Positions 1 to 64,000 of a stretch of DNA of 64,000 nucleotides are shown here, piece after piece. Position numbers and translations under genes: made by a program. Each line of letters opens with the position of its first letter. Positions within the stretch are counted from its first letter, which is position 1. The DNA comes from Lentilactobacillus parabuchneri DSM 5707 = NBRC 107865 (lineage in GTDB: Bacteria; Bacillota; Bacilli; Lactobacillales; Lactobacillaceae). The notes beneath the pieces are model-generated. The model had not been told where the DNA came from and searched no databases. It saw nothing but the letters and a program-made list of their open reading frames with translations. The stretch lies in NCBI RefSeq assembly GCF_001435315.1, contig NZ_AZGK01000002.1, positions 200,763-264,762 of the forward strand, given 5' to 3'.

Positions 1-507
1 GTATTTTTCAACCAACGGAACATGATCTTCATCCATGACTTCAGTCAAAACGTCCATATCAAATGCATCTGCGGCCGCTCTGAGAAATTTCAAACCATCC
101 TCGCCTAATCCTTGGAATGAGTATGGGGAAGTCCGTGGTTTGAAGGCCCCACCACGTAATACAGTCGCGCCGCCGCTCTTGGCAACCTTGGCCATCTTCA
201 TAACATGTTCAGCCGATTCAACGGAACATGGGCCAGCCATCATTGTAAAATGATCGCCGCCAATGACACTGTGCGGTGTGGTGACAACCGTATCTTCAGG
301 GTGGAATAATCGACTGCCCTGAACAGCGGCTGGCACGTTATCAATAATCAAGTCAATTGCGGCTTTTTCTTCAGCATTCAGGTCTTTTTCACTGACACCC
401 TGAAGGGCAACTCGATTGTTGTGAACAAAAACCTCGTTCGTATCGGTGAAGCGATTCTTAATTTCGTCAATAATATTTTCGTGTCCGTTCTTAATTACAA
501 TAATCAT
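1..507 (-). CDS. aroF: 3-deoxy-7-phosphoheptulonate (DAHP) synthase, N-terminal part
   Basis: The minus strand from position 507 encodes 169 codons that run off the window, starting MIIVIKNGHENIID. The product condenses phosphoenolpyruvate with erythrose 4-phosphate, the first step of the shikimate pathway to aromatic amino acids. Residues 1-70 resemble the small ferredoxin-like N-terminal extension of Bacillus-type (AroA-beta) enzymes. The barrel then begins with GGDHFTMMAGPCSVES and GGAFKPRTSPYSFQG, both hallmarks of the family. AAAGGAGA sits 7 bases before the ATG. The gene is preceded on the same strand by an attenuator with an aromatic-rich leader peptide, so it is probably controlled by aromatic amino-acid supply. 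The C-terminus is missing only because the window ends. The assignment is firm; whether a chorismate mutase is fused cannot be seen. Confidence 0.93.
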   Translation of the reverse strand, partial: MIIVIKNGHENIIDEIKNRFTDTNEVFVHNNRVALQGVSEKDLNAEEKAAIDLIIDNVPAAVQGSRLFHPEDTVVTTPHSVIGGDHFTMMAGPCSVESAEHVMKMAKVAKSGGATVLRGGAFKPRTSPYSFQGLGEDGLKFLRAAADAFDMDVLTEVMDEDHVPLVEKY

Positions 508-546
508 AGTATGATCTCCTTTGTGTGTTTGCCCAAGTTATAAATA

Positions 547-586
547 AAATAAAACTCCCGCAGCGTATATAACACTGCGGGAGTCA
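547..586 (-). terminator. Attenuator terminator before aroF
   Basis: Read on the minus strand, ACTCCCGCAG (584-575) pairs perfectly with CTGCGGGAGT (563-554) across an 11-base loop and is followed by a T-rich tract. The 5' arm is also complementary to ACTGCGGGA at about 609-617, an alternative antiterminator pairing. A third hairpin at 607-641 (GGTC with GACC, CAGT with ACTG, ATTTT with AAAAT) would hide that antiterminator strand. Mutually exclusive hairpins ending in a terminator are the mark of transcription attenuation. Confidence 0.85.
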
Positions 587-718
587 GAATTTTGGGTAAA
601 AAAATTGGTCCCGCAGTATTTTGGAAAATAACTGTGTGACCGAAGTAAGTAATCATGATGAACTACTATTGGCCGCACAGGATGTGAGGAAGTGCCCACA
701 TCCTGTCCGGTGTGAACA

Positions 719-772
719 CTAAGCGTACCAATAGTAATAAAATCGATTAATTTTTGAATTAATTTTTATCAT
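719..772 (-). CDS. Aromatic-rich leader peptide of the aroF attenuator
   Basis: A 17-residue ORF on the minus strand encodes MIKINSKINRFYYYWYA, with six consecutive aromatic codons (Phe, Tyr, Tyr, Tyr, Trp, Tyr) just before the stop. TAGGAGA lies 8 bases before the ATG. The Tyr-Tyr-Trp codons (TACTATTGG) are exactly complementary to CCAATAGTA about 75 bases downstream (plus-strand 664-672). A 10-bp hairpin (ACAGGATGTG with CACATCCTGT) lies between the two. A ribosome stalled on these codons would block that pairing and shift the later terminator/antiterminator balance. This is the design of ribosome-mediated attenuators such as trpL and pheL. The peptide itself probably has no other job. The ORF and its complementarity are seen directly; the mechanism is inferred. 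Confidence 0.85.
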   Translation of the reverse strand: MIKINSKINRFYYYWYA

Positions 773-929
773 GATTAGAGTCTCCTAAGAAAGTTAAATT
801 TTAATTGCATAGAGCATATAATGAATTCCAGAAAGTGTCAACCCCAAACTTTGATATTTTAATTTTCTTGACATTTTCTCATAATGAGCGTAATTTAAAT
901 GACAATTAAATATCCGTCCAAAATAAACC

Positions 930-1218
930 GTTGAAGTGGAGATCAAGATTGTTGTGCACGTTAAGAGAGTCGCTATCGCTGAGAATGCGGCCGAACGCAG
1001 GCAGTTAAATGGACCACTGAGGGTTCTTCCGAATCAAAGTACGAAGAAACGTGTTGGTATACGTCAGTTACCGGAGGGATGTTGGTCCCTTGCTAAGCGT
1101 GATTAATTGGCAGATAGACTGTAGTTAAGGCTGTCTGTGCCAATCAATCAAATGAAGGTGGCACCGCGGAAAATCCGTCCTTTACAAACAATTGGTTTGT
1201 GATGGGCGGATTTTTTTA
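930..1218 (+). promoter_or_regulatory. T-box riboswitch (tryptophan) upstream of trpEG
   Basis: The leader carries the T-box sequence AGGTGGCACCGCGG at 1156-1169. A terminator follows at about 1173-1217 (ATCCGTCC with GGGCGGAT, then seven T). Stem I begins with AGAGAG (964-969). A TGG triplet followed by ACC at 1010-1012 fits a tryptophan specifier codon. The bulge reads UGGC, which would pair with a tRNA ending GCCA, as expected for bacterial tRNA-Trp with G73. Uncharged tRNA-Trp would therefore promote read-through into trpE and trpG. The element class is firm and the specifier is inferred. Confidence 0.93.
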
Positions 1219-1240
1219 TTGAAATTACGGAGGGTATTTT

Positions 1241-1282
1241 ATGAAAACAGTAGGAAAACGATGGCAATTCCAACGTTGTTAA
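1241..1282 (+). CDS. Possible 13-residue small ORF between T-box and trpE
   Basis: A short ORF encodes MKTVGKRWQFQRC, preceded by GGAGGG at 1229-1234 (7 bases before the ATG). It begins just after the T-box terminator and ends 36 bases before the trpE start. It holds a single Trp codon, so it is a weak candidate for a second attenuation peptide. It may instead be a translated mini-ORF that keeps ribosomes near the trpE start, or chance. No family is recognised. Confidence 0.35.
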   Translation: MKTVGKRWQFQRC

Positions 1283-1318
1283 TTTCAGAAACGACAGAAT
1301 AATTTGGAGGCCATTTCA

Positions 1319-2800
1319 ATGAATATTAAACAATTACATCAATTTACGCAATCTTTTCCAGCTATACCAATTTCGATTCAGTTTCAAATGACTGATTTTG
1401 ATCCGATTGCAATTACCCAAGCTTTTGATCAACCTGACAAGCCCTGCTTTTTACTAACGGGACAGCCCAAGAAAACAGAAGACGGTTATTCTTTTATTGG
1501 ACTCAATCCAAGGATGGCGCTGACCTACCGTAACGGCAGGCTGACAACGACCGATTATTTGGGGAATGTTTCACATGAAACAATTCCTTTAAAACCCGTT
1601 TTGGAGCGAATTTTAGCCGACAACAAAACACCGAAGTTAGCTGATTTACCGCCGTTTAATGGTGGCTTGGTTGGTTACTTCAGCTACGACTACGCTAAAT
1701 ACGCGACTTCGGCTCACCTCCCAGAAGTTGCCGATCCCATGGCATTAAACGATGTTGACCTATTATTAATCGATCAGGTAATTGCCTTTAATCACACCAC
1801 CAAGGTTGTCACTTTAACACGGGTCATTGCCAGTTCCAACCTCGATCGGAAGTATGACGCCACAATTGCGTCATTACAGACTCTCCAGCACGAAATACAA
1901 CGGGTTCACCATCAAAGCGCATTGCCAGCCTTTTCAATGACCGACTTCAAGCTCCAATTTTCGCTACCTGAATTTACGGAAAAAGTGGCGGTGGCCAAGA
2001 AACATATCTTAGATGGTGATATTTTTCAGGTCCAGCTTTCAAATCCTCAGCACGCCAAGATGACCGGTTCCTTATTTGCCGCCGCACCAAGGCTATTTCA
2101 GCAAAGCCCCTCTCCCTATCAGTTTTATTTCCGCCACAACGACTTTGAAACCCTTGGCGCATCGCCGGAAACTATGATTACCAAACGTGATAAAACGTTA
2201 TTTACTTACCCATTGGCCGGAACCAGACGGAGGGGGCGAAATAAAATTGAAGATGATGCTTTCGCTGATGAACTTCAACATAATCCAAAAGAACTATCCG
2301 AACACAACATGCTAATTGACCTGGGTCGAAATGACCTGGGGAGTGTCAGTCAGTTCGGGTCTGTGAAAGTCACTGCATTTAGGAATTTACTGAAGTTTTC
2401 AAACGTCATGCATATGGGATCAGTGGTCGAAAGCACCGTCGCCGATAATGTGACGTCAGTTGATATCATTCATTCACTTTTACCAGCCGGAACTTTATCC
2501 GGTGCCCCCAAAATTTCTGCCATGCAAATCATTGGCCAACTTGAAAACAATAAGCACGGCTTATATGGTGGCTGTCTTGGTTATTTGGGATTTGATGGTG
2601 ATTTGGACATGTGTATTGGGATTCGACTTGCATTTCGAAAGGGAGCCGATCTGGTCGTAAGATCGGCTGCCGGAATCGTTGCTGATAGCATTCCAAAACA
2701 TGAATATCAAGAATTTAACAATAAAGCTCGGTCAATCGTTACAGCCTTAACGGAAACTTCTGAGAAAGGGGATGTTACTGATGCATTACTTAATCGATAA
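1319..2800 (+). CDS. trpE: Anthranilate synthase component I
   Basis: The 493-residue chorismate-binding enzyme makes anthranilate from chorismate with ammonia supplied by the TrpG partner. The C-terminal half carries the family motifs: IFQVQLS, GASPETM, YPLAGTRRRG, LIDLGRNDLG, LLPAGTLSGAPK and AGIVADSIP with EYQE. The N-terminal regulatory region reads FLLTGQPKKTEDGYSFIG, where feedback-inhibited TrpE enzymes usually have an LLES motif, so tryptophan inhibition may be altered. The ATG at 1319 has GGAGG 8 bases upstream; an in-frame TTG at 1304 lies before that ribosome site and is unlikely. trpG overlaps by 20 bases. The Trp T-box favours TrpE over the related PabB. No other trp genes follow. 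Confidence 0.87.
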   Translation: MNIKQLHQFTQSFPAIPISIQFQMTDFDPIAITQAFDQPDKPCFLLTGQPKKTEDGYSFIGLNPRMALTYRNGRLTTTDYLGNVSHETIPLKPVLERILADNKTPKLADLPPFNGGLVGYFSYDYAKYATSAHLPEVADPMALNDVDLLLIDQVIAFNHTTKVVTLTRVIASSNLDRKYDATIASLQTLQHEIQRVHHQSALPAFSMTDFKLQFSLPEFTEKVAVAKKHILDGDIFQVQLSNPQHAKMTGSLFAAAPRLFQQSPSPYQFYFRHNDFETLGASPETMITKRDKTLFTYPLAGTRRRGRNKIEDDAFADELQHNPKELSEHNMLIDLGRNDLGSVSQFGSVKVTAFRNLLKFSNVMHMGSVVESTVADNVTSVDIIHSLLPAGTLSGAPKISAMQIIGQLENNKHGLYGGCLGYLGFDGDLDMCIGIRLAFRKGADLVVRSAAGIVADSIPKHEYQEFNNKARSIVTALTETSEKGDVTDALLNR

Positions 2801-3389
2801 CTATGATAGTTTCACATACAACCTATACCAATTGATTGGAAGCCTGACAAGGGACCCGATCACCGTTGTGAAAAATGATCGGGTTGACGTTGAAAGTCTA
2901 ATGAAAATCAATCCTGAAAGCATCATCCTTTCTCCTGGACCAGGGAGACCAGAAGATGCGGGTAACATGCCACAAATTCTGGATGCCTTCCTTGGCCGCG
3001 TCCCAATCCTGGGTGTTTGTCTGGGGCACCAAGCCATCGCCGAAGCATATGGGGCCACCGTGCCCCACGCACCGATACTCATGCATGGAAAGCCGTCTGA
3101 TGTCGAGCTTATGAGACGTGATCCATTATTTCTTGGCTGCCCAGAACATTTTCAGGCTGCCAGGTACCATTCATTAATCGTTGATCGAACAACTATCCCC
3201 GCAGATTTGTTAGTGACCGCTCAGATCCACGATGGTGAAATTATGGCCATCAGTGATCCACAGCGCATGGTTTATGGCGTTCAATTTCACCCCGAATCAA
3301 TCATGACGGATCCCGATGTCGGCAAACAAATCATTCGCAATTTTTTGAAAGTCGTCGATGTCCATAACGGCCAACCAGCGGTCATGTAA
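2781..3389 (+). CDS. trpG: Anthranilate synthase component II (glutamine amidotransferase)
   Basis: The 202-residue class I glutamine amidotransferase hydrolyses glutamine to feed ammonia to TrpE; the same fold serves PabA in folate synthesis. The opening motif IDNYDSFTYN, the oxyanion segment LSPGPGRPEDAG, the nucleophile elbow GVCLGHQ (Cys) and the FHPES pair (His, Glu) are all present. The start at 2781 (MHYLIDNYDS) has GGGG 9 bases upstream, whereas the ATG at 2772 abuts that site. It overlaps trpE by 20 bases, so the two are translationally coupled. The T-box argues for tryptophan synthesis, although one amidotransferase may serve both pathways. Confidence 0.88.
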   Translation: MHYLIDNYDSFTYNLYQLIGSLTRDPITVVKNDRVDVESLMKINPESIILSPGPGRPEDAGNMPQILDAFLGRVPILGVCLGHQAIAEAYGATVPHAPILMHGKPSDVELMRRDPLFLGCPEHFQAARYHSLIVDRTTIPADLLVTAQIHDGEIMAISDPQRMVYGVQFHPESIMTDPDVGKQIIRNFLKVVDVHNGQPAVM

Positions 3390-3405
3390 ATTACCTGCTG
3401 GACGC

Positions 3406-3443
3406 AAAACAGGTTAGGCCCCAGACGGTCTAACCTGTTTTTA
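3406..3443 (+). terminator. Intrinsic terminator after trpEG
   Basis: AACAGGTTAG (3408-3417) pairs with CTAACCTGTT (3430-3439) and is followed by a T run. It closes the trpEG transcript before the convergent thiamine operon. Confidence 0.85.
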
Positions 3444-3480
3444 TTGTTGAATTCACAAAAATACTAGTTATCAGTCGACG

Positions 3481-4029
3481 CTATACTTGTTTCAAAACCT
3501 TTGATCTGCTGAGCATCTTGAAAATGGCTTGAACACAGACTGCTCCGAACAAGAAGACTGAAATCAACCTGACTGAGAACAAAGCCAAAATCATTGGCAA
3601 ATGGTAGTGGACATAACCCAGTCGGAACAGTTCATATCCAAATGACACAACCGTCGTCGTGATCGCCGACGTGGTCAACGCTGGCCAACCCCAGTTTTTA
3701 TATCTCAAAAGCGTGAATCCAAGTTCACTCCCAATTCCTTGAACAATTCCGGAAATAAGGGCGCTGGCGCCAAAGGTTCCACCAAAGATCACTTCAGCAG
3801 CAGCCCCCAGCACTTCGCCAATAATTGCGGCTCCAGGGACACGCACCAGGTAAATCGACAACGGTCCAGCCATAATCCATAATCCAAACAGGGCTTCATT
3901 GGCAAACGGCCCAATTGCCATCGTTAAGAAATTGTAGAGATAATCGGTTCCAACAAATATTGCCCCAAAAACAATCGCAATAATTGCCAGTAAAATAACG
4001 TCTTGTAATTGAAATTTCTTTTTCATCAT
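3481..4029 (-). CDS. ykoE: YkoE-like ECF transporter substrate-binding (S) component
   Basis: The 182-residue integral membrane protein has five or six hydrophobic segments and the compact Gly/Ala-rich profile of ECF S components. The segments AAIIGEVLGAAAEVIFGG and GIVQGIGSELGFTLLRYKNWG are characteristic of the YkoE family, which is linked to thiamine or hydroxymethylpyrimidine uptake. The ATG at 4029 overlaps the stop of the upstream gene (ATGA), after AAAGGGAGA; a second ATG at 4026 is equally possible. It is in a two-gene operon under a TPP riboswitch. The substrate could be the pyrimidine processed by its partner. The energising ATPases are not adjacent and are presumably shared or encoded elsewhere. 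Confidence 0.8.
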   Translation of the reverse strand: MMKKKFQLQDVILLAIIAIVFGAIFVGTDYLYNFLTMAIGPFANEALFGLWIMAGPLSIYLVRVPGAAIIGEVLGAAAEVIFGGTFGASALISGIVQGIGSELGFTLLRYKNWGWPALTTSAITTTVVSFGYELFRLGYVHYHLPMILALFSVRLISVFLFGAVCVQAIFKMLSRSKVLKQV

Positions 4030-5300
4030 TGATCTCCCTTTAAATGACACCAGTCAAATATAAATGCCGCAATGACGCGGGTGTATTCTAATAATTGCTG
4101 AAAGCTGAGACTTTCATTATCACTGTGGGCCTGCTCCATTGTCCCAGGGCCAAAATCAACTGCCGGAATGTGATAATACCCAAACCAGCCGCTATCGGAT
4201 ACTGATGGTGACATACTGATCGTTGGCGCATGTCCAGCTACTTCGGTGTAACTTTGCTCCAGCGTTTGCATCCCCGGATGATCCGAATCAAGCTCCAAAG
4301 AAGGAAAGACTTCCCCTTTATCAGCCAACAGTGAATCGCCACCCCAACTGAAAGTCGGTAAATTATCTCGTAGCCACGGATCTGCTTTGGCCGCGGCAAT
4401 CACTTGTTCTTCAACGGCTTTGGTAATGTCGTCCACGTTTTCATCGGGGTAGAAATGAACTGTAATCCATAGTTTGGCTTCACTCGGGATATAAGCTGGG
4501 TGAAGTCCACCCTCGATGTACGCGGGGTTAATGGTATCAATCCCCGGTGCAAATCCAGGATAATGCTTGGTAATCCCCCAGTAACGTTCAAGCTTTTCGA
4601 GCGCCTGGATGACGACCACCATTTTTTCAATCATGTTAGCAGCCTCTAGTCCACCGCCAGTGCTGATCATGGCGGCTCGATTACCATCATGATAAATGTG
4701 CGGGCTCTTCAACGTAATCCAGCCGGTAATAACCCCTCCTTGGCCTTGAAAATTCATATTGGAAGTGTCACCCACAACTGCAAAATCAGCCGTTTCGCCA
4801 TTTTTTAACAAGGTTTTGGTTCCGGCTTCACCAGCCTCTTCACCAACGACCGATTGAAAACGTAGGTCCCCAGGCAGTTCAATTCCTAATTGATGAAGAA
4901 GGGAAAATACATATAAAAAGCTTGCCATTCCACCCTTCATGTCACTGACACCACGACCAAGTAAAACATCCCCTTGCCGTGTCAGCTTAAACGGATCGGT
5001 GTCCCAGCTGTCGCGATCAATGGTTGCCACGTCAACGTGACCATTAAGCAATAAGCTATGATAGCGTTCAGGATCCGATCCAGCTTTTTGTCCGGATACC
5101 AACTCATCGCCCTGATAAAATGGCGTTTGCTTGGTCTCAAAGCCAGCGGTGGCCAGCTGTTCCACAATAAATTTTTGAATCGCAATCGTATTTCGAGCCG
5201 GCGGTGACGTGGTTTCAAACGAAATTAATCGGTCCAGCAGCGTCAATAATTGGTCTTGATTCTCATCCACTGCTTGAAGTAACTGTTGCTTGGTTGCCAA
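4026..5300 (-). CDS. M20-family hydrolase, probable formyl-aminopyrimidine deformylase (YlmB-like)
   Basis: The 424-residue M20 metallohydrolase belongs to the ArgE/DapE/acylase group. Metal-binding motifs are NGHVDVATID, GRGVSDMKGGM, VGEEAGEAG and, near the C-terminus, GPGTMEQAHSDNE. The start is TTG with GGAGG 8 bases upstream, directly below a TPP riboswitch; an ATG overlap joins it to ykoE. Family similarity alone would suggest a peptidase or deacylase. Thiamine control and the ykoE partner instead point to YlmB, which deformylates N-formyl-4-amino-5-aminomethyl-2-methylpyrimidine during salvage of degraded thiamine in Bacillus. That function is inferred from context. A TenA enzyme would be needed to finish the salvage and is not in this window. 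Confidence 0.72.
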   Translation of the reverse strand: MATKQQLLQAVDENQDQLLTLLDRLISFETTSPPARNTIAIQKFIVEQLATAGFETKQTPFYQGDELVSGQKAGSDPERYHSLLLNGHVDVATIDRDSWDTDPFKLTRQGDVLLGRGVSDMKGGMASFLYVFSLLHQLGIELPGDLRFQSVVGEEAGEAGTKTLLKNGETADFAVVGDTSNMNFQGQGGVITGWITLKSPHIYHDGNRAAMISTGGGLEAANMIEKMVVVIQALEKLERYWGITKHYPGFAPGIDTINPAYIEGGLHPAYIPSEAKLWITVHFYPDENVDDITKAVEEQVIAAAKADPWLRDNLPTFSWGGDSLLADKGEVFPSLELDSDHPGMQTLEQSYTEVAGHAPTISMSPSVSDSGWFGYYHIPAVDFGPGTMEQAHSDNESLSFQQLLEYTRVIAAFIFDWCHLKGDQ

Positions 5301-5342
5301 TTTTTATGCCTCCATTCTTGATTGACTTGAACTGCGCTGCAA

Positions 5343-5386
5343 CAAAAAAATCCCCCTTTCTTCTCAGTATCGAAGAAAGAGGGAAC
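5343..5386 (-). terminator. Expression-platform terminator of the TPP riboswitch
   Basis: On the minus strand CCCTCTTTCTTCG and GAAGAAAGGGGG form a long stem ending in a run of seven T (about 5344-5350). It lies between the aptamer and the TTG start of the hydrolase gene, the usual place for TPP-dependent termination. Confidence 0.85.
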
Positions 5387-5435
5387 AGCATAAAAAGTTG
5401 GTTAACTGATTATCTATTAGCTCACAAAAAAGTTT

Positions 5436-5512
5436 TCGTTCTTCCTTCGACAGTCCTAACTGCATCAGGTTCAATGGGTTTTATCTCAGCCATACGGCAC
5501 CCCAGACTACTT
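5436..5512 (-). promoter_or_regulatory. TPP riboswitch (THI element)
   Basis: The minus strand carries the conserved THI-box blocks in order: GGGGTGCC, GGCTGAGAT, ACCC, TTGAACCTGATGCAGTTAG and CGAAGGAA. The terminator at 5343-5386 is the likely output, so high thiamine pyrophosphate would shut off the downstream hydrolase and ykoE genes. The match is essentially complete. Confidence 0.96.
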
Positions 5513-5597
5513 TATTCAATTCGTCAATGAACTACTTGACAGCCTTAATGATATAACGATTTGCCAAAATGTCAAAACAATTTTCAATGACCTGCAG

Positions 5598-5634
5598 CAA
5601 AAAGAGGACCAGCGTTTAGCCGATCCTCTTTCAA
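5598..5634 (-). terminator. Intrinsic terminator after the secreted-protein gene
   Basis: On the minus strand GAAAGAGGA pairs with TCCTCTTTTT around a 15-base loop. It sits about 70 bases after the stop codon at 5705. The symmetrical stem could also act weakly on the opposite strand. Confidence 0.7.
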
Positions 5635-5704
5635 ATTCGCCAGACACTCCCATACCTGGCAAACTTTGACCTAGATGAAAACTTTATTCTGATTGGCTAC
5701 TTGT

Positions 5705-6178
5705 CTATGACGTTGCCAATCCACCAGTCCAGTGACTTGCTGCACTGGATGTGTAAACTTTAATTGAGTAAGTACCGGAACCTACCCACAAGCTGCCGCT
5801 CAACGTCCCAGTAGATGAACTGATTGTTTTATAGAGTGAGCCATCTTTGTAGATGCTGATTGAAAATGGATCTGCGCTTGAAGCACCAGAATCAGTTGAG
5901 GTTTGAACGTTATAGTGCAGGGTATTAATCAGATTAGTGGCTTTAACCGTCACATTGTAACCTGAATTGTCATTCGTATATTGACTGCCACTTTCGCGAG
6001 AGGTCAATGACAATTTTTGGTTATCCTGTTTGCTCTTTTGTTGCTGTGGTTTGTGGTTAGTTTGTGCTTGTCTTGGTGCTGGATTAACAGCTGCATTGGC
6101 AACAACACTGCCTAAAAGTGTGGGGGCGACCATTGCGGCTGCAGCGCCAAATGTGATTAATGATTTTTTAATATTCAT
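5705..6178 (-). CDS. Secreted protein of unknown function
   Basis: The 157-residue protein starts MNIKKSLITFGAAAAMVAP and has a typical Sec signal peptide, probably cut after VVANA near residue 29. A Gln/Lys-rich linker (about 30-55) follows, then a Ser/Thr/Gly/Tyr-rich C-terminal part with alternating hydrophobic residues that suggests a small beta-sandwich. There is no LPXTG motif, lipobox or catalytic signature. AAAGGGAG precedes the ATG. It is monocistronic, with a terminator downstream and a long non-coding region upstream. A second perfect Shine-Dalgarno sequence at about 6233-6241 has no ATG, GTG or TTG after it. Confidence 0.75.
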   Translation of the reverse strand: MNIKKSLITFGAAAAMVAPTLLGSVVANAAVNPAPRQAQTNHKPQQQKSKQDNQKLSLTSRESGSQYTNDNSGYNVTVKATNLINTLHYNVQTSTDSGASSADPFSISIYKDGSLYKTISSSTGTLSGSLWVGSGTYSIKVYTSSAASHWTGGLATS

Positions 6179-6370
6179 AAATTAAAACTCCCTTTCGATT
6201 ATAGATAAATTGTGGTGCGGGTATATCCAGTTAACCTCCTTTCATATTTGATGACATTAGAATACGTTGATAAGCTTAATTGAGACTTAAAGCAGTGAAT
6301 TGGATTGATCAATTTGCGGGATCTTCAGAAAATCTTTGCAAATTTGTGAGAGTGTGACGAGCAACGGGTG

Positions 6371-6447
6371 ATGCGGTTTCTAAGGGAATTCGAACGAAGT
6401 CCCTGAATTTGGGGCTTTGCTTGAATTCCCCTTAGAAGTTAGCATCA
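6371..6447. repeat. Long imperfect inverted repeat in an intergenic region
   Basis: GATGC, TTTCTAAGGGAATTC and AAGTCCC on the left pair with GGGGCTT, GAATTCCCCTTAGAA and GCATC on the right. They form a 77-base hairpin with small bulges. There is no clear T run, so it is not an ordinary terminator. It lies in the 520-base stretch between a secreted-protein gene and the zinc-ribbon gene, next to a pair of diverged direct repeats. Confidence 0.6.
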
Positions 6448-6455
6448 GTGGCGTC

Positions 6456-6667
6456 GTCCACAGGACTAGGCGCTGCTCACTGTTTGCAGCCGTCAAAGCA
6501 AGTTTAGTGTGACAAGACCCAGTTTGACGCCGGAGCACAAGTTAAAAGGCTCAGTGATGAACGAATCGTTCGTCGCTGGGCCTTTTGGCTTGTGTAGTAT
6601 GGGTCTGTCCACAGGAATAAGCGCTGTACACTCTTTGTGGCGATCGGAACACGTTTAGTGAGAAAAA
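6456..6667. repeat. Pair of diverged direct repeats of about 60 bases
   Basis: The segments 6456-6516 and 6607-6667 both start GTCCACAGGA and share GCGCTG, CACT, TTTG and GTTTAGTG in the same order, roughly 70 percent alike by eye. They flank the terminator hairpin at 6544-6586. No ORF spans them. They look like copies of a dispersed intergenic element or a duplicated regulatory RNA; the nature is unknown. Confidence 0.5.
6544..6586 (-). terminator. Terminator-like hairpin after the kptA/zinc-ribbon pair
   Basis: AAAAGGC and GCCTTTT close a nearly continuous stem whose loop is flanked by GAACGA and TCGTTC. It lies downstream of the minus-strand zinc-ribbon gene. The T tract is only four bases on each strand, so efficiency is uncertain. 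Confidence 0.6.
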
Positions 6668-6702
6668 AGTGTTTTGAATCCAGCCTCTTCAGCTCATTTC
6701 GA

Positions 6703-6858
6703 CTACTGGACTTTCAAATTCGACTTAAAGATAAACCCACAATTCGGGCATCTATTTAACCCGTAACTAATCGACATCGGGCGGTGACACTTTGGGCAAT
6801 TTCCCTGAATCGGCCTGCGAATTTTAGTCGGTTGTGGTTTGGCTTGTTTATCGGTCAT
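6703..6858 (-). CDS. Small zinc-ribbon protein (51 residues)
   Basis: This short gene encodes MTDKQAKPQPTKIRRPIQGN, followed by CPKC at residues 21-24 and CPNC at 37-40. The two pairs are 12 residues apart, the geometry of a single zinc ribbon. AAGGAGA lies 7 bases upstream of the ATG. It starts 18 bases after the kptA stop on the same strand, so the two are almost certainly co-transcribed. The basic, proline-rich N-terminus and the ribbon suggest nucleic-acid or protein contact. The protein resembles the generic zinc-ribbon peptides common in lactobacilli; no specific function can be given. Confidence 0.8.
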   Translation of the reverse strand: MTDKQAKPQPTKIRRPIQGNCPKCHRPMSISYGLNRCPNCGFIFKSNLKVQ

Positions 6859-6876
6859 AATAAGGTCTCCTTGTTT

Positions 6877-7425
6877 TTACTCATGAATTATTTTTAGAAA
6901 TTTTGCTGGAACGTGGTCTACCAACCAAACGCCACTTTTTGTGGGATAAAATAGCAGTCCTGAAGCTGCTGCATTTCTCGCCGCAACTTCAAAAATAACT
7001 GGATGTGGATCTCGCCGTCGTCCCACTTGATTTGCCATTTGCAGATTAGCCGAAAGGTGGACAAAATCCCGATCCATCTTTTTGAGACCCTCGTCTAAGA
7101 TCAGCTTTGCGGCCGCATGAGTGGTTCCATGATACAGCTTCTCAGGTGGTGTTTCCGGCGGTGTCAGTGGCTTAACGGGGATGCTATGTCCATATAACGC
7201 CCGGATGGTATTACCCTCGATGGCATAACGCTGTTTGTCACTATCTTTGATAATTTCTTGAATAATTGACTTGCTAATTGGTGTTCCAAAGTGCTGATTG
7301 AACTTTTTTATCAGTAGCTCTAAATCAACGCGACCATATGGATCCAATTGAATCCCGATTTTATCGGGGTGATGGCGTAAAACAAACGACAAGCGTTTGC
7401 TGAGTCTCGTTAAGCGTTGATCCAT
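6877..7425 (-). CDS. kptA: RNA 2'-phosphotransferase (Tpt1/KptA family)
   Basis: The 182-residue protein begins LSKRLSFVLRHHPDKIGIQLDPYGRVDLELL, the winged-helix half of KptA. The ADP-ribosyltransferase-like half follows with YHGTTHAAAKLILDEGL, FVHLS and FEVAARNAA. The family removes an internal 2'-phosphate from RNA using NAD, giving ADP-ribose 1'',2''-cyclic phosphate. In eukaryotes this ends tRNA splicing, while the bacterial substrate is unknown. The ATG at 7425 has GGAGA 6 bases upstream; an in-frame extension to 7527 has no ribosome site and crosses likely promoter DNA. It is co-directional with the zinc-ribbon gene, which may be functionally linked. Confidence 0.9.
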   Translation of the reverse strand: MDQRLTRLSKRLSFVLRHHPDKIGIQLDPYGRVDLELLIKKFNQHFGTPISKSIIQEIIKDSDKQRYAIEGNTIRALYGHSIPVKPLTPPETPPEKLYHGTTHAAAKLILDEGLKKMDRDFVHLSANLQMANQVGRRRDPHPVIFEVAARNAAASGLLFYPTKSGVWLVDHVPAKFLKIIHE

Positions 7426-7514
7426 TTTATCTTCTCCAATCGTTACCAAACTGCATTTATTATAAGCCAAATTCCCGCTCCAAAACAAAAAGCGCCGACA
7501 CTTTGGCCGAACGC

Positions 7515-7570
7515 TGATGTACATCATATTTAGGGGGGGAATCTTACTTCTTTGGGGGAGATGTAAGATT
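7515..7570. promoter_or_regulatory. Two palindromes in the kptA upstream region
   Basis: TGATGTACATCA at 7515-7526 is a perfect 12-base palindrome. AATCTTAC and GTAAGATT (7540-7547 and 7563-7570) form a perfect inverted repeat with a 15-base spacer. Both lie between divergent genes, upstream of kptA and of the small ORF at 7603, so they are candidate operator sites. No regulator is identifiable from sequence. Confidence 0.4.
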
Positions 7571-7602
7571 ATTCAAGTTTCATACTTGGAGGAGTATTCG
7601 CT

Positions 7603-7659
7603 ATGAAATCAACTTATCTTTCAAAATTGATTGTCCTTATATTATGGCTTGCAGCTTAA
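7603..7659 (+). CDS. Possible 18-residue hydrophobic peptide
   Basis: The ORF MKSTYLSKLIVLILWLAA has a strong GGAGGAG site 8 bases upstream. Residues 6-18 are almost entirely hydrophobic, enough for one short membrane helix. Five of its codons are leucine. Just after the stop, CCAGC at about 7661 can pair with GCTGG at 7726-7730, which is followed by TTTTCTTA. It could therefore be an attenuator leader peptide, a type I toxin-like peptide or a membrane microprotein. The next gene, a phosphatase, gives no clue. Confidence 0.4.
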   Translation: MKSTYLSKLIVLILWLAA

Positions 7660-7782
7660 ACCAGCCTTAAAGATTTGTGACGAAAGTGTGAAGTTGAAAA
7701 TAATGCCAGTTTAGTCTGTTGTTTAGCTGGTTTTCTTATATAATAAATAACGTACATATCCAAAGTTGAGAAAGGATCCACT

Positions 7783-8421
7783 ATGAAAACCATTTACTTT
7801 GTGCGCCACGGTCAAACTTTATTGAATAAATTTCGACGGATGCAGGGCTGGGTTGATTCCCCACTAACTGAAAAGGGGGAATTACAGGCCGCAGAAGCTG
7901 GTCAAAAGCTGGCAGACATCCACTTTGACTTAGCCGTCAGTTCCGACATGATGCGGGCCATCCACACCCTGGATATTATTTTGGCAAATAATCATCAATC
8001 AACTGCTGTTCACCGTGAGATTCATCAAGACGTCCGGGAAATTTATTTTGGCTCCTTTGAGGGTGTCGACAGTGTAATGACTTGGAATATCATTGGCGGG
8101 CCACTCGGACATCTGCATCAAGAAGATCTGATTTCCGAACATGGCATTTTAAAAGTTCGGGACTTCATGCACGATGCAGACCCATTTCACGAAGCAGAAA
8201 CTGGCGACCATTTAAGAACGCGCATTCAAGCCGCTGTTTCGCACATCCAAGAAGAATTAAAGGACGGTCAAACCGCTATCGTTGTTTCACATGGAACTTT
8301 TCTTCGGAACTTGGCTTCTTTATATTCAAAAGACGTGCCGTTTGTTGAGCAACCCCAAAATGGCAGCATTACCATCCTTGATGTCACTTCTGAACCAAAA
8401 ATTATTTCGTACAACAAATAA
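7783..8421 (+). CDS. Histidine phosphatase family protein (phosphoglycerate mutase-like)
   Basis: The 212-residue protein opens with FVRHGQTLLN, the RHG motif holding the phospho-acceptor histidine. It also has SPLTEKGELQA, SSDMMRAIHTL, EIYFGSFEG and the second histidine in IVVSHGTFLRNL. Lactobacilli carry many such paralogues acting as broad phosphatases rather than glycolytic mutases. Its length and the FGSFEG segment fit the phosphatase group. AAAGGAT precedes the ATG, and TATAAT lies just upstream at about 7740. It is monocistronic and ends in a bidirectional terminator. The substrate is unknown. Confidence 0.85.
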   Translation: MKTIYFVRHGQTLLNKFRRMQGWVDSPLTEKGELQAAEAGQKLADIHFDLAVSSDMMRAIHTLDIILANNHQSTAVHREIHQDVREIYFGSFEGVDSVMTWNIIGGPLGHLHQEDLISEHGILKVRDFMHDADPFHEAETGDHLRTRIQAAVSHIQEELKDGQTAIVVSHGTFLRNLASLYSKDVPFVEQPQNGSITILDVTSEPKIISYNK

Positions 8422-8426
8422 AAAAA

Positions 8427-8468
8427 ATCTCACTAAAAGATGTCGTATTTACTCTTTTAGTGAGATTA
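8427..8468. terminator. Bidirectional terminator between phosphatase and lepB
   Basis: AATCTCACTAAAAG (8427-8440) and CTTTTAGTGAGATT (8454-8467) pair perfectly over 14 bases. A-rich DNA on the left and T-rich DNA on the right let it serve both convergent genes. Confidence 0.85.
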
Positions 8469-8485
8469 TTTAGTATGTGATTGTT

Positions 8486-9073
8486 TTAGTAGCCCAAACT
8501 ATTCACGTTTGTTCGTTTTGTTTTGTTGGTTTCCCAGAAGAAGGTCTTGGCAACACCCGTAATTTTATTCTTAGGAACAAATCCCCAGTAACGGCCATCG
8601 TTAGACACGCTTCTGTGGTCTCCCAGGACAAAGTACTCGCCCTTTGGAACCTTTGTGGCATTGGTATTTTTATCCCAACTCTTAGATAATGACTTCAAGT
8701 TCCAGTTACCGGTACCCGTTGTCCGTTCACTCATACTAATGAATTTTTGCGGAACCACTTTGCCATTCACATAAAGGTTCCCGTTTTTACTGGAAACCGT
8801 ATCGCCAGGCAGTCCAATGACCCGCTTAACGTAGTCGGTCTTGGGCTTGGTTGCGGTCGGATCCTCACCGTGGGCATCGAACACGATTACACTTAAATGC
8901 TTAACTTTGGCATGCCGCCAAACAATTAACCGTTCTTTGTTGACCAAGTTAGGTTCCATTGAAGGGCCGTCAACGCGGGCGAAGGTGAACACATACTGCC
9001 GAATCAGCAGTGCAACGACCAGTCCAACGATAATCGGGATAACCCAACTGAGTATTTCTTTAATAATTTTCAT
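8486..9073 (-). CDS. lepB: Signal peptidase I
   Basis: The 195-residue type I signal peptidase has one N-terminal membrane helix (WVIPIIVGLVVALLI), then the serine motif GPSMEPNL and the general-base lysine motif DYVKRVIGLPGD. GDHRSVSNDGRYWGFVPKNKI follows near the C-terminus. It cleaves signal peptides from exported proteins on the outer face of the membrane, so it would process the several secreted proteins in this window. AAAGGAGTTTC precedes the ATG. It is monocistronic. The length is normal for the Gram-positive SipS type. Confidence 0.95.
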   Translation of the reverse strand: MKIIKEILSWVIPIIVGLVVALLIRQYVFTFARVDGPSMEPNLVNKERLIVWRHAKVKHLSVIVFDAHGEDPTATKPKTDYVKRVIGLPGDTVSSKNGNLYVNGKVVPQKFISMSERTTGTGNWNLKSLSKSWDKNTNATKVPKGEYFVLGDHRSVSNDGRYWGFVPKNKITGVAKTFFWETNKTKRTNVNSLGY

Positions 9074-9278
9074 TTAGAAACTCCTTTATGAAGGACACAA
9101 TTAGGAATGCGTATGATCCATAACGGATAGTTAACGCAATCGATATTAATTTTATCACATTTGCCCGCCATGACAATCTTTTAGCTGATAATTAACATAA
9201 CCCTAATTTATTGCTCATCTTAAAATCACCCTGTATGATATTTTGTATCACGCCATTTGTAAATATAGAGGTAACGAC

Positions 9279-10487
9279 ATGACATCAAAACCAAAATTAA
9301 AAAATCAGCTTTGGCTGGTCTTCATTCTAGGAACCATCAGCGCCACTGGACCACTATCAATCGATTTGTATTTGCCGGCCCTGCCGGAAATGACGCGCGA
9401 CTTGCACGCGCAACCTTCACTCATTCAGCTATCTTTAAGTGCCTGTTTAATTGGTCTTGCGTTGGGGCAATTGATCTCAGGACCCTTAAGTGATAAATAT
9501 GGCCGAAAGAAACCCTTAATGGTCGGTTTTTTTATCTTCGGTCTCGTATCGTTGATGATCGCATACAGCCACTCAGCATACCTGCTCATTTTACTCAGAT
9601 TTATCCAGGGACTCGCCGGTGCAAGTGGCCAAGTACTATCCAGAGCAATTGCGTCCGATTTGTTTTCAGGGCCGCTTTTGACCAAGTTCTATTCACTGTT
9701 ATCTGCTGTAAACGGCATTTTCCCGGTGATTTCACCCGTGATTGGCGGCTTCATGATTCGCTACGTTGAGTGGCAGGGGATCTTCATTTTACTGGCAGCC
9801 ATTGGCTTTATTCTCGTAATTGCCCTCTGGTTGGGAGTTAAGGAAACCTTGCCGGTTGAGAAACGAATTCAAGGTGGCGCCGGGAAATCAATTGGCCGGA
9901 TGTTTCAACTGCTTAAAAATTCCAAGTTCGTCCGCTTAATTATCGCAACCGGATTAGTATCTGGTGGGCTGTTTAGTTATATTTCCGCATCCTCGTTTGT
10001 TTTCCAAAACTTCTTCCACATGTCAGTTCAGGGATTTAGTCTCCTGTACGCATTAAATGGTATTGGAATTGCCGTTGGTTCGGCAATCCCAGGTGCATTA
10101 GCAGGTCGCTTTAGTGAGGCCGGTCAAACCAAAGTCATTCTTACAAGTACGTTTTTAACGTCTATCCTTCTAACCTTGAGCGCATTATTCTTGAACAATC
10201 TGCCACTCGTCATTATCCTCGTTTTTCTGACAGTAACTCAATTTGGTATGTTATTTACACTGACGACTTCGATTATCATGAACTTGACCCTGCATAATAA
10301 TGGGGGTCTGTCAGCAATGTTAGGCTTGTCTCAAAACGCGATTGGTGGCCTCATGTCGCCTTTAGTGGGCCTCATGGGAACCAACACCTATCTTCCGATG
10401 GCCGTCGCAATTATGACCTGTATGGGACTCAGCCTGTTATTGTTTAGCACCATCCACAATAAACGTTCACAATTTAACGGATCATAA
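9279..10487 (+). CDS. Bcr/CflA family MFS drug efflux transporter
   Basis: The 402-residue transporter has about twelve hydrophobic helices. The N-terminal PLSIDLYLPALPEM and GQLISGPLSDKYGRKKPL segments are diagnostic of the Bcr/CflA branch of the DHA1 proton antiporters, which export drugs such as bicyclomycin or chloramphenicol. The ATG at 9279 has AGAGG 7 bases upstream; the in-frame ATG at 9243 lacks a ribosome site. It is divergent from lepB and followed by a strong terminator. The substrate cannot be read from the sequence. Confidence 0.88.
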   Translation: MTSKPKLKNQLWLVFILGTISATGPLSIDLYLPALPEMTRDLHAQPSLIQLSLSACLIGLALGQLISGPLSDKYGRKKPLMVGFFIFGLVSLMIAYSHSAYLLILLRFIQGLAGASGQVLSRAIASDLFSGPLLTKFYSLLSAVNGIFPVISPVIGGFMIRYVEWQGIFILLAAIGFILVIALWLGVKETLPVEKRIQGGAGKSIGRMFQLLKNSKFVRLIIATGLVSGGLFSYISASSFVFQNFFHMSVQGFSLLYALNGIGIAVGSAIPGALAGRFSEAGQTKVILTSTFLTSILLTLSALFLNNLPLVIILVFLTVTQFGMLFTLTTSIIMNLTLHNNGGLSAMLGLSQNAIGGLMSPLVGLMGTNTYLPMAVAIMTCMGLSLLLFSTIHNKRSQFNGS

Positions 10488-10544
10488 AAACAGGAACTGC
10501 TGGAACAAGTCAACGAGACTTGTCCTGGCAGTTCCTGTTTATTT
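10487..10544. terminator. Bidirectional terminator between the efflux pump and mnmG
   Basis: CAGGAACTGC with GCAGTTCCTG and the inner GGAACAAGTC with GACTTGTCC build a long stem flanked by A-rich and T-rich tracts. It separates the convergent efflux and mnmG genes. Confidence 0.85.
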
Positions 10545-10554
10545 AGCCGAAATT

Positions 10555-12486
10555 TTATTGGGCCAGCTTACTAATCTTACCCTGTTGAATATAAACACTC
10601 AAAATCGCGATATCAGCGGGATTAACACCACTAATCCGGGATGCTTGGGCAATTGTTTGGGGATGGATCTTTTGGAGCTTCTGACGCGCCTCAGTGGCAA
10701 TCCCGTCAATCGCATCATAATCAATGCGATCGGGAATCTTTTTGGCTTCCATTCGCTTCATTTTTTCAACACTTTGCTCAGCCTTCTTAATATAGCCGGC
10801 ATACTTGGTTTGAATTTCCACTTGTTCGATCACATGGCGATCCGGCGTCTGGTCGGATGCTGGAATAAACCGCATCAAAGTCTGATAGTCGACGTATGGG
10901 CGCCGTAGAAAAATGGATGCCAGAACACCGTCTTGAAGTGGTTTATCACCGTGTTCTTGAACGAAGGCGTTCACGTCATCGGATGGTTTAATTCGAATCG
11001 TACTCAGACGTTGCAGCTCATTTTCAATGGCTTGTTTTTTCTCCAAGAATCGCGCGTAACGCGCATCAGAAATCAATCCAATTTCATGACCTTTTTCGGT
11101 CAATCGCATATCCGCATTGTCAGTTCGTAACAATAAACGATACTCTGCACGACTTGTCAGCAGTCGGTATGGCTCTTTTGTGCCTTTAGTCACCAAGTCA
11201 TCAATCATCACACCAATGTAAGCTTCATTTCGTTTTAAGACAAACGGCCCTTTACCCAAAGCACGGCGGCCGGCGTTAATTCCGGCAATCAACCCTTGGC
11301 CAGCGGCTTCTTCATAACCTGAAGTTCCGTTGGTTTGTCCAGCTGTAAAGAGATTCTTAACAACTTTAGTCTCCAAAGTCGGCTTTAATTGATAAGGGGC
11401 AACCACATCATACTCAATCGCATAACCTGGACGCATCATCTGGGCATTTTCAAGGCCGACGATTGAATGAATCATTTTTTGTTGAACCTCTTCCGGCATT
11501 GAAGTGGAGAGGCCGTCCACGTACCATTCCTCAGTCTTTCGACCTTCCGGCTCCAAAAACAATTGGTGACGGCTTTTGTCGGCAAACCGAACAATTTTAT
11601 CTTCAATTGACGGACAGTATCGGGGTCCGACCCCTTCGATGACACCGGTAAACATCGGGGCCCGGTCCAAATTCTCACGGATGATTTGATGGGTCGTTTC
11701 ATTGGTGTATGTCAACCAACATGACAGTTGATCTTTAACTGCCAAATAATTGGCATCAGAAGATTCAAAGCTAAAGTGATGAGGATTTTCATCGCCTGGT
11801 TGTTCCTCAGTCTTGGAATAATCAATGGTTGTCCCATCAACCCGGGGTGGTGTTCCGGTTTTAAACCGCTCCAAATCAAAGCCCAGCGCCTCTAAATTTC
11901 CAGAAAGCTTCTCTGCTGGTTGGGAATTGTTCGGGCCAGAAGCATACATCAACTCGCCAATAATAATTTTTCCGCGGGCAGCAGTTCCAGCTGCAATCAC
12001 AACGGCTTTGGCATAGCATTCAGCACCAGTATTGGTGACAACACCCTTACAAACACCATCTTCGACGATCAACGAATCAACAATTCCCTGTCGCAGGGTC
12101 AAGTTCGGTTCTTTTTCGATCGTATGCTTCATTTCAGCATGGTAGGCGTGCTTATCCGCCTGGGCTCTGAGCGCTTGAACAGCGGGCCCTTTTCCGGTAT
12201 TTAACATTCGCATTTGAATGTAGGTCTTATCAATATTTTTACCCATTTCGCCACCCAAAGCGTCAACTTCACGGACAACCGTTCCCTTAGCCGGGCCACC
12301 CACTGATGGGTTACAGGGCATAAAAGCAACCATATCCAAATTGATCGTGATCAGTAAGGTCTTGTTTCCCATCCGGGCAGCAGCCAAAGCAGCTTCACAG
12401 CCGGCGTGACCGGCACCGACAACAATAACATCAAAATCCTGGCCGCGATATTTTTGCTTAACATCGCTTACTCGTAAACTCTTCAA
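10555..12486 (-). CDS. mnmG: tRNA uridine-5-carboxymethylaminomethyl modification enzyme, FAD subunit
   Basis: The 643-residue FAD-binding protein acts with MnmE to modify U34 of tRNAs that read split codon boxes. It has the dinucleotide fold [22 protein letters not shown], the MnmG motifs [14 protein letters not shown] and [11 protein letters not shown]-like [11 protein letters not shown], and [24 protein letters not shown]. The TTG at 12486 ([10 protein letters not shown]) has GGAGG 9 bases upstream. The longer ATG-initiated reading at 12519 starts inside a parS site and is rejected. It lies 34 bases after mnmE. Unlike many Firmicutes, rsmG, noc and parAB do not follow. Confidence 0.95.
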
Positions 12487-12502
12487 CAGTATTTCCTCCA
12501 AA

Positions 12503-12518
12503 TGTTTCATGTGAAACA
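12503..12518. promoter_or_regulatory. parS site 1 (ParB-binding)
   Basis: TGTTTCATGTGAAACA differs from the Bacillus parS consensus TGTTTCACGTGAAACA by one central base. It lies in the short mnmE-mnmG junction, near the origin, where parS sites normally cluster. Two further copies in the opposite orientation are at 27208 and 29899. Confidence 0.85.
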
Positions 12519-12520
12519 AG

Positions 12521-13915
12521 TTATTTTCCTAAACAGAATTGACTAAATAGCTGATCAATTAATTCATCTTGGTAACTATCACCGGTAATTTCACCTAACG
12601 TATCCCAGCAGCGGGTCATATCGATTTGGACCAAATCAACCGGCATGCCGTCATCCAGACCCTTAATGACATCTTCCAATGCCTGTTTGGCCTGATTAAG
12701 CAACCCAATGTGGCGGGCATTTGTGACCATCACATCGTTTTGACTACTCTCGATTCCTTCATCAAAGAACATTTTAGCAATCAATTCTTCTAATTGGGTG
12801 AGGCCGTCATCTTTAATCGCTGATGTTGAAATCACATTATTGCCGCCAGCCATTTGCTGGACTTGGCTCATATCAATTTTGACCGGCAAATCAGTCTTGT
12901 TAAGAATGATAATTCGCTGTTTGTCCTTTGTAATATCAAGTAGTTTTTGGTCTTCGTCGGTCAGTTCCTCGCTCGCGTTAAGAACCAGTAAAACCAAATC
13001 GGCGCTATTAATCGCTTTTCGGGACCTGTCAACCCCGATTTTTTCAACTTTGTCAGTTGTATCTCGGATACCGGCAGTATCAACTAATTTCAACGGAACT
13101 CCACGGACATTGACATATTCTTCCAAAACGTCGCGGGTGGTTCCCGGCACGTCAGTGACAATTGCCTTATCTTCGTGAAGCAAATTATTCAATAAACTTG
13201 ATTTACCAACATTGGGTCGACCAATAATTGACGTTGCCAACCCTTCACGTAAAATTTTGCCTTGTTTGGCGGTTTTCAATAACTGAACAATTCGGCCATG
13301 AACGTCGTTGGCTTTTTCTCTTAGCAACTTGCTGGTCATGGTTTCGACGTCATCGTATTCAGGGTAGTCAATATTGACCTCAACTTGTGCCAATACGTCT
13401 AAAATATCTTGTCTCAAATGCTTGATTAAGTGAGATAAGTTACCGTCCAACTGGCTGATAGCTGCCTTCATCGAGCGATCCGTCTTGGCTTCAATCAGAT
13501 CCATCACGGCCTCAGACTGTGATAAATCAATTCGACCGTTTAAAAAGGCCCGCTTGGTAAATTCACCGGGTTCTGCCATCCGAGCACCGTAACTCAGCAC
13601 CAGTTGAAGAATGCGATTGGTCGCCACAATACCGCCATGACAGTTAATTTCAACGATGTCTTCTTCAGTATAGGTGTGGGGAGCTCTCATAACAGAAAGC
13701 ATCACTTCGTCGACTTCTTCGTTGGTTTCCGGGTCGACAATATGACCATAATTAATGGTATTGCTGGCAACCCGATCAAGGTCTTTACCGCGATAAAGCT
13801 TTTTGGCGACGTTAAGCGCCTCTTCACCACTAATTCGGACAATTGAAATCCCACCTTCACCAGGCGGAGTCGAAATAGCCGCAATCGTATCAAATTCTGT
13901 TGTTGTTAAAACCAT
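12521..13915 (-). CDS. mnmE: tRNA modification GTPase MnmE (TrmE)
   Basis: The 464-residue protein has the N-terminal tetrahydrofolate-binding domain ([26 protein letters not shown]), a helical region and an inserted G domain. The GTPase motifs are [28 protein letters not shown] and NKTD. It ends in CLGK, the C-terminal CxGK catalytic motif. With MnmG it forms the complex that modifies wobble uridine. The ATG at 13915 follows GGAGGG by 10 bases; the track upstream of it has no ribosome site. It is first in the mnmE-mnmG pair, separated from jag by a terminator. Confidence 0.96.
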
Positions 13916-13982
13916 GATTAAGCTTCCCTCCACGAAAAATTGAATAGTGACGTTATTAAACCACAAATTCTATCTTAAAGCA

Positions 13983-14034
13983 CAAAAAAAGCGCCACTCC
14001 ATGCCAAATAAACTGACATGGATAAAGCACTTTG
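13983..14034 (-). terminator. Intrinsic terminator between jag and mnmE
   Basis: On the minus strand AAGTGC and GCGCTT, with inner CCATG and CATGG, form a two-part stem followed by TTTTTTTG. It ends the yidC-jag side before mnmE. Confidence 0.75.
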
Positions 14035-14113
14035 ACTACTTTACCTAGTTAAGATAAGAATGATTAACTACATAATATTTTAATCCAATCGGTTTGTCAA
14101 TTGGTTTTGAGAA

Positions 14114-14824
14114 CTATTTTGGGGCAACAACAATTACCCGATGAGGTTCCTTACCGGTTGAATAGGTCATGACGTGGTCGTTATCGGCCAAAGCATTATG
14201 GATCTGCTTACGTTCAAACGCCGGCATTGGGTTCAAATAGACCGGTTTGCCATTGGCAATGGCGTTACGCGCAGTCTTATCAGCCAGCTGAATCAATGAC
14301 TCGCTTCGACGTGCGCGATAGTTTGCGGTATCCAATTCAACGGTGACGTTGTTGGCTCCGAGACGGTTAATAAAAATCTGAGATAGATTTTGGAGCGCAT
14401 TAATCGTGCGGCCATGTCTGCCAATGAGTCGGCTTTCCTGGTCGGTATCAATATCGATATAAATGGCGTGCTTGCTCTTCAAGTCCAGCTTTAACTTGAA
14501 CGAAAACCCCATTGCAACAAGGACGTCGTTTAAATAGTTGGCTAACTTTTGAGAAACATCTTCTAAATCAATTGAACTATCTTCAGCTTCAGATGGTGCT
14601 GCGCCAACTTCTTCATCAGTTGGCTGTGGCTGGTTATTTGGTTTAATTTGTTCTTGCTTATTTTTTTGTGTAAGTTCAACCTTGGCTGGTTTGCGACCGA
14701 TACCTAAGAATCCATTCTTAGGCTGTTGAATAACGTTGACTTCAACTTGGTCCGAAGTGAGTGATAAAGCGGCTAAACCCTGTTCTACGGCGTCTTGGAT
14801 GGTTTTTCCAGAGTAAATTGTCAT
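14114..14824 (-). CDS. jag: Jag/KhpB RNA-binding protein
   Basis: The 236-residue protein has the Jag-N domain (IYSGKTIQDAVEQGL to NGFLGIGRKPAKV, residues 1-50), an acidic linker, a KH domain around 100-165 (IYIDIDTDQESRLIGRHGRTINALQ) and a C-terminal R3H domain (RARRSESLIQLADKTA to MPAFERKQIHNAL). Jag, also called KhpB or EloR, binds RNA and influences cell elongation in related cocci. AAAGGGAG lies before the ATG. In most Firmicutes jag directly follows yidC, but here glycerate kinase and other genes have been inserted between them. Confidence 0.93.
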   Translation of the reverse strand: MTIYSGKTIQDAVEQGLAALSLTSDQVEVNVIQQPKNGFLGIGRKPAKVELTQKNKQEQIKPNNQPQPTDEEVGAAPSEAEDSSIDLEDVSQKLANYLNDVLVAMGFSFKLKLDLKSKHAIYIDIDTDQESRLIGRHGRTINALQNLSQIFINRLGANNVTVELDTANYRARRSESLIQLADKTARNAIANGKPVYLNPMPAFERKQIHNALADNDHVMTYSTGKEPHRVIVVAPK

Positions 14825-15078
14825 AATAAACTCCCTTTATTTGAATTAACTGGTTAATAATAGCATAAAAACGCGCATTAATAAACGGTTTCCGGCTAAA
14901 AACGCAAACTAAACGCAAACTTTAAATGATTTGTCACATTTGAAATCGTCAACGAACAAAAACTTAACAAACTCGATATAATAAGTGTTAGCAACATTTT
15001 ATTGAAAATGCGATTTTTAAATTAAGACTAACCACAGACCATAGCCAATTCTGGTTTTCGATTTTGGGAAGTGATAAC

Positions 15079-16032
15079 ATGGCGAATACAAATCAATATG
15101 ACGCCGGCCGAAACATTCAAATTGACCGCCAGCACCGTCTTAGTAAACTTCAAGAGGCCCAACAAATCACCTGGATTAATCTCGGTGCATACTCATCAAT
15201 CATGGTCGCTGAACTCATCATCGGATATTTGGCCCAAATTTCTGTCTTAATTGCCGATGGGTTAAATAATCTAACCGGCGTTTGTGGGGCTGCCATTTTA
15301 ATCACCGGCTTAAAAATTTCCAAACGCCCACCCGATTCCAACCACGTCATGGGGCATTGGCAATACGAAAATATTGCGGCGCTATTGTCAGCCACGATTA
15401 TGTTTGCAGTTAGTATCCAGATTTTTGTAGACGGCGCATTTGCTGTTCAGCGCTTTTTTGCCGGACACACCATCCGACCCAATTATTGGTCACTCGGGGT
15501 CAGTATGATCGCCGCCATCATCATTTCAATTTTAGCCAAGTACAATTCCCTTAAGGGTCAACAACTGAAAAACCAAGCTTTAACGGCCTCTGGCCAGGAT
15601 CTTAAAAGCGATGCCTGGACCAGTTTTGGGACGTTTCTCTCAATTGGTGGCGCCTACCTTGGTGCGCAATGGTTAGATGGTGTGGCAACTTTACTTGTCG
15701 GCTGTTTGATTCTTCACGCCTCAATCAGCATCTTTCGGACGACAATTATGCGACTAACAGAAGGGTTTGATCCAAAAGATATTGACCGTTACAGCAAAAC
15801 CATCAGCACCATTCCGGGCGTCCTTGGCATCCAAGGGATCGAACCGCGTTGGCTGGGCGACCAAATTGTGATGAAAATAGGGATTTATTTAGCTGATGAT
15901 ACCGATCTGAGAACCGCCTATGCAATCGGTGAAAAAGTTGAACATGCATTGATGAAACAATACGATATTTTGGACGCCGATGTCATGAGCTACCCGGTTA
16001 GTCAGCAAAGCAATCCGCATTCGGTTGATTAA
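15079..16032 (+). CDS. Cation diffusion facilitator (CDF) family transporter
   Basis: The 317-residue transporter has six hydrophobic helices and a cytoplasmic C-terminal domain. The family signature appears as SVLIADGLNNLTGVCG with the metal site DGLNN in helix II, HVMGHWQYE in the loop and SDAWTSFGTF in helix V. Such proteins export Zn, Mn, Co or Fe by proton exchange; the metal cannot be assigned. ATG 15079 is chosen over the TTG at 15064, with GGGAAG upstream. A small hairpin with TTTT (about 15031-15055) sits just before the ribosome site. The gene is divergent from jag. Confidence 0.88.
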   Translation: MANTNQYDAGRNIQIDRQHRLSKLQEAQQITWINLGAYSSIMVAELIIGYLAQISVLIADGLNNLTGVCGAAILITGLKISKRPPDSNHVMGHWQYENIAALLSATIMFAVSIQIFVDGAFAVQRFFAGHTIRPNYWSLGVSMIAAIIISILAKYNSLKGQQLKNQALTASGQDLKSDAWTSFGTFLSIGGAYLGAQWLDGVATLLVGCLILHASISIFRTTIMRLTEGFDPKDIDRYSKTISTIPGVLGIQGIEPRWLGDQIVMKIGIYLADDTDLRTAYAIGEKVEHALMKQYDILDADVMSYPVSQQSNPHSVD

Positions 16033-16038
16033 AAACGT

Positions 16039-16067
16039 TTGACAAACAAAAAAATGACTGCTATATT
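16039..16067 (+). promoter_or_regulatory. Promoter of the T-box/acetoin reductase transcript
   Basis: TTGACA at 16039-16044 and TATATT at 16062-16067 are separated by 17 bases. The site lies just beyond the CDF stop codon and would start a leader of about 280 bases containing the T-box. Confidence 0.7.
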
Positions 16068-16084
16068 CGACTCTAATTAAATGA

Positions 16085-16355
16085 TAATTTGTTAAACAAA
16101 ATGAATCGGTAAGTAGTTGCTGGTTGTTTGTCAGAGAGTTGGCGGTGCTGAAAGCCAATATTCAACCTAAATGAACATGGCCGAGGATTGGTCGCTGTGA
16201 GTTGGAGTCAATGAGCAGCAAACGGAAAGGTCCCCGTTAGCAGACACACCATCTTAACGGTGGTTGTTGAGGTTTAACGGGCAATCGTTGAACAAAACAG
16301 AATGGTAACGTGTTAATCGCTTCTGCAGTCTATACTGCAGAAGCGTTTTTAATTT
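16085..16355 (+). promoter_or_regulatory. T-box riboswitch with a divergent T-box motif, probably Met
   Basis: Stem I has TTGCTG and CAGCAA at its base, AGAGAG (16133-16138) and the distal GGCGGTGCTGAAAGCC motif. The antiterminator is CAGAA, bulge TGGTAAC, GTG, then CGC and TTCTG: a perfect five-plus-three-bp T-box fold even though the bulge departs from the usual TGGNACC. The terminator is CGCTTCTGCAG with CTGCAGAAGCG and five T. UGGU would pair with a tRNA ending ACCA. ATG at about 16176-16178, followed by GCC, is the best specifier and is consistent with tRNA-Met having A73. The class is well supported and the amino acid is inferred. Confidence 0.78.
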
Positions 16356-16391
16356 TATGTGAACTTTAATATAAAAACAGGGGTGGAGAAA

Positions 16392-17162
16392 ATGGCAAAA
16401 TTAGCAATTGTAACAGGCGCTGGACAAGGAATTGGAGAAGGGGTCGCACACAGACTCGCAAAGGATGGCTTTGCAATCGCGGTAGTCGATATTAATGCCG
16501 ATACCGGCAAAAAGGTTACGGAAGATCTTGTTAAGGCCGGGTATTCCGCCAAGTTCTACCATGTCGACGTGGCCGATCGCCAAAGCGTTTTTGATTTGAT
16601 CGATTCAGCAGTTAAAGACCTCGGTGAATTAGGTGTCTATGTCAATAACGCCGGCGTTGCCTTTATCGATGAAATTGTCGATTCAAAAGAAAAAGACATC
16701 CGCAGATTGTTAGACGTCAACCTGTTAGGAACCTATTGGGGAACTCAGGCGGCTGCAGAACAGTTTAAAAAACAAGGAAAGGGCGGTCGAATCGTGAACG
16801 CCGCTTCCCTGGCCGGAGTCGAGGCATCGGCACTTCAAAGTGCTTATTCAATTTCAAAATTTGGTGTCCGTGGTATCACTCAAGCCGCCTCAAAAGAGTT
16901 GGCAAAAGACCAAATTACAGTTAATGCTTACGACCCCGGGATTGTCAGAACTCCATTAAGAGACGGAATTGATAAACGTACGGCAGAAATCAAGGGCATT
17001 TCAGTTCAAGAGCAACAAAAAAACTGCCTCAGTGAAATCTCACTGGGCAGAGAGGCAACGCCTGATGACGTCGCAAAAGTTGTTTCCTGGTTTGCATCCC
17101 CTGACGCCGCCTATATTACGGGTCAATCCATCTTGGTCGATGGCGGAATGAGATATCAATAA
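16392..17162 (+). CDS. budC: Short-chain dehydrogenase, probable acetoin/diacetyl reductase
   Basis: The 256-residue classical SDR has the nucleotide motif TGAGQGIGEG, the structural NNAGVA motif and the catalytic set Ser (NAASLAG), Tyr and Lys (YSISK). ITGQSILVDGG closes the protein. Overall it resembles acetoin (diacetyl) reductases, which interconvert diacetyl, acetoin and 2,3-butanediol with NADH. The ATG at 16392 follows GGTGGAG closely. It is preceded by a T-box leader, an unusual regulator for this family. It is monocistronic. A different polyol or keto substrate cannot be excluded. Confidence 0.82.
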   Translation: MAKLAIVTGAGQGIGEGVAHRLAKDGFAIAVVDINADTGKKVTEDLVKAGYSAKFYHVDVADRQSVFDLIDSAVKDLGELGVYVNNAGVAFIDEIVDSKEKDIRRLLDVNLLGTYWGTQAAAEQFKKQGKGGRIVNAASLAGVEASALQSAYSISKFGVRGITQAASKELAKDQITVNAYDPGIVRTPLRDGIDKRTAEIKGISVQEQQKNCLSEISLGREATPDDVAKVVSWFASPDAAYITGQSILVDGGMRYQ

Positions 17163-17189
17163 ATTGACTCTTCAAAAGGCATCAATCGG

Positions 17190-17564
17190 TTAAATATGAA
17201 AATTTTCGACATCTTTAACCAGTTGGTCGATTTGCCGAATTTGATCTGTATTAAGTTGAGTTCCGTTATTCAGGATTTGAATAATCGAGGCCCCCATCTC
17301 AAGCAGCGTTTCTTGTTTGGCATCAGTGGTCAACAATTGATTAATTGCAACATACGCCTTAAATGTTTTGAAAGTGGTATCATCGTCAGTCAGTTTATTA
17401 GTTCCTAACAGTGTTTTGGTGGATCGCAAAATGATATTTTTAGTTCGTTTACGTTTAAATTTAATTTGCCCCCGCTTTTGAAATTGAGGTAAAAATAAAG
17501 CGGTGACCACCGCAATAATTTCGGCGAGTCCAGTCACCCACTCTGCTAAAGATCCAAGTTCCAT
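17190..17564 (-). CDS. Small membrane-anchored protein of unknown function
   Basis: The 124-residue protein has one N-terminal membrane segment (about residues 8-27, WVTGLAEIIAVVTALFLP). A strongly basic stretch (KRGQIKFKRKRTKN) follows and fixes the C-terminus in the cytoplasm. The remaining 70 residues are polar and probably helical. No family is recognised. GGGGATGG precedes the ATG. It is convergent with the acetoin reductase gene and co-directional with, but separated by a terminator from, glycerate kinase. Confidence 0.65.
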   Translation of the reverse strand: MELGSLAEWVTGLAEIIAVVTALFLPQFQKRGQIKFKRKRTKNIILRSTKTLLGTNKLTDDDTTFKTFKAYVAINQLLTTDAKQETLLEMGASIIQILNNGTQLNTDQIRQIDQLVKDVENFHI

Positions 17565-17642
17565 CTACCCATCCCCTATTAATATTGATAACGGTATTAT
17601 AGAGCAAGTCAACATATAGACGAAATAATAATGCAAGGACTA

Positions 17643-17692
17643 AAAAATCGACGATCATCTCAGCCAATTAGGCGTGAAATGATCGTCGATTT
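17643..17692. terminator. Bidirectional terminator after glycerate kinase
   Basis: AAATCGACGATCAT (17645-17658) and ATGATCGTCGATTT (17679-17692) pair over 14 bases, and the arm overlaps the stop codon of the kinase gene. Flanking A and T runs suit both directions. Confidence 0.8.
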
Positions 17693-18833
17693 ATTTGTCT
17701 TCAAACCGTGTTTTTAACTGTAAAATTTTGCCAATTCGATATCCGGCCGCGCGAATTAAATTAGGGCCTTGGTCAATTGCATCTTGCAGGCTCATTGGCG
17801 AAGTCGTCGTCGATATCAGCAAATCAAATCCCTGTTGATAAACAGCTCGCAAGTCGCCACTGAGGCTTCCCGCGACGGCCACCACCGGAACTGCCGCCTG
17901 CTTGGCCAGCTTGGCAACACCGAGGGGCAACTTTCCGTTGAGCGTCTGTTGGTCGATACGCCCTTCTCCGGTGATAACCAACGCTGCGTCACTCATGATT
18001 GCTTTTAAATGGGTTAACTGCATAATTACTTCAATCCCAGACATCAATCGACCCCCAAGAAATGCCAAGACGCCAAATCCAAGTCCGCCAGCCGCACCGG
18101 AACCGGGATTAATTGAAAAATCACGCCCAACAGCGGCCGTCGTCAGTTTTGCCAAATGAGCCAATCGTTGGTCATCCTCGGCAATTTGGCCGGGCAAAAT
18201 GCCTTTCTGTGGGCCAAAGACGGCGGTGGCGCCGGTTGGTCCTGTTAATTGATTGTCCACGTCAGATAAGCCGACCACATTCACTTCACGAATGCGTGGA
18301 TCGATTTGACTAAAATCAACTTTCGCTAAATCTGCCAGCCCGCTAATCCCTGGACCGATTTCATGACTTTGAGCATCCAAAAAATGTGCACCCAACGCTT
18401 GAGCCATCCCGACACCGCCATCGTTGGTTGAACTGCCGCCAAGACCCAGATATATTTTTGAAACACCGTGGTCCAAGGCGGCCACAATCAGTTCTCCGAC
18501 CCCAAACGTCGACTTAATGGCCGCATCTTCTGTCTTACCTTGAGTGAAGCCGGCGGCGGCAGCCATTTCAATTACAGCTGTCTGAGCGTCAATTAACCCC
18601 CACTGGGCATCAATTTGACGGCCAGTAGGACCAGATACCTTCGAAGTGATCAATTTGCCGTCAGTGGCATTTATAATCGCTTGTACGGTTCCTTCTCCGC
18701 CGTCAGCAAGGGCGATTTTAGTTACTTTGACGTCACTTTTAGCCGTCTGAATGCCTTGCGCTAAATAATCAGCTACTTCCATGGAGGTGCAGCTGCCTTT
18801 AAATGAGTCCGATGCAATCACAATGTTTTTCAT
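17691..18833 (-). CDS. glxK: Glycerate kinase
   Basis: The 380-residue protein belongs to the GarK/GlxK family (glycerate 2-kinase), which phosphorylates D-glycerate with ATP. Characteristic segments are IVIASDSFKGSCTSMEVADYL at the N-terminus, LADGGEGTVQA, GLGGSSTNDGGVGMAQALGA and VITGEGRIDQQTLNGKLP. GAGGTGGATTG precedes the ATG. It lies between yidC and jag, two genes usually adjacent near Firmicute origins, so it or the block around it was probably inserted there. Confidence 0.93.
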   Translation of the reverse strand: MKNIVIASDSFKGSCTSMEVADYLAQGIQTAKSDVKVTKIALADGGEGTVQAIINATDGKLITSKVSGPTGRQIDAQWGLIDAQTAVIEMAAAAGFTQGKTEDAAIKSTFGVGELIVAALDHGVSKIYLGLGGSSTNDGGVGMAQALGAHFLDAQSHEIGPGISGLADLAKVDFSQIDPRIREVNVVGLSDVDNQLTGPTGATAVFGPQKGILPGQIAEDDQRLAHLAKLTTAAVGRDFSINPGSGAAGGLGFGVLAFLGGRLMSGIEVIMQLTHLKAIMSDAALVITGEGRIDQQTLNGKLPLGVAKLAKQAAVPVVAVAGSLSGDLRAVYQQGFDLLISTTTSPMSLQDAIDQGPNLIRAAGYRIGKILQLKTRFEDK

Positions 18834-18890
18834 TCAATCCACCTCGATATTCAATACACAGTTTAATATGCTCCTCATTCATCTAATTCA

Positions 18891-18930
18891 CAAAAAAACC
18901 TGACGAAATCAAAACGATCTCATCAGGTAG
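18891..18930 (-). terminator. Intrinsic terminator after yidC
   Basis: On the minus strand ACCTGATGAGATCG and the facing GATTTCGTCAGGT form a stem followed by seven T. It ends the rpmH-rnpA-yidC transcript. Confidence 0.85.
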
Positions 18931-18939
18931 GATAATTCA

Positions 18940-19776
18940 TTATTTACGTTTACTCTTCTTAGCACGGCGAACGGCTTTTTTAATAGCCCGTTGCTTTTCG
19001 CGTTCTTCACGCTGTTTCTTTTCACGTTCCCGACGAATCTTCCAAGGGTTTTGAATAACCAAGGTTTGACCCACCTGAAAGGCGTTGGTAATTACCCAGT
19101 ACAGTGACAAGGCAGATGGCAAGCTAACGGCCATGATCAAAATGAAGACTGGCATTCCCAGCGTCATCATCGTTGTCATTGAGTTGGATTCCGGTTGACC
19201 CTTCATTGCCAGCCATGAAGAAATGAACGTGAACAAGGCAGCCAGGACAGGTAAGACGAAATATGGATCCGGATGCCCAAGTTGCAGCCAGAAGAACGTT
19301 CCACTTCTTAAAATATCCGTCCGCCAGATTGATTGGTACAGCGCGAACAGGATTGGCATCTGAACGATTAATGGCAAACAGCCGGCAAGTGGGTTAATCC
19401 CTGCTTCGGCGTACAACTTCTTTTGTTCTTCTTGCAGTTTTTGAACAGTAGCAGCATCCCTTGATGAATACTTCTTCTGCAAAGCCTTCAGTTGAGGTTG
19501 AACCTCTTGGGTCTTTCTCATACTTCTGGTTTGATAGATCATCAACGGCAAGATCACAATTCGAACCAGGATGGTAAAGATGATAATTCCCATTCCGTAG
19601 TTGTCGCTGAAGAACTTGGATAACCAGATGATGGCCCGCGAGAAGTTCAAAACAACCCAGCCATCCCAAATACCTGTACTGTGTTCAGTTATGGGCTTGT
19701 TGCTACAAGCGGAAAGCACTACCGTTAAACTCACTAACGAGAGTAGTACCAGTATTTTTTTTATTCTCTTTTTCAA
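18940..19776 (-). CDS. yidC: Membrane protein insertase YidC (Oxa1 family lipoprotein)
   Basis: The 278-residue protein has a lipoprotein signal ending VVLSACSNKP with the modified cysteine at about residue 24. Five membrane segments follow; FTILVRIVILPLMIYQTRSMRKTQEVQPQ and AGINPLAGCLPLIVQMPILFALY are classical Oxa1 signatures. It inserts membrane proteins with or without SecYEG. The C-terminus is a basic tail rich in Arg and Lys. The ATG overlaps the rnpA stop by four bases (ATGA), so the pair is translationally coupled. Confidence 0.96.
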   Translation of the reverse strand: MKKRIKKILVLLSLVSLTVVLSACSNKPITEHSTGIWDGWVVLNFSRAIIWLSKFFSDNYGMGIIIFTILVRIVILPLMIYQTRSMRKTQEVQPQLKALQKKYSSRDAATVQKLQEEQKKLYAEAGINPLAGCLPLIVQMPILFALYQSIWRTDILRSGTFFWLQLGHPDPYFVLPVLAALFTFISSWLAMKGQPESNSMTTMMTLGMPVFILIMAVSLPSALSLYWVITNAFQVGQTLVIQNPWKIRREREKKQREEREKQRAIKKAVRRAKKSKRK

Positions 19777-20138
19777 CTTTTTTCCTCACTATCGTAGTTG
19801 GGATCGATTAGTTTAGCTAACTTGAGTACGTGAATTAAGCTGGATTTAACATCTTGCATCGACATCTGATCGGTTGCTGGTCGAGCAATCACAATGAAGT
19901 CGACGTCCTGCCGTAAATAGGGCTTTAATTCTAAGAGGGATTGGCGGATGCGCCGCTTAACCCAATTTCTATGTACCGCATTACCGATCTTCTTACCAAC
20001 AGAAATACCGACGCGAAAATGTAATTGATGAGGCTTGTCCAGTGAATAGACAACAAATTGACGATTTGCAACCGAGTTGTGAGTTTCAAAAACTTTTTGA
20101 AATTCAGACTCTTTTTTGACTCGATACGATTTTCGCAT
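19773..20138 (-). CDS. rnpA: Ribonuclease P protein component
   Basis: The 121-residue basic protein opens MRKSYRVKKESEFQKVF and contains the RNR motif region VGKKIGNAVHRNWVKRRIRQSL, typical of RnpA. It binds the RNase P RNA and assists 5' maturation of tRNAs. It lies between rpmH and yidC in the universal order. A hairpin terminator separates it from rpmH, so some transcripts may stop before it. Confidence 0.97.
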   Translation of the reverse strand: MRKSYRVKKESEFQKVFETHNSVANRQFVVYSLDKPHQLHFRVGISVGKKIGNAVHRNWVKRRIRQSLLELKPYLRQDVDFIVIARPATDQMSMQDVKSSLIHVLKLAKLIDPNYDSEEKS

Positions 20139-20171
20139 GATCCATCTCCACAGATTTTTGAAAAATAAATG

Positions 20172-20203
20172 AAAAAGACCACTGAATGGTCAGTGGTCTA
20201 TGC
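20172..20203 (-). terminator. Hairpin with T run between rpmH and rnpA
   Basis: AGACCACTGA and TCAGTGGTCT (minus strand) pair perfectly over 10 bases around a CCAT loop and are followed by TTTTTC. The stem overlaps the rpmH stop codon. It would reduce read-through and keep RnpA far below L34. Confidence 0.75.
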
Positions 20204-20332
20204 AGACAATGATTTTCTACCTTTTTGACGTCGGCGAGCTAAGACTTTACGACCATTGCTGGTACTCATTCGTTTACGGAAGCCATGAACGCGAGCGCGA
20301 TGACGCTTCTTTGGTTGGTATGTTCTTTTCAT
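20198..20332 (-). CDS. rpmH: 50S ribosomal protein L34
   Basis: The 44-residue protein reads [20 protein letters not shown] onward, the invariant L34 sequence. AGGAGGATTTCATA before the ATG at 20332 fixes the start; the longer in-frame reading to 20416 crosses the promoter. It is the first gene left of the origin and leads the leftward rpmH-rnpA-yidC operon. Confidence 0.98.
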
Positions 20333-20431
20333 TATGAAATCCTCCTTTACTTCTGAAGTCGCGTTTAAGCATTTAATTACAATATGTTCAAATGCATTTC
20401 CCAAATATATTAACATAATTTGTTCACTAAT

Positions 20432-20453
20432 GGAATAGTCTTTTACCTATTCC
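20432..20453. promoter_or_regulatory. Inverted repeat in the rpmH upstream region
   Basis: GGAATAG and CTATTCC form a perfect 7-base inverted repeat with an 8-base spacer, between rpmH and the first DnaA box. It could be an operator or part of the rpmH promoter region. No protein partner is evident. Confidence 0.35.
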
Positions 20454-20496
20454 CTGAAATCAAAAATAATTAAAAATTTGTTTCATGAACAACTTA

Positions 20497-20770
20497 TGTG
20501 GATAACCGCTTAAATTATGATAGTCGATTTTAGAGATTTACACAAGGTTATCCACAGAATCACACACTGTTTTAAAAGTTATCCACAAGTTGTGGATTTC
20601 TGACTGTTTTTTATCCACAAAGCCGATGTTATCGCTTTTAGTTATGCACAGTCAGCTGTGAATTAGCCTGTATTTTAACCCACTTTTCCACTTATCCACA
20701 GGGAAGTTATCTTTTTTCTCCACTCCTGTGAAACAATTATGCACAGGTCCTTTTTGCCTGTGGAAAACTT
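20497..20770. other. oriC: oriC, upstream DnaA-box cluster
   Basis: Five perfect DnaA boxes (TTATCCACA or its complement) lie at 20497-20505, 20548-20556, 20579-20587, 20611-20619 and 20692-20700. TTATGCACA variants are at 20642-20650 and 20737-20745, and further near-matches at 20591 and about 20759. They fill the rpmH-dnaA intergenic region. With the second cluster after dnaA they form the bipartite origin known from Bacillus and other Firmicutes. The cluster should also autoregulate dnaA. Confidence 0.95.
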
Positions 20771-20837
20771 TTCTGTGGAATGCTAAAATTAATTTGCATT
20801 TCATTTCAACGACTTAAAAACAGAGGGGGAATTCAAA

Positions 20838-22187
20838 GTGTTAGATAAGGATTCATTATGGCAAAAGTTAAGTGAACAGTTCCGAAGCAACACCACTGAC
20901 CTTACATATGATACCTGGATCAAACCAGTCAAACCGATCAGCTTTGATGGATCCACACTGACGTTATCTTTACCTTCTGAATTGCATCGGGATTACTGGA
21001 AAAACCAATTGGTACCAAACTTGGTTGAGTATGCCTTCGTCATTACAAAAGGCAACATCGAGCCAAAGTTTATTCTGGATTCGGACGTTAATAAAGAAGA
21101 TAAAGCAAAACCTGTGGATAACCATTCAGCAGATGATTCGGATCAAGATGAGTTTTCGTTCAGCAAGGAAAATCATCTCAATCCGAATTACACGTTTGAC
21201 AACTTTATCATTGGAAAAGGGAACCAAATGGCCCACGCGGCTGCTTTAATTGTGTCTGAAGAACCTGGAAAGCTCTATAATCCGCTATTCTTTTATGGCG
21301 GTGTTGGCTTGGGGAAAACCCATTTAATGCAGGCGATCGGCAATAAGCGGCTGGAAGATCATCCCGAAACAAACGTTAAGTATGTGACCAGCGAGGCCTT
21401 CACCAACGATTTTATCAACGCCATTCAAACCAATCGAACGGAAGAGTTCCGCCGTGAATACCGTGACGTCGATATCTTGATGGTCGATGATATTCAGTTC
21501 TTTGCCCAAAAGGAAGGAACTCAAGAAGAGTTCTTTCATACATTTAACGATCTCTACAATAACGACAAACAAATCGTATTGACATCTGATCGGGTCCCAC
21601 AAGAAATCCCAAAGCTTCAGGAACGATTGGTTTCCCGTTTTGCCTGGGGACTGCCTGTCGACATTACGCCACCAGATTTGGAAACTAGAATTGCCATTCT
21701 TAAAAATAAAGCTGAGTTGGATAACTTAGTGATTCCAAACGATACCTTGACTTATATCGCTGGACAAATTGATTCAAACGTCCGCGAACTTGAAGGCGCC
21801 TTGTCACGCGTTCAGGCTTACTCCAAGTTAAAGGATGAGCCGATCACCACCGACTTGGTTTACGAAGCACTTCGGGGACTTAAATTAAGTAAGGACAACC
21901 GTGAGCTGTCCATCGTTGACATTCAAAACAAAGTGGCCAACTACTTCCACATCTCAATTAATGATCTAAAGGGCAAAAAGCGCATGAAGTCAATTGTCAT
22001 GCCACGACAAATTGCCATGTACCTGTCACGAGAAATGACCAACAATTCATTACCAAAGATTGGCAAAGAATTTGGCGGCAAAGATCACACAACTGTGATT
22101 CATGCTTGCGACAAAATTGCCGAAATCATTAAATTAGATTCTGATTTACGAAAAGAAATTTCTGATATTAAAAGTGCGCTCAGCTAA
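20838..22187 (+). CDS. dnaA: Chromosomal replication initiator protein DnaA
   Basis: The 449-residue protein has the N-terminal helicase-interaction domain (1-80) and an acidic linker. The AAA+ domain follows with Walker A GGVGLGKTHLMQAIG and Walker B ILMVDDIQF. Domain IV carries the DnaA-box reading motif RQIAMYLSREMT and KIGKEFGGKDHTTVIHAC. It begins with GTG after GAGGGGGA. It binds the boxes on both sides of its own gene to open the origin. Length and order are standard. Confidence 0.98.
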   Translation: MLDKDSLWQKLSEQFRSNTTDLTYDTWIKPVKPISFDGSTLTLSLPSELHRDYWKNQLVPNLVEYAFVITKGNIEPKFILDSDVNKEDKAKPVDNHSADDSDQDEFSFSKENHLNPNYTFDNFIIGKGNQMAHAAALIVSEEPGKLYNPLFFYGGVGLGKTHLMQAIGNKRLEDHPETNVKYVTSEAFTNDFINAIQTNRTEEFRREYRDVDILMVDDIQFFAQKEGTQEEFFHTFNDLYNNDKQIVLTSDRVPQEIPKLQERLVSRFAWGLPVDITPPDLETRIAILKNKAELDNLVIPNDTLTYIAGQIDSNVRELEGALSRVQAYSKLKDEPITTDLVYEALRGLKLSKDNRELSIVDIQNKVANYFHISINDLKGKKRMKSIVMPRQIAMYLSREMTNNSLPKIGKEFGGKDHTTVIHACDKIAEIIKLDSDLRKEISDIKSALS

Positions 22188-22202
22188 AATGGTATAATCG
22201 GT

Positions 22203-22375
22203 TGTGGATAAATAACTGAGAAGTAAATAAGTTGTGCACAGTTTTATCCACAGGATTATCGCTGGGGATAAAAGACTTGTGAAAAGTTATCCACAATATC
22301 CACATGCCCTACTATTACTTCTTTTTCTTTTATTAATTAATATATATTACTAACACTTTCCGGGAGGTTGATTTA
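22203..22375. other. oriC: oriC, downstream DnaA boxes and AT-rich unwinding element
   Basis: DnaA boxes at 22203-22211 (complement), 22244-22252 and 22287-22295 are perfect. TTGTGCACA (22232) and ATATCCACA (22296) are near-matches. They are followed by CTACTATTACTT repeats of the DnaA-trio type and an AT-only stretch at about 22332-22352, the probable DNA unwinding element. This lies in the dnaA-dnaN spacer, as in Bacillus subtilis. Confidence 0.92.
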
Positions 22376-22379
22376 ACGT

Positions 22380-23519
22380 ATGAAATTTTCTATTGGTCGA
22401 ACAGCATTTACAAAGGGACTTAACACCGTTTCCAGAGCCATTTCAACAAAGACAACAATTCCAATCCTAACAGGTTTAAAAATCGTTGCCGGTCCGGATG
22501 GATTAGTATTAACAGGTAGTGATGCCGATATTTCTATTGAAACAACCTTAAAGGCAGACGATCCAGACAACATGCTGGTTATTGAATCAGAAGGTGCCAT
22601 TGTGTTGCCTGCTCGCTTCTTTACAGATATCGTCAAAAAATTACCTAAAGATACAATTACCCTTGAAGTTGGTGAAAACTTCCAGACCATGATCACTTCA
22701 GGACAGTCATCCTTCACGATTAATGGTTTGGATGCCAACAATTATCCACACTTACCCGAAATCCAAACCAACGACTCAATTCCTTTGGCGGCTGATCTCT
22801 TCAAACAAATTATCAGTCAAACAGTTGTCGCCGTTTCCAATCAAGAAAGTCGACCAATATTAACCGGGGTTCATTTTGTGATCTCAGAAAATCACGTCAT
22901 GGCGGTTGCTACAGACAGTCATCGCTTGAGCCAACGTAAAGTTACCTTGGAAACACCGATTGAAGGGGCTTATAACTTTGTGATTCCTGGAAAGAGCTTG
23001 ACTGAATTGTCCCGAATGATCGACGATACTCAAGAAGCTGTCACTTTGACCGTTACCGAAAACCAAGCCCTCTTTACAATTGGCAATACCTTGTTTTACT
23101 CCCGACTACTGGAAGGAAACTATCCTGACACAACCCGGTTGATTCCAGATTCTTATGACACGCGGGTTGCTTTTGATGCACCAGAATTATTGGCTGCTAT
23201 CGAACGGGCATCCTTACTTTCTCACGAATCACGAAACAACGTGGTTAAAATTACGGTCGATCCTGACAAGAAATCCGTGACCATCTATGGCAACTCTCCA
23301 GATGTTGGTAATGTTGAAGAAGATTTGGAACCTAAGAATCTCGAGGGGAACCAATTGGAAATTTCATTCAACCCTGATTACATGAAAGATGCCCTGCGTT
23401 CCTTCAGTCAATCAACGATCAACATTGATTTCACGTCGGCTTTAAGACCATTTACATTAACGCCAACCGAAGACAGCGACAGCTTCGTGCAATTAATTAC
23501 ACCAATCAGAACGTTCTAA
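22380..23519 (+). CDS. dnaN: DNA polymerase III beta subunit (sliding clamp)
   Basis: The 379-residue protein opens MKFSIGRTAFTKGLNTVSRA and shows three similar clamp domains of about 125 residues each. ESRPILTGVHF and ATDSHRL are conserved mid-protein motifs, and it ends LITPIRTF, typical of DnaN. The dimeric ring tethers replicative polymerase to DNA. GGGAGG lies 11 bases before the ATG. It is followed by a terminator and then the separate yaaA-recF-gyrB unit. Confidence 0.98.
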   Translation: MKFSIGRTAFTKGLNTVSRAISTKTTIPILTGLKIVAGPDGLVLTGSDADISIETTLKADDPDNMLVIESEGAIVLPARFFTDIVKKLPKDTITLEVGENFQTMITSGQSSFTINGLDANNYPHLPEIQTNDSIPLAADLFKQIISQTVVAVSNQESRPILTGVHFVISENHVMAVATDSHRLSQRKVTLETPIEGAYNFVIPGKSLTELSRMIDDTQEAVTLTVTENQALFTIGNTLFYSRLLEGNYPDTTRLIPDSYDTRVAFDAPELLAAIERASLLSHESRNNVVKITVDPDKKSVTIYGNSPDVGNVEEDLEPKNLEGNQLEISFNPDYMKDALRSFSQSTINIDFTSALRPFTLTPTEDSDSFVQLITPIRTF

Positions 23520-23527
23520 ATAAAATT

Positions 23528-23567
23528 AACCAACAACTCCCACCACATTCTGGGAGTTGTTTTTTTG
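23528..23567 (+). terminator. Intrinsic terminator after dnaN
   Basis: CAACTCCCA and TGGGAGTTG form a stem followed by seven T. The remaining stretch up to 23790 holds no gene; TATAAT at 23790-23795 is the likely -10 of the yaaA-recF-gyrB transcript, without a clear -35. Confidence 0.85.
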
Positions 23568-23822
23568 CCCTCATTTTGTGAAATAATCGTTGCCTATTTT
23601 GTGATTTGGGAATCAGCCACATTTGAATTTTGGCTTGAACTTGATTTCCGTCCTTAAAAAGCGCTAGAAGTCCATATACGTTCTTTTTAGCAATTTTCGT
23701 CAATTTGATGCAAAAATATCAAAAGTCTTTAAAAGTGCTCAGAATGCCCAAGAATCGTTATTGGCGTGTACTTTTAGTAATGAAAGGGGTATAATAAAAG
23801 AAGTAAAAAGGTGGGTGAAATT

Positions 23823-24053
23823 GTGAAAAAAGATGTTTTTATTGATAGTCCCTACATCACTCTTGGACAACTGCTAAAAGAAGAATCAATTATCGCTAGC
23901 GGAGGTCAAGCCAAATGGTTCTTAAGAGAAACTGCAGTTAATGTCAATGACGAACCTGACAATCGCCGTGGTCGAAAGTTATATGATGGCGATCATGTTG
24001 AAGTCCCTGACGTTGGCTTATTTTTTATTCACTCAAAGCAGGAAAATGAATGA
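23823..24053 (+). CDS. yaaA: S4-domain RNA-binding protein YaaA
   Basis: The 76-residue protein consists of one S4-like RNA-binding fold (TLGQLLKEESIIASGGQAKWFL to VNDEPDNRRGRKLYDGDHVEV). The GTG at 23823 is 8 bases after AGGTGG; the GTG at 23811 overlaps that site. The recF start overlaps its stop (ATGA). YaaA is conserved between dnaN and recF in Firmicutes and is thought to act in ribosome assembly, but its exact role is not settled. Confidence 0.93.
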   Translation: MKKDVFIDSPYITLGQLLKEESIIASGGQAKWFLRETAVNVNDEPDNRRGRKLYDGDHVEVPDVGLFFIHSKQENE

Positions 24054-25168
24054 AGTTAACGGAAATTGAGCTTCACCATTTTCGTAATTATGTTGATCAG
24101 ACGTTAAAGTTTTCTGATGGCATCAACGTCTTTCTTGGCGAGAATGCCCAGGGAAAGACAAATCTTCTTGAAGCGATTTATGTGCTGGCGTTAACACGGA
24201 GCCATCGAACCAATAATGAAAAAGAATTGATCAATTGGCAAAGCCAGACAGCACAGATTAAGGGAAAACTTCAAAAGCGTCTGGGAACCGTTCCCATCGA
24301 ACTTGATTTAGGTGCCAAGGGCAAACGGGCTAAAGTTAACCATTTGGAGCAAGCGAAGTTATCCAGTTATATCGGTCAGATGAACGTGATTTTATTTGCG
24401 CCCGAGGATTTATCAATCGTCAAAGGGGCACCACAAGTTCGGCGACGATTTATGGATATGGAATTTGCGCAAATGAGTAACCGTTATCTTTACAATTCCA
24501 CCCAGTACAAGAAAATATTGAAGCAACGAAATCGATATTTAAAAGATTTGCATCATAAAAAACAATCTGATCGGGTCTACTTGGATGTCTTGTCCGATCA
24601 GCTTTCGGCTTATGGTGCCGAAATTATTTTTCAAAGACTCCAATTACTTAAAAAGTTGGAGACATACGCTCAAGCTGTTCATTCCGAAATTTCTCAGGGA
24701 AAAGAACAGCTCAAATTCGATTATCGAACCGCGGTCGATCAAGACCAATTGGGGTCAGTGGAATCAATTTATCAGAATTTATTGAAACAGTTTTCCAAGA
24801 TTAAAGAAAAAGAAATCCTAAGAATGACCACATTAATTGGTCCACAACGCGATGACTTGCATTTTGTGATTAATGAAAAAGAGGTCCAGTCATTTGGTTC
24901 TCAGGGACAACAGCGAACGACTGCCTTATCGGTGAAGCTGGCCGAAATTGATTTGATGAAAGAACAAACTGACGAATACCCAATACTGTTGCTGGATGAT
25001 GTTTTGTCTGAACTTGATGATTTCCGACAAACCCATTTGTTAACGGCAATTCAAGATAAGGTGCAAACGTTTTTGACGACCACAAGCTTAAGTGGCGTTC
25101 AGCAGGAATTATTGACCAATCCGCGAATTTTCAGGATTAATGAAGGTCAGGTTACTTTGGAAAAATAG
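24050..25168 (+). CDS. recF: DNA replication and repair protein RecF
   Basis: The 372-residue SMC-like ATPase begins MKLTEIELHHFRNY and has Walker A GENAQGKTNLLEAIY, the signature SFGSQGQQRTTALS and Walker B PILLLDDVLSELD. It loads RecA at single-strand gaps with RecO and RecR. Its start overlaps yaaA by four bases, and gyrB follows 15 bases later, giving a compact origin operon. Confidence 0.97.
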   Translation: MKLTEIELHHFRNYVDQTLKFSDGINVFLGENAQGKTNLLEAIYVLALTRSHRTNNEKELINWQSQTAQIKGKLQKRLGTVPIELDLGAKGKRAKVNHLEQAKLSSYIGQMNVILFAPEDLSIVKGAPQVRRRFMDMEFAQMSNRYLYNSTQYKKILKQRNRYLKDLHHKKQSDRVYLDVLSDQLSAYGAEIIFQRLQLLKKLETYAQAVHSEISQGKEQLKFDYRTAVDQDQLGSVESIYQNLLKQFSKIKEKEILRMTTLIGPQRDDLHFVINEKEVQSFGSQGQQRTTALSVKLAEIDLMKEQTDEYPILLLDDVLSELDDFRQTHLLTAIQDKVQTFLTTTSLSGVQQELLTNPRIFRINEGQVTLEK

Positions 25169-25183
25169 CGAAGGAGAAACGAA

Positions 25184-27127
25184 ATGGCTGACAAAAAAGA
25201 AACTAAAAAAGAATTGGCCCATGAATACGATGCGAGCCAGATTCAGGTTCTCGAAGGTTTGGAAGCTGTCCGCAAACGGCCCGGAATGTATATCGGGACC
25301 ACCAGTTCACAAGGACTTCACCATTTAGTATGGGAAATCGTTGATAACGGAATTGACGAAGCGCTGGCTGGATTTGCGACGAAGATTACCGTAACCGTCG
25401 AAAAGGACAATAGTATTACCGTCACCGATGATGGTCGGGGAATTCCTGTCGATATTCAAAAAAAGACCGGAAAACCCGCTTTGGAAACTGTTTTTACCAT
25501 CCTGCATGCCGGCGGTAAATTTGGCGGCGGCGGATACAAGGTCTCTGGTGGACTGCATGGTGTTGGGGCTTCAGTCGTTAATGCGCTGTCCTCAGAACTT
25601 GATGTTGAAGTCACCCGGGACGGAAAAGTCTATTACATGGACTTTACCCGCGGCCATGTTCATACCCAGATGAAGGTTGTTCGAGAAGTCTCAGATGATC
25701 TTCACGGCACCAAAGTTCATTTCTTGCCGGATCCTGATATTTTCCGTGAAACAACGACCTATGACATTAAGGTTTTAACTGCCCGTCTTCGTGAATTGGC
25801 CTTCTTGAATAAAGGGCTACGGATTGTTGTCAGAGACCTTCGCCCAGACAAGCCCACAGAACAGGACTTTATGTATGAAGGTGGTATTAAACATTACGTT
25901 GAATACTTGGATCACAGCGAAGAAACATTATTGGATGAGCCAATCTATGTTGAAGGCGTGATGAATGGCATCACCGTTGAAGTAGCCATTCAATACACAA
26001 ACGATTATCACAATACGTTGATGACCTTTACGAACAACATTCATACCTATGAAGGCGGAACCCACGAAGAAGGGTTCAAACGGGCGCTAACCCGTGTCAT
26101 CAATGATTATGCCCGCAAGAATAAGCTATTAAAAGACAATGAACCGAACCTTTCCGGAGAAGATGTTCGTGAAGGGACCACGGCAGTTGTCAGCATCAAG
26201 CATCCCGATCCTCAATTTGAAGGACAAACTAAAACCAAATTAGGAAACTCCGATGCCCGAACAGTAACCGACCGAATTTTTAGTGACCACTTCACTAAGT
26301 TCCTCATGGAAAATCCTAAGATGGCCCGCAAGATTGTTGACCGGGGGTTGCTTGCATCAAAAGCCCGTTCAGCTGCCAAACGTGCCCGAGAAGTTACGCG
26401 GAAAAAGAGCGGTTTGGAAATTAGCAACTTACCTGGTAAGTTAGCTGATAACACCAGTAAAGATCCGAAAATTTCAGAATTATTTATCGTCGAGGGGGAT
26501 TCTGCCGGCGGTTCAGCCAAGCAAGGTCGTTCACGATTAACGCAAGCAATTTTGCCAATTCGTGGAAAGATTTTGAACGTTGAAAAAGCCAGCATGGATC
26601 GGATTTTGGCGAATGAAGAAATTCGCTCATTGTTTACAGCAATGGGGACCGGCTTTGGTGAAGATTTTGATTTATCGAAAATCAATTATCACAAGTTGAT
26701 TATCATGACCGATGCGGATGTTGATGGTGCCCATATTCAGACGTTATTGCTGACACTGATTTATCGATACATGCGGCCGTTGATTGATGCCGGCTATGTT
26801 TATGTTGCTCAGCCACCACTGTATCAAGTTCGTCAGGGAAAGATGTCAAGGTACATTGATTCCGATGATGATTTGAATGCCTTCTTAGGCACCTTGCAAC
26901 CATCACCTAAGCCAGTGATCCAACGATACAAAGGTTTAGGTGAAATGGATGCCGAACAGCTGTGGGACACGACGATGAATCCAGAAAACCGACACTTGTT
27001 ACGAGTCGAATCCTCGGATGCTGCTGAAGCTGATCAGGTATTTTCGATGTTAATGGGTGACAAGGTGGAACCAAGACGCGAGTTTATTGAAGATAACGCA
27101 ACGTTTGTGGAGAATTTGGATGTTTAA
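25184..27127 (+). CDS. gyrB: DNA gyrase subunit B
   Basis: The 647-residue ATPase subunit contains RPGMYIGTT, the GHKL motifs [10 protein letters not shown] and [24 protein letters not shown], and the TOPRIM segments [16 protein letters not shown] and [13 protein letters not shown]. It ends with the conserved [11 protein letters not shown]. With GyrA it introduces negative supercoils. AAGGAG precedes the ATG. A parS site lies between gyrB and gyrA. Confidence 0.98.
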
Positions 27128-27207
27128 AGTTGAGTGTGGCAAGCATTTGTTAACTTGTAAAAGTTAAATTGCAATAATTTACGTAAATTCAATCCACAGA
27201 AAAAAAT

Positions 27208-27223
27208 TGTTTCACATGAAACA
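27208..27223. promoter_or_regulatory. parS site 2 (ParB-binding)
   Basis: TGTTTCACATGAAACA is the exact reverse complement of the site at 12503 and one base from the Bacillus consensus. It sits in the 129-base gyrB-gyrA spacer. Confidence 0.85.
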
Positions 27224-27256
27224 TACCACCGAAACCCATGAATGGAGGTAAATGAT

Positions 27257-29815
27257 TTGGCGAATAATGACAACCAAGACGAACCAATCGCTGGTCGAGT
27301 AACCAACGTTGATCTTTCCAAAAAAATGCGAACGTCATTTCTGGATTACGCAATGAGTGTGATCGTTGCCCGTGCGCTCCCAGATGTTCGTGATGGTTTA
27401 AAGCCTGTTCATCGTCGTATTTTGTACGACATGCATGAACTGGGTGTTACTCCAGATAAACCTTATAAAAAGTCAGCCAGAATTGTTGGAGATGTTTTAG
27501 GTAAGTACCATCCCCATGGCGACACGGCTGTCTATGAGTCAATGGTTCGAATGGCCCAAGACTTTAGTTACCGTTACATGTTAGTTGATGGCCACGGAAA
27601 CTTTGGTTCAGTTGATGGTGATGGCGCAGCTGCAATGCGTTATACCGAAGCTCGATTAAGTAAAATTGCCATGGAAATGCTCCGTGACATTAATAAAGAT
27701 ACGATTGATTTTCAACCCAACTACGATGGCACAGAGCGGGAGCCTGTTGTTCTACCAGCTCGTTTTCCCAACTTACTGGTTAACGGGGCTTCCGGAATCG
27801 CTGTTGGAATGGCGACCAATATTCCCCCTCACAATTTGGCGGAAGTCATCAGTGCCATTCACGTCTTGATGGATAATCCGGATGCGACAACTGCTGATTT
27901 GATGGAAGTATTGCCTGGTCCAGATTTTCCAACCGGTGGGGTTGTGATGGGTAAATCCGGAATTCGGAAAGCCTATGAGACTGGTAAGGGAACGATTATT
28001 GTTCGTGCCAAAGTTGAAATTGAAGGTGAATCCGGTGGCAAGCAGCGAATTATTGCAACCGAATTGCCATACATGGTCAACAAAGCCAAATTAATTGAAA
28101 GAATTGCCGAATTAGCTCGCGACAAGCGAATCGAAGGCATTACTGATATTAATGATGAGTCCGACCGTGAAGGGATGCGGGTGGTTATTGACGTCCGCCG
28201 GGATGCCAGTGCGGAAGTTATTTTAAACAACTTGTACAAATTGACGTTAATGCAGACATCGTTCAGCTTTAATATGCTGGCAATTGTTAAAGGCACACCA
28301 AGAATTCTCAGCTTGAAAGAGATCTTAAATTATTATTTGGATCATCAAGTTGAAGTTATTCAACGACGGACCAAATATGAGTTAAATAAGGCTCAAGCAC
28401 GGGCACATATTCTCGAAGGATTAAGAATTGCCCTTGACCACATCGATGAAATTATCAAAATTATCCGTGGGTCACAGACAGGTGACGTTGCCAAGAATCA
28501 ATTGATTGAAGGTTTCGGTCTGGATGATAAACAAGCCCAGGCGATTTTGGACATGCGTTTAGTTCGTTTAACCGGACTGGAACGCGAAAAGATTGATAAA
28601 GAATATAATCAATTGATGAAAGATATTGAAGAGTATAAAGCAATTCTTGCAAGTCGCGACCGCGTTAACGAGATTATTTATCAAGAATTATTGGAGATCC
28701 AACATCGCTTTGGTGACGCAAGACGAACTGAATTGCTTGTCGGCGAAGTGTTGAGTCTTGAAGACGAAGATCTGATTGAAGAAGAAGACGTCATCATCTC
28801 ATTGACGCATAATGGCTATATTAAGCGATTGCCAACTTCTGAGTTCAAAGCTCAAAACCGTGGTGGTCGTGGTGTTCAAGGGATGGGTGTTCATAACGAT
28901 GATTTCGTGGAACACTTGGTTTCAACCTCGACTCATGATGTTTTGTTATTCTTCACGGATGCTGGAAAAGTGTACCGCATGAAGGGATACGAAATCCCTG
29001 AATATGGTCGGTCCGCTAAGGGAATTCCAGTTATTAATTTGTTAAACATTGGTAATGATGAGAAGATTCAAGCCGTTATCAACGTTTCTGACAAGAATAA
29101 CGATATTCAAAAAGATCTGTTCTTTGTGACCTTACTGGGAACCGTTAAGCGAACATTGGTTTCAGACTTTGCGAATATCCGCAGCAATGGTTTAAAGGCC
29201 ATTAACCTGAAGGATGGCGATCAGGTCAGCAACGTTTTAATTGCGGACAAAGATCAAAATATTATTATTGGAACGCACCTTGGTTATGCGGTTAGTTTTA
29301 ACGCTGCTGCTGTCCGGTCCATGGGTCGTTCAGCAACCGGTGTCAGAGGAATCCGGCTCCGCGAAAACGATTATGTTGTCGGCTCTGATATTTTGAAGCC
29401 TGACAGTGAGGTCTTTATCATTTCTGAAAATGGATATGGTAAGCGAACCCCAGCTGCCGATTACCCGGTTAAGGGTCGTGGTGGAAAAGGTGTTAAGACC
29501 GCTAATATTACCGAAAAGAACGGGCCATTGGCTGGTTTAACGACGGTTACCGGTAAAGAAGACATTATGCTGATTACGGACCAAGGCGTCATGATTCGCT
29601 TCGGCGTTGAAGATGTTTCTCAAACAGGTCGAGCAACGCTTGGTGTTCATTTGATTCGAATGACGGATGGTGCCAAAGTTGCAACAATGGCGAAAGTTGA
29701 AAAAGAAGACGATTCAGAAGAGGACCAGGCAAAGGACGGACAATCCGATGCCGACGCGCCAACTGATGACTCAGAGCAAAAAGATGATCATGATTCAAGT
29801 TCAGATGATGAATAG
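27257..29815 (+). CDS. gyrA: DNA gyrase subunit A
   Basis: The 852-residue subunit holds the breakage-reunion domain: [27 protein letters not shown], the quinolone region [22 protein letters not shown] with wild-type-looking Ser-equivalent and Glu positions, and catalytic Tyr in [11 protein letters not shown] beta-pinwheel C-terminal domain includes the GyrA box RGGRGVQG. The tail is a long acidic Asp/Glu/Ser run. The TTG at 27257 has GGAGG 8 bases upstream; the ATG at 27242 overlaps that ribosome site and is rejected. Confidence 0.97.
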
Positions 29816-29849
29816 TTGATTATTGGTACACGTTTTAGTGATGTAGCCC

Positions 29850-29898
29850 AAAAATGGGACTGTGGACAAAACTGTTAGTTTTGTCACAGTCCCATTTT
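29850..29898 (+). terminator. Intrinsic terminator after gyrA
   Basis: AAAAATGGGACTGTG and CACAGTCCCATTTTT, with inner ACAAAACT and AGTTTTGT, form a very long stem with a T-rich end. A parS site begins at its last base. Confidence 0.88.
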
Positions 29899-29914
29899 TG
29901 TTTCACATGAAACA
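29899..29914. promoter_or_regulatory. parS site 3 (ParB-binding)
   Basis: TGTTTCACATGAAACA is identical to the site at 27208. It directly abuts the gyrA terminator. Confidence 0.85.
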
Positions 29915-29989
29915 ATTCTCAAATATTGGTATTTGCAGTGCTAAAAAAGATCATTAAGTTAATGAAAACCGGATTCAGCTCAAGCTTTC

Positions 29990-30337
29990 CTAAACGGTTA
30001 GCCGATAACTCATATTGATCAGTTGTCTTAATTCTGATTGGGAATTAACAAGGTTAACATTAACCGTAATCCAGTGTTGTTTGTCAAAGTGTTGACCAGG
30101 TGTAATGTAGGTCGAGGTTTCGATTAAGTTATCGGCCTGTTCGATGCGACATTTCAGATCCAGATATAAAGAATGGTCCTTATCGTAAATGAGTGCGTAG
30201 ATCTTATTATTTTTAGCATTACGGATGGCATCAAAAATGATTCGATTATGATGAGCAGGATTGTTAAACGGCTGATTAACAATAACTAATTTATCCTGGC
30301 ATGCAAACTTAATGAGTCCGGCTCTTGTAAACTTCAA
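29990..30337 (-). CDS. MmcQ/YjbR family protein
   Basis: The 115-residue protein matches the YjbR fold. KIYALIYDKDHSLYLDLKC, ITPGQHFDKQHWITV and a final LINMSYRLT reproduce the family pattern of LKC, TPGYHMNKKHWNTV and HSYELV. The fold resembles a double-wing DNA-binding protein, but no member has a firmly established role. Translation appears to begin at TTG 30337 after GGGGGTGA. It stands alone, convergent with gyrA. Confidence 0.8.
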   Translation of the reverse strand: MKFTRAGLIKFACQDKLVIVNQPFNNPAHHNRIIFDAIRNAKNNKIYALIYDKDHSLYLDLKCRIEQADNLIETSTYITPGQHFDKQHWITVNVNLVNSQSELRQLINMSYRLTV

Positions 30338-30464
30338 TCCGTCACCCCCAATGACATAAATAGTTGCTGATACTCATATTGTAATCTTTTCGTGGGTTTT
30401 AAGTGTCCGAATGGCCATAAATTATGGCACTGATCGTGAGAAACGAAAAAAATAGTCGGAATCT

Positions 30465-30492
30465 TTGACTTACTTTTGGTAAGTGATACACT
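30465..30492 (+). promoter_or_regulatory. Promoter and operator-like palindrome of the lactate oxidase gene
   Basis: TTGACT (30465-30470) and TACACT (30487-30492) are 16 bases apart. ACTTAC and GTAAGT (30468-30473, 30479-30484) form a perfect inverted repeat with a 5-base spacer that covers the spacer between the promoter elements, a position suited to a repressor. Confidence 0.5.
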
Positions 30493-30533
30493 TTTCAGTA
30501 GATGAACAATAATGATATGGAGGTATGACGGTC

Positions 30534-31643
30534 ATGACTGTTGTTAATGGATATAAGCAAAATGATAATGAACAAAAAATTGATATTTTAAATTTGGAAG
30601 AATTGGAAGAAAGAGCTAAACAAATTATTCCTACCGGCGGATTCGGTTATATTGTCGGTGGTTCGGAAAACAATTGGACGTTGAAGGCTAATCGAAAAGC
30701 CTTTACCCACAAACAAATTGTTCCCCGTGCTTTAAGTAATATTGAGGATCCGCAATTGGATACCAATGTGTTCGGTATTCCGTTGAAGACACCTATTATG
30801 ATGGCCCCAACCGCTGCTCAAGGGTTGGCTCACTCACAGGGTGAAAAAGATACGGCGAAGGGTGTTGCTGCCGTTGGTGGATTGATGGCTCAAAGTACTT
30901 ATTCTTCAGCTTCAATCTCAGATACTGCGGCCGCTGGTGACGGTGCGCCTCAATTCTTCCAGCTTTATATGAGCAAGGATTGGGATTTCAATTATTCATT
31001 GCTTGATGAAGCCAAAAAGGCTGGTGTCAAGGGAATCATTTTGACTGTTGATGCAACTGTTGATGGCTATCGTGAAGATGATATTAAGAATAACTTCCAG
31101 TTCCCAATTCCAATGGCCAACCTGACCAAGTTTAGCGAAGGTGACGGAAAAGGCAAAGGAATCGCTGAAATTTACGCCGCTGCCGCTCAAAAGATCGGGC
31201 CGGATGACGTGAAGAAGATTGCTGACTACACTGATTTGCCGGTGATTGTTAAGGGAATCGAATCACCAGAAGATGCACTGTACGCAATTGGTGCCGGTGC
31301 TTCCGGTGTTTACGTATCCAACCATGGGGGTCGTCAGTTAAACGGTGGCCCAGCATCATTTGATGTTTTGGAGGACGTTGCTAAAGCAGTTAATGGCCGT
31401 GTTCCAATTATCTTTGATTCGGGTGTTCGTCGTGGATCTGATGCCTTCAAAGCATTAGCATCGGGCGCCGACTTAGTTGCGATGGGCCGTCCAGTTATTT
31501 ACGGCTTGGCACTTGGTGGTGCACAAGGCGTTCAGTCCGTCTTTGAGCATCTCGGTGATGAGTTGAAGATTACCATGCAGTTGGCTGGAACCAAAACAAT
31601 TGCCGATGTGAAGAAGACTCATTTGCTGAACATTCAATATTAA
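30534..31643 (+). CDS. lox: FMN-dependent L-lactate oxidase family protein
   Basis: The 369-residue enzyme belongs to the (S)-2-hydroxy-acid oxidase family. The N-terminal GGFGYIVGGSENNWT segment with a tyrosine near residue 39, the FMN-site PTAAQGLAH, and the catalytic base His264 in VSNHGGRQLNG match lactic-acid-bacterial lactate oxidase. It oxidises L-lactate to pyruvate with O2, producing H2O2. The ATG at 30534 is 10 bases after GGAGG, while the ATG at 30525 is too close. It is monocistronic, with an operator-like palindrome in the promoter. A related 2-hydroxy acid is possible as substrate. Confidence 0.88.
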   Translation: MTVVNGYKQNDNEQKIDILNLEELEERAKQIIPTGGFGYIVGGSENNWTLKANRKAFTHKQIVPRALSNIEDPQLDTNVFGIPLKTPIMMAPTAAQGLAHSQGEKDTAKGVAAVGGLMAQSTYSSASISDTAAAGDGAPQFFQLYMSKDWDFNYSLLDEAKKAGVKGIILTVDATVDGYREDDIKNNFQFPIPMANLTKFSEGDGKGKGIAEIYAAAAQKIGPDDVKKIADYTDLPVIVKGIESPEDALYAIGAGASGVYVSNHGGRQLNGGPASFDVLEDVAKAVNGRVPIIFDSGVRRGSDAFKALASGADLVAMGRPVIYGLALGGAQGVQSVFEHLGDELKITMQLAGTKTIADVKKTHLLNIQY

Positions 31644-31667
31644 TTCGTGTGCAATATCCTATCAATG

Positions 31668-31729
31668 GGCATCCTCTAGCAGGAAATGCATTCTGTTCTC
31701 AATGATGGGAATTAACATTAGAGGATCCC
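31668..31729. repeat. Hairpin-forming inverted repeat downstream of lox
   Basis: GGGCATCCTCTA and TAGAGGATCCC pair with one bulge around a 39-base loop. No T run follows, and the true terminator is 60 bases further on. It may protect the lox mRNA 3' end or be a small RNA element. Confidence 0.4.
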
Positions 31730-31785
31730 ATGCATGTTGCGCAGCTTTAGAACATTCCCCGTGTTCTATTCCCCAAAAATATGTT

Positions 31786-31830
31786 AAAAAACGGTATCCT
31801 TCCAAGTTTGGAGGGGTACCGTTTTTTGCG
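31786..31830. terminator. Bidirectional terminator after lox
   Basis: AAAAAACGGTATCCTTCC and GGAGGGGTACCGTTTTTT form a stem with A and T runs on its two sides. It serves lox and the convergent small membrane-protein gene. Confidence 0.85.
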
Positions 31831-31840
31831 CTAAAACGCA

Positions 31841-32017
31841 TTAATTAATATTTTTGCGTGGTCGACCAGTCGTTTGGCCCTTGTCCAGAATTTCTGGATG
31901 TTCGTTGCGGGCATATGCATATGCATGAGGATCCTGGTGACCGGATCGGTCTGTTTGAGACCTTTTGATGTAATAGTAAGCTGAAAGTCCGATGATCGTT
32001 AAAATTAAAAGTGTCAT
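31841..32017 (-). CDS. Small single-pass membrane protein
   Basis: A 58-residue protein starts at ATG 32017 after GAGGG. It has one N-terminal membrane helix (TLLILTIIGLSAYYYI) and then a polar, basic tail. A longer reading in the same frame to 32428 has no ribosome site and crosses the rpsF promoter, so only this short form is credible. No family is recognised. It is divergent from the rpsF operon. Confidence 0.6.
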   Translation of the reverse strand: MTLLILTIIGLSAYYYIKRSQTDRSGHQDPHAYAYARNEHPEILDKGQTTGRPRKNIN

Positions 32018-32380
32018 TGAATCCCTCGTTTTCTTTATTTTATTGAAACCAATGGTAATGGTGCGAAAAAGCGTTTCCAAACAGATGATTAATTTGGAAA
32101 TTGATATCAGTTTACGTCGAATTTGTAGAGAGTCAAGTATCTTGTGTGCCGCTTGGAAGAAAATGGACCATAGGCCCGGCTGTATCAAGGATAGACAACT
32201 TATTAAGGATTTGTTTAATTCGAGGATTCGGATTAATTTCAAATTCTTCGTACGAAAAAAATAATCAGCGAAGATTTCTTCGTATATAATAAATGTATCG
32301 TGAATCACCATTAGGCAATTGATATTTAGATCCACACGTGGTATTATTTTATATTGTGAGTATCTGGGTAAAAACAGAAA

Positions 32381-32424
32381 CTCTCCTTGCTCTCGGGAAG
32401 AGGGCCATAAGTCCACAAGGAGGT
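32381..32424 (+). promoter_or_regulatory. Ribosome-site-sequestering hairpin in the rpsF leader
   Basis: CTCCTTG (32383-32389) pairs perfectly with CAAGGAG (32416-32422), hiding the rpsF Shine-Dalgarno site. Inner pairs CTCT-AGAG and GG-CC surround the loop. Its position fits the known autoregulation of rpsF leaders by the S6:S18 complex. The structure is seen; the ligand is inferred from the family. The upstream stretch 32018-32380 holds no other gene. Confidence 0.6.
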
Positions 32425-32431
32425 GCAAATC

Positions 32432-32728
32432 ATGGAAGAAAAGAAATACGAAATTACTTACATCATTCGTCCTGATATTGAAGAATCTGCAAAATCTGCA
32501 TTGATCGAACGATTCGACAAGATCTTAACCGATAATGGTGCTAAGGTATTAAGCTCAAAAGACTGGTCAAAGCGTCGTTTTGCTTACGAAATCGGTGGTT
32601 TCAATGAAGGAACCTATCATATTGTTACTTTAACAACTGATACCGACACATCACTTAACGAATTTGATCGTCTTTCAAAAATCAATGACGATATTTTACG
32701 TCACATGATCGTTGTTCGAGACGACTAA
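32432..32728 (+). CDS. rpsF: 30S ribosomal protein S6
   Basis: The 98-residue protein begins [20 protein letters not shown] and contains [20 protein letters not shown] and HMIVVRDD, standard for S6. It binds 16S rRNA with S18. AAGGAGGTG precedes the ATG at 32432. It leads the rpsF-ssb-rpsR operon. Confidence 0.98.
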
Positions 32729-32762
32729 TCATTCATTCTAATATTGAGAGGAGCAATTCAGC

Positions 32763-33326
32763 ATGCTTAATCGTGCAGTTCTTACGGGTCGCCTAACCCG
32801 CGATGTTGATTTACGATACACTCAAAGCGGAACCGCTGTTGGTTCGTTCTCGCTCGCCGTTGATCGGCAATTTACCAATCAACAGGGGGAACGTGAGGCT
32901 GATTTCATTAACTGCGTAATCTGGCGTAAATCCGCTGAAAACTTTGCTAACTTCGTTCATAAGGGTTCTCTTGTTGGAATTGATGGTCGGATTCAGACCA
33001 GAAATTATGAAAACGCACAGGGACAACGTATTTATGTGACGGAAGTCGTAGTAGAGAATTTTGCGTTGCTTGAGCCTCGTTCTGTAAGGAACAACTCAAA
33101 CGGTCAGCAAAATGGCAATGCTCCTCAACAAAACAATGGGAATGCCAATCCATTTGATAATAATTCAAACTCTGGTAATGGCGGCAACGTGAATACTGGT
33201 AGTAGCAATCCTACTAACAATAATAACGGTGGCAATAACGGCAACAATGGGAATAATACCCCTAATGATCCGTTTGCCAACTCCGGAGATTCGATTGACA
33301 TTTCCGATGACGATTTACCATTCTAA
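32763..33326 (+). CDS. ssb: Single-stranded DNA-binding protein
   Basis: The 187-residue protein has an OB fold ([23 protein letters not shown] to [12 protein letters not shown], residues 1-105). A flexible Asn/Gly/Gln-rich linker follows, then the acidic tip DDDLPF that recruits replication and repair partners. The linker is unusually rich in Asn-Asn-Gly repeats. It lies between rpsF and rpsR, as in most Firmicutes. Confidence 0.98.
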
Positions 33327-33363
33327 ATGAATTGGTAATAGAAATTTTCGAGGAGGAAAAACT

Positions 33364-33603
33364 ATGGCATTTCAAAGACGTGGCGGCAACCGTCGTCGTC
33401 GTAAAGTTGATTTTATCGCTGCAAATCACATCGATTACATCGACTACAAAGACATTGATTTATTAAAGCGATTTGTTTCAGAACGTGGAAAGATTCTTCC
33501 ACGTCGTGTTACTGGAACCAGCGCTAAGAACCAACGTGCTTTAACAATTGCTATTAAACGTGCGCGCATCATGGGCTTAATGCCTTTCGTTGCAGCCGAC
33601 TAA
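33364..33603 (+). CDS. rpsR: 30S ribosomal protein S18
   Basis: The 79-residue basic protein contains [23 protein letters not shown] and [18 protein letters not shown], diagnostic of S18. It partners S6 in the small subunit. GAGGAGG lies before the ATG. It ends the operon, followed by a terminator. Confidence 0.98.
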
Positions 33604-33610
33604 TAATGAT

Positions 33611-33645
33611 TAAAGGCCATCCCCTCGAGGATGGCCTTTTTTTAG
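33611..33645 (+). terminator. Intrinsic terminator after rpsR
   Basis: AAAGGCCAT and ATGGCCTTT around CCCCTCGAGG form a short GC-rich stem followed by seven T. Confidence 0.9.
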
Positions 33646-33648
33646 AAT

Positions 33649-33692
33649 AAACGAACCCGCTTCCGGCAATAGGCTGAAAGCGGGTTTGTTTT
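33649..33692 (-). terminator. Intrinsic terminator after nhaC
   Basis: On the minus strand AACCCGCTTTC and the facing GAAGCGGGTT pair around a loop and are followed by a T-rich tract. It lies directly after the nhaC stop. Confidence 0.8.
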
Positions 33693-33703
33693 ATTATCAT
33701 TCG

Positions 33704-35119
33704 TTAATTTTCACTTGGAACAACTGCTTGATGTGGCTTTGAATCAGATGGTTGCAGTTTCTTCAAGCCAATCCCCGTAAATCCGCTCAATAACGAGAAG
33801 ACTGGGCACAAAAGACTAAAGAAGACAAACGGCAGGTATTGAATCGTTGGAACGCCAAGCGTATTGGCAATGAAGACACCACCAACTCCCCATGGTACCA
33901 GGTAGTTGAGGACCGTCCCGCCATCCTCTAACACTCTTCCTAGTGCGCGACTCGCTAGGCCGCCGTTATTAAAGGTCTGTTTAAAGGCTCGGCCCGGAAG
34001 GATAATTGAGAGGAATTGTTCACCAACGAAGATATTAACCCCAATGCAGGCTCCCAGAGCGGCTGTAACCAATTTGGCAGGGTTATTCAACCTGGTAGCC
34101 AGAGGTGACATAATCGCGCTGATAAGGCCAAAATGGACTAATAAGCCACCAAGCGATAATGTCAAAACAATTAAGGCAACCGTCGGCATCATACTGACGA
34201 TACCACCACGGGAAAGCAGCAGGTTAACTTCATTATTGGAAGTTTTGGCGATAAAGCCATTTGTAATGATCGTGCTGGCCTTGGTCACATTAAGGCCAGG
34301 ATTGTTTACAAACATCATTCCGGCTGATACAAAGATATTCAAAAGCATCGTTGGAATAGCAGCCATTTTAAAAGCGGCACAAACAAACACCAAAATAATC
34401 GGAATCAGGGCCACGATTGAAATATGAAAATCGTTATTCAAAGCGGCAACGGTCGTATTGATCTTATTCATGTCGGCATGGTTGTGGCCCATCCCTAAGA
34501 TGGCAAAGACAATTGTCGAAATGGTCGCAGCTGGAATCGTCGACCAAAGAATTGTTTTCATGTGATCAAATAAATCGGTATCCACAACGGCTGCAGCCAG
34601 GTTGTTGGTTTCTGATAGTGGCGAGCATTTATCACCGAAGACACCACCGGAGATGATGGCACCGGCAACCAGCGCGGGATTAAAGTTCATTGTCACACCG
34701 ATACCGAAAAAGGCAATTCCGACCGTCGAAACAACTGTGAAACAACTTCCAACTGCAGCGCCAACCAGCGAGCAAACCAGAAAGACTGTTGGCAAAAACC
34801 ACTGGGCACTAATTGCTTTAAAGCCAATCACCATCAACGTGGGGATCGTCCCGGCGGCAATCCAGGTACTGATCATTGCGCCGATTAAAATGAAAATAAC
34901 GATCGGAATAATTCCTTTATCAATCCCATCCTTGATCCCAGCATTGATTTCGTCCCAGCTAAAGCCGGTTAGTTTCGCCCAAAAAATTGTAACGGTAATG
35001 GCTAATAATACTGGAACCTGTGGCGATAGCCCGAGCCCGATAACTCCGGTTCCCATGATTGCCAATGCAACAACCAATACTAAAATTGCTTCTCTTAAAC
35101 TTACTTTACTGTTTCTCAT
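33704..35119 (-). CDS. nhaC: NhaC-family antiporter / amino-acid transporter
   Basis: The 471-residue protein has about eleven hydrophobic helices. The motif region GAAVGSCFTVVSTVGIAF, GGVFGDKCSPLSETNNLAAAVVDTDLFDH matches the NhaC family. Classical members exchange Na+ for H+. However, T-box-controlled NhaC homologues in Firmicutes have been predicted to carry amino acids such as tyrosine, lysine or methionine, and this one has a T-box leader. GAGGTTGACACT precedes the ATG. It is a single-gene unit, convergent with rpsR. An amino-acid role is inferred from the leader. Confidence 0.85.
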   Translation of the reverse strand: MRNSKVSLREAILVLVVALAIMGTGVIGLGLSPQVPVLLAITVTIFWAKLTGFSWDEINAGIKDGIDKGIIPIVIFILIGAMISTWIAAGTIPTLMVIGFKAISAQWFLPTVFLVCSLVGAAVGSCFTVVSTVGIAFFGIGVTMNFNPALVAGAIISGGVFGDKCSPLSETNNLAAAVVDTDLFDHMKTILWSTIPAATISTIVFAILGMGHNHADMNKINTTVAALNNDFHISIVALIPIILVFVCAAFKMAAIPTMLLNIFVSAGMMFVNNPGLNVTKASTIITNGFIAKTSNNEVNLLLSRGGIVSMMPTVALIVLTLSLGGLLVHFGLISAIMSPLATRLNNPAKLVTAALGACIGVNIFVGEQFLSIILPGRAFKQTFNNGGLASRALGRVLEDGGTVLNYLVPWGVGGVFIANTLGVPTIQYLPFVFFSLLCPVFSLLSGFTGIGLKKLQPSDSKPHQAVVPSEN

Positions 35120-35251
35120 AGTGTCAACCTCTTTTATTGTTTAAAGTGTCGTTGATTTAGTTCAATTCAGTTGACCATAATATCGTGGCATTCCACCATT
35201 ACTTGTAATTCCCATCAAAATCATTTCCCCTCTTGTTATAGTAAGCAAACA

Positions 35252-35475
35252 AAAAATCGTCCCTATCGCATATAACTGCAATAGGGACGATTTTAACCGT
35301 GGTACCACCCAACTTGTGTATTCGAAAATACACCGCTCACTAGAAGATAATGGATTCTAGTTATTGACCATTGTCGTGATATTACGGTATTTCGCCTTCC
35401 TTACCCTGATTGGTTCGCAGCAACCACCAACTTCCTGACACCCAGATAAGAGACTACTTCATGTAATTCGACTTT
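35252..35475 (-). promoter_or_regulatory. T-box riboswitch upstream of nhaC
   Basis: The minus strand carries TGGGTGGTACCACGG (35311-35297) and the terminator AAATCGTCCCTAT with ATAGGGACGATTT plus a T run (35252-35294). Stem I includes GTCG/CGAC and ATTAC/GTAAT at its base and the distal GGTGGTTGCTGCGAACC motif. The bulge UGGU calls for a tRNA with A73. A TAC triplet at 35389-35387 is the likeliest specifier (Tyr); ATC at 35380-35378 is an alternative. The element is firm and the amino acid is tentative. The rest of the gap to 35755 is AT-rich, with GATAAT/ATTATC at 35686-35705. Confidence 0.9.
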
Positions 35476-35761
35476 AATTATTAAAATGAGTATAAAACTC
35501 GGTGAGAGAAATTGCAAGAAATGTTTTCTGAATCACATCCAGATCAAAATAAGCCCTCAAAATAGTGATTTGATAAATAATGTAAAGAAATCTAACATAA
35601 TTCCCTAATATTATCGAAAAAGAAACCGTTTTAACCTCATAAAACAATAAAATGTAAGCAAAACTAACATCAGAGCTTGAATTGTGATAATATAAGTCCA
35701 TTATCATTAGAACATTTTAATCTAAATCTTATGTTGCTCTTATTTTTCAAGGAGGATGCCT

Positions 35762-37153
35762 ATGAAGTCAAAAATTCAAGAGAATCAAGATGGAACCATG
35801 CGGGCGCTTAGCAACCGACATGTACAAATGATCGCAATTGGAGGAACAATTGGAACGGGGTTATTTCTGGGGTCTGGTAGCACCATTAGTAAGACTGGCC
35901 CATCTGTAATGTTGATTTATTTAGTCCTCGGGGTATTTTTCTTCTTTATGATGCGAGGAATTGGGGAAATGTTTTATTCTGATCCATCTCAACATACCTT
36001 TGTTTCGTTTATCTCTCGTTATCTAGGGCCAACAGTTGGTCATTTTACCGGCTGGACGTATTGGATCGGATTAGTCTTCGTTTGTATGGCTGAATTAAGT
36101 GCCACCGCCACATATGTAAAATTCTGGTTCCCACAATTTCCGGCTTGGATCACTGAACTTATCTTTTTAGCCATTCTTGGCAGCATCAATTTGATTGCTG
36201 CTCGCTTGTTTGGGGAAGCTGAATTCTGGTTTGCGATGATTAAAATCGTTGCGATTTTAGCATTGATCTTTACTGGAATCTTTATGATGGTCTCCCATTC
36301 TGTTACGCCACTTGGACACGCATCGTTGGGCAACATTTTTAGTAACTTTCAGTTGTTCCCGCATGGCCCGATCAACTTTATCGCTGCCTTCCCAATGGTT
36401 TTCTTCGCCTTCATGGGAATTGAATTTGTCAGTATCACAATTGGTGAAGCCAAGTCACCGCAAACGGTCATCAAAAAAGCCGTTAATGAAACGTTGATTC
36501 GAATTTTGATTTTCTACATTGGTGCGTTGACGATTATCATGGGCATCATCCCTTGGTCCTCAATTACGCCAAACAGCAGCCCGTTCGTTCAAGTTTTAAA
36601 GCTGGCTGGATTACCGGCCGCTGCGGCTGTGATTAACTTCGTTGTTTTAACTTCAGCTGCGTCATCGTTGAATAGTTGCCTGTTCTCAGCTGGTCGTCAT
36701 TTCTATCAGTTAGCCACAGAAGTTCCCGAAGATAGTTGGATGCGCAAGCACTTCGCCAAAATTTCTCGAAATGGTGTTCCAGCTGCCGCCATCATTTTCT
36801 CTGCGTCACTGGTTTTGATTACGCCACTGATTAGTTTGACCAACGGCTTAGCTTCTGTCTTTACAATTGTGACTGGGATTTCCAGTGATATGTACATCAT
36901 CGTTTATACACTGGCAATGCTGGCCCACAGAAAATATCGTCAATCACAAGACTTTTTGCCCAACGGCTTCTTAATGCCGGCATATAAAATTATGAGTCCC
37001 TTGACGATTGCCTTTTTCGTTATTATCTTCGGTTCACTGTTCTTTGTTCCAGAAGATATCATCGGCGCTGTCGGTGCCATTATTTGGACAGTGGTCTTTG
37101 GTGGTGTAACCTATTTGCATCAACGAAAATTAGTTCCAAATACCGATCAGTAA
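35762..37153 (+). CDS. Amino acid permease (APC superfamily)
   Basis: The 463-residue transporter has twelve hydrophobic helices and the amino-acid transporter signature MRALSNRHVQMIAIGGTIGTGLFLGSG at the N-terminus, followed by FMGIEFVSITIGEAKSPQ. It is closest in appearance to the CycA/AapA/GabP branch that carries small neutral amino acids. The ATG at 35762 lies 6 bases after GGAGG; the ATG at 35756 abuts it. It is divergent from the T-box-controlled nhaC. The substrate cannot be fixed from sequence. Confidence 0.88.
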   Translation: MKSKIQENQDGTMRALSNRHVQMIAIGGTIGTGLFLGSGSTISKTGPSVMLIYLVLGVFFFFMMRGIGEMFYSDPSQHTFVSFISRYLGPTVGHFTGWTYWIGLVFVCMAELSATATYVKFWFPQFPAWITELIFLAILGSINLIAARLFGEAEFWFAMIKIVAILALIFTGIFMMVSHSVTPLGHASLGNIFSNFQLFPHGPINFIAAFPMVFFAFMGIEFVSITIGEAKSPQTVIKKAVNETLIRILIFYIGALTIIMGIIPWSSITPNSSPFVQVLKLAGLPAAAAVINFVVLTSAASSLNSCLFSAGRHFYQLATEVPEDSWMRKHFAKISRNGVPAAAIIFSASLVLITPLISLTNGLASVFTIVTGISSDMYIIVYTLAMLAHRKYRQSQDFLPNGFLMPAYKIMSPLTIAFFVIIFGSLFFVPEDIIGAVGAIIWTVVFGGVTYLHQRKLVPNTDQ

Positions 37154-37198
37154 CTCGTCAAATTTGATCAAAATCCTAATGTTTATTCCAAGTCACAC

Positions 37199-37232
37199 GA
37201 AACCCGACATCCCAAGTTGTCGGGTTTTTATA
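37199..37232 (+). terminator. Intrinsic terminator after the permease
   Basis: AACCCGACA and TGTCGGGTT form a 9-bp stem around TCCCAAGT, followed by TTTTAT. Confidence 0.85.
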
Positions 37233-37387
37233 TGTCGTATCACGATTAGTTATTAACAGAGATCTTCAATCGTTTACGTATCTAACTAATAGCGGGCAGG
37301 TGCTGAAGTTCACAAAACCTTCAAATAATAGACTTGCGAATTTATGGTAAAATAAGACCATTAAGCTATTGATGAAGAGGAATTAAT

Positions 37388-39400
37388 ATGAAAAATTGGT
37401 TCACAAACAACCGTGGCGATTTACCACCATTTGTTCATAACCGACGCCTCAGACGAATTATGATGTTTATTTCATTAATTGTCATCTATGGCATCGTGAT
37501 TTCGTTTTTATATAACCTCGTGGCTTCAATCATTTTAATCGTGATCAGTGTTGTGGGTCTGATTTTTACCATCGTGATGATGAATGAAATTAGTTCGGAT
37601 ACCAATCGATATATCACTGACCTGTCTTATCGAATCCATCGGGGGGAAGAAGAATCCCTTCTTGAGATGCCGATTGGGGTTATGATTTTAAATGAGCACG
37701 GGTTAGTCGAATGGGTCAATCCCTACCTGATTAAGTACTTTAAAGAGGAAAACCTACTGGGCCGCAATTTGAACGATGTTGATCATGATTTTCAGCAGTT
37801 GATTATCAAGTATGAGGAGTCAGACGAATTTCACACGATTACTTGGCATGATCATAAATTTACCATGCTGGTTCAAAAAGAGTACAACTCCGTTTATCTG
37901 ATGGACATCACGCGCTACGCCAACTTGGAAGAACGTTATAACGAAGAACAGATTTCCGTTGGTCAGATTTTCTTGGATAACTACGATGAGATTACCCAGT
38001 CGATGACCGACCAGGAAATTTCTAATTTAAGTAACTATGTTACCAATGAGTTGGCTACTTGGTCGCAGAAATACGGGATGTATCTCAAACAAATTGATGA
38101 TGACCACTTTTTCTTGTTGGCGTATGCCAAATCACTGACGGCCATTGAAAATGACAAATTCAATATTTTGGATACCGTCCGTGAAACGACTTCCAAGCAA
38201 AACTTCCCGTTAACCTTGAGTATTGGGATTGCCTATGGTGAAGATGATTTGAACAACTTGGCTGACCAAGCACAAAGCAATCTTGATTTGGCATTGGGCC
38301 GTGGCGGTGACCAAGTGGTTGTTAAATCCCTTGACGGCACCGCGCGCTTCTATGGCGGTAAGACCAATCCAATGGAGAAGCGGACCCGAGTTCGGGCACG
38401 GATGATTTCTCAAGCCTTAAACGAATTGATGAGCGACTCTGATCAAGTCTTTGTCCAAGGCCACACCCGACCGGATATGGATTCTTTAGGTGCCTGTCTG
38501 GGTATTCGGCGAATTGCTCAAATGAACAATAAAAAGTGCTGGATCGTCCTTGATAAGGAAAAGGTCCACTCGGATATTCAAAGATTGCTGGAAGCGACCA
38601 AGAAGTATCCAGAAATTGCCGATTCAATCATTACGCCGTCTGAAGCAATGGCCAAAGTGACCGATAGCAGCATGTTGATCATGGTCGACCACTCCAAGCC
38701 AACGATTAGTATTTCAGAGGATTTGTACAAGCGGATGTCGTCTAAAGTGGTCATCATTGACCACCATCGCCGTGGCGAAGAGTTCCCTGAAAATCCAATG
38801 CTGGTCTACATCGAACCATACGCTTCCTCAACCTGTGAGTTGATTACTGAAATGTTTGAATATCAGCCACACGAAGAAGAACCAATCAACCGAATTGAAG
38901 CGACTGCTATGTTAACTGGGATCTTTATTGATACCCAACGCTTCTCAATGCGAACCGGTACCAGAACCTTTGATGCTGCCAGCTACCTGCGTTCTGCCGG
39001 CGCTGATTCCGATGAGATGCAGCAGTTTATGAAGGAAAATATTGATAGTTACCTGCAACGCAACCACTTGATATCCAAAGTTGAATTTTTCCACAAGGAT
39101 ATGGCGTTGATTGTTGGTGAAGATGATCAAGTGTACGATCCGGTCACTGCGGCTCAAGCCTGTGACTCGCTGCTGACAATGTCTGGTGTTGACGCATCAT
39201 TTATCATCACCAAGCGTTCCGATGGCAAAGTTGGTGTGTCGGCCCGAAGTACAGGGGCGGTTAACGTTCAGATCATTATGGAACGAATGGGCGGCGGCGG
39301 TCACCTTTCAAGCGGGGCTACTCAGCTTGAAGACAAGACAATTGAAGACGTCAAGAAATTGTTGCTTGAAACGATCGATCATATCGATGATAATGAATAA
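37388..39400 (+). CDS. gdpP: Cyclic-di-AMP phosphodiesterase GdpP
   Basis: The 670-residue protein has two N-terminal membrane helices (about 22-65), a PAS-like domain (85-150) and a degenerate GGDEF domain (150-310). The DHH/DHHA1 phosphodiesterase follows, with GHTRPDMDSLGACLG, MVDHSK, IIDHHRRGEEF and GGGGHLSSGA. It degrades c-di-AMP to pApA and so influences cell-wall and osmotic balance. GAAGAGGAATTA precedes the ATG. The order gdpP-rplI-dnaB is conserved in Firmicutes. Confidence 0.97.
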   Translation: MKNWFTNNRGDLPPFVHNRRLRRIMMFISLIVIYGIVISFLYNLVASIILIVISVVGLIFTIVMMNEISSDTNRYITDLSYRIHRGEEESLLEMPIGVMILNEHGLVEWVNPYLIKYFKEENLLGRNLNDVDHDFQQLIIKYEESDEFHTITWHDHKFTMLVQKEYNSVYLMDITRYANLEERYNEEQISVGQIFLDNYDEITQSMTDQEISNLSNYVTNELATWSQKYGMYLKQIDDDHFFLLAYAKSLTAIENDKFNILDTVRETTSKQNFPLTLSIGIAYGEDDLNNLADQAQSNLDLALGRGGDQVVVKSLDGTARFYGGKTNPMEKRTRVRARMISQALNELMSDSDQVFVQGHTRPDMDSLGACLGIRRIAQMNNKKCWIVLDKEKVHSDIQRLLEATKKYPEIADSIITPSEAMAKVTDSSMLIMVDHSKPTISISEDLYKRMSSKVVIIDHHRRGEEFPENPMLVYIEPYASSTCELITEMFEYQPHEEEPINRIEATAMLTGIFIDTQRFSMRTGTRTFDAASYLRSAGADSDEMQQFMKENIDSYLQRNHLISKVEFFHKDMALIVGEDDQVYDPVTAAQACDSLLTMSGVDASFIITKRSDGKVGVSARSTGAVNVQIIMERMGGGGHLSSGATQLEDKTIEDVKKLLLETIDHIDDNE

Positions 39401-39439
39401 AGGTATTTAAATTTTTGAGGATAGTAGGAGTGATCTGTT

Positions 39440-39892
39440 ATGAAAGTTATTTTTCTGCAAGATGTCCGTGGCAAAGGTAAGCGCGGGGAAGTTAAAGAAG
39501 TTCCTGACGGCTATGCTCAAAACTTTCTGATTAAAAATGGAAAGGCAAAGGCAGCCACCAGAGCCGCTATGAGCCAACTCAAAGGTCAACAAAAGGCCGA
39601 AGAGAAGCGCGAGGAAGAAGAGCTTGAAGAATCTAAGAAATTAAAGGCAATGCTGGAAGATGACAAAACAGTCGTTGAACTGAAGGCAAAGTCGGGAACG
39701 GATGGCCGTTTATTTGGCTCAATTCCAAGTAAGCAGATTGCGACTGCCTTGGAAAAGCAATTCGGTGTCAAATTAGATAAGCGAAAGATTGAATTACCAG
39801 AACCAATCAAGGTCGCCGGTTATACCAACGTTCCTGTTAAGCTCCACGCTGAAGTGACGGCTAAGATTCGGGTCCACGTTTCTGAGAAATAG
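39440..39892 (+). CDS. rplI: 50S ribosomal protein L9
   Basis: The 150-residue protein begins [20 protein letters not shown] and includes [16 protein letters not shown], the L9 signature, followed by the charged connecting helix and the C-terminal domain with [12 protein letters not shown]. It starts 39 bases after gdpP and is probably co-transcribed with it. Confidence 0.98.
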
Positions 39893-39953
39893 TGACCGCC
39901 AGTAAGAAATTTTGATGACCAACGATTGATAAAGGTTGTCAGTTAAGCCAATA

Positions 39954-40001
39954 AAGTGATGCATTCCAGATTTTTGGAATTGATCATTTTGTTGGCTTAA
40001 A
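39954..40001. repeat. Stem-loop between rplI and dnaB
   Basis: AAGCCAA, AAA, TGA and ATTCC on the left match GGAAT, TCA, TTT and TTGGCTT on the right, giving a 48-base imperfect hairpin with no T run. It might be a processing site or a weak attenuator between rplI and dnaB. The function is unknown. Confidence 0.45.
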
Positions 40002-40113
40002 TTCTGGCTTGAAAAATGGTTTATCTTGCCATCTTCAAACCATGCGAGAAATTTGTTGTTCTGTGCTACAATTTAACTATTGTATTTAACGTGAACGAAT
40101 TTGGGGAATAAAC

Positions 40114-41496
40114 ATGAGCAATGAGTTTGTAAACGAGTTACCACCACAAAATATTGATGCCGAAAAGGCGGTCCTGGGATCGATTTTTCTGAGCACGGAT
40201 GCTTTGGTTGAGTCGATGGAGTTCTTGGAACCCGACGACTTTTACAAGCATGCCCACCAGATTATTTACAAGGACATGGTGGAACTCAATGATCGTGATG
40301 AAGCTATTGATGTGGTGACGATCACGAACATTTTAACTGAACAAAATAACTTGGAAGACGTTGGCGGAATGGAATATATCGCCGATTTGGCGGGTTCTGT
40401 GCCAACGGCTGCCAATGTCACCTACTACGCGAAAATCGTCAAGGACAAGGCCATTTTACGGCGTCTGATTCAAACGGCGACTAACATCGTCACCAATAGT
40501 TACAATACCGATGATGATGTGACAACTGTTTTGGATGATGCTGAACGAGACATCATGAACGTGGCGGAGAACCGGACTCAGTCTGGCTTTAAGCCGATCA
40601 AAGAAGTCTTGAATAACGCCTTTAATGAAATTGACCGGTTGTCTCAAGAGGGCGATGCGGTCACAGGGCTATCTACCGGCTATCCCGAGCTGGATAAGAT
40701 TACCACTGGTTTGCACAGCGATGAGCTGGTCATTTTAGCAGCCCGGCCAGCCGTTGGTAAAACTGCCTTTGCCTTGAACCTGGCACAAAATGTCGGGACT
40801 AAGACTGACAAAACCGTCGCCATTTTTAGCTTGGAAATGAGTGCCGAATCCTTGGTTAACCGGATGCTTTGTGCTGAAGGCAGTATCGATGCCAACCATC
40901 TGCGGACTGGTCAGTTAACCGAAGACGAATGGCAGAACCTGGTTGTGGCTATGGGCAGTCTGTCCCGTGCCAATATTTATATGGACGATACAGCCGGGAT
41001 CAAAATGTCTGAAATCCGTGCCAAATGTCGTCGGTTGGCTAAAGAAACCGGTAACTTGGGCTTAGTGGTTGTCGATTACCTGCAGTTGATTGAAGGTAGT
41101 AACGCCGAAAACCGCCAACAAGAAGTTTCCGGAATTTCCCGTCAGTTGAAGAAATTGGCTAAAGAACTGCATGTTCCTGTCATTGCTCTGTCCCAGCTTT
41201 CTCGTGGGGTTGAGCAGCGTCAAGATAAGCGACCAGTCTTGTCAGATATTCGTGAGTCAGGGTCAATCGAACAGGATGCCGATATCGTTGCCTTTCTTTA
41301 CCGTGATGATTATTATCGGGATGAAGATGACGACAGCGATGATTCTGGTTCTGAGAATGAAGACGATGAGAACAATGTCGGTGAAGTGGAAGTTATTATT
41401 GAAAAGAACCGATCGGGCCCTCGTGGAACGGTCAAATTGCTGTTTGTGAAATCGTATAATAAGTTTTCGTCGATTTCGTATGCTCAGCAACAGTAG
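40114..41496 (+). CDS. dnaB: Replicative DNA helicase
   Basis: The 460-residue DnaB-type helicase (called DnaC in Bacillus) has the N-terminal primase-interaction domain beginning LPPQNIDAEKAVLGS. The RecA-like motor carries Walker A AARPAVGKTAFALN, VVDYLQLIEG, ALSQLSRGVEQR and DIRESGSIEQDADIV. The C-terminal region has an acidic Asp/Glu/Ser insertion before EVIIEKNRSGPRGTV. It unwinds DNA at the fork. The promoter is probably in the 220-base spacer upstream. Confidence 0.98.
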   Translation: MSNEFVNELPPQNIDAEKAVLGSIFLSTDALVESMEFLEPDDFYKHAHQIIYKDMVELNDRDEAIDVVTITNILTEQNNLEDVGGMEYIADLAGSVPTAANVTYYAKIVKDKAILRRLIQTATNIVTNSYNTDDDVTTVLDDAERDIMNVAENRTQSGFKPIKEVLNNAFNEIDRLSQEGDAVTGLSTGYPELDKITTGLHSDELVILAARPAVGKTAFALNLAQNVGTKTDKTVAIFSLEMSAESLVNRMLCAEGSIDANHLRTGQLTEDEWQNLVVAMGSLSRANIYMDDTAGIKMSEIRAKCRRLAKETGNLGLVVVDYLQLIEGSNAENRQQEVSGISRQLKKLAKELHVPVIALSQLSRGVEQRQDKRPVLSDIRESGSIEQDADIVAFLYRDDYYRDEDDDSDDSGSENEDDENNVGEVEVIIEKNRSGPRGTVKLLFVKSYNKFSSISYAQQQ

Positions 41497-41518
41497 ATTT
41501 CATCTCAAATGTTGTTCA

Positions 41519-41558
41519 AAGCGGCCTTTTAGAAATTTTCCATTGGCCGTTTTTTAAT
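41519..41558 (+). terminator. Intrinsic terminator after dnaB
   Basis: GCGGCC and GGCCGT flank an AT-rich loop and are followed by six T. Downstream, TTGGCA and TATAAT (41591-41596 and 41615-41620) form a probable promoter for the next gene. Confidence 0.65.
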
Positions 41559-41667
41559 ACCGTTATTTGTAAGATTCTTCTATGTCAGATATTTGGCAAG
41601 AATTTCGATGATTAGGTATAATCAGACTTGAGAACAAGTGTGAATTGGTTTAAATGGAGGGGCTTTT

Positions 41668-42565
41668 ATGACAAAACGGCTTAAGATTGGAATTTTGGTA
41701 GTGACTTTTTCTACTCACCCTTGGTATTTCAAGCGCCAGTCAGGCGAAAAGTAAAATTAAAGTTTATTGGGATAATCATGATGATCGATTGGATACAACA
41801 CATATGTACACGGCTCCAGCAATTCAGAAGGATCAACAAACCGATTACATGTGGAACTTTAAGCATAACAAGCGAATTCATAAACTAAACAACTATAAGT
41901 ACACCGAATGGAATTTGTATGGTGCTGTTTCAGTTACAACTAAGCATGGAAAGGGTATCTATTATAAGATTAGTAACGCCGATCAATCGGTTCGTGGACT
42001 TGTCCATCATAAATATGTGACCAGAGCTTTGGCTAAGAATGTTAATTCATTTACTAGTGATGCTGAATACATTAACTATTTAAAGACGGCACCATCTCAA
42101 AAACTCGCTAGACAGATTTTGAATCTATTCCCGAATAGTCAAGTGAGCCTGGACTTATCAAAGAAAGTTGCTACATTGAACGGTCGGAATTCTCGAACGG
42201 GAGTAATGGCACTTACTGGATTTACCAATAAATTAGATTTCGGGGCAAGCAGCTTGACTTTCTTAGGTAATCGATCGGAAAACTATAGAGGATATAAACA
42301 CTTTGGTTCAAATCCAACGTCTTTTCTATGGAGAACGTATCTATTACCAGCTACTGGCCGAGTAAATGCAGTTTCTAAAATGCTTGATGCAGCGGGTTAT
42401 ACTGCTGAAAAACGAGCTAATATGGGAAATTATCAACTAGGAATTTGTATTTACGACGAGGTGGGTGACCAAGATAATCACAAAAATGATACACTTATAC
42501 ATTTTGGGGGTTCACCATCGTTTTGTTTAATTTATAACGTTGTCCTGGGAGAAAAAGAAAGTTAG
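41668..42565 (+). pseudogene. Secreted protein of unknown function, frameshifted in its signal peptide
   Basis: An ATG at 41668 with a strong GGAGGGG site opens MTKRLKIGILVVTF, but this frame stops after 28 residues. Removing one T from the five-T run at 41706-41710 gives MTKRLKIGILVVTFLLTLGI and then SSASQAKSKIKVYWDN, a perfect signal peptide leading into the 258-codon frame that ends at 42565. The gene is therefore intact apart from one extra base, either a real mutation, a slippage-prone switch or a sequencing error. The mature part is rich in Tyr, Asn, Lys and His and matches no family I recognise. It has its own promoter. Confidence 0.72.
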
Positions 42566-42695
42566 TAAGACTGTACTCAATACGTGAGGCCGATTTTAGG
42601 AGAAATCACGAACTGTGTTTAGCTTATACAGCTAAAATTGGGTCCATAGTCATAAACCCCTTCAGAGAAATATTTCCTTATATTGTGAAGTTAAA

Positions 42696-42755
42696 TTAAA
42701 AAAAGGCTGTCCGCCACATCATCCTATCGAGGGATGTAGCGGACAGCCTTTTCTA
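42696..42755. terminator. Bidirectional terminator, copy 1 of a repeat
   Basis: AAAAAGGCTGTCCGC and GCGGACAGCCTTTT form a strong stem around CACATCATCCTATCGAGGGA. A near copy of stem and loop lies at 44886-44936. It ends the YhgE-like gene (minus strand) and possibly the secreted-protein gene. Confidence 0.85.
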
Positions 42756-42779
42756 GTTTTATGGGTCCAGAATTACAAG

Positions 42780-44084
42780 CTAAAACTTTGCTGGAATAAC
42801 CGCAGCCAGTCCACGGCGTTCTTTTCCACGGTAGCCAATCCAGACTGCCAGAGCACCTATCACGAGGCCACTCAGGGCCACCCACCAGAGGGTTTGTTCG
42901 AATGCGCCGGTATTACCGAGACCGGCCATTGTATTAAAACTGCTGTAAATGTTTTGATACATAGGGGTTGTTTCGCTCAGGAACTTGTAAAAACTGGTCA
43001 TTGCTGCTCGAGGCAATGTACCCCCACCTGCCATAATTTGCAGAATGAATAGTGGTAGCTGAATCAGCAAGCTTGGCAGCCCGCCAAATAGGAGTGCTAA
43101 GCCACTTGTTAACTCGAAGACTGCGAAGTCATATAGGTAGTTGTGCCAGAGCAGCCCAGCGAAAGTCCCACCATCAAAGCTGACCAGGCAACGCAGTGCA
43201 CTGATGGTTAATACTGCTAAGACGAAGGTTGAGATAATGCCGGTGATCTGTAAGCCAATGAAGGTTTTCCATTTTCCAGCGATAAAGCGCACCGACATGA
43301 AGGTCATGATTGAGATAATTGAAGCAATCATCAACCCCAGGTATTGGCCCATCGAAATAAACATTGGCGCCATTTGGTGCTGCATATTCTGCTGCTTAGT
43401 TCCTAACATATCCGTCGAAGATTTAGCAGTGATATTAAATGGTGCCGCCATCTTGGTGGCCTGAGCCATCACCTGCTTTTGAATCTTTGGTTGAACTTGG
43501 GCCTGGACTTGTTTTTGAATCTGTTTCTGGTTAACTGCCTGCCCTTTTGAAGCGGCCATCGCCTTTTGCATGGCAGTTTTCATTCCAGCCGCCATTGCCG
43601 GTTTCATCAGCTTCGGTACCAGTTGCTTGGCGTACATGCCCACAAGTGATTGCTGGGTCAATTCTGCATTGACGGTACTTTGGATGCGCGAGATTAACGA
43701 CTGATTAACATTGGTCTGCACCATACTGTTGGCATTGTTGACCACGAAGTTTACCGTTGGTCGATTGCCTGCACGAACATCCTTATTAAAACCGTCGGGA
43801 ATCACGACGGCAAGAGAAGCTTTTCGAACCTTGATCTGTTGCTTCGCACGACTGAGACTACTTACCGTTGAGACGTGTTTGAATGGCAAATTGTCCTTCA
43901 GACCGGCAGCGACTTTGTCTGAGATCTGCTGCTTGTCTTGATTAACGATGACGACTGGTAAGTTTTGCCCATTGGATGGCATGTGTTTAAACGCCGGCAA
44001 GACGCAAAAAACAAATGAAATTGCTATGAAACTGGCGACGAGCATCCCAAGCCAGCTAAATTTATTTGAAAACCATTTTGACAT
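42780..44084 (-). CDS. YhgE/Pip-like ABC-2-type membrane protein
   Basis: The 434-residue protein has one N-terminal helix (WLGMLVASFIAISFVFCVLPAF). A large extracellular region (about 40-240) follows, with VVIVNQDKQQ, LAVVIPDGF and a Gln/Lys/Val-rich stretch (QKQIQKQVQAQVQPKIQKQV). Five C-terminal helices complete it. This layout matches the YhgE/Pip and ABC-2 permease-like family. Members include phage-infection proteins and putative exporters. The ATG at 44084 follows AGGAGG; the longer reading is unlikely. It is divergent from a TetR gene across an operator-like palindrome, so it is probably the regulated efflux gene. Confidence 0.82.
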   Translation of the reverse strand: MSKWFSNKFSWLGMLVASFIAISFVFCVLPAFKHMPSNGQNLPVVIVNQDKQQISDKVAAGLKDNLPFKHVSTVSSLSRAKQQIKVRKASLAVVIPDGFNKDVRAGNRPTVNFVVNNANSMVQTNVNQSLISRIQSTVNAELTQQSLVGMYAKQLVPKLMKPAMAAGMKTAMQKAMAASKGQAVNQKQIQKQVQAQVQPKIQKQVMAQATKMAAPFNITAKSSTDMLGTKQQNMQHQMAPMFISMGQYLGLMIASIISIMTFMSVRFIAGKWKTFIGLQITGIISTFVLAVLTISALRCLVSFDGGTFAGLLWHNYLYDFAVFELTSGLALLFGGLPSLLIQLPLFILQIMAGGGTLPRAAMTSFYKFLSETTPMYQNIYSSFNTMAGLGNTGAFEQTLWWVALSGLVIGALAVWIGYRGKERRGLAAVIPAKF

Positions 44085-44108
44085 TTTGATGATCCTCCTT
44101 AAAATAAC

Positions 44109-44124
44109 GAATGAACGCTCATTC
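44109..44124. promoter_or_regulatory. TetR-type operator palindrome
   Basis: GAATGA and TCATTC flank ACGC, giving a 16-base palindrome of the type bound by TetR repressors (AATGANCGNTCATT). It lies 25 bases upstream of the YhgE-like start, between it and the divergent tetR gene. Confidence 0.65.
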
Positions 44125-44228
44125 ATTTTGTAACGATGTAAGAATAATCTTTTTACATGTGAATGTCAAACAAAATTTGAAAAGCGATTCAAAGTCCGCT
44201 AAACTAAAAACGAAATGAGGTGCGAGTC

Positions 44229-44882
44229 GTGGCTGATGCAGAGAATGATTTTCAAGAACTATATAAAGAGACCTTGAAGAAGATGGATGGGTTGACTGAC
44301 AAGCAGAAACAAATCTTGCAGGCAGCTTTGGATCTATTTTCTTCCCAAGGCTTTAGTGAGACTTCCAGTGCCCAGATTGCTGATCGTGCTGGCGTTGCTG
44401 TCGGATCAGTGTACCAGCGTTTTCAAAATAAGCAGGCGTTATTGGTAGCAGTCTTGGCGCCCTTACTAGACGATGTGCTTCCTAAAGCAGTGGATGAATT
44501 TGGCCGATCGGTGTTTACGCAGCCGTTCAATGATGTCCAAAGCTTTGTTGAGGCGATTGTCCCTGATCGGTTGCGTTTTATTGACCAGAATTTTGCATCT
44601 TTGAAGCTTTTAGTTGGCCAAGTGATTGTCGATGACCAAGGGCTGATCAAGCAATTGAACACGGCATTTGGGACGCATATGTCTCAGTATCTGGTACCAA
44701 ATATTCAGCGGCTTCAGCAGGCTGGCAAGATGGTTGATCTGCCGGAAAAATACATTATCCAGTATTTATTTTCGACTGTAATTGGATATTTGGGCAAACG
44801 AATACTGGGGATGCCGGTTGATATTAAGAGTGAGATCCAGTATGCGACTGCATTTTTGACTAATGGACTGAGAAATTCATAA
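44229..44882 (+). CDS. TetR family transcriptional regulator
   Basis: The 217-residue protein has the helix-turn-helix at about residues 25-70 (ILQAALDLFSSQGFSETSSAQIADRAGVAVGSVYQRFQNKQALL). A ligand-binding helical domain follows. GTG 44229 is 8 bases after ATGAGG and is preferred to the GTG at 44220. It is divergent from the YhgE-like gene, which it probably represses through the palindrome at 44109. The ligand is unknown. Confidence 0.88.
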   Translation: MADAENDFQELYKETLKKMDGLTDKQKQILQAALDLFSSQGFSETSSAQIADRAGVAVGSVYQRFQNKQALLVAVLAPLLDDVLPKAVDEFGRSVFTQPFNDVQSFVEAIVPDRLRFIDQNFASLKLLVGQVIVDDQGLIKQLNTAFGTHMSQYLVPNIQRLQQAGKMVDLPEKYIIQYLFSTVIGYLGKRILGMPVDIKSEIQYATAFLTNGLRNS

Positions 44883-44885
44883 AAA

Positions 44886-44936
44886 ATAAGCTGTCCGTCA
44901 CATCCTATCGAGGGATGCAAACGGACAGCTTTGTTA
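44886..44936. terminator. Bidirectional terminator, copy 2 of a repeat
   Basis: AAGCTGTCCGT and ACGGACAGCTT pair around CACATCCTATCGAGGGATG, almost the same loop as at 42696-42755. It ends the tetR gene. Confidence 0.8.
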
Positions 44937-44944
44937 TTTTTGGA

Positions 44945-44992
44945 TAAAAAAATAACAACCACGGCTACAAGTAGCTGCGTGATTGTTATTTA
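44945..44992 (-). terminator. Intrinsic terminator after tRNA-Lys
   Basis: On the minus strand AATAACAATCACG and CGTGGTTGTTATT form a stem around GCAGCTACTTGTAGC, followed by six T. It lies 17 bases after the tRNA 3' end. Confidence 0.85.
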
Positions 44993-45007
44993 ATGGTATG
45001 TAATTGA

Positions 45008-45080
45008 TGGGCAGTCAGGGGCTCGAACCCTGGACCCACGGATTAAGAGTCCGTTGCTCTACCAACTGAGCTAACTGCCC
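45008..45080 (-). tRNA. trnK: tRNA-Lys (CTT anticodon)
   Basis: The minus strand from 45080 reads GGGCAGTTAGCTCAG, a D arm, then the anticodon stem ACGGA/TCCGT enclosing CTCTTAA with anticodon CTT. The T arm contains GGTTCGAGCC. The acceptor stem GGGCAGT pairs with ACTGCCC, and the discriminator is A. CCA is not encoded. A terminator follows, so it is a single-tRNA unit. Confidence 0.96.
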
Positions 45081-45258
45081 ATTACTAACCGACTTAAATA
45101 TAATAGCATATGCGCAAAATATTTGCAACACGGAAAAGTGGATATTTTCAGATAAAAATTAATTGGATTGGTATAGTGAACACCAACCCATTTTCTGAAA
45201 GGTTTATTCACATCGTTTGAAACAATCGTGAAGCTATGCGGGTCTTCATTAGCGTTTA

Positions 45259-45286
45259 TTTGACGAAACCAGGTCTGTGTTATAAT
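45259..45286 (+). promoter_or_regulatory. Promoter of the wal operon
   Basis: TTTGAC (45259-45264) and TATAAT (45281-45286) are 16 bases apart, about 70 bases upstream of walR. The -10 box is perfect and the spacing slightly short. Confidence 0.65.
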
Positions 45287-45356
45287 AGCAACATGTTGGC
45301 GTGTGCAAATTTTTAGAAAATAACAATATTTAAATCCATGTTAGGAGAAATTGTTA

Positions 45357-46073
45357 ATGGCAAAAAAGATACTAGTTGTAGACGACGAAAAACCAATCGT
45401 CGACATTGAAAAATTTAATTTAACTAAAGAGGGCTATGAAGTATCCGTTGCTTATGACGGTGAAGAGGCCTTAAAACAAGTCAAAGACGTTGATCCGGAT
45501 CTCATTATCTTGGATCTGATGCTGCCTAAAATTGATGGGCTTGAAGTTGCCCGTGAAGTTCGTAAGACAAAGGATACACCCATTATTATGGTGACAGCCA
45601 AGGACTCTGAATTAGATAAGGTCCTCGGCCTGGAACTCGGGGCGGATGACTATGTCACCAAACCATTTTCAAACCGTGAATTAGTTGCCCGGGTTAAGGC
45701 GAACTTGCGCCGACAAGGAACCAATAGCAGCAATTCCAACGAGGAAGACGAAAATAAAGATATTAAAATCGGTGATTTGGTTATCCATCCGGAAGCCTAC
45801 TCCGTTTCCAAACGTGGCGAAAATATTGAATTAACTCACCGTGAATTTGAGTTGCTTCATTATTTGGCGCAACACATCGGACAAGTGATGACCCGTGAGC
45901 ATTTATTGCAAACAGTTTGGGGTTATGACTACTTTGGGGATGTTAGAACAGTTGATGTGACCGTTCGGCGGCTGCGTGAAAAAGTTGAAGACAGTCCAAG
46001 TCACCCAACCTGGCTGGTGACGCGTCGTGGTGTTGGCTATTATCTGCGCAACCCAGAAAGCGACCAAGCTTAA
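45357..46073 (+). CDS. walR: WalR response regulator (YycF)
   Basis: The 238-residue OmpR-type regulator has phospho-acceptor Asp53 in [14 protein letters not shown], the Lys switch in TKPFSNREL, and a C-terminal winged helix with [14 protein letters not shown] and [13 protein letters not shown]. It controls cell-wall hydrolase genes. The ATG at 45357 is 9 bases after AGGAG; the TTG at 45351 is less likely. It heads the conserved walRK-yycHIJ-htrA cluster. Confidence 0.97.
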
Positions 46074-46114
46074 TCAGTCATGAAATCAATTTGTATAAGG
46101 GGTATTAACTGGTT

Positions 46115-47968
46115 GTGAATAATCGAATTAAGTTTTATCAATCAATTAAATTTAAGATAGCGCTGGTTTTCGCCCTAATCCTGCTGGTGACGTTGGAAAT
46201 TGTTGGTGCGGTGTTCGTGAGGCAACTGGAACACCAAAATTTAGCGACCTTTAAGAATCAAATTCAGCTACAGACGTACGTGACCAATTCTTTAACGACA
46301 GAGTTGTCGTTGTCGAATGAAACAAAAGCCAACAGCCGGATCAAGACGATCCTGAACGATTCCGACAGTAATAACAGTGCCCAAATACAGGTTATTGATA
46401 ATAAAGGGACGATTCGCGGAACCAACCAAATTAACAACCAGGCGATTGTTGGCCAAAAGACAACCGACGATAATGTTAAAAATGCGATATATAACGGGAA
46501 GAAGTTTGAAAAGACCACCTTCGATTCGTCGACAGGTGCCCGTTACTATACCCTGATTTCGCCGTTAATTAAGAGTTCCAACAATAACAGTACGGTCGTC
46601 GGGGTCGTCTATACCCGGGCAAATCTGGATTCTGTGTATGACAGTATCAATAGCGTTACCCTGATTTATCTGTTTGCCGCTTCAATTGCGATTATCCTGG
46701 GACTCTTGATTTCAATCGTGATTTCGCGAGCGATTACCCGACCAATTGAAGAAATGAAAAAGCAAACGATCCGAATTGCCCGTGGCGACTATTCCGGTCA
46801 AGTTCACGTTTATGGAAACGATGAGCTGGGTCAATTGGCCAGTGCGGTCAATAACTTGTCAGTCAGAGTTGAGGAGTCCCATGAATCCACTGAGTCTGAA
46901 AGACGACGACTGGATTCGGTGCTGGCAAACATGACCGATGGTGTTTTAGCCACTGATCGGCGTGGAAACGTGATTATTATTAACGAAACTGCTGCCAGCT
47001 TCTTGGACCTCGACGAAAATCAGGCGATGGGAAAGTCAATCCTGGACGTTTTGGATATTCGAAAGGACTACAGCCTTCGGGACTTGCTTGAAAAGCCGGA
47101 TGAGTTGATACTCGACTTCTCAAGTGAAGACCACAGCCTGGTCCTGCATGCCCATTTCTCACTTATTCAACGAGAATCCGGCTTTATTAGTGGACTGGTC
47201 TGTGTGCTCAGAGATATTACCGAGCAGCAACGAATCGAACAGGATCGAAAGCAATTTGTTTCCAACGTTTCTCATGAGTTGAGAACGCCTTTGACCAGTG
47301 TTCGCTCCTACATTGAGGCATTATCAGACGGGGCTTGGAAAGATCCCAAGTTGGCACCGAAATTCTTGAAGGTAACCCAAGATGAAACGGATCGGATGAT
47401 TCGGATGATTAACGACCTGTTAACTTTGTCACGGATGGATTCCGGAACTCAAAAGATGGAAGTTGAACTGGTCAATATCAATGAGCTGTTTAACTATGTC
47501 TTAAACCGTTTTGACATGATTCTCAAAAAAGAGGACCACCCGGAAAAGACTTATACCATCAAACGCTACTTCACCAAGCGTGATCTGTGGGTTGAACTGG
47601 ATACCGACAGATTTACGCAAGTTTTGGATAATTTGATGAATAATGCGATTAAATACTCACCCGATGGTGGCGTGATTACTTGTCGCTTGTACGAAACTCG
47701 AAATAAAGTCATTTTAAGTGTCAGTGATCAAGGCTTGGGAATTCCAAGAAAGGACATTCCCCATATCTTTGATCGTTTCTACCGAGTTGACAAGGCCCGT
47801 TCTCGTCAGCAGGGTGGAAGTGGTTTGGGGTTGGCAATTTCTAAGGAAACTGTCGAAGCTTTGCATGGCCAAATTTGGGCCGAAAGTGTCGAGGGTAAGG
47901 GATCGACCTTCTATATTGCCCTGCCTTACGAACCGGTAGAAGAGGAGGACTTGTGGGATGAGGTTTAG
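46115..47968 (+). CDS. walK: WalK sensor histidine kinase (YycG)
   Basis: The 617-residue membrane kinase has two membrane helices (about 12-34 and 180-202) enclosing an extracellular PAS-like loop. HAMP follows (PIEEMKKQTIRIARGDYSGQV), then a cytoplasmic PAS domain (LANMTDGVLATDRRG) with PAC, HisKA with FVSNVSHELRTPLTSVRSY, and HATPase with N, G1 and G2 boxes (MNNAIKYS, DQGLGIP, GGSGLGLAISKE). It starts at GTG after AAGGGG. It phosphorylates WalR and senses cell-wall state. Confidence 0.97.
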   Translation: MNNRIKFYQSIKFKIALVFALILLVTLEIVGAVFVRQLEHQNLATFKNQIQLQTYVTNSLTTELSLSNETKANSRIKTILNDSDSNNSAQIQVIDNKGTIRGTNQINNQAIVGQKTTDDNVKNAIYNGKKFEKTTFDSSTGARYYTLISPLIKSSNNNSTVVGVVYTRANLDSVYDSINSVTLIYLFAASIAIILGLLISIVISRAITRPIEEMKKQTIRIARGDYSGQVHVYGNDELGQLASAVNNLSVRVEESHESTESERRRLDSVLANMTDGVLATDRRGNVIIINETAASFLDLDENQAMGKSILDVLDIRKDYSLRDLLEKPDELILDFSSEDHSLVLHAHFSLIQRESGFISGLVCVLRDITEQQRIEQDRKQFVSNVSHELRTPLTSVRSYIEALSDGAWKDPKLAPKFLKVTQDETDRMIRMINDLLTLSRMDSGTQKMEVELVNINELFNYVLNRFDMILKKEDHPEKTYTIKRYFTKRDLWVELDTDRFTQVLDNLMNNAIKYSPDGGVITCRLYETRNKVILSVSDQGLGIPRKDIPHIFDRFYRVDKARSRQQGGSGLGLAISKETVEALHGQIWAESVEGKGSTFYIALPYEPVEEEDLWDEV

Positions 47969-49256
47969 TAAATACTTAATACCACTTGCACTCACCATTG
48001 CGGTGGTCGTCAGTCTAACGCTTTCAGTGGTATTGTGGACCAATCCGGCCAATTATCGGACCAATAAGCAGACGGCTCAAAGCCCAACGTCCCAGCAGAT
48101 GGTTAAGCCCAGGGGCTATGTCTATTCACCGGTTCAAGCAATTCACACCAACGCTGACGGAAGCCAGGTTATTTTGGTCAACAAATTGGTCAATACGGTT
48201 ACTGAAATTAAAAAGACAATGAAGAACTACAAGGATCCACATATTAAAACTTTAAGCAAAAATTCCAAGGTGGATTACTTTAGGATTGCCAATCAAACCG
48301 ATTCGATTATGTTGAACTATTCGGACACTGTTTCAATGAAGATGGTCAATCATATCGTTCATAACCGATTTAAGAAACTGCCGAATTACAAGATTAATCG
48401 GATTGTTTTACCAACTAATAATTCGACTAAGCTTTATCTTTTGGCAGATAAGAATTTTACGGTTTATGAAATTGACATCAAAAAGCATAGTCTCAAGTCG
48501 CTGAATAACGTCCTCAAGATGGATATGCGAACGCAGCCGGCAAGCTTTAAATTACTTAACAATCAACCGACCGTTTACGTGACGACGGCAGTTCAAATGC
48601 AGCCTTACAAGTATTTGATTGATCGTCAGTCAGATGATTATTACGTTAGTCGATTACTCAATAGTGCCGATTCCCAGAATATTAATGTCAAACGCCGTAA
48701 GAAGACAACGATCTATGGAGACCAAAGTTCACTTCAGTTAATTTTTAACTCGAGTAACCGAATGGCTGAATTTTCTGATTTTCGGCCTAACCATAACCTG
48801 CGTAATTTAACCTCAACTTTGAATGATTCCTACAAGAACCTCATCAAATTAGGGGTTCCAATGGATAACGTCCGCTTCTTTAGTTACGATCAGAAGACCC
48901 GTTCGGTCATGTATCGAACCTATGTAGAAGGATTTCCAATTTTTCGATCGGATGGATTTGGGACAGTTTCAACCCGGACACTCAATTCAAGTGCCCAACG
49001 AAGTGAATTTTCTCTGGATAATCCCGAAGTTCCATTACCAAGTAATAAGGGCTACACCTCACTTCCTTCGACTGAAACAATGCTGAAGCGGCTTGAAAAT
49101 CGGGGGTATAATATCAAAAAAATCAGTAAGACCCGAATTGGCTACACTTGGACAAAGGATAAAACCTCACCGCTTCTGATTGATCTGACGCCTGATTGGT
49201 ACGTGTATTATAACAACCGTTGGCTTAGCTACACATCACTCATGAATCAATACTAG
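47958..49256 (+). CDS. yycH: WalRK regulatory protein YycH
   Basis: The 432-residue protein has a single N-terminal membrane helix (YLIPLALTIAVVVSLTLSVVLW) and a long extracellular domain. Its start overlaps walK by 11 bases after GAGGAGG. In Bacillus, YycH and YycI bind WalK in the membrane and restrain it. Sequence conservation is low, so the assignment rests on position, topology and length. Confidence 0.9.
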   Translation: MRFSKYLIPLALTIAVVVSLTLSVVLWTNPANYRTNKQTAQSPTSQQMVKPRGYVYSPVQAIHTNADGSQVILVNKLVNTVTEIKKTMKNYKDPHIKTLSKNSKVDYFRIANQTDSIMLNYSDTVSMKMVNHIVHNRFKKLPNYKINRIVLPTNNSTKLYLLADKNFTVYEIDIKKHSLKSLNNVLKMDMRTQPASFKLLNNQPTVYVTTAVQMQPYKYLIDRQSDDYYVSRLLNSADSQNINVKRRKKTTIYGDQSSLQLIFNSSNRMAEFSDFRPNHNLRNLTSTLNDSYKNLIKLGVPMDNVRFFSYDQKTRSVMYRTYVEGFPIFRSDGFGTVSTRTLNSSAQRSEFSLDNPEVPLPSNKGYTSLPSTETMLKRLENRGYNIKKISKTRIGYTWTKDKTSPLLIDLTPDWYVYYNNRWLSYTSLMNQY

Positions 49257-49271
49257 AAAGGAGGGAGCCTG

Positions 49272-50102
49272 GTGAACTTTAGACGAATTGAAATCATCTT
49301 TTTGGTGACTTTCATCGCAATTGATATTTTCTTATTTGGGATGTTCAAGAAAAATATGAACATGCAAGCCGATAACGTTTCTCAGGGCGATTCGGATTCG
49401 GTCATTGTCAAAGAAATGCGTAATGACCAGATCAAAGTTGGCAATCTGTCCAAGAAAAATGCCTATGCTTTCTATATTTCAGGTGAGCAAAGCAACGTTT
49501 TGCGTAATCAAATGGGCCAATTAACCAACCAGACCCCCCAATATGTTGGTCATGAGCTGGAAAGCGAACTTAAGCAGCCGATTAATGTTGATCAAAATAA
49601 TCCGCAAAAAACCATTAACAAGCTCTTAACTGATTCAACGTTTGTCCTGTTTGGTGACCAGTACGTTTACAGTAAAGACCTGTCCACCAGTCGCAATATC
49701 GTTTACAATCAAAAGGCGATGGGCAGCTCCATTTATTCGTCGGAGGCCCAGATTCGGTTTACGCTGAATTCCGATCACCAAATTGTGAGTTATACCCAGT
49801 CGTATCTGGAGGGAATTAAGAGCCTCAGAGAAAAATCTGAAACCATTTCAGAAACGCGTGCATTAATTTGGTTGTATCAGTATAATGAAATACCAAATAA
49901 CACCACGGTTGCCTGGACAAATTTGGGATATACCAAGCTCTTGTCGATTGACGGAGACCGGGTATTTATTCCAACCTGGATCATTGCCATTCGACCGCAG
50001 AACTCCACTCAGATTCAACTGAAGCGGATCAATGCCTTTACAGGTGGTATTATCAAGGAAACCGATGAAAATTTGAAGAATAGTCAGTCGTCAATGGATT
50101 AA
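49272..50102 (+). CDS. yycI: WalRK regulatory protein YycI
   Basis: The 276-residue protein has one N-terminal helix (IEIIFLVTFIAIDIFLFGMF) and an extracellular domain ending in an LKRINAFTGGIIKE-like strand typical of YycI. It starts at GTG after AAGGAGGG, 15 bases after yycH. It acts with YycH on WalK. Confidence 0.92.
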   Translation: MNFRRIEIIFLVTFIAIDIFLFGMFKKNMNMQADNVSQGDSDSVIVKEMRNDQIKVGNLSKKNAYAFYISGEQSNVLRNQMGQLTNQTPQYVGHELESELKQPINVDQNNPQKTINKLLTDSTFVLFGDQYVYSKDLSTSRNIVYNQKAMGSSIYSSEAQIRFTLNSDHQIVSYTQSYLEGIKSLREKSETISETRALIWLYQYNEIPNNTTVAWTNLGYTKLLSIDGDRVFIPTWIIAIRPQNSTQIQLKRINAFTGGIIKETDENLKNSQSSMD

Positions 50103-50122
50103 AGTTGGGAAGAAGAACCTTT

Positions 50123-50926
50123 ATGGATAATGATGAAATGCAAATTAGTGTCCTTGCCAGTGGCAGCACTGGTAATGTGACGTATATTGAAACGCCGCAG
50201 CACAAGATCCTGCTGGACGCCGGATTGAGCGGTAAAAAGATCGCTGGGCTTATGAGTTCGATTGGCCGGGATTTAAGTGACGTTGACACACTCCTGGTAA
50301 CACATGAGCATTCCGATCACCGACAAAGTGTGGGCGTCCTGGCCAGAAAGTATGGCCTGAGCGTTTACGCGAATGAAGGAACCTGGAATGCCATGAATTC
50401 GAGGATTGGTAAGGTTTCAGATGATCAGAAAAATATTTTTCCGCCGGATACCGTGATGGACTTTGGCGATATTGATATCGAAAGCTTTTCGGTTTCTCAT
50501 GATGCTGCCGAGCCCCAATTCTATGTATTTCATCATCGGAATAAATCGTTTGTGGTCCTGACTGATACCGGCTATGTTTCCGATCGTATGGAAGGCGTCA
50601 TTAAGGACGCTGACGGATATTTGTTGGAATGTAACCACGATATTGAGATGCTGGAAAACGGTGAGTATTCATGGCCATTAAAACAACGGATTCTTGGTGA
50701 TCAAGGCCATTTGTCCAACGAAGACGGTGCCAATACCATGCTGGACGTGATTGGCCATCGGACCAAGAAGGTTTTCTTAGGTCACCGCAGTCAACACAAC
50801 AATATGAAGTCACTCTGTCATCTGACAGTTGCGTCAATTTTGGCCGATCATGATATGGGCGTCGGTCAAGACTTTAAGTTGTACGACACGGAGCCGGAAC
50901 AAGCATCACCTTTAATGATTATTTAA
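50123..50926 (+). CDS. walJ: MBL-fold hydrolase YycJ/WalJ
   Basis: The 267-residue metallo-beta-lactamase-fold protein has LASGSTGNVTYIETPQHKILLDAGLS, the metal motif VTHEHSDH and later histidines in LGHRS. Bacillus YycJ is a 5'-3' exonuclease linked to mismatch repair. ATG 50123 (MDNDEMQISV) has a weak site; the in-frame TTG/GTG upstream gives only a short extension. It lies 20 bases after yycI in the wal operon. Confidence 0.94.
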   Translation: MDNDEMQISVLASGSTGNVTYIETPQHKILLDAGLSGKKIAGLMSSIGRDLSDVDTLLVTHEHSDHRQSVGVLARKYGLSVYANEGTWNAMNSRIGKVSDDQKNIFPPDTVMDFGDIDIESFSVSHDAAEPQFYVFHHRNKSFVVLTDTGYVSDRMEGVIKDADGYLLECNHDIEMLENGEYSWPLKQRILGDQGHLSNEDGANTMLDVIGHRTKKVFLGHRSQHNNMKSLCHLTVASILADHDMGVGQDFKLYDTEPEQASPLMII

Positions 50927-51018
50927 AGATCCTTTAGATATTTCTAAACTTTTGAACACACTTTCGTCATGAAAAAAGTATATTATAGTTAATATAAAAT
51001 AATAAGGGGGCACGCTAA

Positions 51019-52278
51019 TTGGCACAAAATAATGGTTTTGGAAAATTTGTTGCAACTGCCGTAATCGCCGGCGCACTTGGTGGCGGAATTACTTACGGTG
51101 GTGTCACTTATTTCAACAATAGCAATAGTGGAACTGGAACAGAGTTGGTCTCAGGTACTAATAAGAATGGCAGTACCAAGGTCAGCAACGTTAAAGTGAA
51201 CTTGAATACCCAAGCAGAAAAAGCGTTCAACGCAACTAAGAGTACGGTTGTTTCTGTTATTAATTTGCAAAAAGAAAGTGAAAGCGATGATACCTTATCC
51301 GGCATCCTGGGACAAATTCAGGGCGGCTCTTCAAGCAAAAAGAAGAGCAGCGGTGAACTTGAAGCCTCAAGTGAAGGTTCAGGTGTGATCTATAAGAAGA
51401 GTGGCAACACCGCTTATATCGTAACCAATAACCACGTGGTTTCCGGTGCCAATGCCCTCGAAATTATCTTGAGTGACGGTTCCAAGGTTTCCGCTAAGGT
51501 TGTCGGTAAGGACGCAGTGAGTGACCTTGCTGTCCTCAAGATTAGCTCAGATAAGGTTACGAAAGTTGCGACCTTTGGTGATTCCGACAATATCAAGGTT
51601 GCAGAACCGGTTCTTGCAATTGGATCGCCACTTGGTTCGCAGTATGCAACCTCGGTTACTCAAGGAATTATTTCCGCGAAGAAACGGGAAGTTCCGCAAA
51701 CCTCTGAATCGGGTCAACAAATTGGGAACGCAACGGTTATTCAAACTGACGCTGCCATTAACCCTGGTAATTCAGGCGGACCACTGATCAACTTTGCCGG
51801 TCAAGTAATTGGAATTAACTCCATGAAGCTCGCTTCTGATCAACAAGGGACCAGTGTTGAAGGGATGGGCTTTGCGATCCCAAGTAACGAAGTTGTCATG
51901 ATCATTAACCAACTGATTAAAAACGGTCAGGTTATTCGACCAGCGCTTGGGATTGGCTATACTGATTTGTCAAACATCTCTGAGGAACAGCAACGCTCTA
52001 TTTTGAAGCTGCCTAAGAGTGTGACCCAAGGGGCAGTCGTACTGAAGGTTAATGCCAACTCACCTGCTAAGCGAGCAGGACTGGCCAAATATGATGTGAT
52101 TACCGAGTTGGATGGCACTAAGATCACCCAACAAAGTCAATTACGAGATATCTTATATAAACACCAGATTGGCGATAAGATTTCTGTTACCTATTACCAC
52201 AAAGGTTCAAAGAAGACTGGTAGCATTACCTTGAATCAAAAGGCAACCAGTAAAGTATTGAGTGAAGCAACTAAATAA
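51019..52278 (+). CDS. htrA: HtrA/DegP-like serine protease
   Basis: The 419-residue protein has an N-terminal anchor helix (FVATAVIAGALGGGITYGGV) and a trypsin-like domain with His in VTNNHVVSG, Asp in DAVSDLAVLKI and Ser in INPGNSGGPL. One C-terminal PDZ domain follows (GIGYTDLSNI to GDKISVTYYHKGSKK). It degrades misfolded exported proteins. It starts at TTG after AAGGGGG. It ends the wal gene cluster and is followed by a strong terminator. Confidence 0.96.
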   Translation: MAQNNGFGKFVATAVIAGALGGGITYGGVTYFNNSNSGTGTELVSGTNKNGSTKVSNVKVNLNTQAEKAFNATKSTVVSVINLQKESESDDTLSGILGQIQGGSSSKKKSSGELEASSEGSGVIYKKSGNTAYIVTNNHVVSGANALEIILSDGSKVSAKVVGKDAVSDLAVLKISSDKVTKVATFGDSDNIKVAEPVLAIGSPLGSQYATSVTQGIISAKKREVPQTSESGQQIGNATVIQTDAAINPGNSGGPLINFAGQVIGINSMKLASDQQGTSVEGMGFAIPSNEVVMIINQLIKNGQVIRPALGIGYTDLSNISEEQQRSILKLPKSVTQGAVVLKVNANSPAKRAGLAKYDVITELDGTKITQQSQLRDILYKHQIGDKISVTYYHKGSKKTGSITLNQKATSKVLSEATK

Positions 52279-52288
52279 TTTTAAACAG

Positions 52289-52335
52289 GATCTCCATTCG
52301 TTGGCATTGAGCTGATGAATGGAGATTTTTTTTAT
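52289..52335 (+). terminator. Intrinsic terminator after htrA
   Basis: ATCTCCATTC and GAATGGAGAT pair around a 20-base loop, followed by eight T. Confidence 0.88.
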
Positions 52336-52346
52336 AGATACACACT

Positions 52347-52387
52347 CACTTATTTAACATAAGTGTAATACTTAATATAGATGTAAT
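52347..52387. promoter_or_regulatory. Inverted repeat and TGTAAT repeats upstream of the S-layer gene
   Basis: CACTTA and TAAGTG (52347-52352 and 52360-52365) form a perfect inverted repeat. TGTAAT occurs at about 52364 and again 18 bases later. They lie 65-105 bases before the S-layer start. They could be operator sites; the TGTAAT spacing does not fit the standard WalR box. Confidence 0.35.
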
Positions 52388-52451
52388 GTTAATAAATTGC
52401 TCAATAAGATACAATTGGGGTGTAGTTAAATTCACAAAAGGGGAAATGAAC

Positions 52452-54635
52452 ATGAAAATTCATATTAAGGAATCGGCAGTTATTTCTATGGCTGCCCTGG
52501 GATTCTTCGCGGCAGTTGGGATATCGCAGTCCACAACTGTTTCGGCAAAATCTCGAGTTAGAGTGACATCAAACGTCAAGTTAAGAACTGATGCGTCATC
52601 AAGAAACGTGACCTTTACTGGTAAAGCCGCGTTGTTTAATAAGGCTTCCTCACTTAAATCAGCTAAAAAGAAGACAACAACTGTGACGTTGAAGGATCTT
52701 GCACGGTCCAACAAATCCAGCCAAAACGTTCGGGCATATCGCGTTGCAAGAACCAATCAGGGTAAGGTCTATTACAAAGTGGTTACTTTTGACGGCAAAT
52801 ACCGTGGTTGGATTTATGGTGGTAAGAGCCGTTCCAAATTTGCTGGGGGTTTGAAAACCTATCAAACTTTCAAACAGGGAACGCTCACCAATGATATGGC
52901 AAATGGGACGTTCCAGTTTGCAAACCCAGGCACCGCAAACGACAACCAAACGGTTACTTATAAGCAACCAGCTTGGACCCAATACAAAGTTGGTCGTCAG
53001 GTAACTGATTCAAGTGCTTACGCAGCCGTTAATTACAAGATTGATCGTGCTGGAACCAGAACTCGTGAAGGTGATCAGTGGGTTCATATTTACGCAATTA
53101 ACAACGGAAACTCTGGCGCTGACGGCTGGATTTTGTATTCAGGTTTGAAATCCGCCACAAATAATAATTCTCCGATCGCTGACAACGCAGTTCGCATTAA
53201 TTTGGTGGATTCAGCTACTGGCGCGTCATTGACTTCAGTTGACTATACCAAGGCTGGTGCAACAAAAGGGGCCACTTTGGGGACGAACACCAATGGTGTC
53301 TGGCAGCTTGCCTCAACTGATTCAAGTGCGATCCAGTCTCAGATTGCTTCAGCGTTGAATCGATTAGGCTACACTGGATTTACGTTAACCCAAGGCCAAA
53401 TGGCAGCAATTGCCCAGGGAACCTTTGGCGCAAGCGTCACAATTTCGGTTGTTAAGCCAACGATTAACAAGGCTGTTCGAATTGTCCTCACTGACCCAAG
53501 TGGCAATGTCATTAATTACGTTGACTACACAAACAATAAGGCTGTTAACGGCCAAACCCTTGGTACGTTGGATGGTTCTACATTTAAGTTGGCGGCAACT
53601 GATGCATCTGCTATTCAGACTAAACTAGTGGATGCCTTAAAAGGAACCAGCTATCAGCTGAGTGCCAACAATACGCTGACTGCTGATCAACAATCATTGA
53701 TTGCGCAAACCACATTTGGCAACCAAGTTTCCATTAAGACTGTTGCCGTCAATCCAATTAAAGACAATGAAGTTCAGTTGTCATTTGTCGATGGGACTGG
53801 CCAAGCTGTTGGATCCGTTAAATTGACGAAGGGGAGTTCGGATAAGACTGCTTTGGATACGATTAAAGCTGTCAGCGTCAGTGATCCAACTTCAAGCGAT
53901 AGCGCAACTCTTAAAAAGGCCTACGCCGCATTGCTGACGAAGGCTGGAATTAAAGGGTATACCAGCGACGGGCTTTCTAACGATCAGTTGGCGGCCAATA
54001 CTGCTGCGTTGAAGGCGGCTGACTATGGTAAGGATGTTAAGTTGGTTGTGGCTAAGATTCCGGTAAAGCAATTAGTTTCAAGTGCTATGTTCTTCGATAA
54101 GAAGGATACAAACGATGTGAAACAAGGGTTAACTTACTTTGAAAATGCCAATGCCAAACGTGATAGTGACAAAAATTTCGGTGCTGCATTAGCCGGAGAT
54201 ACAAATATTAAAGGCTATGCCGGAGATACTGTCACAGTCGCAAGTTTGAATGCAGCGCTTAAAGCCCAGGGACTAGATACCATCTATTATGCAGCTAAAA
54301 ATGACTGGTGGGGAGCACCTGGGACCCACTTAGCAGCCAATGATTTTGGTGGGACAAGTGGATCGTTATTTAACCCAGCTAAAGTAAAGAGCGGGGACAA
54401 GATTTATGTTTACAAATTAACATTTACCGCTAAAGCAAATAATCCAGATACGTCAATTGGTAATACATTAGACGTTAATAAACCACTATTTGACAAGGAC
54501 GGAAATGTAACGATCGGAGACGCTGGGGTGCAAGTTGCCTTAAAGTATGATCAAGTTTCCGGAGCACCACATGAGATTACACTCAATGATACAAATATGG
54601 CAGCAAAGTCACTCGCAGAACTGTACGGTGAATAA
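52452..54635 (+). CDS. S-layer-type surface protein with three internal repeats
   Basis: The 727-residue protein has a signal peptide cut after TVSA near residue 32. Residues 33-235 (SSRNVTFTG, VRAYRVARTNQGKVYYKVVT, DGKYRGWIYGGKS, KFAGG, TRTREGDQWVHIY, GWILYSGLK) closely follow the cell-wall-binding N-terminus of S-layer proteins of L. brevis and L. buchneri relatives. Three repeats of about 95 residues follow (245-338, 339-434, 438-537), sharing (N/K/D)xVxxxLxDxxG, a Leu-rich middle and QxTFGxxVxI endings, like mucin-binding-type modules. A unique region ends at LAELYGE. There is no LPXTG. It is longer than typical S-layer proteins, so it may be an S-layer-associated adhesin. Confidence 0.82.
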   Translation: MKIHIKESAVISMAALGFFAAVGISQSTTVSAKSRVRVTSNVKLRTDASSRNVTFTGKAALFNKASSLKSAKKKTTTVTLKDLARSNKSSQNVRAYRVARTNQGKVYYKVVTFDGKYRGWIYGGKSRSKFAGGLKTYQTFKQGTLTNDMANGTFQFANPGTANDNQTVTYKQPAWTQYKVGRQVTDSSAYAAVNYKIDRAGTRTREGDQWVHIYAINNGNSGADGWILYSGLKSATNNNSPIADNAVRINLVDSATGASLTSVDYTKAGATKGATLGTNTNGVWQLASTDSSAIQSQIASALNRLGYTGFTLTQGQMAAIAQGTFGASVTISVVKPTINKAVRIVLTDPSGNVINYVDYTNNKAVNGQTLGTLDGSTFKLAATDASAIQTKLVDALKGTSYQLSANNTLTADQQSLIAQTTFGNQVSIKTVAVNPIKDNEVQLSFVDGTGQAVGSVKLTKGSSDKTALDTIKAVSVSDPTSSDSATLKKAYAALLTKAGIKGYTSDGLSNDQLAANTAALKAADYGKDVKLVVAKIPVKQLVSSAMFFDKKDTNDVKQGLTYFENANAKRDSDKNFGAALAGDTNIKGYAGDTVTVASLNAALKAQGLDTIYYAAKNDWWGAPGTHLAANDFGGTSGSLFNPAKVKSGDKIYVYKLTFTAKANNPDTSIGNTLDVNKPLFDKDGNVTIGDAGVQVALKYDQVSGAPHEITLNDTNMAAKSLAELYGE

Positions 54636-54641
54636 TTGATA

Positions 54642-54704
54642 ATTTAAACAAGGCAAAAGAACTTCAGTCTAGATTTCAGGCTGGGGTTCTTTTGACTTGT
54701 TTAA
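54642..54704. terminator. Bidirectional terminator after the S-layer gene
   Basis: AAACAAG, AAAAGAAC and TCAG on the left match CTG, GTTCTTTT and CTTGTTT on the right, forming a long stem with A/T ends. It serves the S-layer gene and the convergent antitoxin-like gene. Confidence 0.8.
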
Positions 54705-54712
54705 TGGGTTCA

Positions 54713-54859
54713 TTATTGCGCTATGTGGTCCCGAAACGGAATACACAGAATAACCCCCTCCTTCGTCTGAAACACGCTGTACTGCTCGTATTTGGGGTCA
54801 ATATTACCAGGCATCGGCAGCACTAGCTTCCCTTGTTGATTAATCAATTTAACTGACAT
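54713..54859 (-). CDS. Small antitoxin-like protein (MazE/AbrB-type), no toxin partner
   Basis: A 48-residue ORF begins MSVKLINQQGKLVLPMPGNI after GGAGAATC. The first 20 residues resemble the swapped-hairpin DNA-binding strand of MazE/AbrB antitoxins found in lactobacilli (MxVKxxNQQGKLVL). No toxin gene follows; the next element is a terminator. It may be a solitary antitoxin, a remnant of a lost module or a small regulator. No gene occupies 54860-55072, which is AT-rich without clear structure. Confidence 0.6.
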   Translation of the reverse strand: MSVKLINQQGKLVLPMPGNIDPKYEQYSVFQTKEGVILCIPFRDHIAQ

Positions 54860-55072
54860 GGTTGATTCTCCAATCTAAAAATAAGATTTGTTCGGATTAT
54901 AATGGGGATTTTTGACTCAATTGGTCTGATTTATCCGCAAACAAGGAACTTTAGGACCGTTTACGAACGGGTATGATGGATTACTCGAAACTTGTACCCT
55001 ACACATGATATAAATACGAACAGTAACCCGGTTTTTATTTAAAAAATTCATAACATGTAAACTTTTGATATA

Positions 55073-55391
55073 TTATCCACATTTAGGCTGTGGATAACTC
55101 TGTGGACAATCCACAAGGTAATGTGAAGCACTGATATATTAACGTTGATAAGTTATCCCCCAAAATGGCGAAGTTATCCACAGAAATTGTGGATAACTTT
55201 TTTTGGCCTAAAAAAGGGGTTTGTTCGTCGCAACAAAGATTGATATAATGGGGTTTGCGGTGACAGATTGCGAACACACGTTGTCCACAGTTTTGTGGAT
55301 AACATTTTTGGCCCTTGACATTTTTTCAAAAAATGCGGGTACCAAAAATAATAGTTGTGTGCATAAACCTGTGGATAACTCTGTGGACAAC
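55073..55391. other. DnaA-box cluster upstream of rlmH
   Basis: Six perfect DnaA boxes lie at 55073-55081, 55089-55097, 55174-55182, 55188-55196, 55294-55302 and 55370-55378. One-mismatch sites are at 55101-55109 (TGTGGACAA), 55281-55289 and 55383-55391. TTGTTC and TATAAT (55221-55226 and 55244-55249), 17 bases apart, form a probable rlmH promoter inside the cluster. The cluster is 33 kb from oriC and lacks a flanking AT-only unwinding element, so it is more likely a DnaA reservoir or regulatory site than a second origin. Confidence 0.88.
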
Positions 55392-55449
55392 TTGTTAATA
55401 AGCCCACTTTTTTGCACAGGACAAATCGATAGTTGGAGGAAATAACATA

Positions 55450-55929
55450 GTGAACATCAAACTGGTCGTTGTTGGTAAATTAAAAGAAAAGTATTTTAAG
55501 CAGGGGATTGCGGAATACGCAAAGCGATTATCGCGCTTTTGCAAGTTCCAAATCGTTGAAGTTGCCGATGAGAAGGCGCCTGAGTCACTCAGCCAAGCGG
55601 AAATGGACGAAGTCATGGACAAAGAAGGTGCGCGAATTTTAGACAAAATTAAAGACCGCGAATACGTCTATGCACTTGCGATACTGGGTAAAGAACGATC
55701 TTCTGAAGAGTTTGCGAAGGAGATTGCGAATCTGACAACCTATGGTCATTCCGATTTGACGTTTGTGATTGGCGGCTCGCTTGGGTTATCCAAGCACGTT
55801 CTCGACCGGGCGAACACCCAGATTTCCTTTGGCCGCTTCACGCTGCCTCATCAATTGATGCGACTGGTGCTGACTGAGCAGATTTATCGGGCGTTTATGA
55901 TTAATGAAGGTAGTCCATACCATAAGTAA
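55450..55929 (+). CDS. rlmH: 23S rRNA (pseudouridine1915-N3)-methyltransferase
   Basis: The 159-residue SPOUT methyltransferase opens [20 protein letters not shown] and contains [29 protein letters not shown] and [26 protein letters not shown], ending GSPYHK. It methylates pseudouridine 1915 in 23S rRNA. It starts at GTG after GGAGG. Its promoter sits inside a DnaA-box cluster, suggesting DnaA influence on its expression. Confidence 0.97.
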
Positions 55930-56019
55930 AAGTGATTCTCGAGTCTGAAGTTAAAGCAATTGAGAAGCTTTTGAAAAGGCAAACAAATCCTGAGAGAATT
56001 TCCCAATTATATATCATCG

Positions 56020-56175
56020 CAACCCAGCTGGTCGAAAGAGAAAGCACCCGCTAAGCCGGGAGCTATCCGATCAGTGCTGATCGCCCAGTAAGCCGGTGAA
56101 GTCGGTTAGGAAAAGTCAGGTGGTCATAATCGCCCCACTTTTCGATCATTTGTATTACTATTAGTAGCAATACAG
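56020..56175 (+). ncRNA. Possible structured leader RNA before the PuuD-type gene
   Basis: The 240-base gap holds GC-rich, hairpin-forming DNA unlike its surroundings. CGATCAG/CTGATCG (about 56068-56083) is a perfect hairpin. TAAGCCGG occurs twice (about 56052 and 56092), each time followed by a partial complement. ATTACTAT and ATAGTAG-like repeats precede the ribosome site. TATATAT at about 56009 could be a -10 box. It matches no riboswitch I can name. Confidence 0.35.
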
Positions 56176-56197
56176 AACTAACAGAGGAGTGGCTGCC

Positions 56198-56944
56198 ATG
56201 GATAAAAAATACACAATTGGAATTCCTGCCGAAATCAGGCTGATTAAAGACTTGGAACGCAACTCGGTTAACAATAATGAAGTTGCTGGTGTGATTCAGC
56301 ACGGTGGCGTGCCGATCATGATTCCAACACGCAACCCGGAATTGATGGCGCACTACGTTGATTTAATTGACGGCCTATTATTGCCGGGAGGCCCTGACGT
56401 GGCTCCACGTTTTTATGGAGAGGAGCCGGTTCCTGAATTAGGCGATGCCGATGCCTTCTTGGATGCGAGTGGAATTGAGCTGGTCAAGCTGGCGGTCGCC
56501 AAACGCAAACCAATTTTTGGTATCTGCCGGGGAACGCAGGTGATTAATGTTGCACTTGGCGGGACGCTTTACCAGGACATGTATAGCCAGCGTAATCGAC
56601 CAACTCTGCAGCACTTCCAAAAGGCACCACTGCCGCAGGGGACACATTCAATTTCGGTAACGCCGGATCGTTATTTGGAAAAAATCATTGGCGGCGGGGA
56701 TGCAACTTTGGTGAACAGTCACCATCACGAATCGATTAAGGCGGTGTCTTCTCAACTAAACATTTCTGCATTGGCTAAGGATGGCGTGATTGAAGGCGTT
56801 GAAAGCAAAGACGACGACCTGATTATTGGTGTTCAGTGGCATCCTGAAGCGATGTATACGACTGACTCCAAGCAAGACGCGTTGTTTGCTGATTTTATGA
56901 AACGAGTGGCGCGATATGCCCGGGCAACAAGCGCAGATAAATAA
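56198..56944 (+). CDS. Gamma-glutamyl-gamma-aminobutyrate hydrolase (PuuD) family amidotransferase
   Basis: The 248-residue class I glutamine-amidotransferase-like hydrolase has LLLPGGPDVAPRFYGEEP, nucleophile GICRGTQVINVALGG, VNSHHHESI and the His-Glu pair GVQWHPEAM. The family cleaves gamma-glutamyl bonds, for example gamma-glutamyl-GABA in putrescine breakdown, or is used in gamma-glutamyl dipeptide turnover. The ATG at 56198 is 8 bases after GAGGAG. There are no putrescine genes nearby, so the substrate is open. Confidence 0.85.
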   Translation: MDKKYTIGIPAEIRLIKDLERNSVNNNEVAGVIQHGGVPIMIPTRNPELMAHYVDLIDGLLLPGGPDVAPRFYGEEPVPELGDADAFLDASGIELVKLAVAKRKPIFGICRGTQVINVALGGTLYQDMYSQRNRPTLQHFQKAPLPQGTHSISVTPDRYLEKIIGGGDATLVNSHHHESIKAVSSQLNISALAKDGVIEGVESKDDDLIIGVQWHPEAMYTTDSKQDALFADFMKRVARYARATSADK

Positions 56945-56947
56945 GTC

Positions 56948-57006
56948 AAAATGGATCCGCAAGCAGTTAGCTGAAAATGCTGACTGCCTGCGGATCCATT
57001 TTTTAC
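56948..57006. terminator. Bidirectional terminator between the PuuD-type and GH31 genes
   Basis: AAATGGATCCGCA with TGCGGATCCATTT and inner GCAGTTAGC with GCTGACTGC form a long stem ending in six T. Confidence 0.88.
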
Positions 57007-59303
57007 TGGTAGGTTTCAGTTTTCGAATTGTAATTTAACATGATGAGTTGATCGGGCAGTTCGACGACGATCCTCTGATAGACTGGGGCAAATCCATGGT
57101 GGGTTAACCTGACACTCACATGATCGTCTTCGACCACAATTTGATAATCGTTGTACTCGCCATTTCGGTAGTTGAAGTCTAAACCATCATCCTGATAGTG
57201 ATGATAATTGCCGGAGTGACCGTAAACGGTGAAGGTCATTTGTCGATCCGGCTGTTCTGAAATGTGATCGACTTCAGCGCCCCACGGTAAGATGGTGTTC
57301 TTCTTGATAAATAACGGTAGCTTGTCCAGCGGTGCATCAACCACAATGTCTTGTTGGCCGCTGTATTCTTGATGATTCCAGAAATCCACCCAGTCTCCTT
57401 TTGGCAGATAAACCAGGCGCTTGGTTTGCGACGGTTGAACGATTGGGGCTACGAGAACCGAGTCGCCGACCATGTATTGATCGTTGATGTCATGGACACG
57501 ACGGTCTTCAGGATAGTTTAAAACAAGTGGTCGCATCAGCGGAAGACCGGACCGTTCTTCTTTCGCAAATAAATCGTAGAGGTAGGGGATGAACCGGTAA
57601 CGTAATTTTAAGTACTTTCGGTAAATCGATAACGTCGGTTCGCCAAATTGCCAGGGTTCCTGGTCACGAGTACCCATAGCGCTGTGATTTCGCAGTAACG
57701 GACTAAAGATTGCCGCTTCAATCCAGCGCGTTAATAATTCGGGGGTGACGTCTGACCCGAAGCCGCCAATGTCGGTTCCGGAAAAGCTAAATCCGCTCAT
57801 TCCGAGGTTGCACAATTGCGGGATAAGCAGTTGAACGTGGGGCCAAATGCTATGGTTATCGCCGGTCCAGACAGTGGCATACTTCTGTGTTCCAGAGTAT
57901 GCCGCACGGGTGATGACGAAGGGCCGTCTTTCCGTTGCCCGTTTGATGCCGGCATAGGTTGCCTGATCCATATTATGCGCGTAGACATTATGCATTTTCT
58001 TGTGGGTCGATGGGCGGTCATGGTCGCTAAAGACGATATCTTGGGGGATTTCACCGACAAAGGAAGCTGGCTCGTTCATGTCGTTCCAAATCCCCGCCAC
58101 GCCTAAGTCGGTCAAAAATTGATCGTTATTTGCCCACCAATCGCGGACTGCTTGGCGACCAAAATCAGGAAAGACAGAGTCGCCCGGCCAGACTTGATTG
58201 ACGTAGACATTGCCGTCGGGGCTTTCGACGAAGTAATCATGTTTGATACCTTCATCGTAAATGTTGTATCCTGGGTCTTTCTTGACACCCGGATCAATAA
58301 TTGCCACAATTTTAGTCCCCTGATTTTTCAAGTTGGTCACAAATTTCTTCGGGTTACCCTGATAAGCATCGTCGTTCCACGTAAAGACACGGTAATCGCG
58401 CATATAGTCGATATCCAGATGAATGACATCAAACGGTAGGTCGTATTTGTGCAAATCGTCGACGATTCCTTGGACCATTCTCTGAGTGGCACTATACCCC
58501 CACCGTGACTGCTGGTACCCTAGCGTCCATTTTTGCGGCAGCGGGGTGCGGCCGGTTAAGTAGGTGTAGTTGCTGACAACGTCCTTGAGGGTTTTCCCAC
58601 CGATAATGTAGTAATCCAGATTGCCGGCTTCTGCTGAATAGAAGTAATAATTGGAGCTTTCCTTCCCCAAATCAAAGTGGCTGCGATAAGGGTTATCGAA
58701 GAACAGACCATACGGATGACCATCTTTTAGCCCGAACATGACCGGAACCGACTTATATAATCGGGTGAAGTTCTCCAAGTGAGGCGCTGGGTCGTCGGTA
58801 TTCCAGTTGTCGTACTCATAGCCGCGTTTGTTCATGTAGCCGGTTTTGTCACCAAGACCATAGATCGATTCGTCGGCTGCTAAACGCTTAACCACCTCAT
58901 AGTAAGCCGTATTATCCTGGTCGTTTGCGCCAGGGACGTTGTGGCCCTCTTCTTTGATAAACTTTTTGTGGGCTTCATCAATTCCCCGATCCAGTGGCGT
59001 TCGGGTTCCCCGGTAATCGGTAACCAGTGGGTTTCCTGCCGGATCATAAGCATCGATATGCAAAGCTTTATCGATGTGGAGCGTCAGTGCAGCAGTTATG
59101 AGTTCATAGTGATCGGCCACTTGATTGAATTCAAAATCGGTGGCCTGCTGCTTATCGCCCTCAATGGCGTAGGAGTCATCAGGTTCGCCCCGATTTTCAA
59201 ATACTCGGATAATTGCTGGTGTTATAACGGTGAGTTGAAGTTTAGCTGGATCATTAAAGGTAATTGTTTGGTTTTCTTGATGGTAAGTCGGCAAAGTCGC
59301 CAT
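57003..59303 (-). CDS. Glycoside hydrolase family 31 alpha-glucosidase
   Basis: The 766-residue enzyme has the GH31 N-domain (residues 1-230) and a catalytic barrel with DVIHLDIDYM, nucleophile motif GIWNDMNEPASF, VWTGDNHSIWPH carrying the acid region, and RNHSAMGTRDQEPW. C-terminal beta-domains follow. Such enzymes release alpha-linked glucose or xylose, and no signal peptide means it works on imported oligosaccharides. ATG 59303 follows AAAGGAC; the longer reading upstream lacks support. No transporter or regulator is adjacent, so the substrate is unspecified. Confidence 0.92.
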   Translation of the reverse strand: MATLPTYHQENQTITFNDPAKLQLTVITPAIIRVFENRGEPDDSYAIEGDKQQATDFEFNQVADHYELITAALTLHIDKALHIDAYDPAGNPLVTDYRGTRTPLDRGIDEAHKKFIKEEGHNVPGANDQDNTAYYEVVKRLAADESIYGLGDKTGYMNKRGYEYDNWNTDDPAPHLENFTRLYKSVPVMFGLKDGHPYGLFFDNPYRSHFDLGKESSNYYFYSAEAGNLDYYIIGGKTLKDVVSNYTYLTGRTPLPQKWTLGYQQSRWGYSATQRMVQGIVDDLHKYDLPFDVIHLDIDYMRDYRVFTWNDDAYQGNPKKFVTNLKNQGTKIVAIIDPGVKKDPGYNIYDEGIKHDYFVESPDGNVYVNQVWPGDSVFPDFGRQAVRDWWANNDQFLTDLGVAGIWNDMNEPASFVGEIPQDIVFSDHDRPSTHKKMHNVYAHNMDQATYAGIKRATERRPFVITRAAYSGTQKYATVWTGDNHSIWPHVQLLIPQLCNLGMSGFSFSGTDIGGFGSDVTPELLTRWIEAAIFSPLLRNHSAMGTRDQEPWQFGEPTLSIYRKYLKLRYRFIPYLYDLFAKEERSGLPLMRPLVLNYPEDRRVHDINDQYMVGDSVLVAPIVQPSQTKRLVYLPKGDWVDFWNHQEYSGQQDIVVDAPLDKLPLFIKKNTILPWGAEVDHISEQPDRQMTFTVYGHSGNYHHYQDDGLDFNYRNGEYNDYQIVVEDDHVSVRLTHHGFAPVYQRIVVELPDQLIMLNYNSKTETYQ

Positions 59304-59437
59304 GTTTGTCAGTCCTTTCGTTGGGGCTATCGTAGCACATGGGAGTTTGGTGGTCCAACGCGAAAACAAAATATTTCGCGGAAGTTGATAGATGAATTAT
59401 GATGTTAACTGATAAAACAAAAATGGAGGCATTCGAA

Positions 59438-60106
59438 GTGGAATTAACGACCGCAAAAAATTATTTATTACTAACTGAACGAATTGCCAAGAAGCCGATG
59501 CTGCGGACAAGATTTACCAGTCAGTCGTATTTCGTGTTGGCGGCACTATTGGATCTCGCTGACCAGGATATTTTAACCATTGATGATAATCTTGACGTGA
59601 AGGATGGCGAAAAATTCGCTCGTTTACCGAGTTATTTGAGTGTGTTTAAATCAGAACTCTCTGATGAAATTAACCAGAATCGTGAGCTTAAAGACAGGCT
59701 TTCAGTCATTACCAGTTGGGATATTGCCAATCAATTATATGATGGGCTTGGTAGTGAACTGTTGGCTGCCGACTTAGTTACCAAAGTGCCGTTTAAGAAT
59801 AATCTGGATACCCATGTGATTTATTTGCCAAAAGCCGAGGCTCGAAATCAAGTGCGCGAGGAGTTGCGTGACCAGATTAATAATTCAAAGATCAACCGGA
59901 ATGCCATTAGTTTGATCGTAATTTTGGAACAGCTGGACGCCTTGAAGTGGGTGTTTACCGACCAAGATGAGTCGTCAGAGTTGACGTCAGCGTTTCACCA
60001 GCAGGTTGATGGGGATGCATTTTATGCAAAAGAAAAAGCCCTGGCCAAATTGGCTCAGGACATTATTACGCGGAAGAAGTTTTGGTTTGATTCGTGGTTG
60101 AGTTGA
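59438..60106 (+). CDS. Protein of unknown function, possibly GPP34-like
   Basis: The 222-residue soluble, mostly helical protein starts at GTG (MELTTAKNYLLLTERIAK), 8 bases after GGAGG; the ATG codons upstream lie before that site. The pattern YLLLT near the start and SYFVLAALLDLADQDILTIDDN around residues 30-55 weakly recalls the GPP34 (Golgi phosphoprotein 3-like) fold. No catalytic motif is visible. It stands alone between divergent or convergent neighbours. Confidence 0.7.
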   Translation: MELTTAKNYLLLTERIAKKPMLRTRFTSQSYFVLAALLDLADQDILTIDDNLDVKDGEKFARLPSYLSVFKSELSDEINQNRELKDRLSVITSWDIANQLYDGLGSELLAADLVTKVPFKNNLDTHVIYLPKAEARNQVREELRDQINNSKINRNAISLIVILEQLDALKWVFTDQDESSELTSAFHQQVDGDAFYAKEKALAKLAQDIITRKKFWFDSWLS

Positions 60107-60206
60107 GGAGGAGTTAATTTGCCAGGTATGGCAACGATAAGCACGGTTAATATGGATATTCAATAAAGGTTCAAAAGGTGTCAAAGTTGTTTTGAATAAT
60201 AACTTC

Positions 60207-60614
60207 CTACCAGTGATAATACCGATAATTAACAACTGCTTTAGAAGTTTTGTCCCACTTCCAAATCATCTTTTTAGCGTTCACATATTTGGCATACGAA
60301 TATATTGGTGAAAATATTCCGGAATGCGGCTCTTCGTGACTCAATAAGTATTTGTGATGGCTAATTTGCTTATATTTGACGTTAGTTTCGGGAATACCAA
60401 AGCGTTCGCCGCCTTCAGGTCCCCAAAACGAAAATATTTTAGTGCCGAATGTGATCCTGGAACTGCCGTTATGCCACTTTGTATGTCTAAAAATTTGTGG
60501 AATACCCTTATGCCAAGAACTTGCTTGAACTTTGTTTTGTTGTCCGATCCCTGAAAATCCTATCAGAATACCGAGTGAAATTGAAATAAAGGTGAGTGTT
60601 TTTTTCATCTGCAT
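60207..60614 (-). CDS. Small secreted protein of unknown function, copy A
   Basis: The 135-residue protein starts MQMKKTLTFISISLGILIGF, a signal peptide probably cut after VQAS. The mature part is rich in His, Lys, Tyr, Trp and Gly (FSFWGPEGGERFGIPE, HKYLLSHEEPHSGIF), as in small cationic wall-associated proteins. GGGGGG precedes the ATG at 60614. It lies 25 bases after a similar-looking small secreted protein gene and is probably co-transcribed with it. No family is recognised. Confidence 0.7.
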   Translation of the reverse strand: MQMKKTLTFISISLGILIGFSGIGQQNKVQASSWHKGIPQIFRHTKWHNGSSRITFGTKIFSFWGPEGGERFGIPETNVKYKQISHHKYLLSHEEPHSGIFSPIYSYAKYVNAKKMIWKWDKTSKAVVNYRYYHW

Positions 60615-60639
60615 GTTTTTTCCCCCCAAAGACAATTAT

Positions 60640-61041
60640 TTAGAACCAGTTAGTGCCATAGTATACTTTTAAGATTTTGAATGAAGATTTATGAGCCCAT
60701 TCCACATCAAATCCATAGTGGCTATTTCCATCATATTTTCCGTGTGTGCCTCCGGTTAAATGCCAGTTGAACCCATCTGCTCCAGCATACCAAGTTCTAA
60801 CGACCTCGCCGCGACGTAAATATTTATAAAATGACCACCGATTTTGATATGCATAACGTCCATAAGTAACCTTATAAACTTTTGTGGGCTGTTTCACACG
60901 AACTTTATATTCATGCCGATAATGTTCCTCCCAATAAAAAGGTTGTAATGTGGATGCCTTCGAGATATTGGATGTCAGCGCAAAGAAACCAATACCTGAG
61001 ATTACCGATGCTGTGGTTAAAACAAGTCTCATCAATTTCAT
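60640..61041 (-). CDS. Small secreted protein of unknown function, copy B
   Basis: The 133-residue protein begins MKLMRLVLTTASVISGIGFF with a signal peptide probably cut after ISKAS. The mature region is rich in Tyr, Trp, His, Lys and Gly (YKVTYGRYAYQNRWSFYKYL, NWHLTGGTHGKYDGNSHYGF) and probably beta-stranded, comparable in composition to its neighbour. ACAGGAGGAGA precedes the ATG. It is the first gene of a two-gene minus-strand unit. The function is unknown. Confidence 0.72.
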   Translation of the reverse strand: MKLMRLVLTTASVISGIGFFALTSNISKASTLQPFYWEEHYRHEYKVRVKQPTKVYKVTYGRYAYQNRWSFYKYLRRGEVVRTWYAGADGFNWHLTGGTHGKYDGNSHYGFDVEWAHKSSFKILKVYYGTNWF

Positions 61042-61195
61042 TATCGTATCTCCTCCTGTTAACCTTGCTGTTATTATACGACTATAAAATAATTATCGGA
61101 ATATTTCGGGAAAAATTTGTATCATTTGGCCATATAGCAAGAGTTGGAAGTGATTCTTGTGCATGTTTAATTCCTAAGATACCAAGCCCCTTTCG

Positions 61196-61249
61196 TTGCA
61201 TTTCACAAGCAATCTGCTATATTAAAGTGAGTTGATGTAACCGTTTACA
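61196..61249 (+). promoter_or_regulatory. Promoter with cre site before the hydroxyacyl-CoA dehydrogenase gene
   Basis: TTGCAT (61196-61201) and TATATT (61218-61223) are 16 bases apart. TGTAACCGTTTACA at 61236-61249 matches the CcpA cre consensus and lies around +8 to +20, where binding would block transcription. Carbon catabolite repression is therefore likely. Confidence 0.75.
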
Positions 61250-61271
61250 AGCACTCAAGGGGGAGTTATTT

Positions 61272-62162
61272 ATGGCTATCAAAAAGGTGACTGTTGTAGG
61301 TAGTGGTGTGTTGGGCAGTCAGATTGCATTTCAAAGCGCGTTTAAAGGCTTTGATGTAACTGTTTATGATATTAGTCAAGAAGCTGTTGATAAAGCGGAA
61401 AAACGAATTAAGGGATTGCGACATGCTTATCGTCACGATATTGCCGCTACAGATGATGAATTTAATGCTGGCATTTCCCGACTAAAATTTACGGATGATT
61501 TAGCTGGGGCGGTTAAAGATGCCGACTTGGTCATTGAGGCAATTCCGGAAAACCCTGATATCAAGCATGAATTCTATAAAAAATTAGCTAAATTAGCGCC
61601 AAGTAACGCCATTTTCACAAGTAATTCGTCAACGTTGGTGCCAAGTATGTTTGCGGCTGATACTGGTCGGCCAAAACAGTTTTTGAACATGCATTTCTCA
61701 AACCAGGTTTGGTTGAACAACACTGCTGAAATCATGGGATCACCTGAAACAGATCCGGCAATCTATCAAGAAATTGTGCAGTATGCCCGAGATATTGGGA
61801 TGGTTCCAATCCAGCTCAAAAAAGAGCAGCCAGGCTATATTTTGAATTCGCTACTGATGCCATTAAACGCTGCTGCCGGTGCCCTGTGGCTTAAGGGTGT
61901 GGCCGATCCAAAGATGATTGATCGAACCTGGATGGCTGCCACCGGAGCTCCTTGGGGACCGTTTGGAATCCTGGATGCTGTCGGAATTCGAACAGCCTAT
62001 AATATTACGTTAGCGGCTGCCGAAAAGAATCCCGATGCTAAGCCACTCGCAGATGCGTTTAAAAAGATGCTCGACGAAGGCAAGTTAGGTATCGAATCTG
62101 GAGAAGGGTTCTACAAATATCCCGATCCAGAGTATAAGACAAAGGAATTTTTGCAGGGTTAA
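61272..62162 (+). CDS. 3-hydroxyacyl-CoA dehydrogenase family protein
   Basis: The 296-residue NAD-dependent dehydrogenase has the Rossmann motif VVGSGVLGSQIAFQSAFKG, DLVIEAIPEN and the family TSNSSTL segment. NMHFSNQVWLNNTAEIMG stands where typical enzymes have HFFNPV, then QPGYILNSLLMPL and the C-terminal helical domain. Family members oxidise 3-hydroxybutyryl-CoA or related hydroxy acids. The altered HFFNPV-like motif suggests a substrate other than a straight fatty acyl-CoA. No beta-oxidation genes are adjacent. AGGGGGAG precedes the ATG. Confidence 0.83.
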   Translation: MAIKKVTVVGSGVLGSQIAFQSAFKGFDVTVYDISQEAVDKAEKRIKGLRHAYRHDIAATDDEFNAGISRLKFTDDLAGAVKDADLVIEAIPENPDIKHEFYKKLAKLAPSNAIFTSNSSTLVPSMFAADTGRPKQFLNMHFSNQVWLNNTAEIMGSPETDPAIYQEIVQYARDIGMVPIQLKKEQPGYILNSLLMPLNAAAGALWLKGVADPKMIDRTWMAATGAPWGPFGILDAVGIRTAYNITLAAAEKNPDAKPLADAFKKMLDEGKLGIESGEGFYKYPDPEYKTKEFLQG

Positions 62163-62169
62163 TACAAAA

Positions 62170-62221
62170 TAAAATGAGAACCACGGCTGGATGCGATAGC
62201 CGCGGTTCTCATTTTTATTAA
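62170..62221. terminator. Bidirectional terminator between the dehydrogenase and tautomerase genes
   Basis: AAAATGAGAACCACGGCT and AGCCGCGGTTCTCATTTTT pair almost perfectly, with A and T runs on the two sides. Confidence 0.88.
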
Positions 62222-62611
62222 TTAAAGCTTTCCAGTTAAAAACTGTGCTTCCCCATTACCGAAGCTCCAATCGTCATCGTTGTTTGGTACTAGGCTGACG
62301 ATGAAGTCTTCTTTTCGGATACCAAGTTCCCCATGCAAGCGGTCGGCTAATTTTTGATAAAAGGCCTGCTTGTCCTTGGTCGTTCGTGGGCGGGTCACCA
62401 AGTTGAAGAAGACCACGTCTTTTGTTCGTTCAATGCCCAATCCAGTATCGAGGATCTGCATTTCGACTGGTTCGTGCTGGGTCAAAATTTGATAGCGGTC
62501 TCCCTTTGGTGTGTGGAAAGTGTCGAGTTGGACTTCGTAGGCAACGTCCAGCATTTTCTTGAGATAAGTTTCGTCATGACCTTTGATGACGTCGATTCGC
62601 ATAAGTGGCAT
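62222..62611 (-). CDS. Tautomerase family protein
   Basis: The 129-residue protein starts MPLMRIDVIKGHDETYLKKM; after Met removal, Pro1 would be the catalytic base typical of the 4-oxalocrotonate tautomerase superfamily. RQILTQHEP-like RYQILTQHEPVEM and FFNLVTRPRTTKDKQAFYQKLADRL match the longer two-domain members. The ATG at 62611 is 7 bases after GGAGG; the ATG at 62617 would bury the proline. The substrate is unknown. Confidence 0.85.
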   Translation of the reverse strand: MPLMRIDVIKGHDETYLKKMLDVAYEVQLDTFHTPKGDRYQILTQHEPVEMQILDTGLGIERTKDVVFFNLVTRPRTTKDKQAFYQKLADRLHGELGIRKEDFIVSLVPNNDDDWSFGNGEAQFLTGKL

Positions 62612-62712
62612 GTTCATTCCTCCATTTTGTGGGTATTTATTATTTTAAGTATATGCTGATTTTGCTGGAAGCAAAGGATTTATGCCTGACTAAAAAATAA
62701 AAAACACTTTGG

Positions 62713-62740
62713 TTGAAAACGCTTACAGACGTGCTAGAAT
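62713..62740 (+). promoter_or_regulatory. Promoter with cre site before fdh
   Basis: TTGAAA (62713-62718) and TAGAAT (62735-62740) are 16 bases apart. TGAAAACGCTTACA (62714-62727) fits the cre consensus and overlaps the -35 box, predicting CcpA repression on good carbon sources. Confidence 0.75.
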
Positions 62741-62793
62741 TTAGACGCTGAGAAATGTTGGTTTGGTTTGCTTTGTAGAAAGGATCGATCACT

Positions 62794-63990
62794 ATGACCA
62801 AAGTTTTAGCTGTTCTGTATCCGGACCCCGTTGATGGGTTCCCGCCAAAGTACGTTCGAGATGATGTTCCAAAGATTACCCATTATCCGGATGGATCAAC
62901 GGTACCGACTCCTGAAGGGATTGATTTCAAGCCTGGCGAGTTACTGGGAAGTGTTTCCGGTGGCCTTGGTTTGAAGAAATACTTGGAGTCAAAAGGGGTT
63001 GAATTTGTCGTCACATCCGATAAAGAGGGACCTGATTCCGTATTTGAAAAGGAATTACCAACCGCTGATGTTGTGATTTCACAGCCATTTTGGCCGGCAT
63101 ATCTAACGGCTGATTTGATTGCGAAAGCCAAGAACTTAAAGTTGGCCATCACTGCCGGAATTGGATCTGATCACGTTGATTTGAACGCTGCTAATGAGCA
63201 CAACATTACCGTTGCCGAAGTCACGTATAGTAACAGTGTCAGCGTGGCAGAAGCCGAAGTCATGCAGTTATTGGCGTTAGTCCGAAACTTCATTCCGGCT
63301 CATGATATCGTCAAAGCTGGTGGCTGGAATATTGCTGACGCTGCTTCTCGGGCCTATGATCTTGAAGGGATGACGGTTGGTGTAATTGGCGCTGGCCGAA
63401 TTGGTCGGGCCGTCTTGGAGCGATTGAAACCATTTGGCGTTAAATTAGTCTACAACCAACGTCATCAATTACCTGCCGACGTTGAGAAGGATCTGGGGTT
63501 AACCTACTATCCAGACGTTCATGAAATGGTTAAGGTTGTGGACGCCGTTGTTTTGGCTGCACCATTACACGCCCAAACCTATCACTTGTTTAACGACGAA
63601 GTTCTCGCAACGATGAAACGTGGCGCATACATCGTTAACAATAGCCGTGGTGAAGAAGTTGACCGTGACGCTATCGTTCGTGCTCTGAATTCTGGCCAAA
63701 TCGGCGGCTACTCTGGCGATGTTTGGTACCCACAGCCAGCACCAAAGGATCACCCATGGCGAACAATGCCAAACGAAGCGATGACCCCACATATGTCCGG
63801 AACCACATTGTCAGCCCAAGCTCGATACGCAGCCGGCACCCGTGAAATTCTCGAAGATTTCTTGGAGGACAAACCAATCCGTCCTGAGTACTTAATTGCT
63901 CAAGGTGGGAGTTTGGCCGGTACTGGTGCCAAATCTTACACCGTTAAGAAGGGTGAGGAGACACCAGGTAGTGGCGAGGATGAGAAGTAG
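62794..63990 (+). CDS. fdh: NAD(P)-dependent formate dehydrogenase
   Basis: The 398-residue D-2-hydroxyacid-dehydrogenase-type enzyme oxidises formate to CO2. Formate-site and catalytic residues are in place: Asn147 (YSNSVSVAE), Arg285 (NNSRGEEVDRD), Gln-containing PQPAPKDHPWRTMP and His333 (MTPHMSGTT). The Rossmann motif is VIGAGRIGRAV. At the end of the second strand it reads VYNQRHQL, where NAD-specific FDHs have YTDRH; Gln222 replaces the Asp that excludes NADP. It should therefore accept NADP. AAAGGATCG precedes the ATG. A cre site overlaps its promoter. Confidence 0.95.
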   Translation: MTKVLAVLYPDPVDGFPPKYVRDDVPKITHYPDGSTVPTPEGIDFKPGELLGSVSGGLGLKKYLESKGVEFVVTSDKEGPDSVFEKELPTADVVISQPFWPAYLTADLIAKAKNLKLAITAGIGSDHVDLNAANEHNITVAEVTYSNSVSVAEAEVMQLLALVRNFIPAHDIVKAGGWNIADAASRAYDLEGMTVGVIGAGRIGRAVLERLKPFGVKLVYNQRHQLPADVEKDLGLTYYPDVHEMVKVVDAVVLAAPLHAQTYHLFNDEVLATMKRGAYIVNNSRGEEVDRDAIVRALNSGQIGGYSGDVWYPQPAPKDHPWRTMPNEAMTPHMSGTTLSAQARYAAGTREILEDFLEDKPIRPEYLIAQGGSLAGTGAKSYTVKKGEETPGSGEDEK

Positions 63991-64000
63991 GAGCTCTAAA

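What the first reader, a model, noticed from the sequence alone, without database searches (positions are those of the whole stretch)
547..772. Aromatic-rich leader peptide and multi-hairpin attenuator controlling DAHP synthase
Seen: a 17-codon ORF with a good ribosome site ends in Phe-Tyr-Tyr-Tyr-Trp-Tyr-Ala. Its Tyr-Tyr-Trp codons are exactly complementary to a downstream strand, and a terminator, an antiterminator and a hairpin hiding the antiterminator follow before aroF. Known: ribosome stalling on codon runs drives trp, phe and his attenuators in enterobacteria, while Firmicutes mostly use T-boxes or TRAP. Inference: this leader senses all three aromatic amino acids at once, so general aromatic starvation would raise entry into the shikimate pathway. 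It lies divergently from a Trp T-box on trpEG, so two different RNA mechanisms sense related amino acids from one intergenic region.
Basis: partly seen in the sequence, partly recalled or inferred. Interest (0 to 1): 0.78.

Follow-up and report, generated by a model that had tools for sequence, protein, structure and literature searches.

The report
Aromatic leader-peptide attenuator before aroF
Upstream of the first gene of aromatic amino acid synthesis in a Lentilactobacillus, a 17-residue peptide rich in tyrosine codons and a chain of seven alternately pairing RNA strands appear to let a stalled ribosome switch the gene on when aromatic amino acids run short, and the same device recurs in many other lactobacilli.

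Summary
The minus-strand leader (772-719, MIKINSKINRFYYYWYA) has a promoter-like site, a ribosome site and a terminator before aroF. All 19 other Lentilactobacillus AroF loci examined carry a counterpart (one on a truncated stretch), and it recurs before aroF or its operon in 13 further genera. The codon run pairs with a downstream strand that covaries with it, Tyr wobble positions included. Seven later strands form a relay in which adjacent pairs covary between genera (0/2000 permutations) and none of 13 tested non-adjacent pairs does. Strand 1 overlaps the leader's stop codon. Proposed: a ribosome stalled on Phe/Tyr codons masks the run but leaves strand 1 free, giving 1:2, 3:4, 5:6 and read-through; at the stop codon it masks strand 1, giving 2:3, 4:5, 6:7 and termination. 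A covariance model hits 103 of 397 Lactobacillaceae genomes; a compact relative precedes an aminotransferase gene, also in this genome. Equilibrium folding shows the switch in about half of 51 leaders and barely in the window itself, so folding during transcription is assumed. No expression data.

The parts
813..841 (-). Promoter-like TTGACA-17-TATGCT of the leader transcript
   Evidence: Consensus scan, 10 of 12 matches; not tested experimentally
782..786 (-). Shine-Dalgarno AGGAG of the leader peptide; with the start codon it forms strand S
   Evidence: Sequence; SD-like sites in relatives (the 53 leaders were selected for one)
719..772 (-). Leader ORF, 17 codons, MIKINSKINRFYYYWYA
   Evidence: counterparts
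728..737 (-). Strand A, codon run TTACTATTGG (Tyr-Tyr-Trp); the Phe/Tyr/Trp run spans 742-725
   Evidence: Pairs with 672-663; 8 of 10 pairs show a change on both sides among 50 distinct rows, the two outermost pairs (columns 18/105, 19/104) are mostly unpaired in relatives
712..720 (-). Strand 1, overlaps the stop codon (721-719), pairs with strand 2
   Evidence: Fold -15.1 kcal/mol for 720-691; covariation
691..706 (-). Strand 2, pairs with strand 1 or with strand 3
663..686 (-). Strand 3 including strand B (672-663); pairs with strand 2 plus the codon run, or with strand 4
649..660 (-). Strand B', complementary to the leader's own SD/start region
   Evidence: Own better than foreign partners, 0/2000 permutations, better in 11 of 14 genera
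631..641 (-). Strand 4 (C), 5' arm of the hairpin that hides the antiterminator
607..617 (-). Strand 5 (D), antiterminator strand; 4:5 is followed by a U-tract at 604-598 (possible first terminator)
572..585 (-). Strand 6 (E), 5' arm of the main terminator, also partner of strand 5
546..566 (-). Strand 7 (F, 566-553) and U-rich tail of the main terminator
1..507 (-). aroF (DAHP synthase), start 507, runs off the window; 338 aa; an aroB-like gene follows outside the window (named by eye)
922..1185 (+). T-box leader of the diverging trpE-trpG-like pair
   Evidence: Rfam RF00230, 82.4 bits, below gathering score

Best explanation
It is a ribosome-mediated transcription attenuator of aroF, a member of a family spread through Lactobacillaceae. 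Translation of the leader reads out charging of tyrosine tRNA, with phenylalanine and perhaps tryptophan. SHOWN by sequence comparison: the conserved aromatic run near the peptide's end, its pairing with strand B, and a relay of strands 1 to 7 in which each inner strand can pair with either neighbour. INFERRED: (i) with enough charged tRNA the ribosome reaches the stop codon and covers strand 1, so 2:3, 4:5 and the terminator 6:7 form; (ii) without translation, A:B, 2:3 and S:B' form one long stem with the same result; (iii) a ribosome stalled on the Phe/Tyr codons covers A, blocking A:B, but leaves strand 1 free, so 1:2 forms, strand 3 captures strand 4, strand 5 captures strand 6, and RNA polymerase reads into aroF. 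Where a U-tract follows strand 5, as here, one stall could disarm two terminators in series. The order of events during transcription is assumed, because at equilibrium the termination fold is the more stable one.
For: Leader found at 19 of 19 other Lentilactobacillus AroF loci (L096, on a stretch cut by its contig end and read from a TTG, was dropped later, though the model also hits it, G020). Leaders upstream of aroF or of its operon in 13 other genera by ORF scan and in more by covariance model. Swap test on 53 leaders, 14 genera: six adjacent strand pairs plus A:B and S:B' are better with own than foreign partners, 0/2000 genus permutations each; 13 non-adjacent controls gave 152 to 1961 of 2000. 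6:7 is so by construction, since E and F were picked as a hairpin, and the strand windows were set after looking at the sequences. Alignment of 51 (50 distinct) rows: termination helices have 25 of 31 pairs with a change on both sides, covariation 0.405 against at most 0.083 when slid; antitermination helices 13 of 19 (11 of 500 shuffles reach that count, 0 of 500 the covariation score), 0.300 against at most 0.126 when slid. The third base of the last Tyr codon covaries with strand B: columns 24/98 read UA 40, CG 10, none unpaired. Terminator-like hairpin with U-tract found in 53 of 53 (permissive search, no shuffle control). Ribosome-position modelling without upstream RNA, with strand 4 just made: strand 3 has left strand 2 for strand 4 in 21-28 of 51 leaders when the A site holds one of the five codons before Trp, in 7-11 of 51 further upstream, 11 of 51 on Trp and none at the stop (footprint P+16; similar peaks for three other footprints). 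In 8 of 10 compact aminotransferase leaders a strand over the stop codon pairs with strand C better than 188 of 200 shuffles or more.
Against: No expression, Term-seq or ribosome data. In the window itself the equilibrium model gives little switch: with the ribosome on the Tyr codons 1:2 reaches only 1.7-3.1 and 3:4 2.5-3.7 expected pairs while 2:3 keeps 7.4-8.6, and 3:4 is 4.6 at the stop. With upstream RNA included there is no clear peak: 0.18-0.22 of 51 leaders in the run against 0.12-0.29 on codons further upstream, 0.1 or less from Trp on. Once strand 5 is made the termination fold dominates. Pairing 3:4 is weakly supported (own -10.3 against -8.1 in the narrow window; better in 12 of 14 genera) with one mismatch in the window. 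S:B' is not better in 3 of 14 genera. One control, 3:5, comes near (152 of 2000). A U-tract after strand 5 is present in only 27 of 53. Several genera with AroF have no model hit (g4, g10, g18, g19, g25).
Confidence: 0.87

Rival explanations
1. Nascent-peptide arrest: the aromatic peptide itself blocks the ribosome in response to a free small molecule (TnaC-like, recalled), rather than uncharged tRNA at codons.
For: The end of the peptide is conserved while the start varies; stalling by peptide would act on the same RNA relay.
Against: Residues swap within the aromatic class: FYYYW, FSYYW, SYYFW, FYSYW, RYYW, and Trp is replaced by Gln in 3 leaders; related leaders read RYYYFWFF, CRYYFWFF, NYFYFWYF, TTFFFGFF. 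Wobble bases covary with strand B, which a pure peptide signal would not need.
Confidence: 0.07
2. The leader ORF senses general slow translation; the aromatic run is only the 5' pairing strand that happens to be coding.
For: The run is also strand A and must pair with B; any ribosome parked there would do.
Against: Pairing needs no aromatic codons, yet 53 of 53 leaders keep at least two Tyr codons and related leaders in front of other genes have aromatic runs of different order. Modelled productive positions coincide with the run.
Confidence: 0.06
3. The terminator and hairpins only insulate or fix a basal level of aroF; the ORF is a by-product.
For: No expression data; equilibrium folding of the longer RNA favours the termination fold in both ribosome states modelled.
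Against: Covariation of the mutually exclusive antitermination helices 1:2 and 3:4 and of 5:6 has no role in a constant terminator; shuffled regions make such an ORF in 8 of 5300 trials.
Confidence: 0.03
4. Ribosome attenuator, but with simpler logic (a sub-variant of the best explanation, not exclusive of its class): A:B alone is the switch, strand B released by the stall pairs with strand 4, and strands 1 and 2 only shape the stem.
For: A:B and 3:4 both covary; strand B is contiguous with strand 3.
Against: 1:2 covaries as strongly as 2:3 (own -17.0 against -9.4; better in 14 of 14 genera) although it excludes 2:3. With strand 1 masked by a ribosome at the stop codon, strand 3 left strand 2 for strand 4 in none of 51 leaders at footprint P+16, although A is masked as well there.
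Confidence: 0.2

Closest known systems
Enterobacterial his/phe/trp ribosome-mediated attenuators (recalled)
   Same: Leader peptide with codons for the end product, mutually exclusive hairpins, intrinsic terminator; the his attenuator also chains several strands.
   Different: Different lineage; seven strands after the run plus A:B and S:B'; the proposed switch strand overlaps the stop codon; mixed aromatic run; often a possible second terminator; stands before the common pathway's first step.
uORFC-13-1 motif, Acholeplasma aroF (PMC8632094, passages and section 26 read)
   Same: uORF upstream of the same gene, just upstream of an apparent intrinsic terminator, proposed to work through the speed of Phe incorporation; 24 representatives.
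   Different: Described only in Acholeplasma and environmental sequences. My own loose scan saw an aromatic ORF (AYYYFYQM; SYTYYYFR) at 2 of 4 Acholeplasma-type aroF loci (1 of 4 by the stricter scan). No relation of structure was tested.
His leader-peptide attenuators in Firmicutes (PMC9413887 and PMC2965389, passages read)
   Same: Amino-acid-specific leader peptides in Firmicutes in place of T-boxes; his operon and hisS/hisZ genes.
   Different: Histidine codons; B. cereus group and other bacilli, Peptostreptococcaceae, Erysipelotrichales. The passages read describe T-boxes, not leader peptides, for Lactobacillales his genes.
T-box leaders (Rfam RF00230)
   Same: A common Firmicute answer to the same signal; present on the other strand here and before aroF in one relative (L141, 68.3 bits, below gathering score).
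   Different: No T-box match on this leader: the minus-strand matches up to E 5 were unrelated families at chance level. Sensing would be by ribosome, not by RNA binding tRNA.

Membership tests
Ribosome-mediated (leader-peptide) transcription attenuator | Short ORF with SD and a run of codons for the pathway's products | tested here: met
Ribosome-mediated (leader-peptide) transcription attenuator | Codon run pairs with a downstream strand, conserved by compensation | tested here: met
   Helix 1: 8 of 10 pairs with a change on both sides
Ribosome-mediated (leader-peptide) transcription attenuator | Mutually exclusive terminator and antiterminator before the gene | tested here: met
Ribosome-mediated (leader-peptide) transcription attenuator | Modelled ribosome position on the run favours the antiterminator side | tested here: inconclusive
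   Yes in about half of 51 leaders without upstream RNA; weak in the window itself and no clear peak with upstream RNA
Ribosome-mediated (leader-peptide) transcription attenuator | Leader is translated and read-through rises on starvation for the coded amino acid | not testable with these tools
   Needs reporter or ribosome profiling data
T-box riboswitch | Covariance-model match to RF00230 | tested here: not met
   No T-box match on the minus strand; the plus-strand match belongs to trpE
uORFC-13-1 (Acholeplasma aroF) | Shared consensus sequence and structure | not tested
   The published consensus is a figure, not held; only leader ORFs of 4 Acholeplasma-type loci were looked at
Any Rfam 15 family | Match to the leader | tested here: not met
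   None on the window's leader; none overlapping a leader in 40 fetched stretches searched at E 0.01, 24 of which hold a leader by the ORF scan

The most novel reading that the evidence does not exclude
A family-wide aromatic regulon of leader-peptide attenuators in Lactobacillaceae, covering the shikimate entry genes, an aminotransferase and perhaps transporters, in which the strand over the stop codon is the ribosome-read switch and strands are added or removed in pairs (seven in aro leaders, five in the compact aminotransferase leaders) so that starvation always means read-through; in about half of the aro leaders one stalled ribosome disarms two terminators in series. Tyr, with Phe, is the signal for the common pathway, while Trp is left to the neighbouring T-box.
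Probability: 0.5. Interest if true: 0.72.

Novelty: new variant of a known kind. Interest (0 to 1): 0.62.

Why it matters
Leader-peptide attenuation is textbook for enterobacteria but little described in Firmicutes, where T-boxes are the expected answer (PMC2965389, passages, says as much for 2010). This gives a large comparative family in lactobacilli, with a relay longer than the textbook ones and a relative that suggests how such relays are rebuilt. It predicts how lactobacilli tune aromatic amino acid supply and an aminotransferase that may start aromatic flavour and phenyl-lactate metabolism (that role is recalled, not tested). It makes testable which aromatic amino acid is read, and why one intergenic region carries two different RNA sensors.

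Tried and rejected
Rfam as a ready answer: no family on the leader. Plain MFE folding to see the switch: of the printed part it gave the termination-side hairpins whatever the ribosome position in the window (the output was cut). The first ORF scan found no leader in Secundilactobacillus (g20) and others, because aroF is there inside an operon behind aroE and/or tkt; looking further upstream found it. Position-free complementarity to the codon run was only weakly above shuffles in many single leaders; fixed position and covariation are what count. RNAalifold alone returned only A:B and 2:3. Modelling with upstream RNA went against a clear switch and is reported. The first criterion for a switch demanded 1:2 and was therefore zero at the stop codon by definition; I replaced it by one that does not use strand 1 (there 8 leaders were counted twice in the stop row, shown as 59). 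The X:C test did not beat shuffles in 4 of 12 related leaders (L287, L289, L291, L292; 111-175 of 200 shuffles as good), so their wiring is open; the later strands of the compact type were only looked at by eye in the folds. In this genome, of 52 sites of a Trp-centred aromatic codon pattern, 30 were inspected and only the two known leaders had an SD-preceded short ORF; the other 22 were not inspected. Leaders of genus g16 have weak SDs and were missed by the ORF scan in the one stretch tried (L232) but found by model.

Literature: nine full-text searches. I judged the listings by title and start of abstract, and saw none that describes an aromatic leader peptide in lactobacilli; the library holds only open-licence papers. 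Seen further: passages of PMC9413887 and PMC2965389, passages and section 26 of PMC8632094, a term search of PMC3616900 with no occurrences. A T-box survey of 2008 is not held.

Full report
WHAT IS THERE. The window belongs to a genome whose nearest named relative by AroF is Lentilactobacillus otakiensis (94%; the window's own record may be left out there). On the minus strand a promoter-like site (841-813) precedes a 17-codon ORF (772-719) with AGGAG as ribosome site, reading MIKINSKINRFYYYWYA. A strong terminator (585-553, -25.4 kcal/mol) lies just before aroF (start 507), a DAHP synthase by NCBIfam, followed by an aroB-like gene (named by eye). The leader RNA folds with z -9.4. On the plus strand a T-box precedes trpE/trpG-like genes (the best trpE model scores 400.7 bits, below its cut-off of 517.7).

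CONSERVATION OF THE PEPTIDE. AroF is in 20 of 24 genomes of the genus, the window's included. The upstream stretches of the other 19 loci all hold a short aromatic ORF at the corresponding place (L096 is cut by its contig end and was dropped later). In the family 148 of 397 genomes have AroF at E 1e-60 or better, 128 of them outside the genus; I fetched upstream stretches of 100 loci from 99 of these. Directly upstream of aroF the scan found the leader in g6 4 of 4, g32 2 of 2 and g2 3 of 3. In many others aroF is an inner gene behind aroE and/or tkt. For 28 of those genomes I took stretches further upstream (40 stretches) and the ORF scan found the leader in 25: g20 5 of 5, g3 6 of 6, g38 4 of 4, g30 3 of 3, g33 2 of 2 and g24, g15, g22, g12, g13 one of one each; not in g10, g16 and g25, one each. 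The rest of the 99 genomes were not followed upstream. Named examples: Lentilactobacillus otakiensis, Lentilactobacillus sp. Marseille-Q4993, Secundilactobacillus hailunensis, Ligilactobacillus ruminis (4 leaders at 9 named Lactobacillaceae loci scanned over 3 kb or less; of the five misses L004 is a second aroF copy and L007's stretch ends just short of the model hit, the others were not pursued).

THE RUN. The first half of the peptide varies freely; the end keeps a run such as FYYYW, FSYYW, SYYFW or FYSYW. At least two Tyr codons in 53 of 53, Trp in 50, all three aromatic residues within the last nine codons in 49. The 53 are the window, 18 of the 19 genus loci and 34 others, from 14 genera.

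THE RELAY. One search suggested, and searches tested, a chain of strands: 1 (over the stop codon), 2, 3, 4, 5, 6, 7. For each pair I compared the duplex energy of a genus's own strands with strands of other genera (53 leaders, 14 genera). Own mean against foreign mean: A:B -12.8/-8.5; S:B' -8.3/-5.4; 1:2 -17.0/-9.4; 2:3 -17.3/-9.7; 3:4 -10.3/-8.1 (wide window -14.8/-11.4); 4:5 -16.5/-11.6; 5:6 -12.5/-8.4; 6:7 -21.8/-8.1, the last by construction. None of 2000 genus permutations reached the own value in any of these; 13 non-adjacent pairs gave 152 (3:5) to 1961 of 2000 (not every possible pair was tried, and the windows were set after seeing the sequences). On an alignment of 51 leaders (two divergent ones, g12 and g13, left out) both sets of helices, which exclude each other, show compensatory changes far above slid controls; for the antitermination set the counts of pairs and of pair types are reached by 11 and 6 of 500 shuffles, the other three measures by none. 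In 10 of 50 distinct rows the third base of the last Tyr codon changes together with strand B and no row breaks that pair (columns 24/98).

TERMINATORS. A terminator-like hairpin 6:7 with U-tract was found in 53 of 53 by a permissive search. Directly after strand 5 at least 6 U in 8 bases occur in 27 of 53, the window among them, so hairpin 4:5 may be a first terminator.

HOW IT LIKELY WORKS. Inferred: see the best explanation. The geometry fits: in the window a ribosome with the first Tyr codon in its A site ends eight or nine bases before the end of the stop codon and covers strand A; at the stop codon it covers strand 1 (footprint assumed to P+15). With strand 4 just made and only RNA downstream of the ribosome considered, strand 3 leaves strand 2 for strand 4 (2:3 below 3 and 3:4 above 5 expected pairs) in 21, 26, 25, 28 and 23 of 51 leaders for the five codons before Trp, in 11 on Trp, in 7 to 11 further upstream, and in none at the stop; mean 2:3/3:4 pairs are 3.6-4.9/6.1-7.8 in the run and 9.6/3.9 at the stop. 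Changing the footprint by two to four bases shifts the peak by about a codon each way, so whether Trp counts is not settled. Against this: in the window alone the shift is weak; with upstream RNA included there is no clear peak over codons further upstream; and RNA that includes strand 5 prefers the termination fold. The switch must therefore act during transcription, with the leader's start region occupied by ribosomes; both are assumptions.

DISTRIBUTION. A covariance model of the leader (R1) finds one strong site in this genome (130.5 bits) and two weak ones (24.9 and 19.6 bits), 103 of 397 family genomes in 20 of 40 genera at E 0.05, and 13 of 395 genomes (6 of 80 genera) of the order, all in the same family (strict filters in both). 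Genera g4, g10, g18, g19 and g25 have AroF but no hit; one relative has a T-box there instead (L141, g34).

A REGULON. One weak hit in this genome is a second leader: it precedes a class I/II aminotransferase (L242: MSGNLNIQMNSCRYYFWFFRV; Pfam PF00155; best NCBIfam model NF005588 below its cut-off). A model built from nine such leaders (R2) hits 98 of 397 genomes in 14 genera at E 0.01, some hits being the aro leaders themselves, the window's included at 30.8 bits. Of its 30 best loci all 30 have the aromatic leader and 29 show the aminotransferase motif downstream. That the enzyme acts on aromatic amino acids is inferred from the leader and from recalled kin. Single cases precede aroC (L250; NCBIfam over cut-off), a PTS_EIIC_2-type membrane protein (L287) and an ABC substrate-binding protein with a Phe-only run (L292, TTFFFGFFG), and an MFS-like protein named by eye (L288). 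In 8 of 10 aminotransferase leaders tested, and in neither of two others, the strand over the stop codon pairs straight with strand C (12 or fewer of 200 shuffles as good). Read with the folds by eye, this is a five-strand version with the same parity.

KNOWN OR NEW. Attenuation by leader peptides is known; Firmicute examples in the passages I read are histidine leaders (PMC9413887, PMC2965389) and the Acholeplasma aroF motif (PMC8632094). No Rfam 15 family matches the leader, and nine searches of an open-licence library listed no description of this one in lactobacilli (judged by title and abstract start). I rate it a new variant of a known kind.

Noticed in passing
window 1241-1282 (+): Short ORF MKTVGKRWQFQRC with a good SD between the T-box terminator and trpE; a [KR]RWQ-bearing frame was seen in 10 of 18 genus stretches (window included) that hold the T-box core. 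It may be a second, single-Trp control element of trpE.
   Followed up: partly
window 5425-5514 (-): TPP riboswitch (64.6 bits) upstream of two minus-strand genes that look like a peptidase-type deacylase and a small membrane protein (named by eye), perhaps thiamine precursor uptake.
   Followed up: no
L022 and L014, upstream of aroF: Two of 4 Acholeplasma-type aroF loci carry short ORFs with Tyr/Phe runs (AYYYFYQM, SYTYYYFR), where the published uORFC-13-1 text mentions at least one Phe codon.
   Followed up: partly
L141 300-497: A T-box (68.3 bits, below gathering score) stands before aroF in one relative (g34) where others have the leader peptide: a swap of sensors.
   Followed up: no
L104/L203 and L114 (G292): One genome of g20 has two aroF copies about 11 kb apart; a leader was found only for the one behind aroE, none in the 0.9 kb before the other.
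   Followed up: no
L292: ABC substrate-binding gene preceded by a leader ORF ending TTFFFGFFG, which suggests a phenylalanine-specific version.
   Followed up: partly
L227 833-931 (-): Azaaromatic (yjdF) riboswitch on the opposite strand upstream of a tkt operon with the aromatic leader.
   Followed up: no
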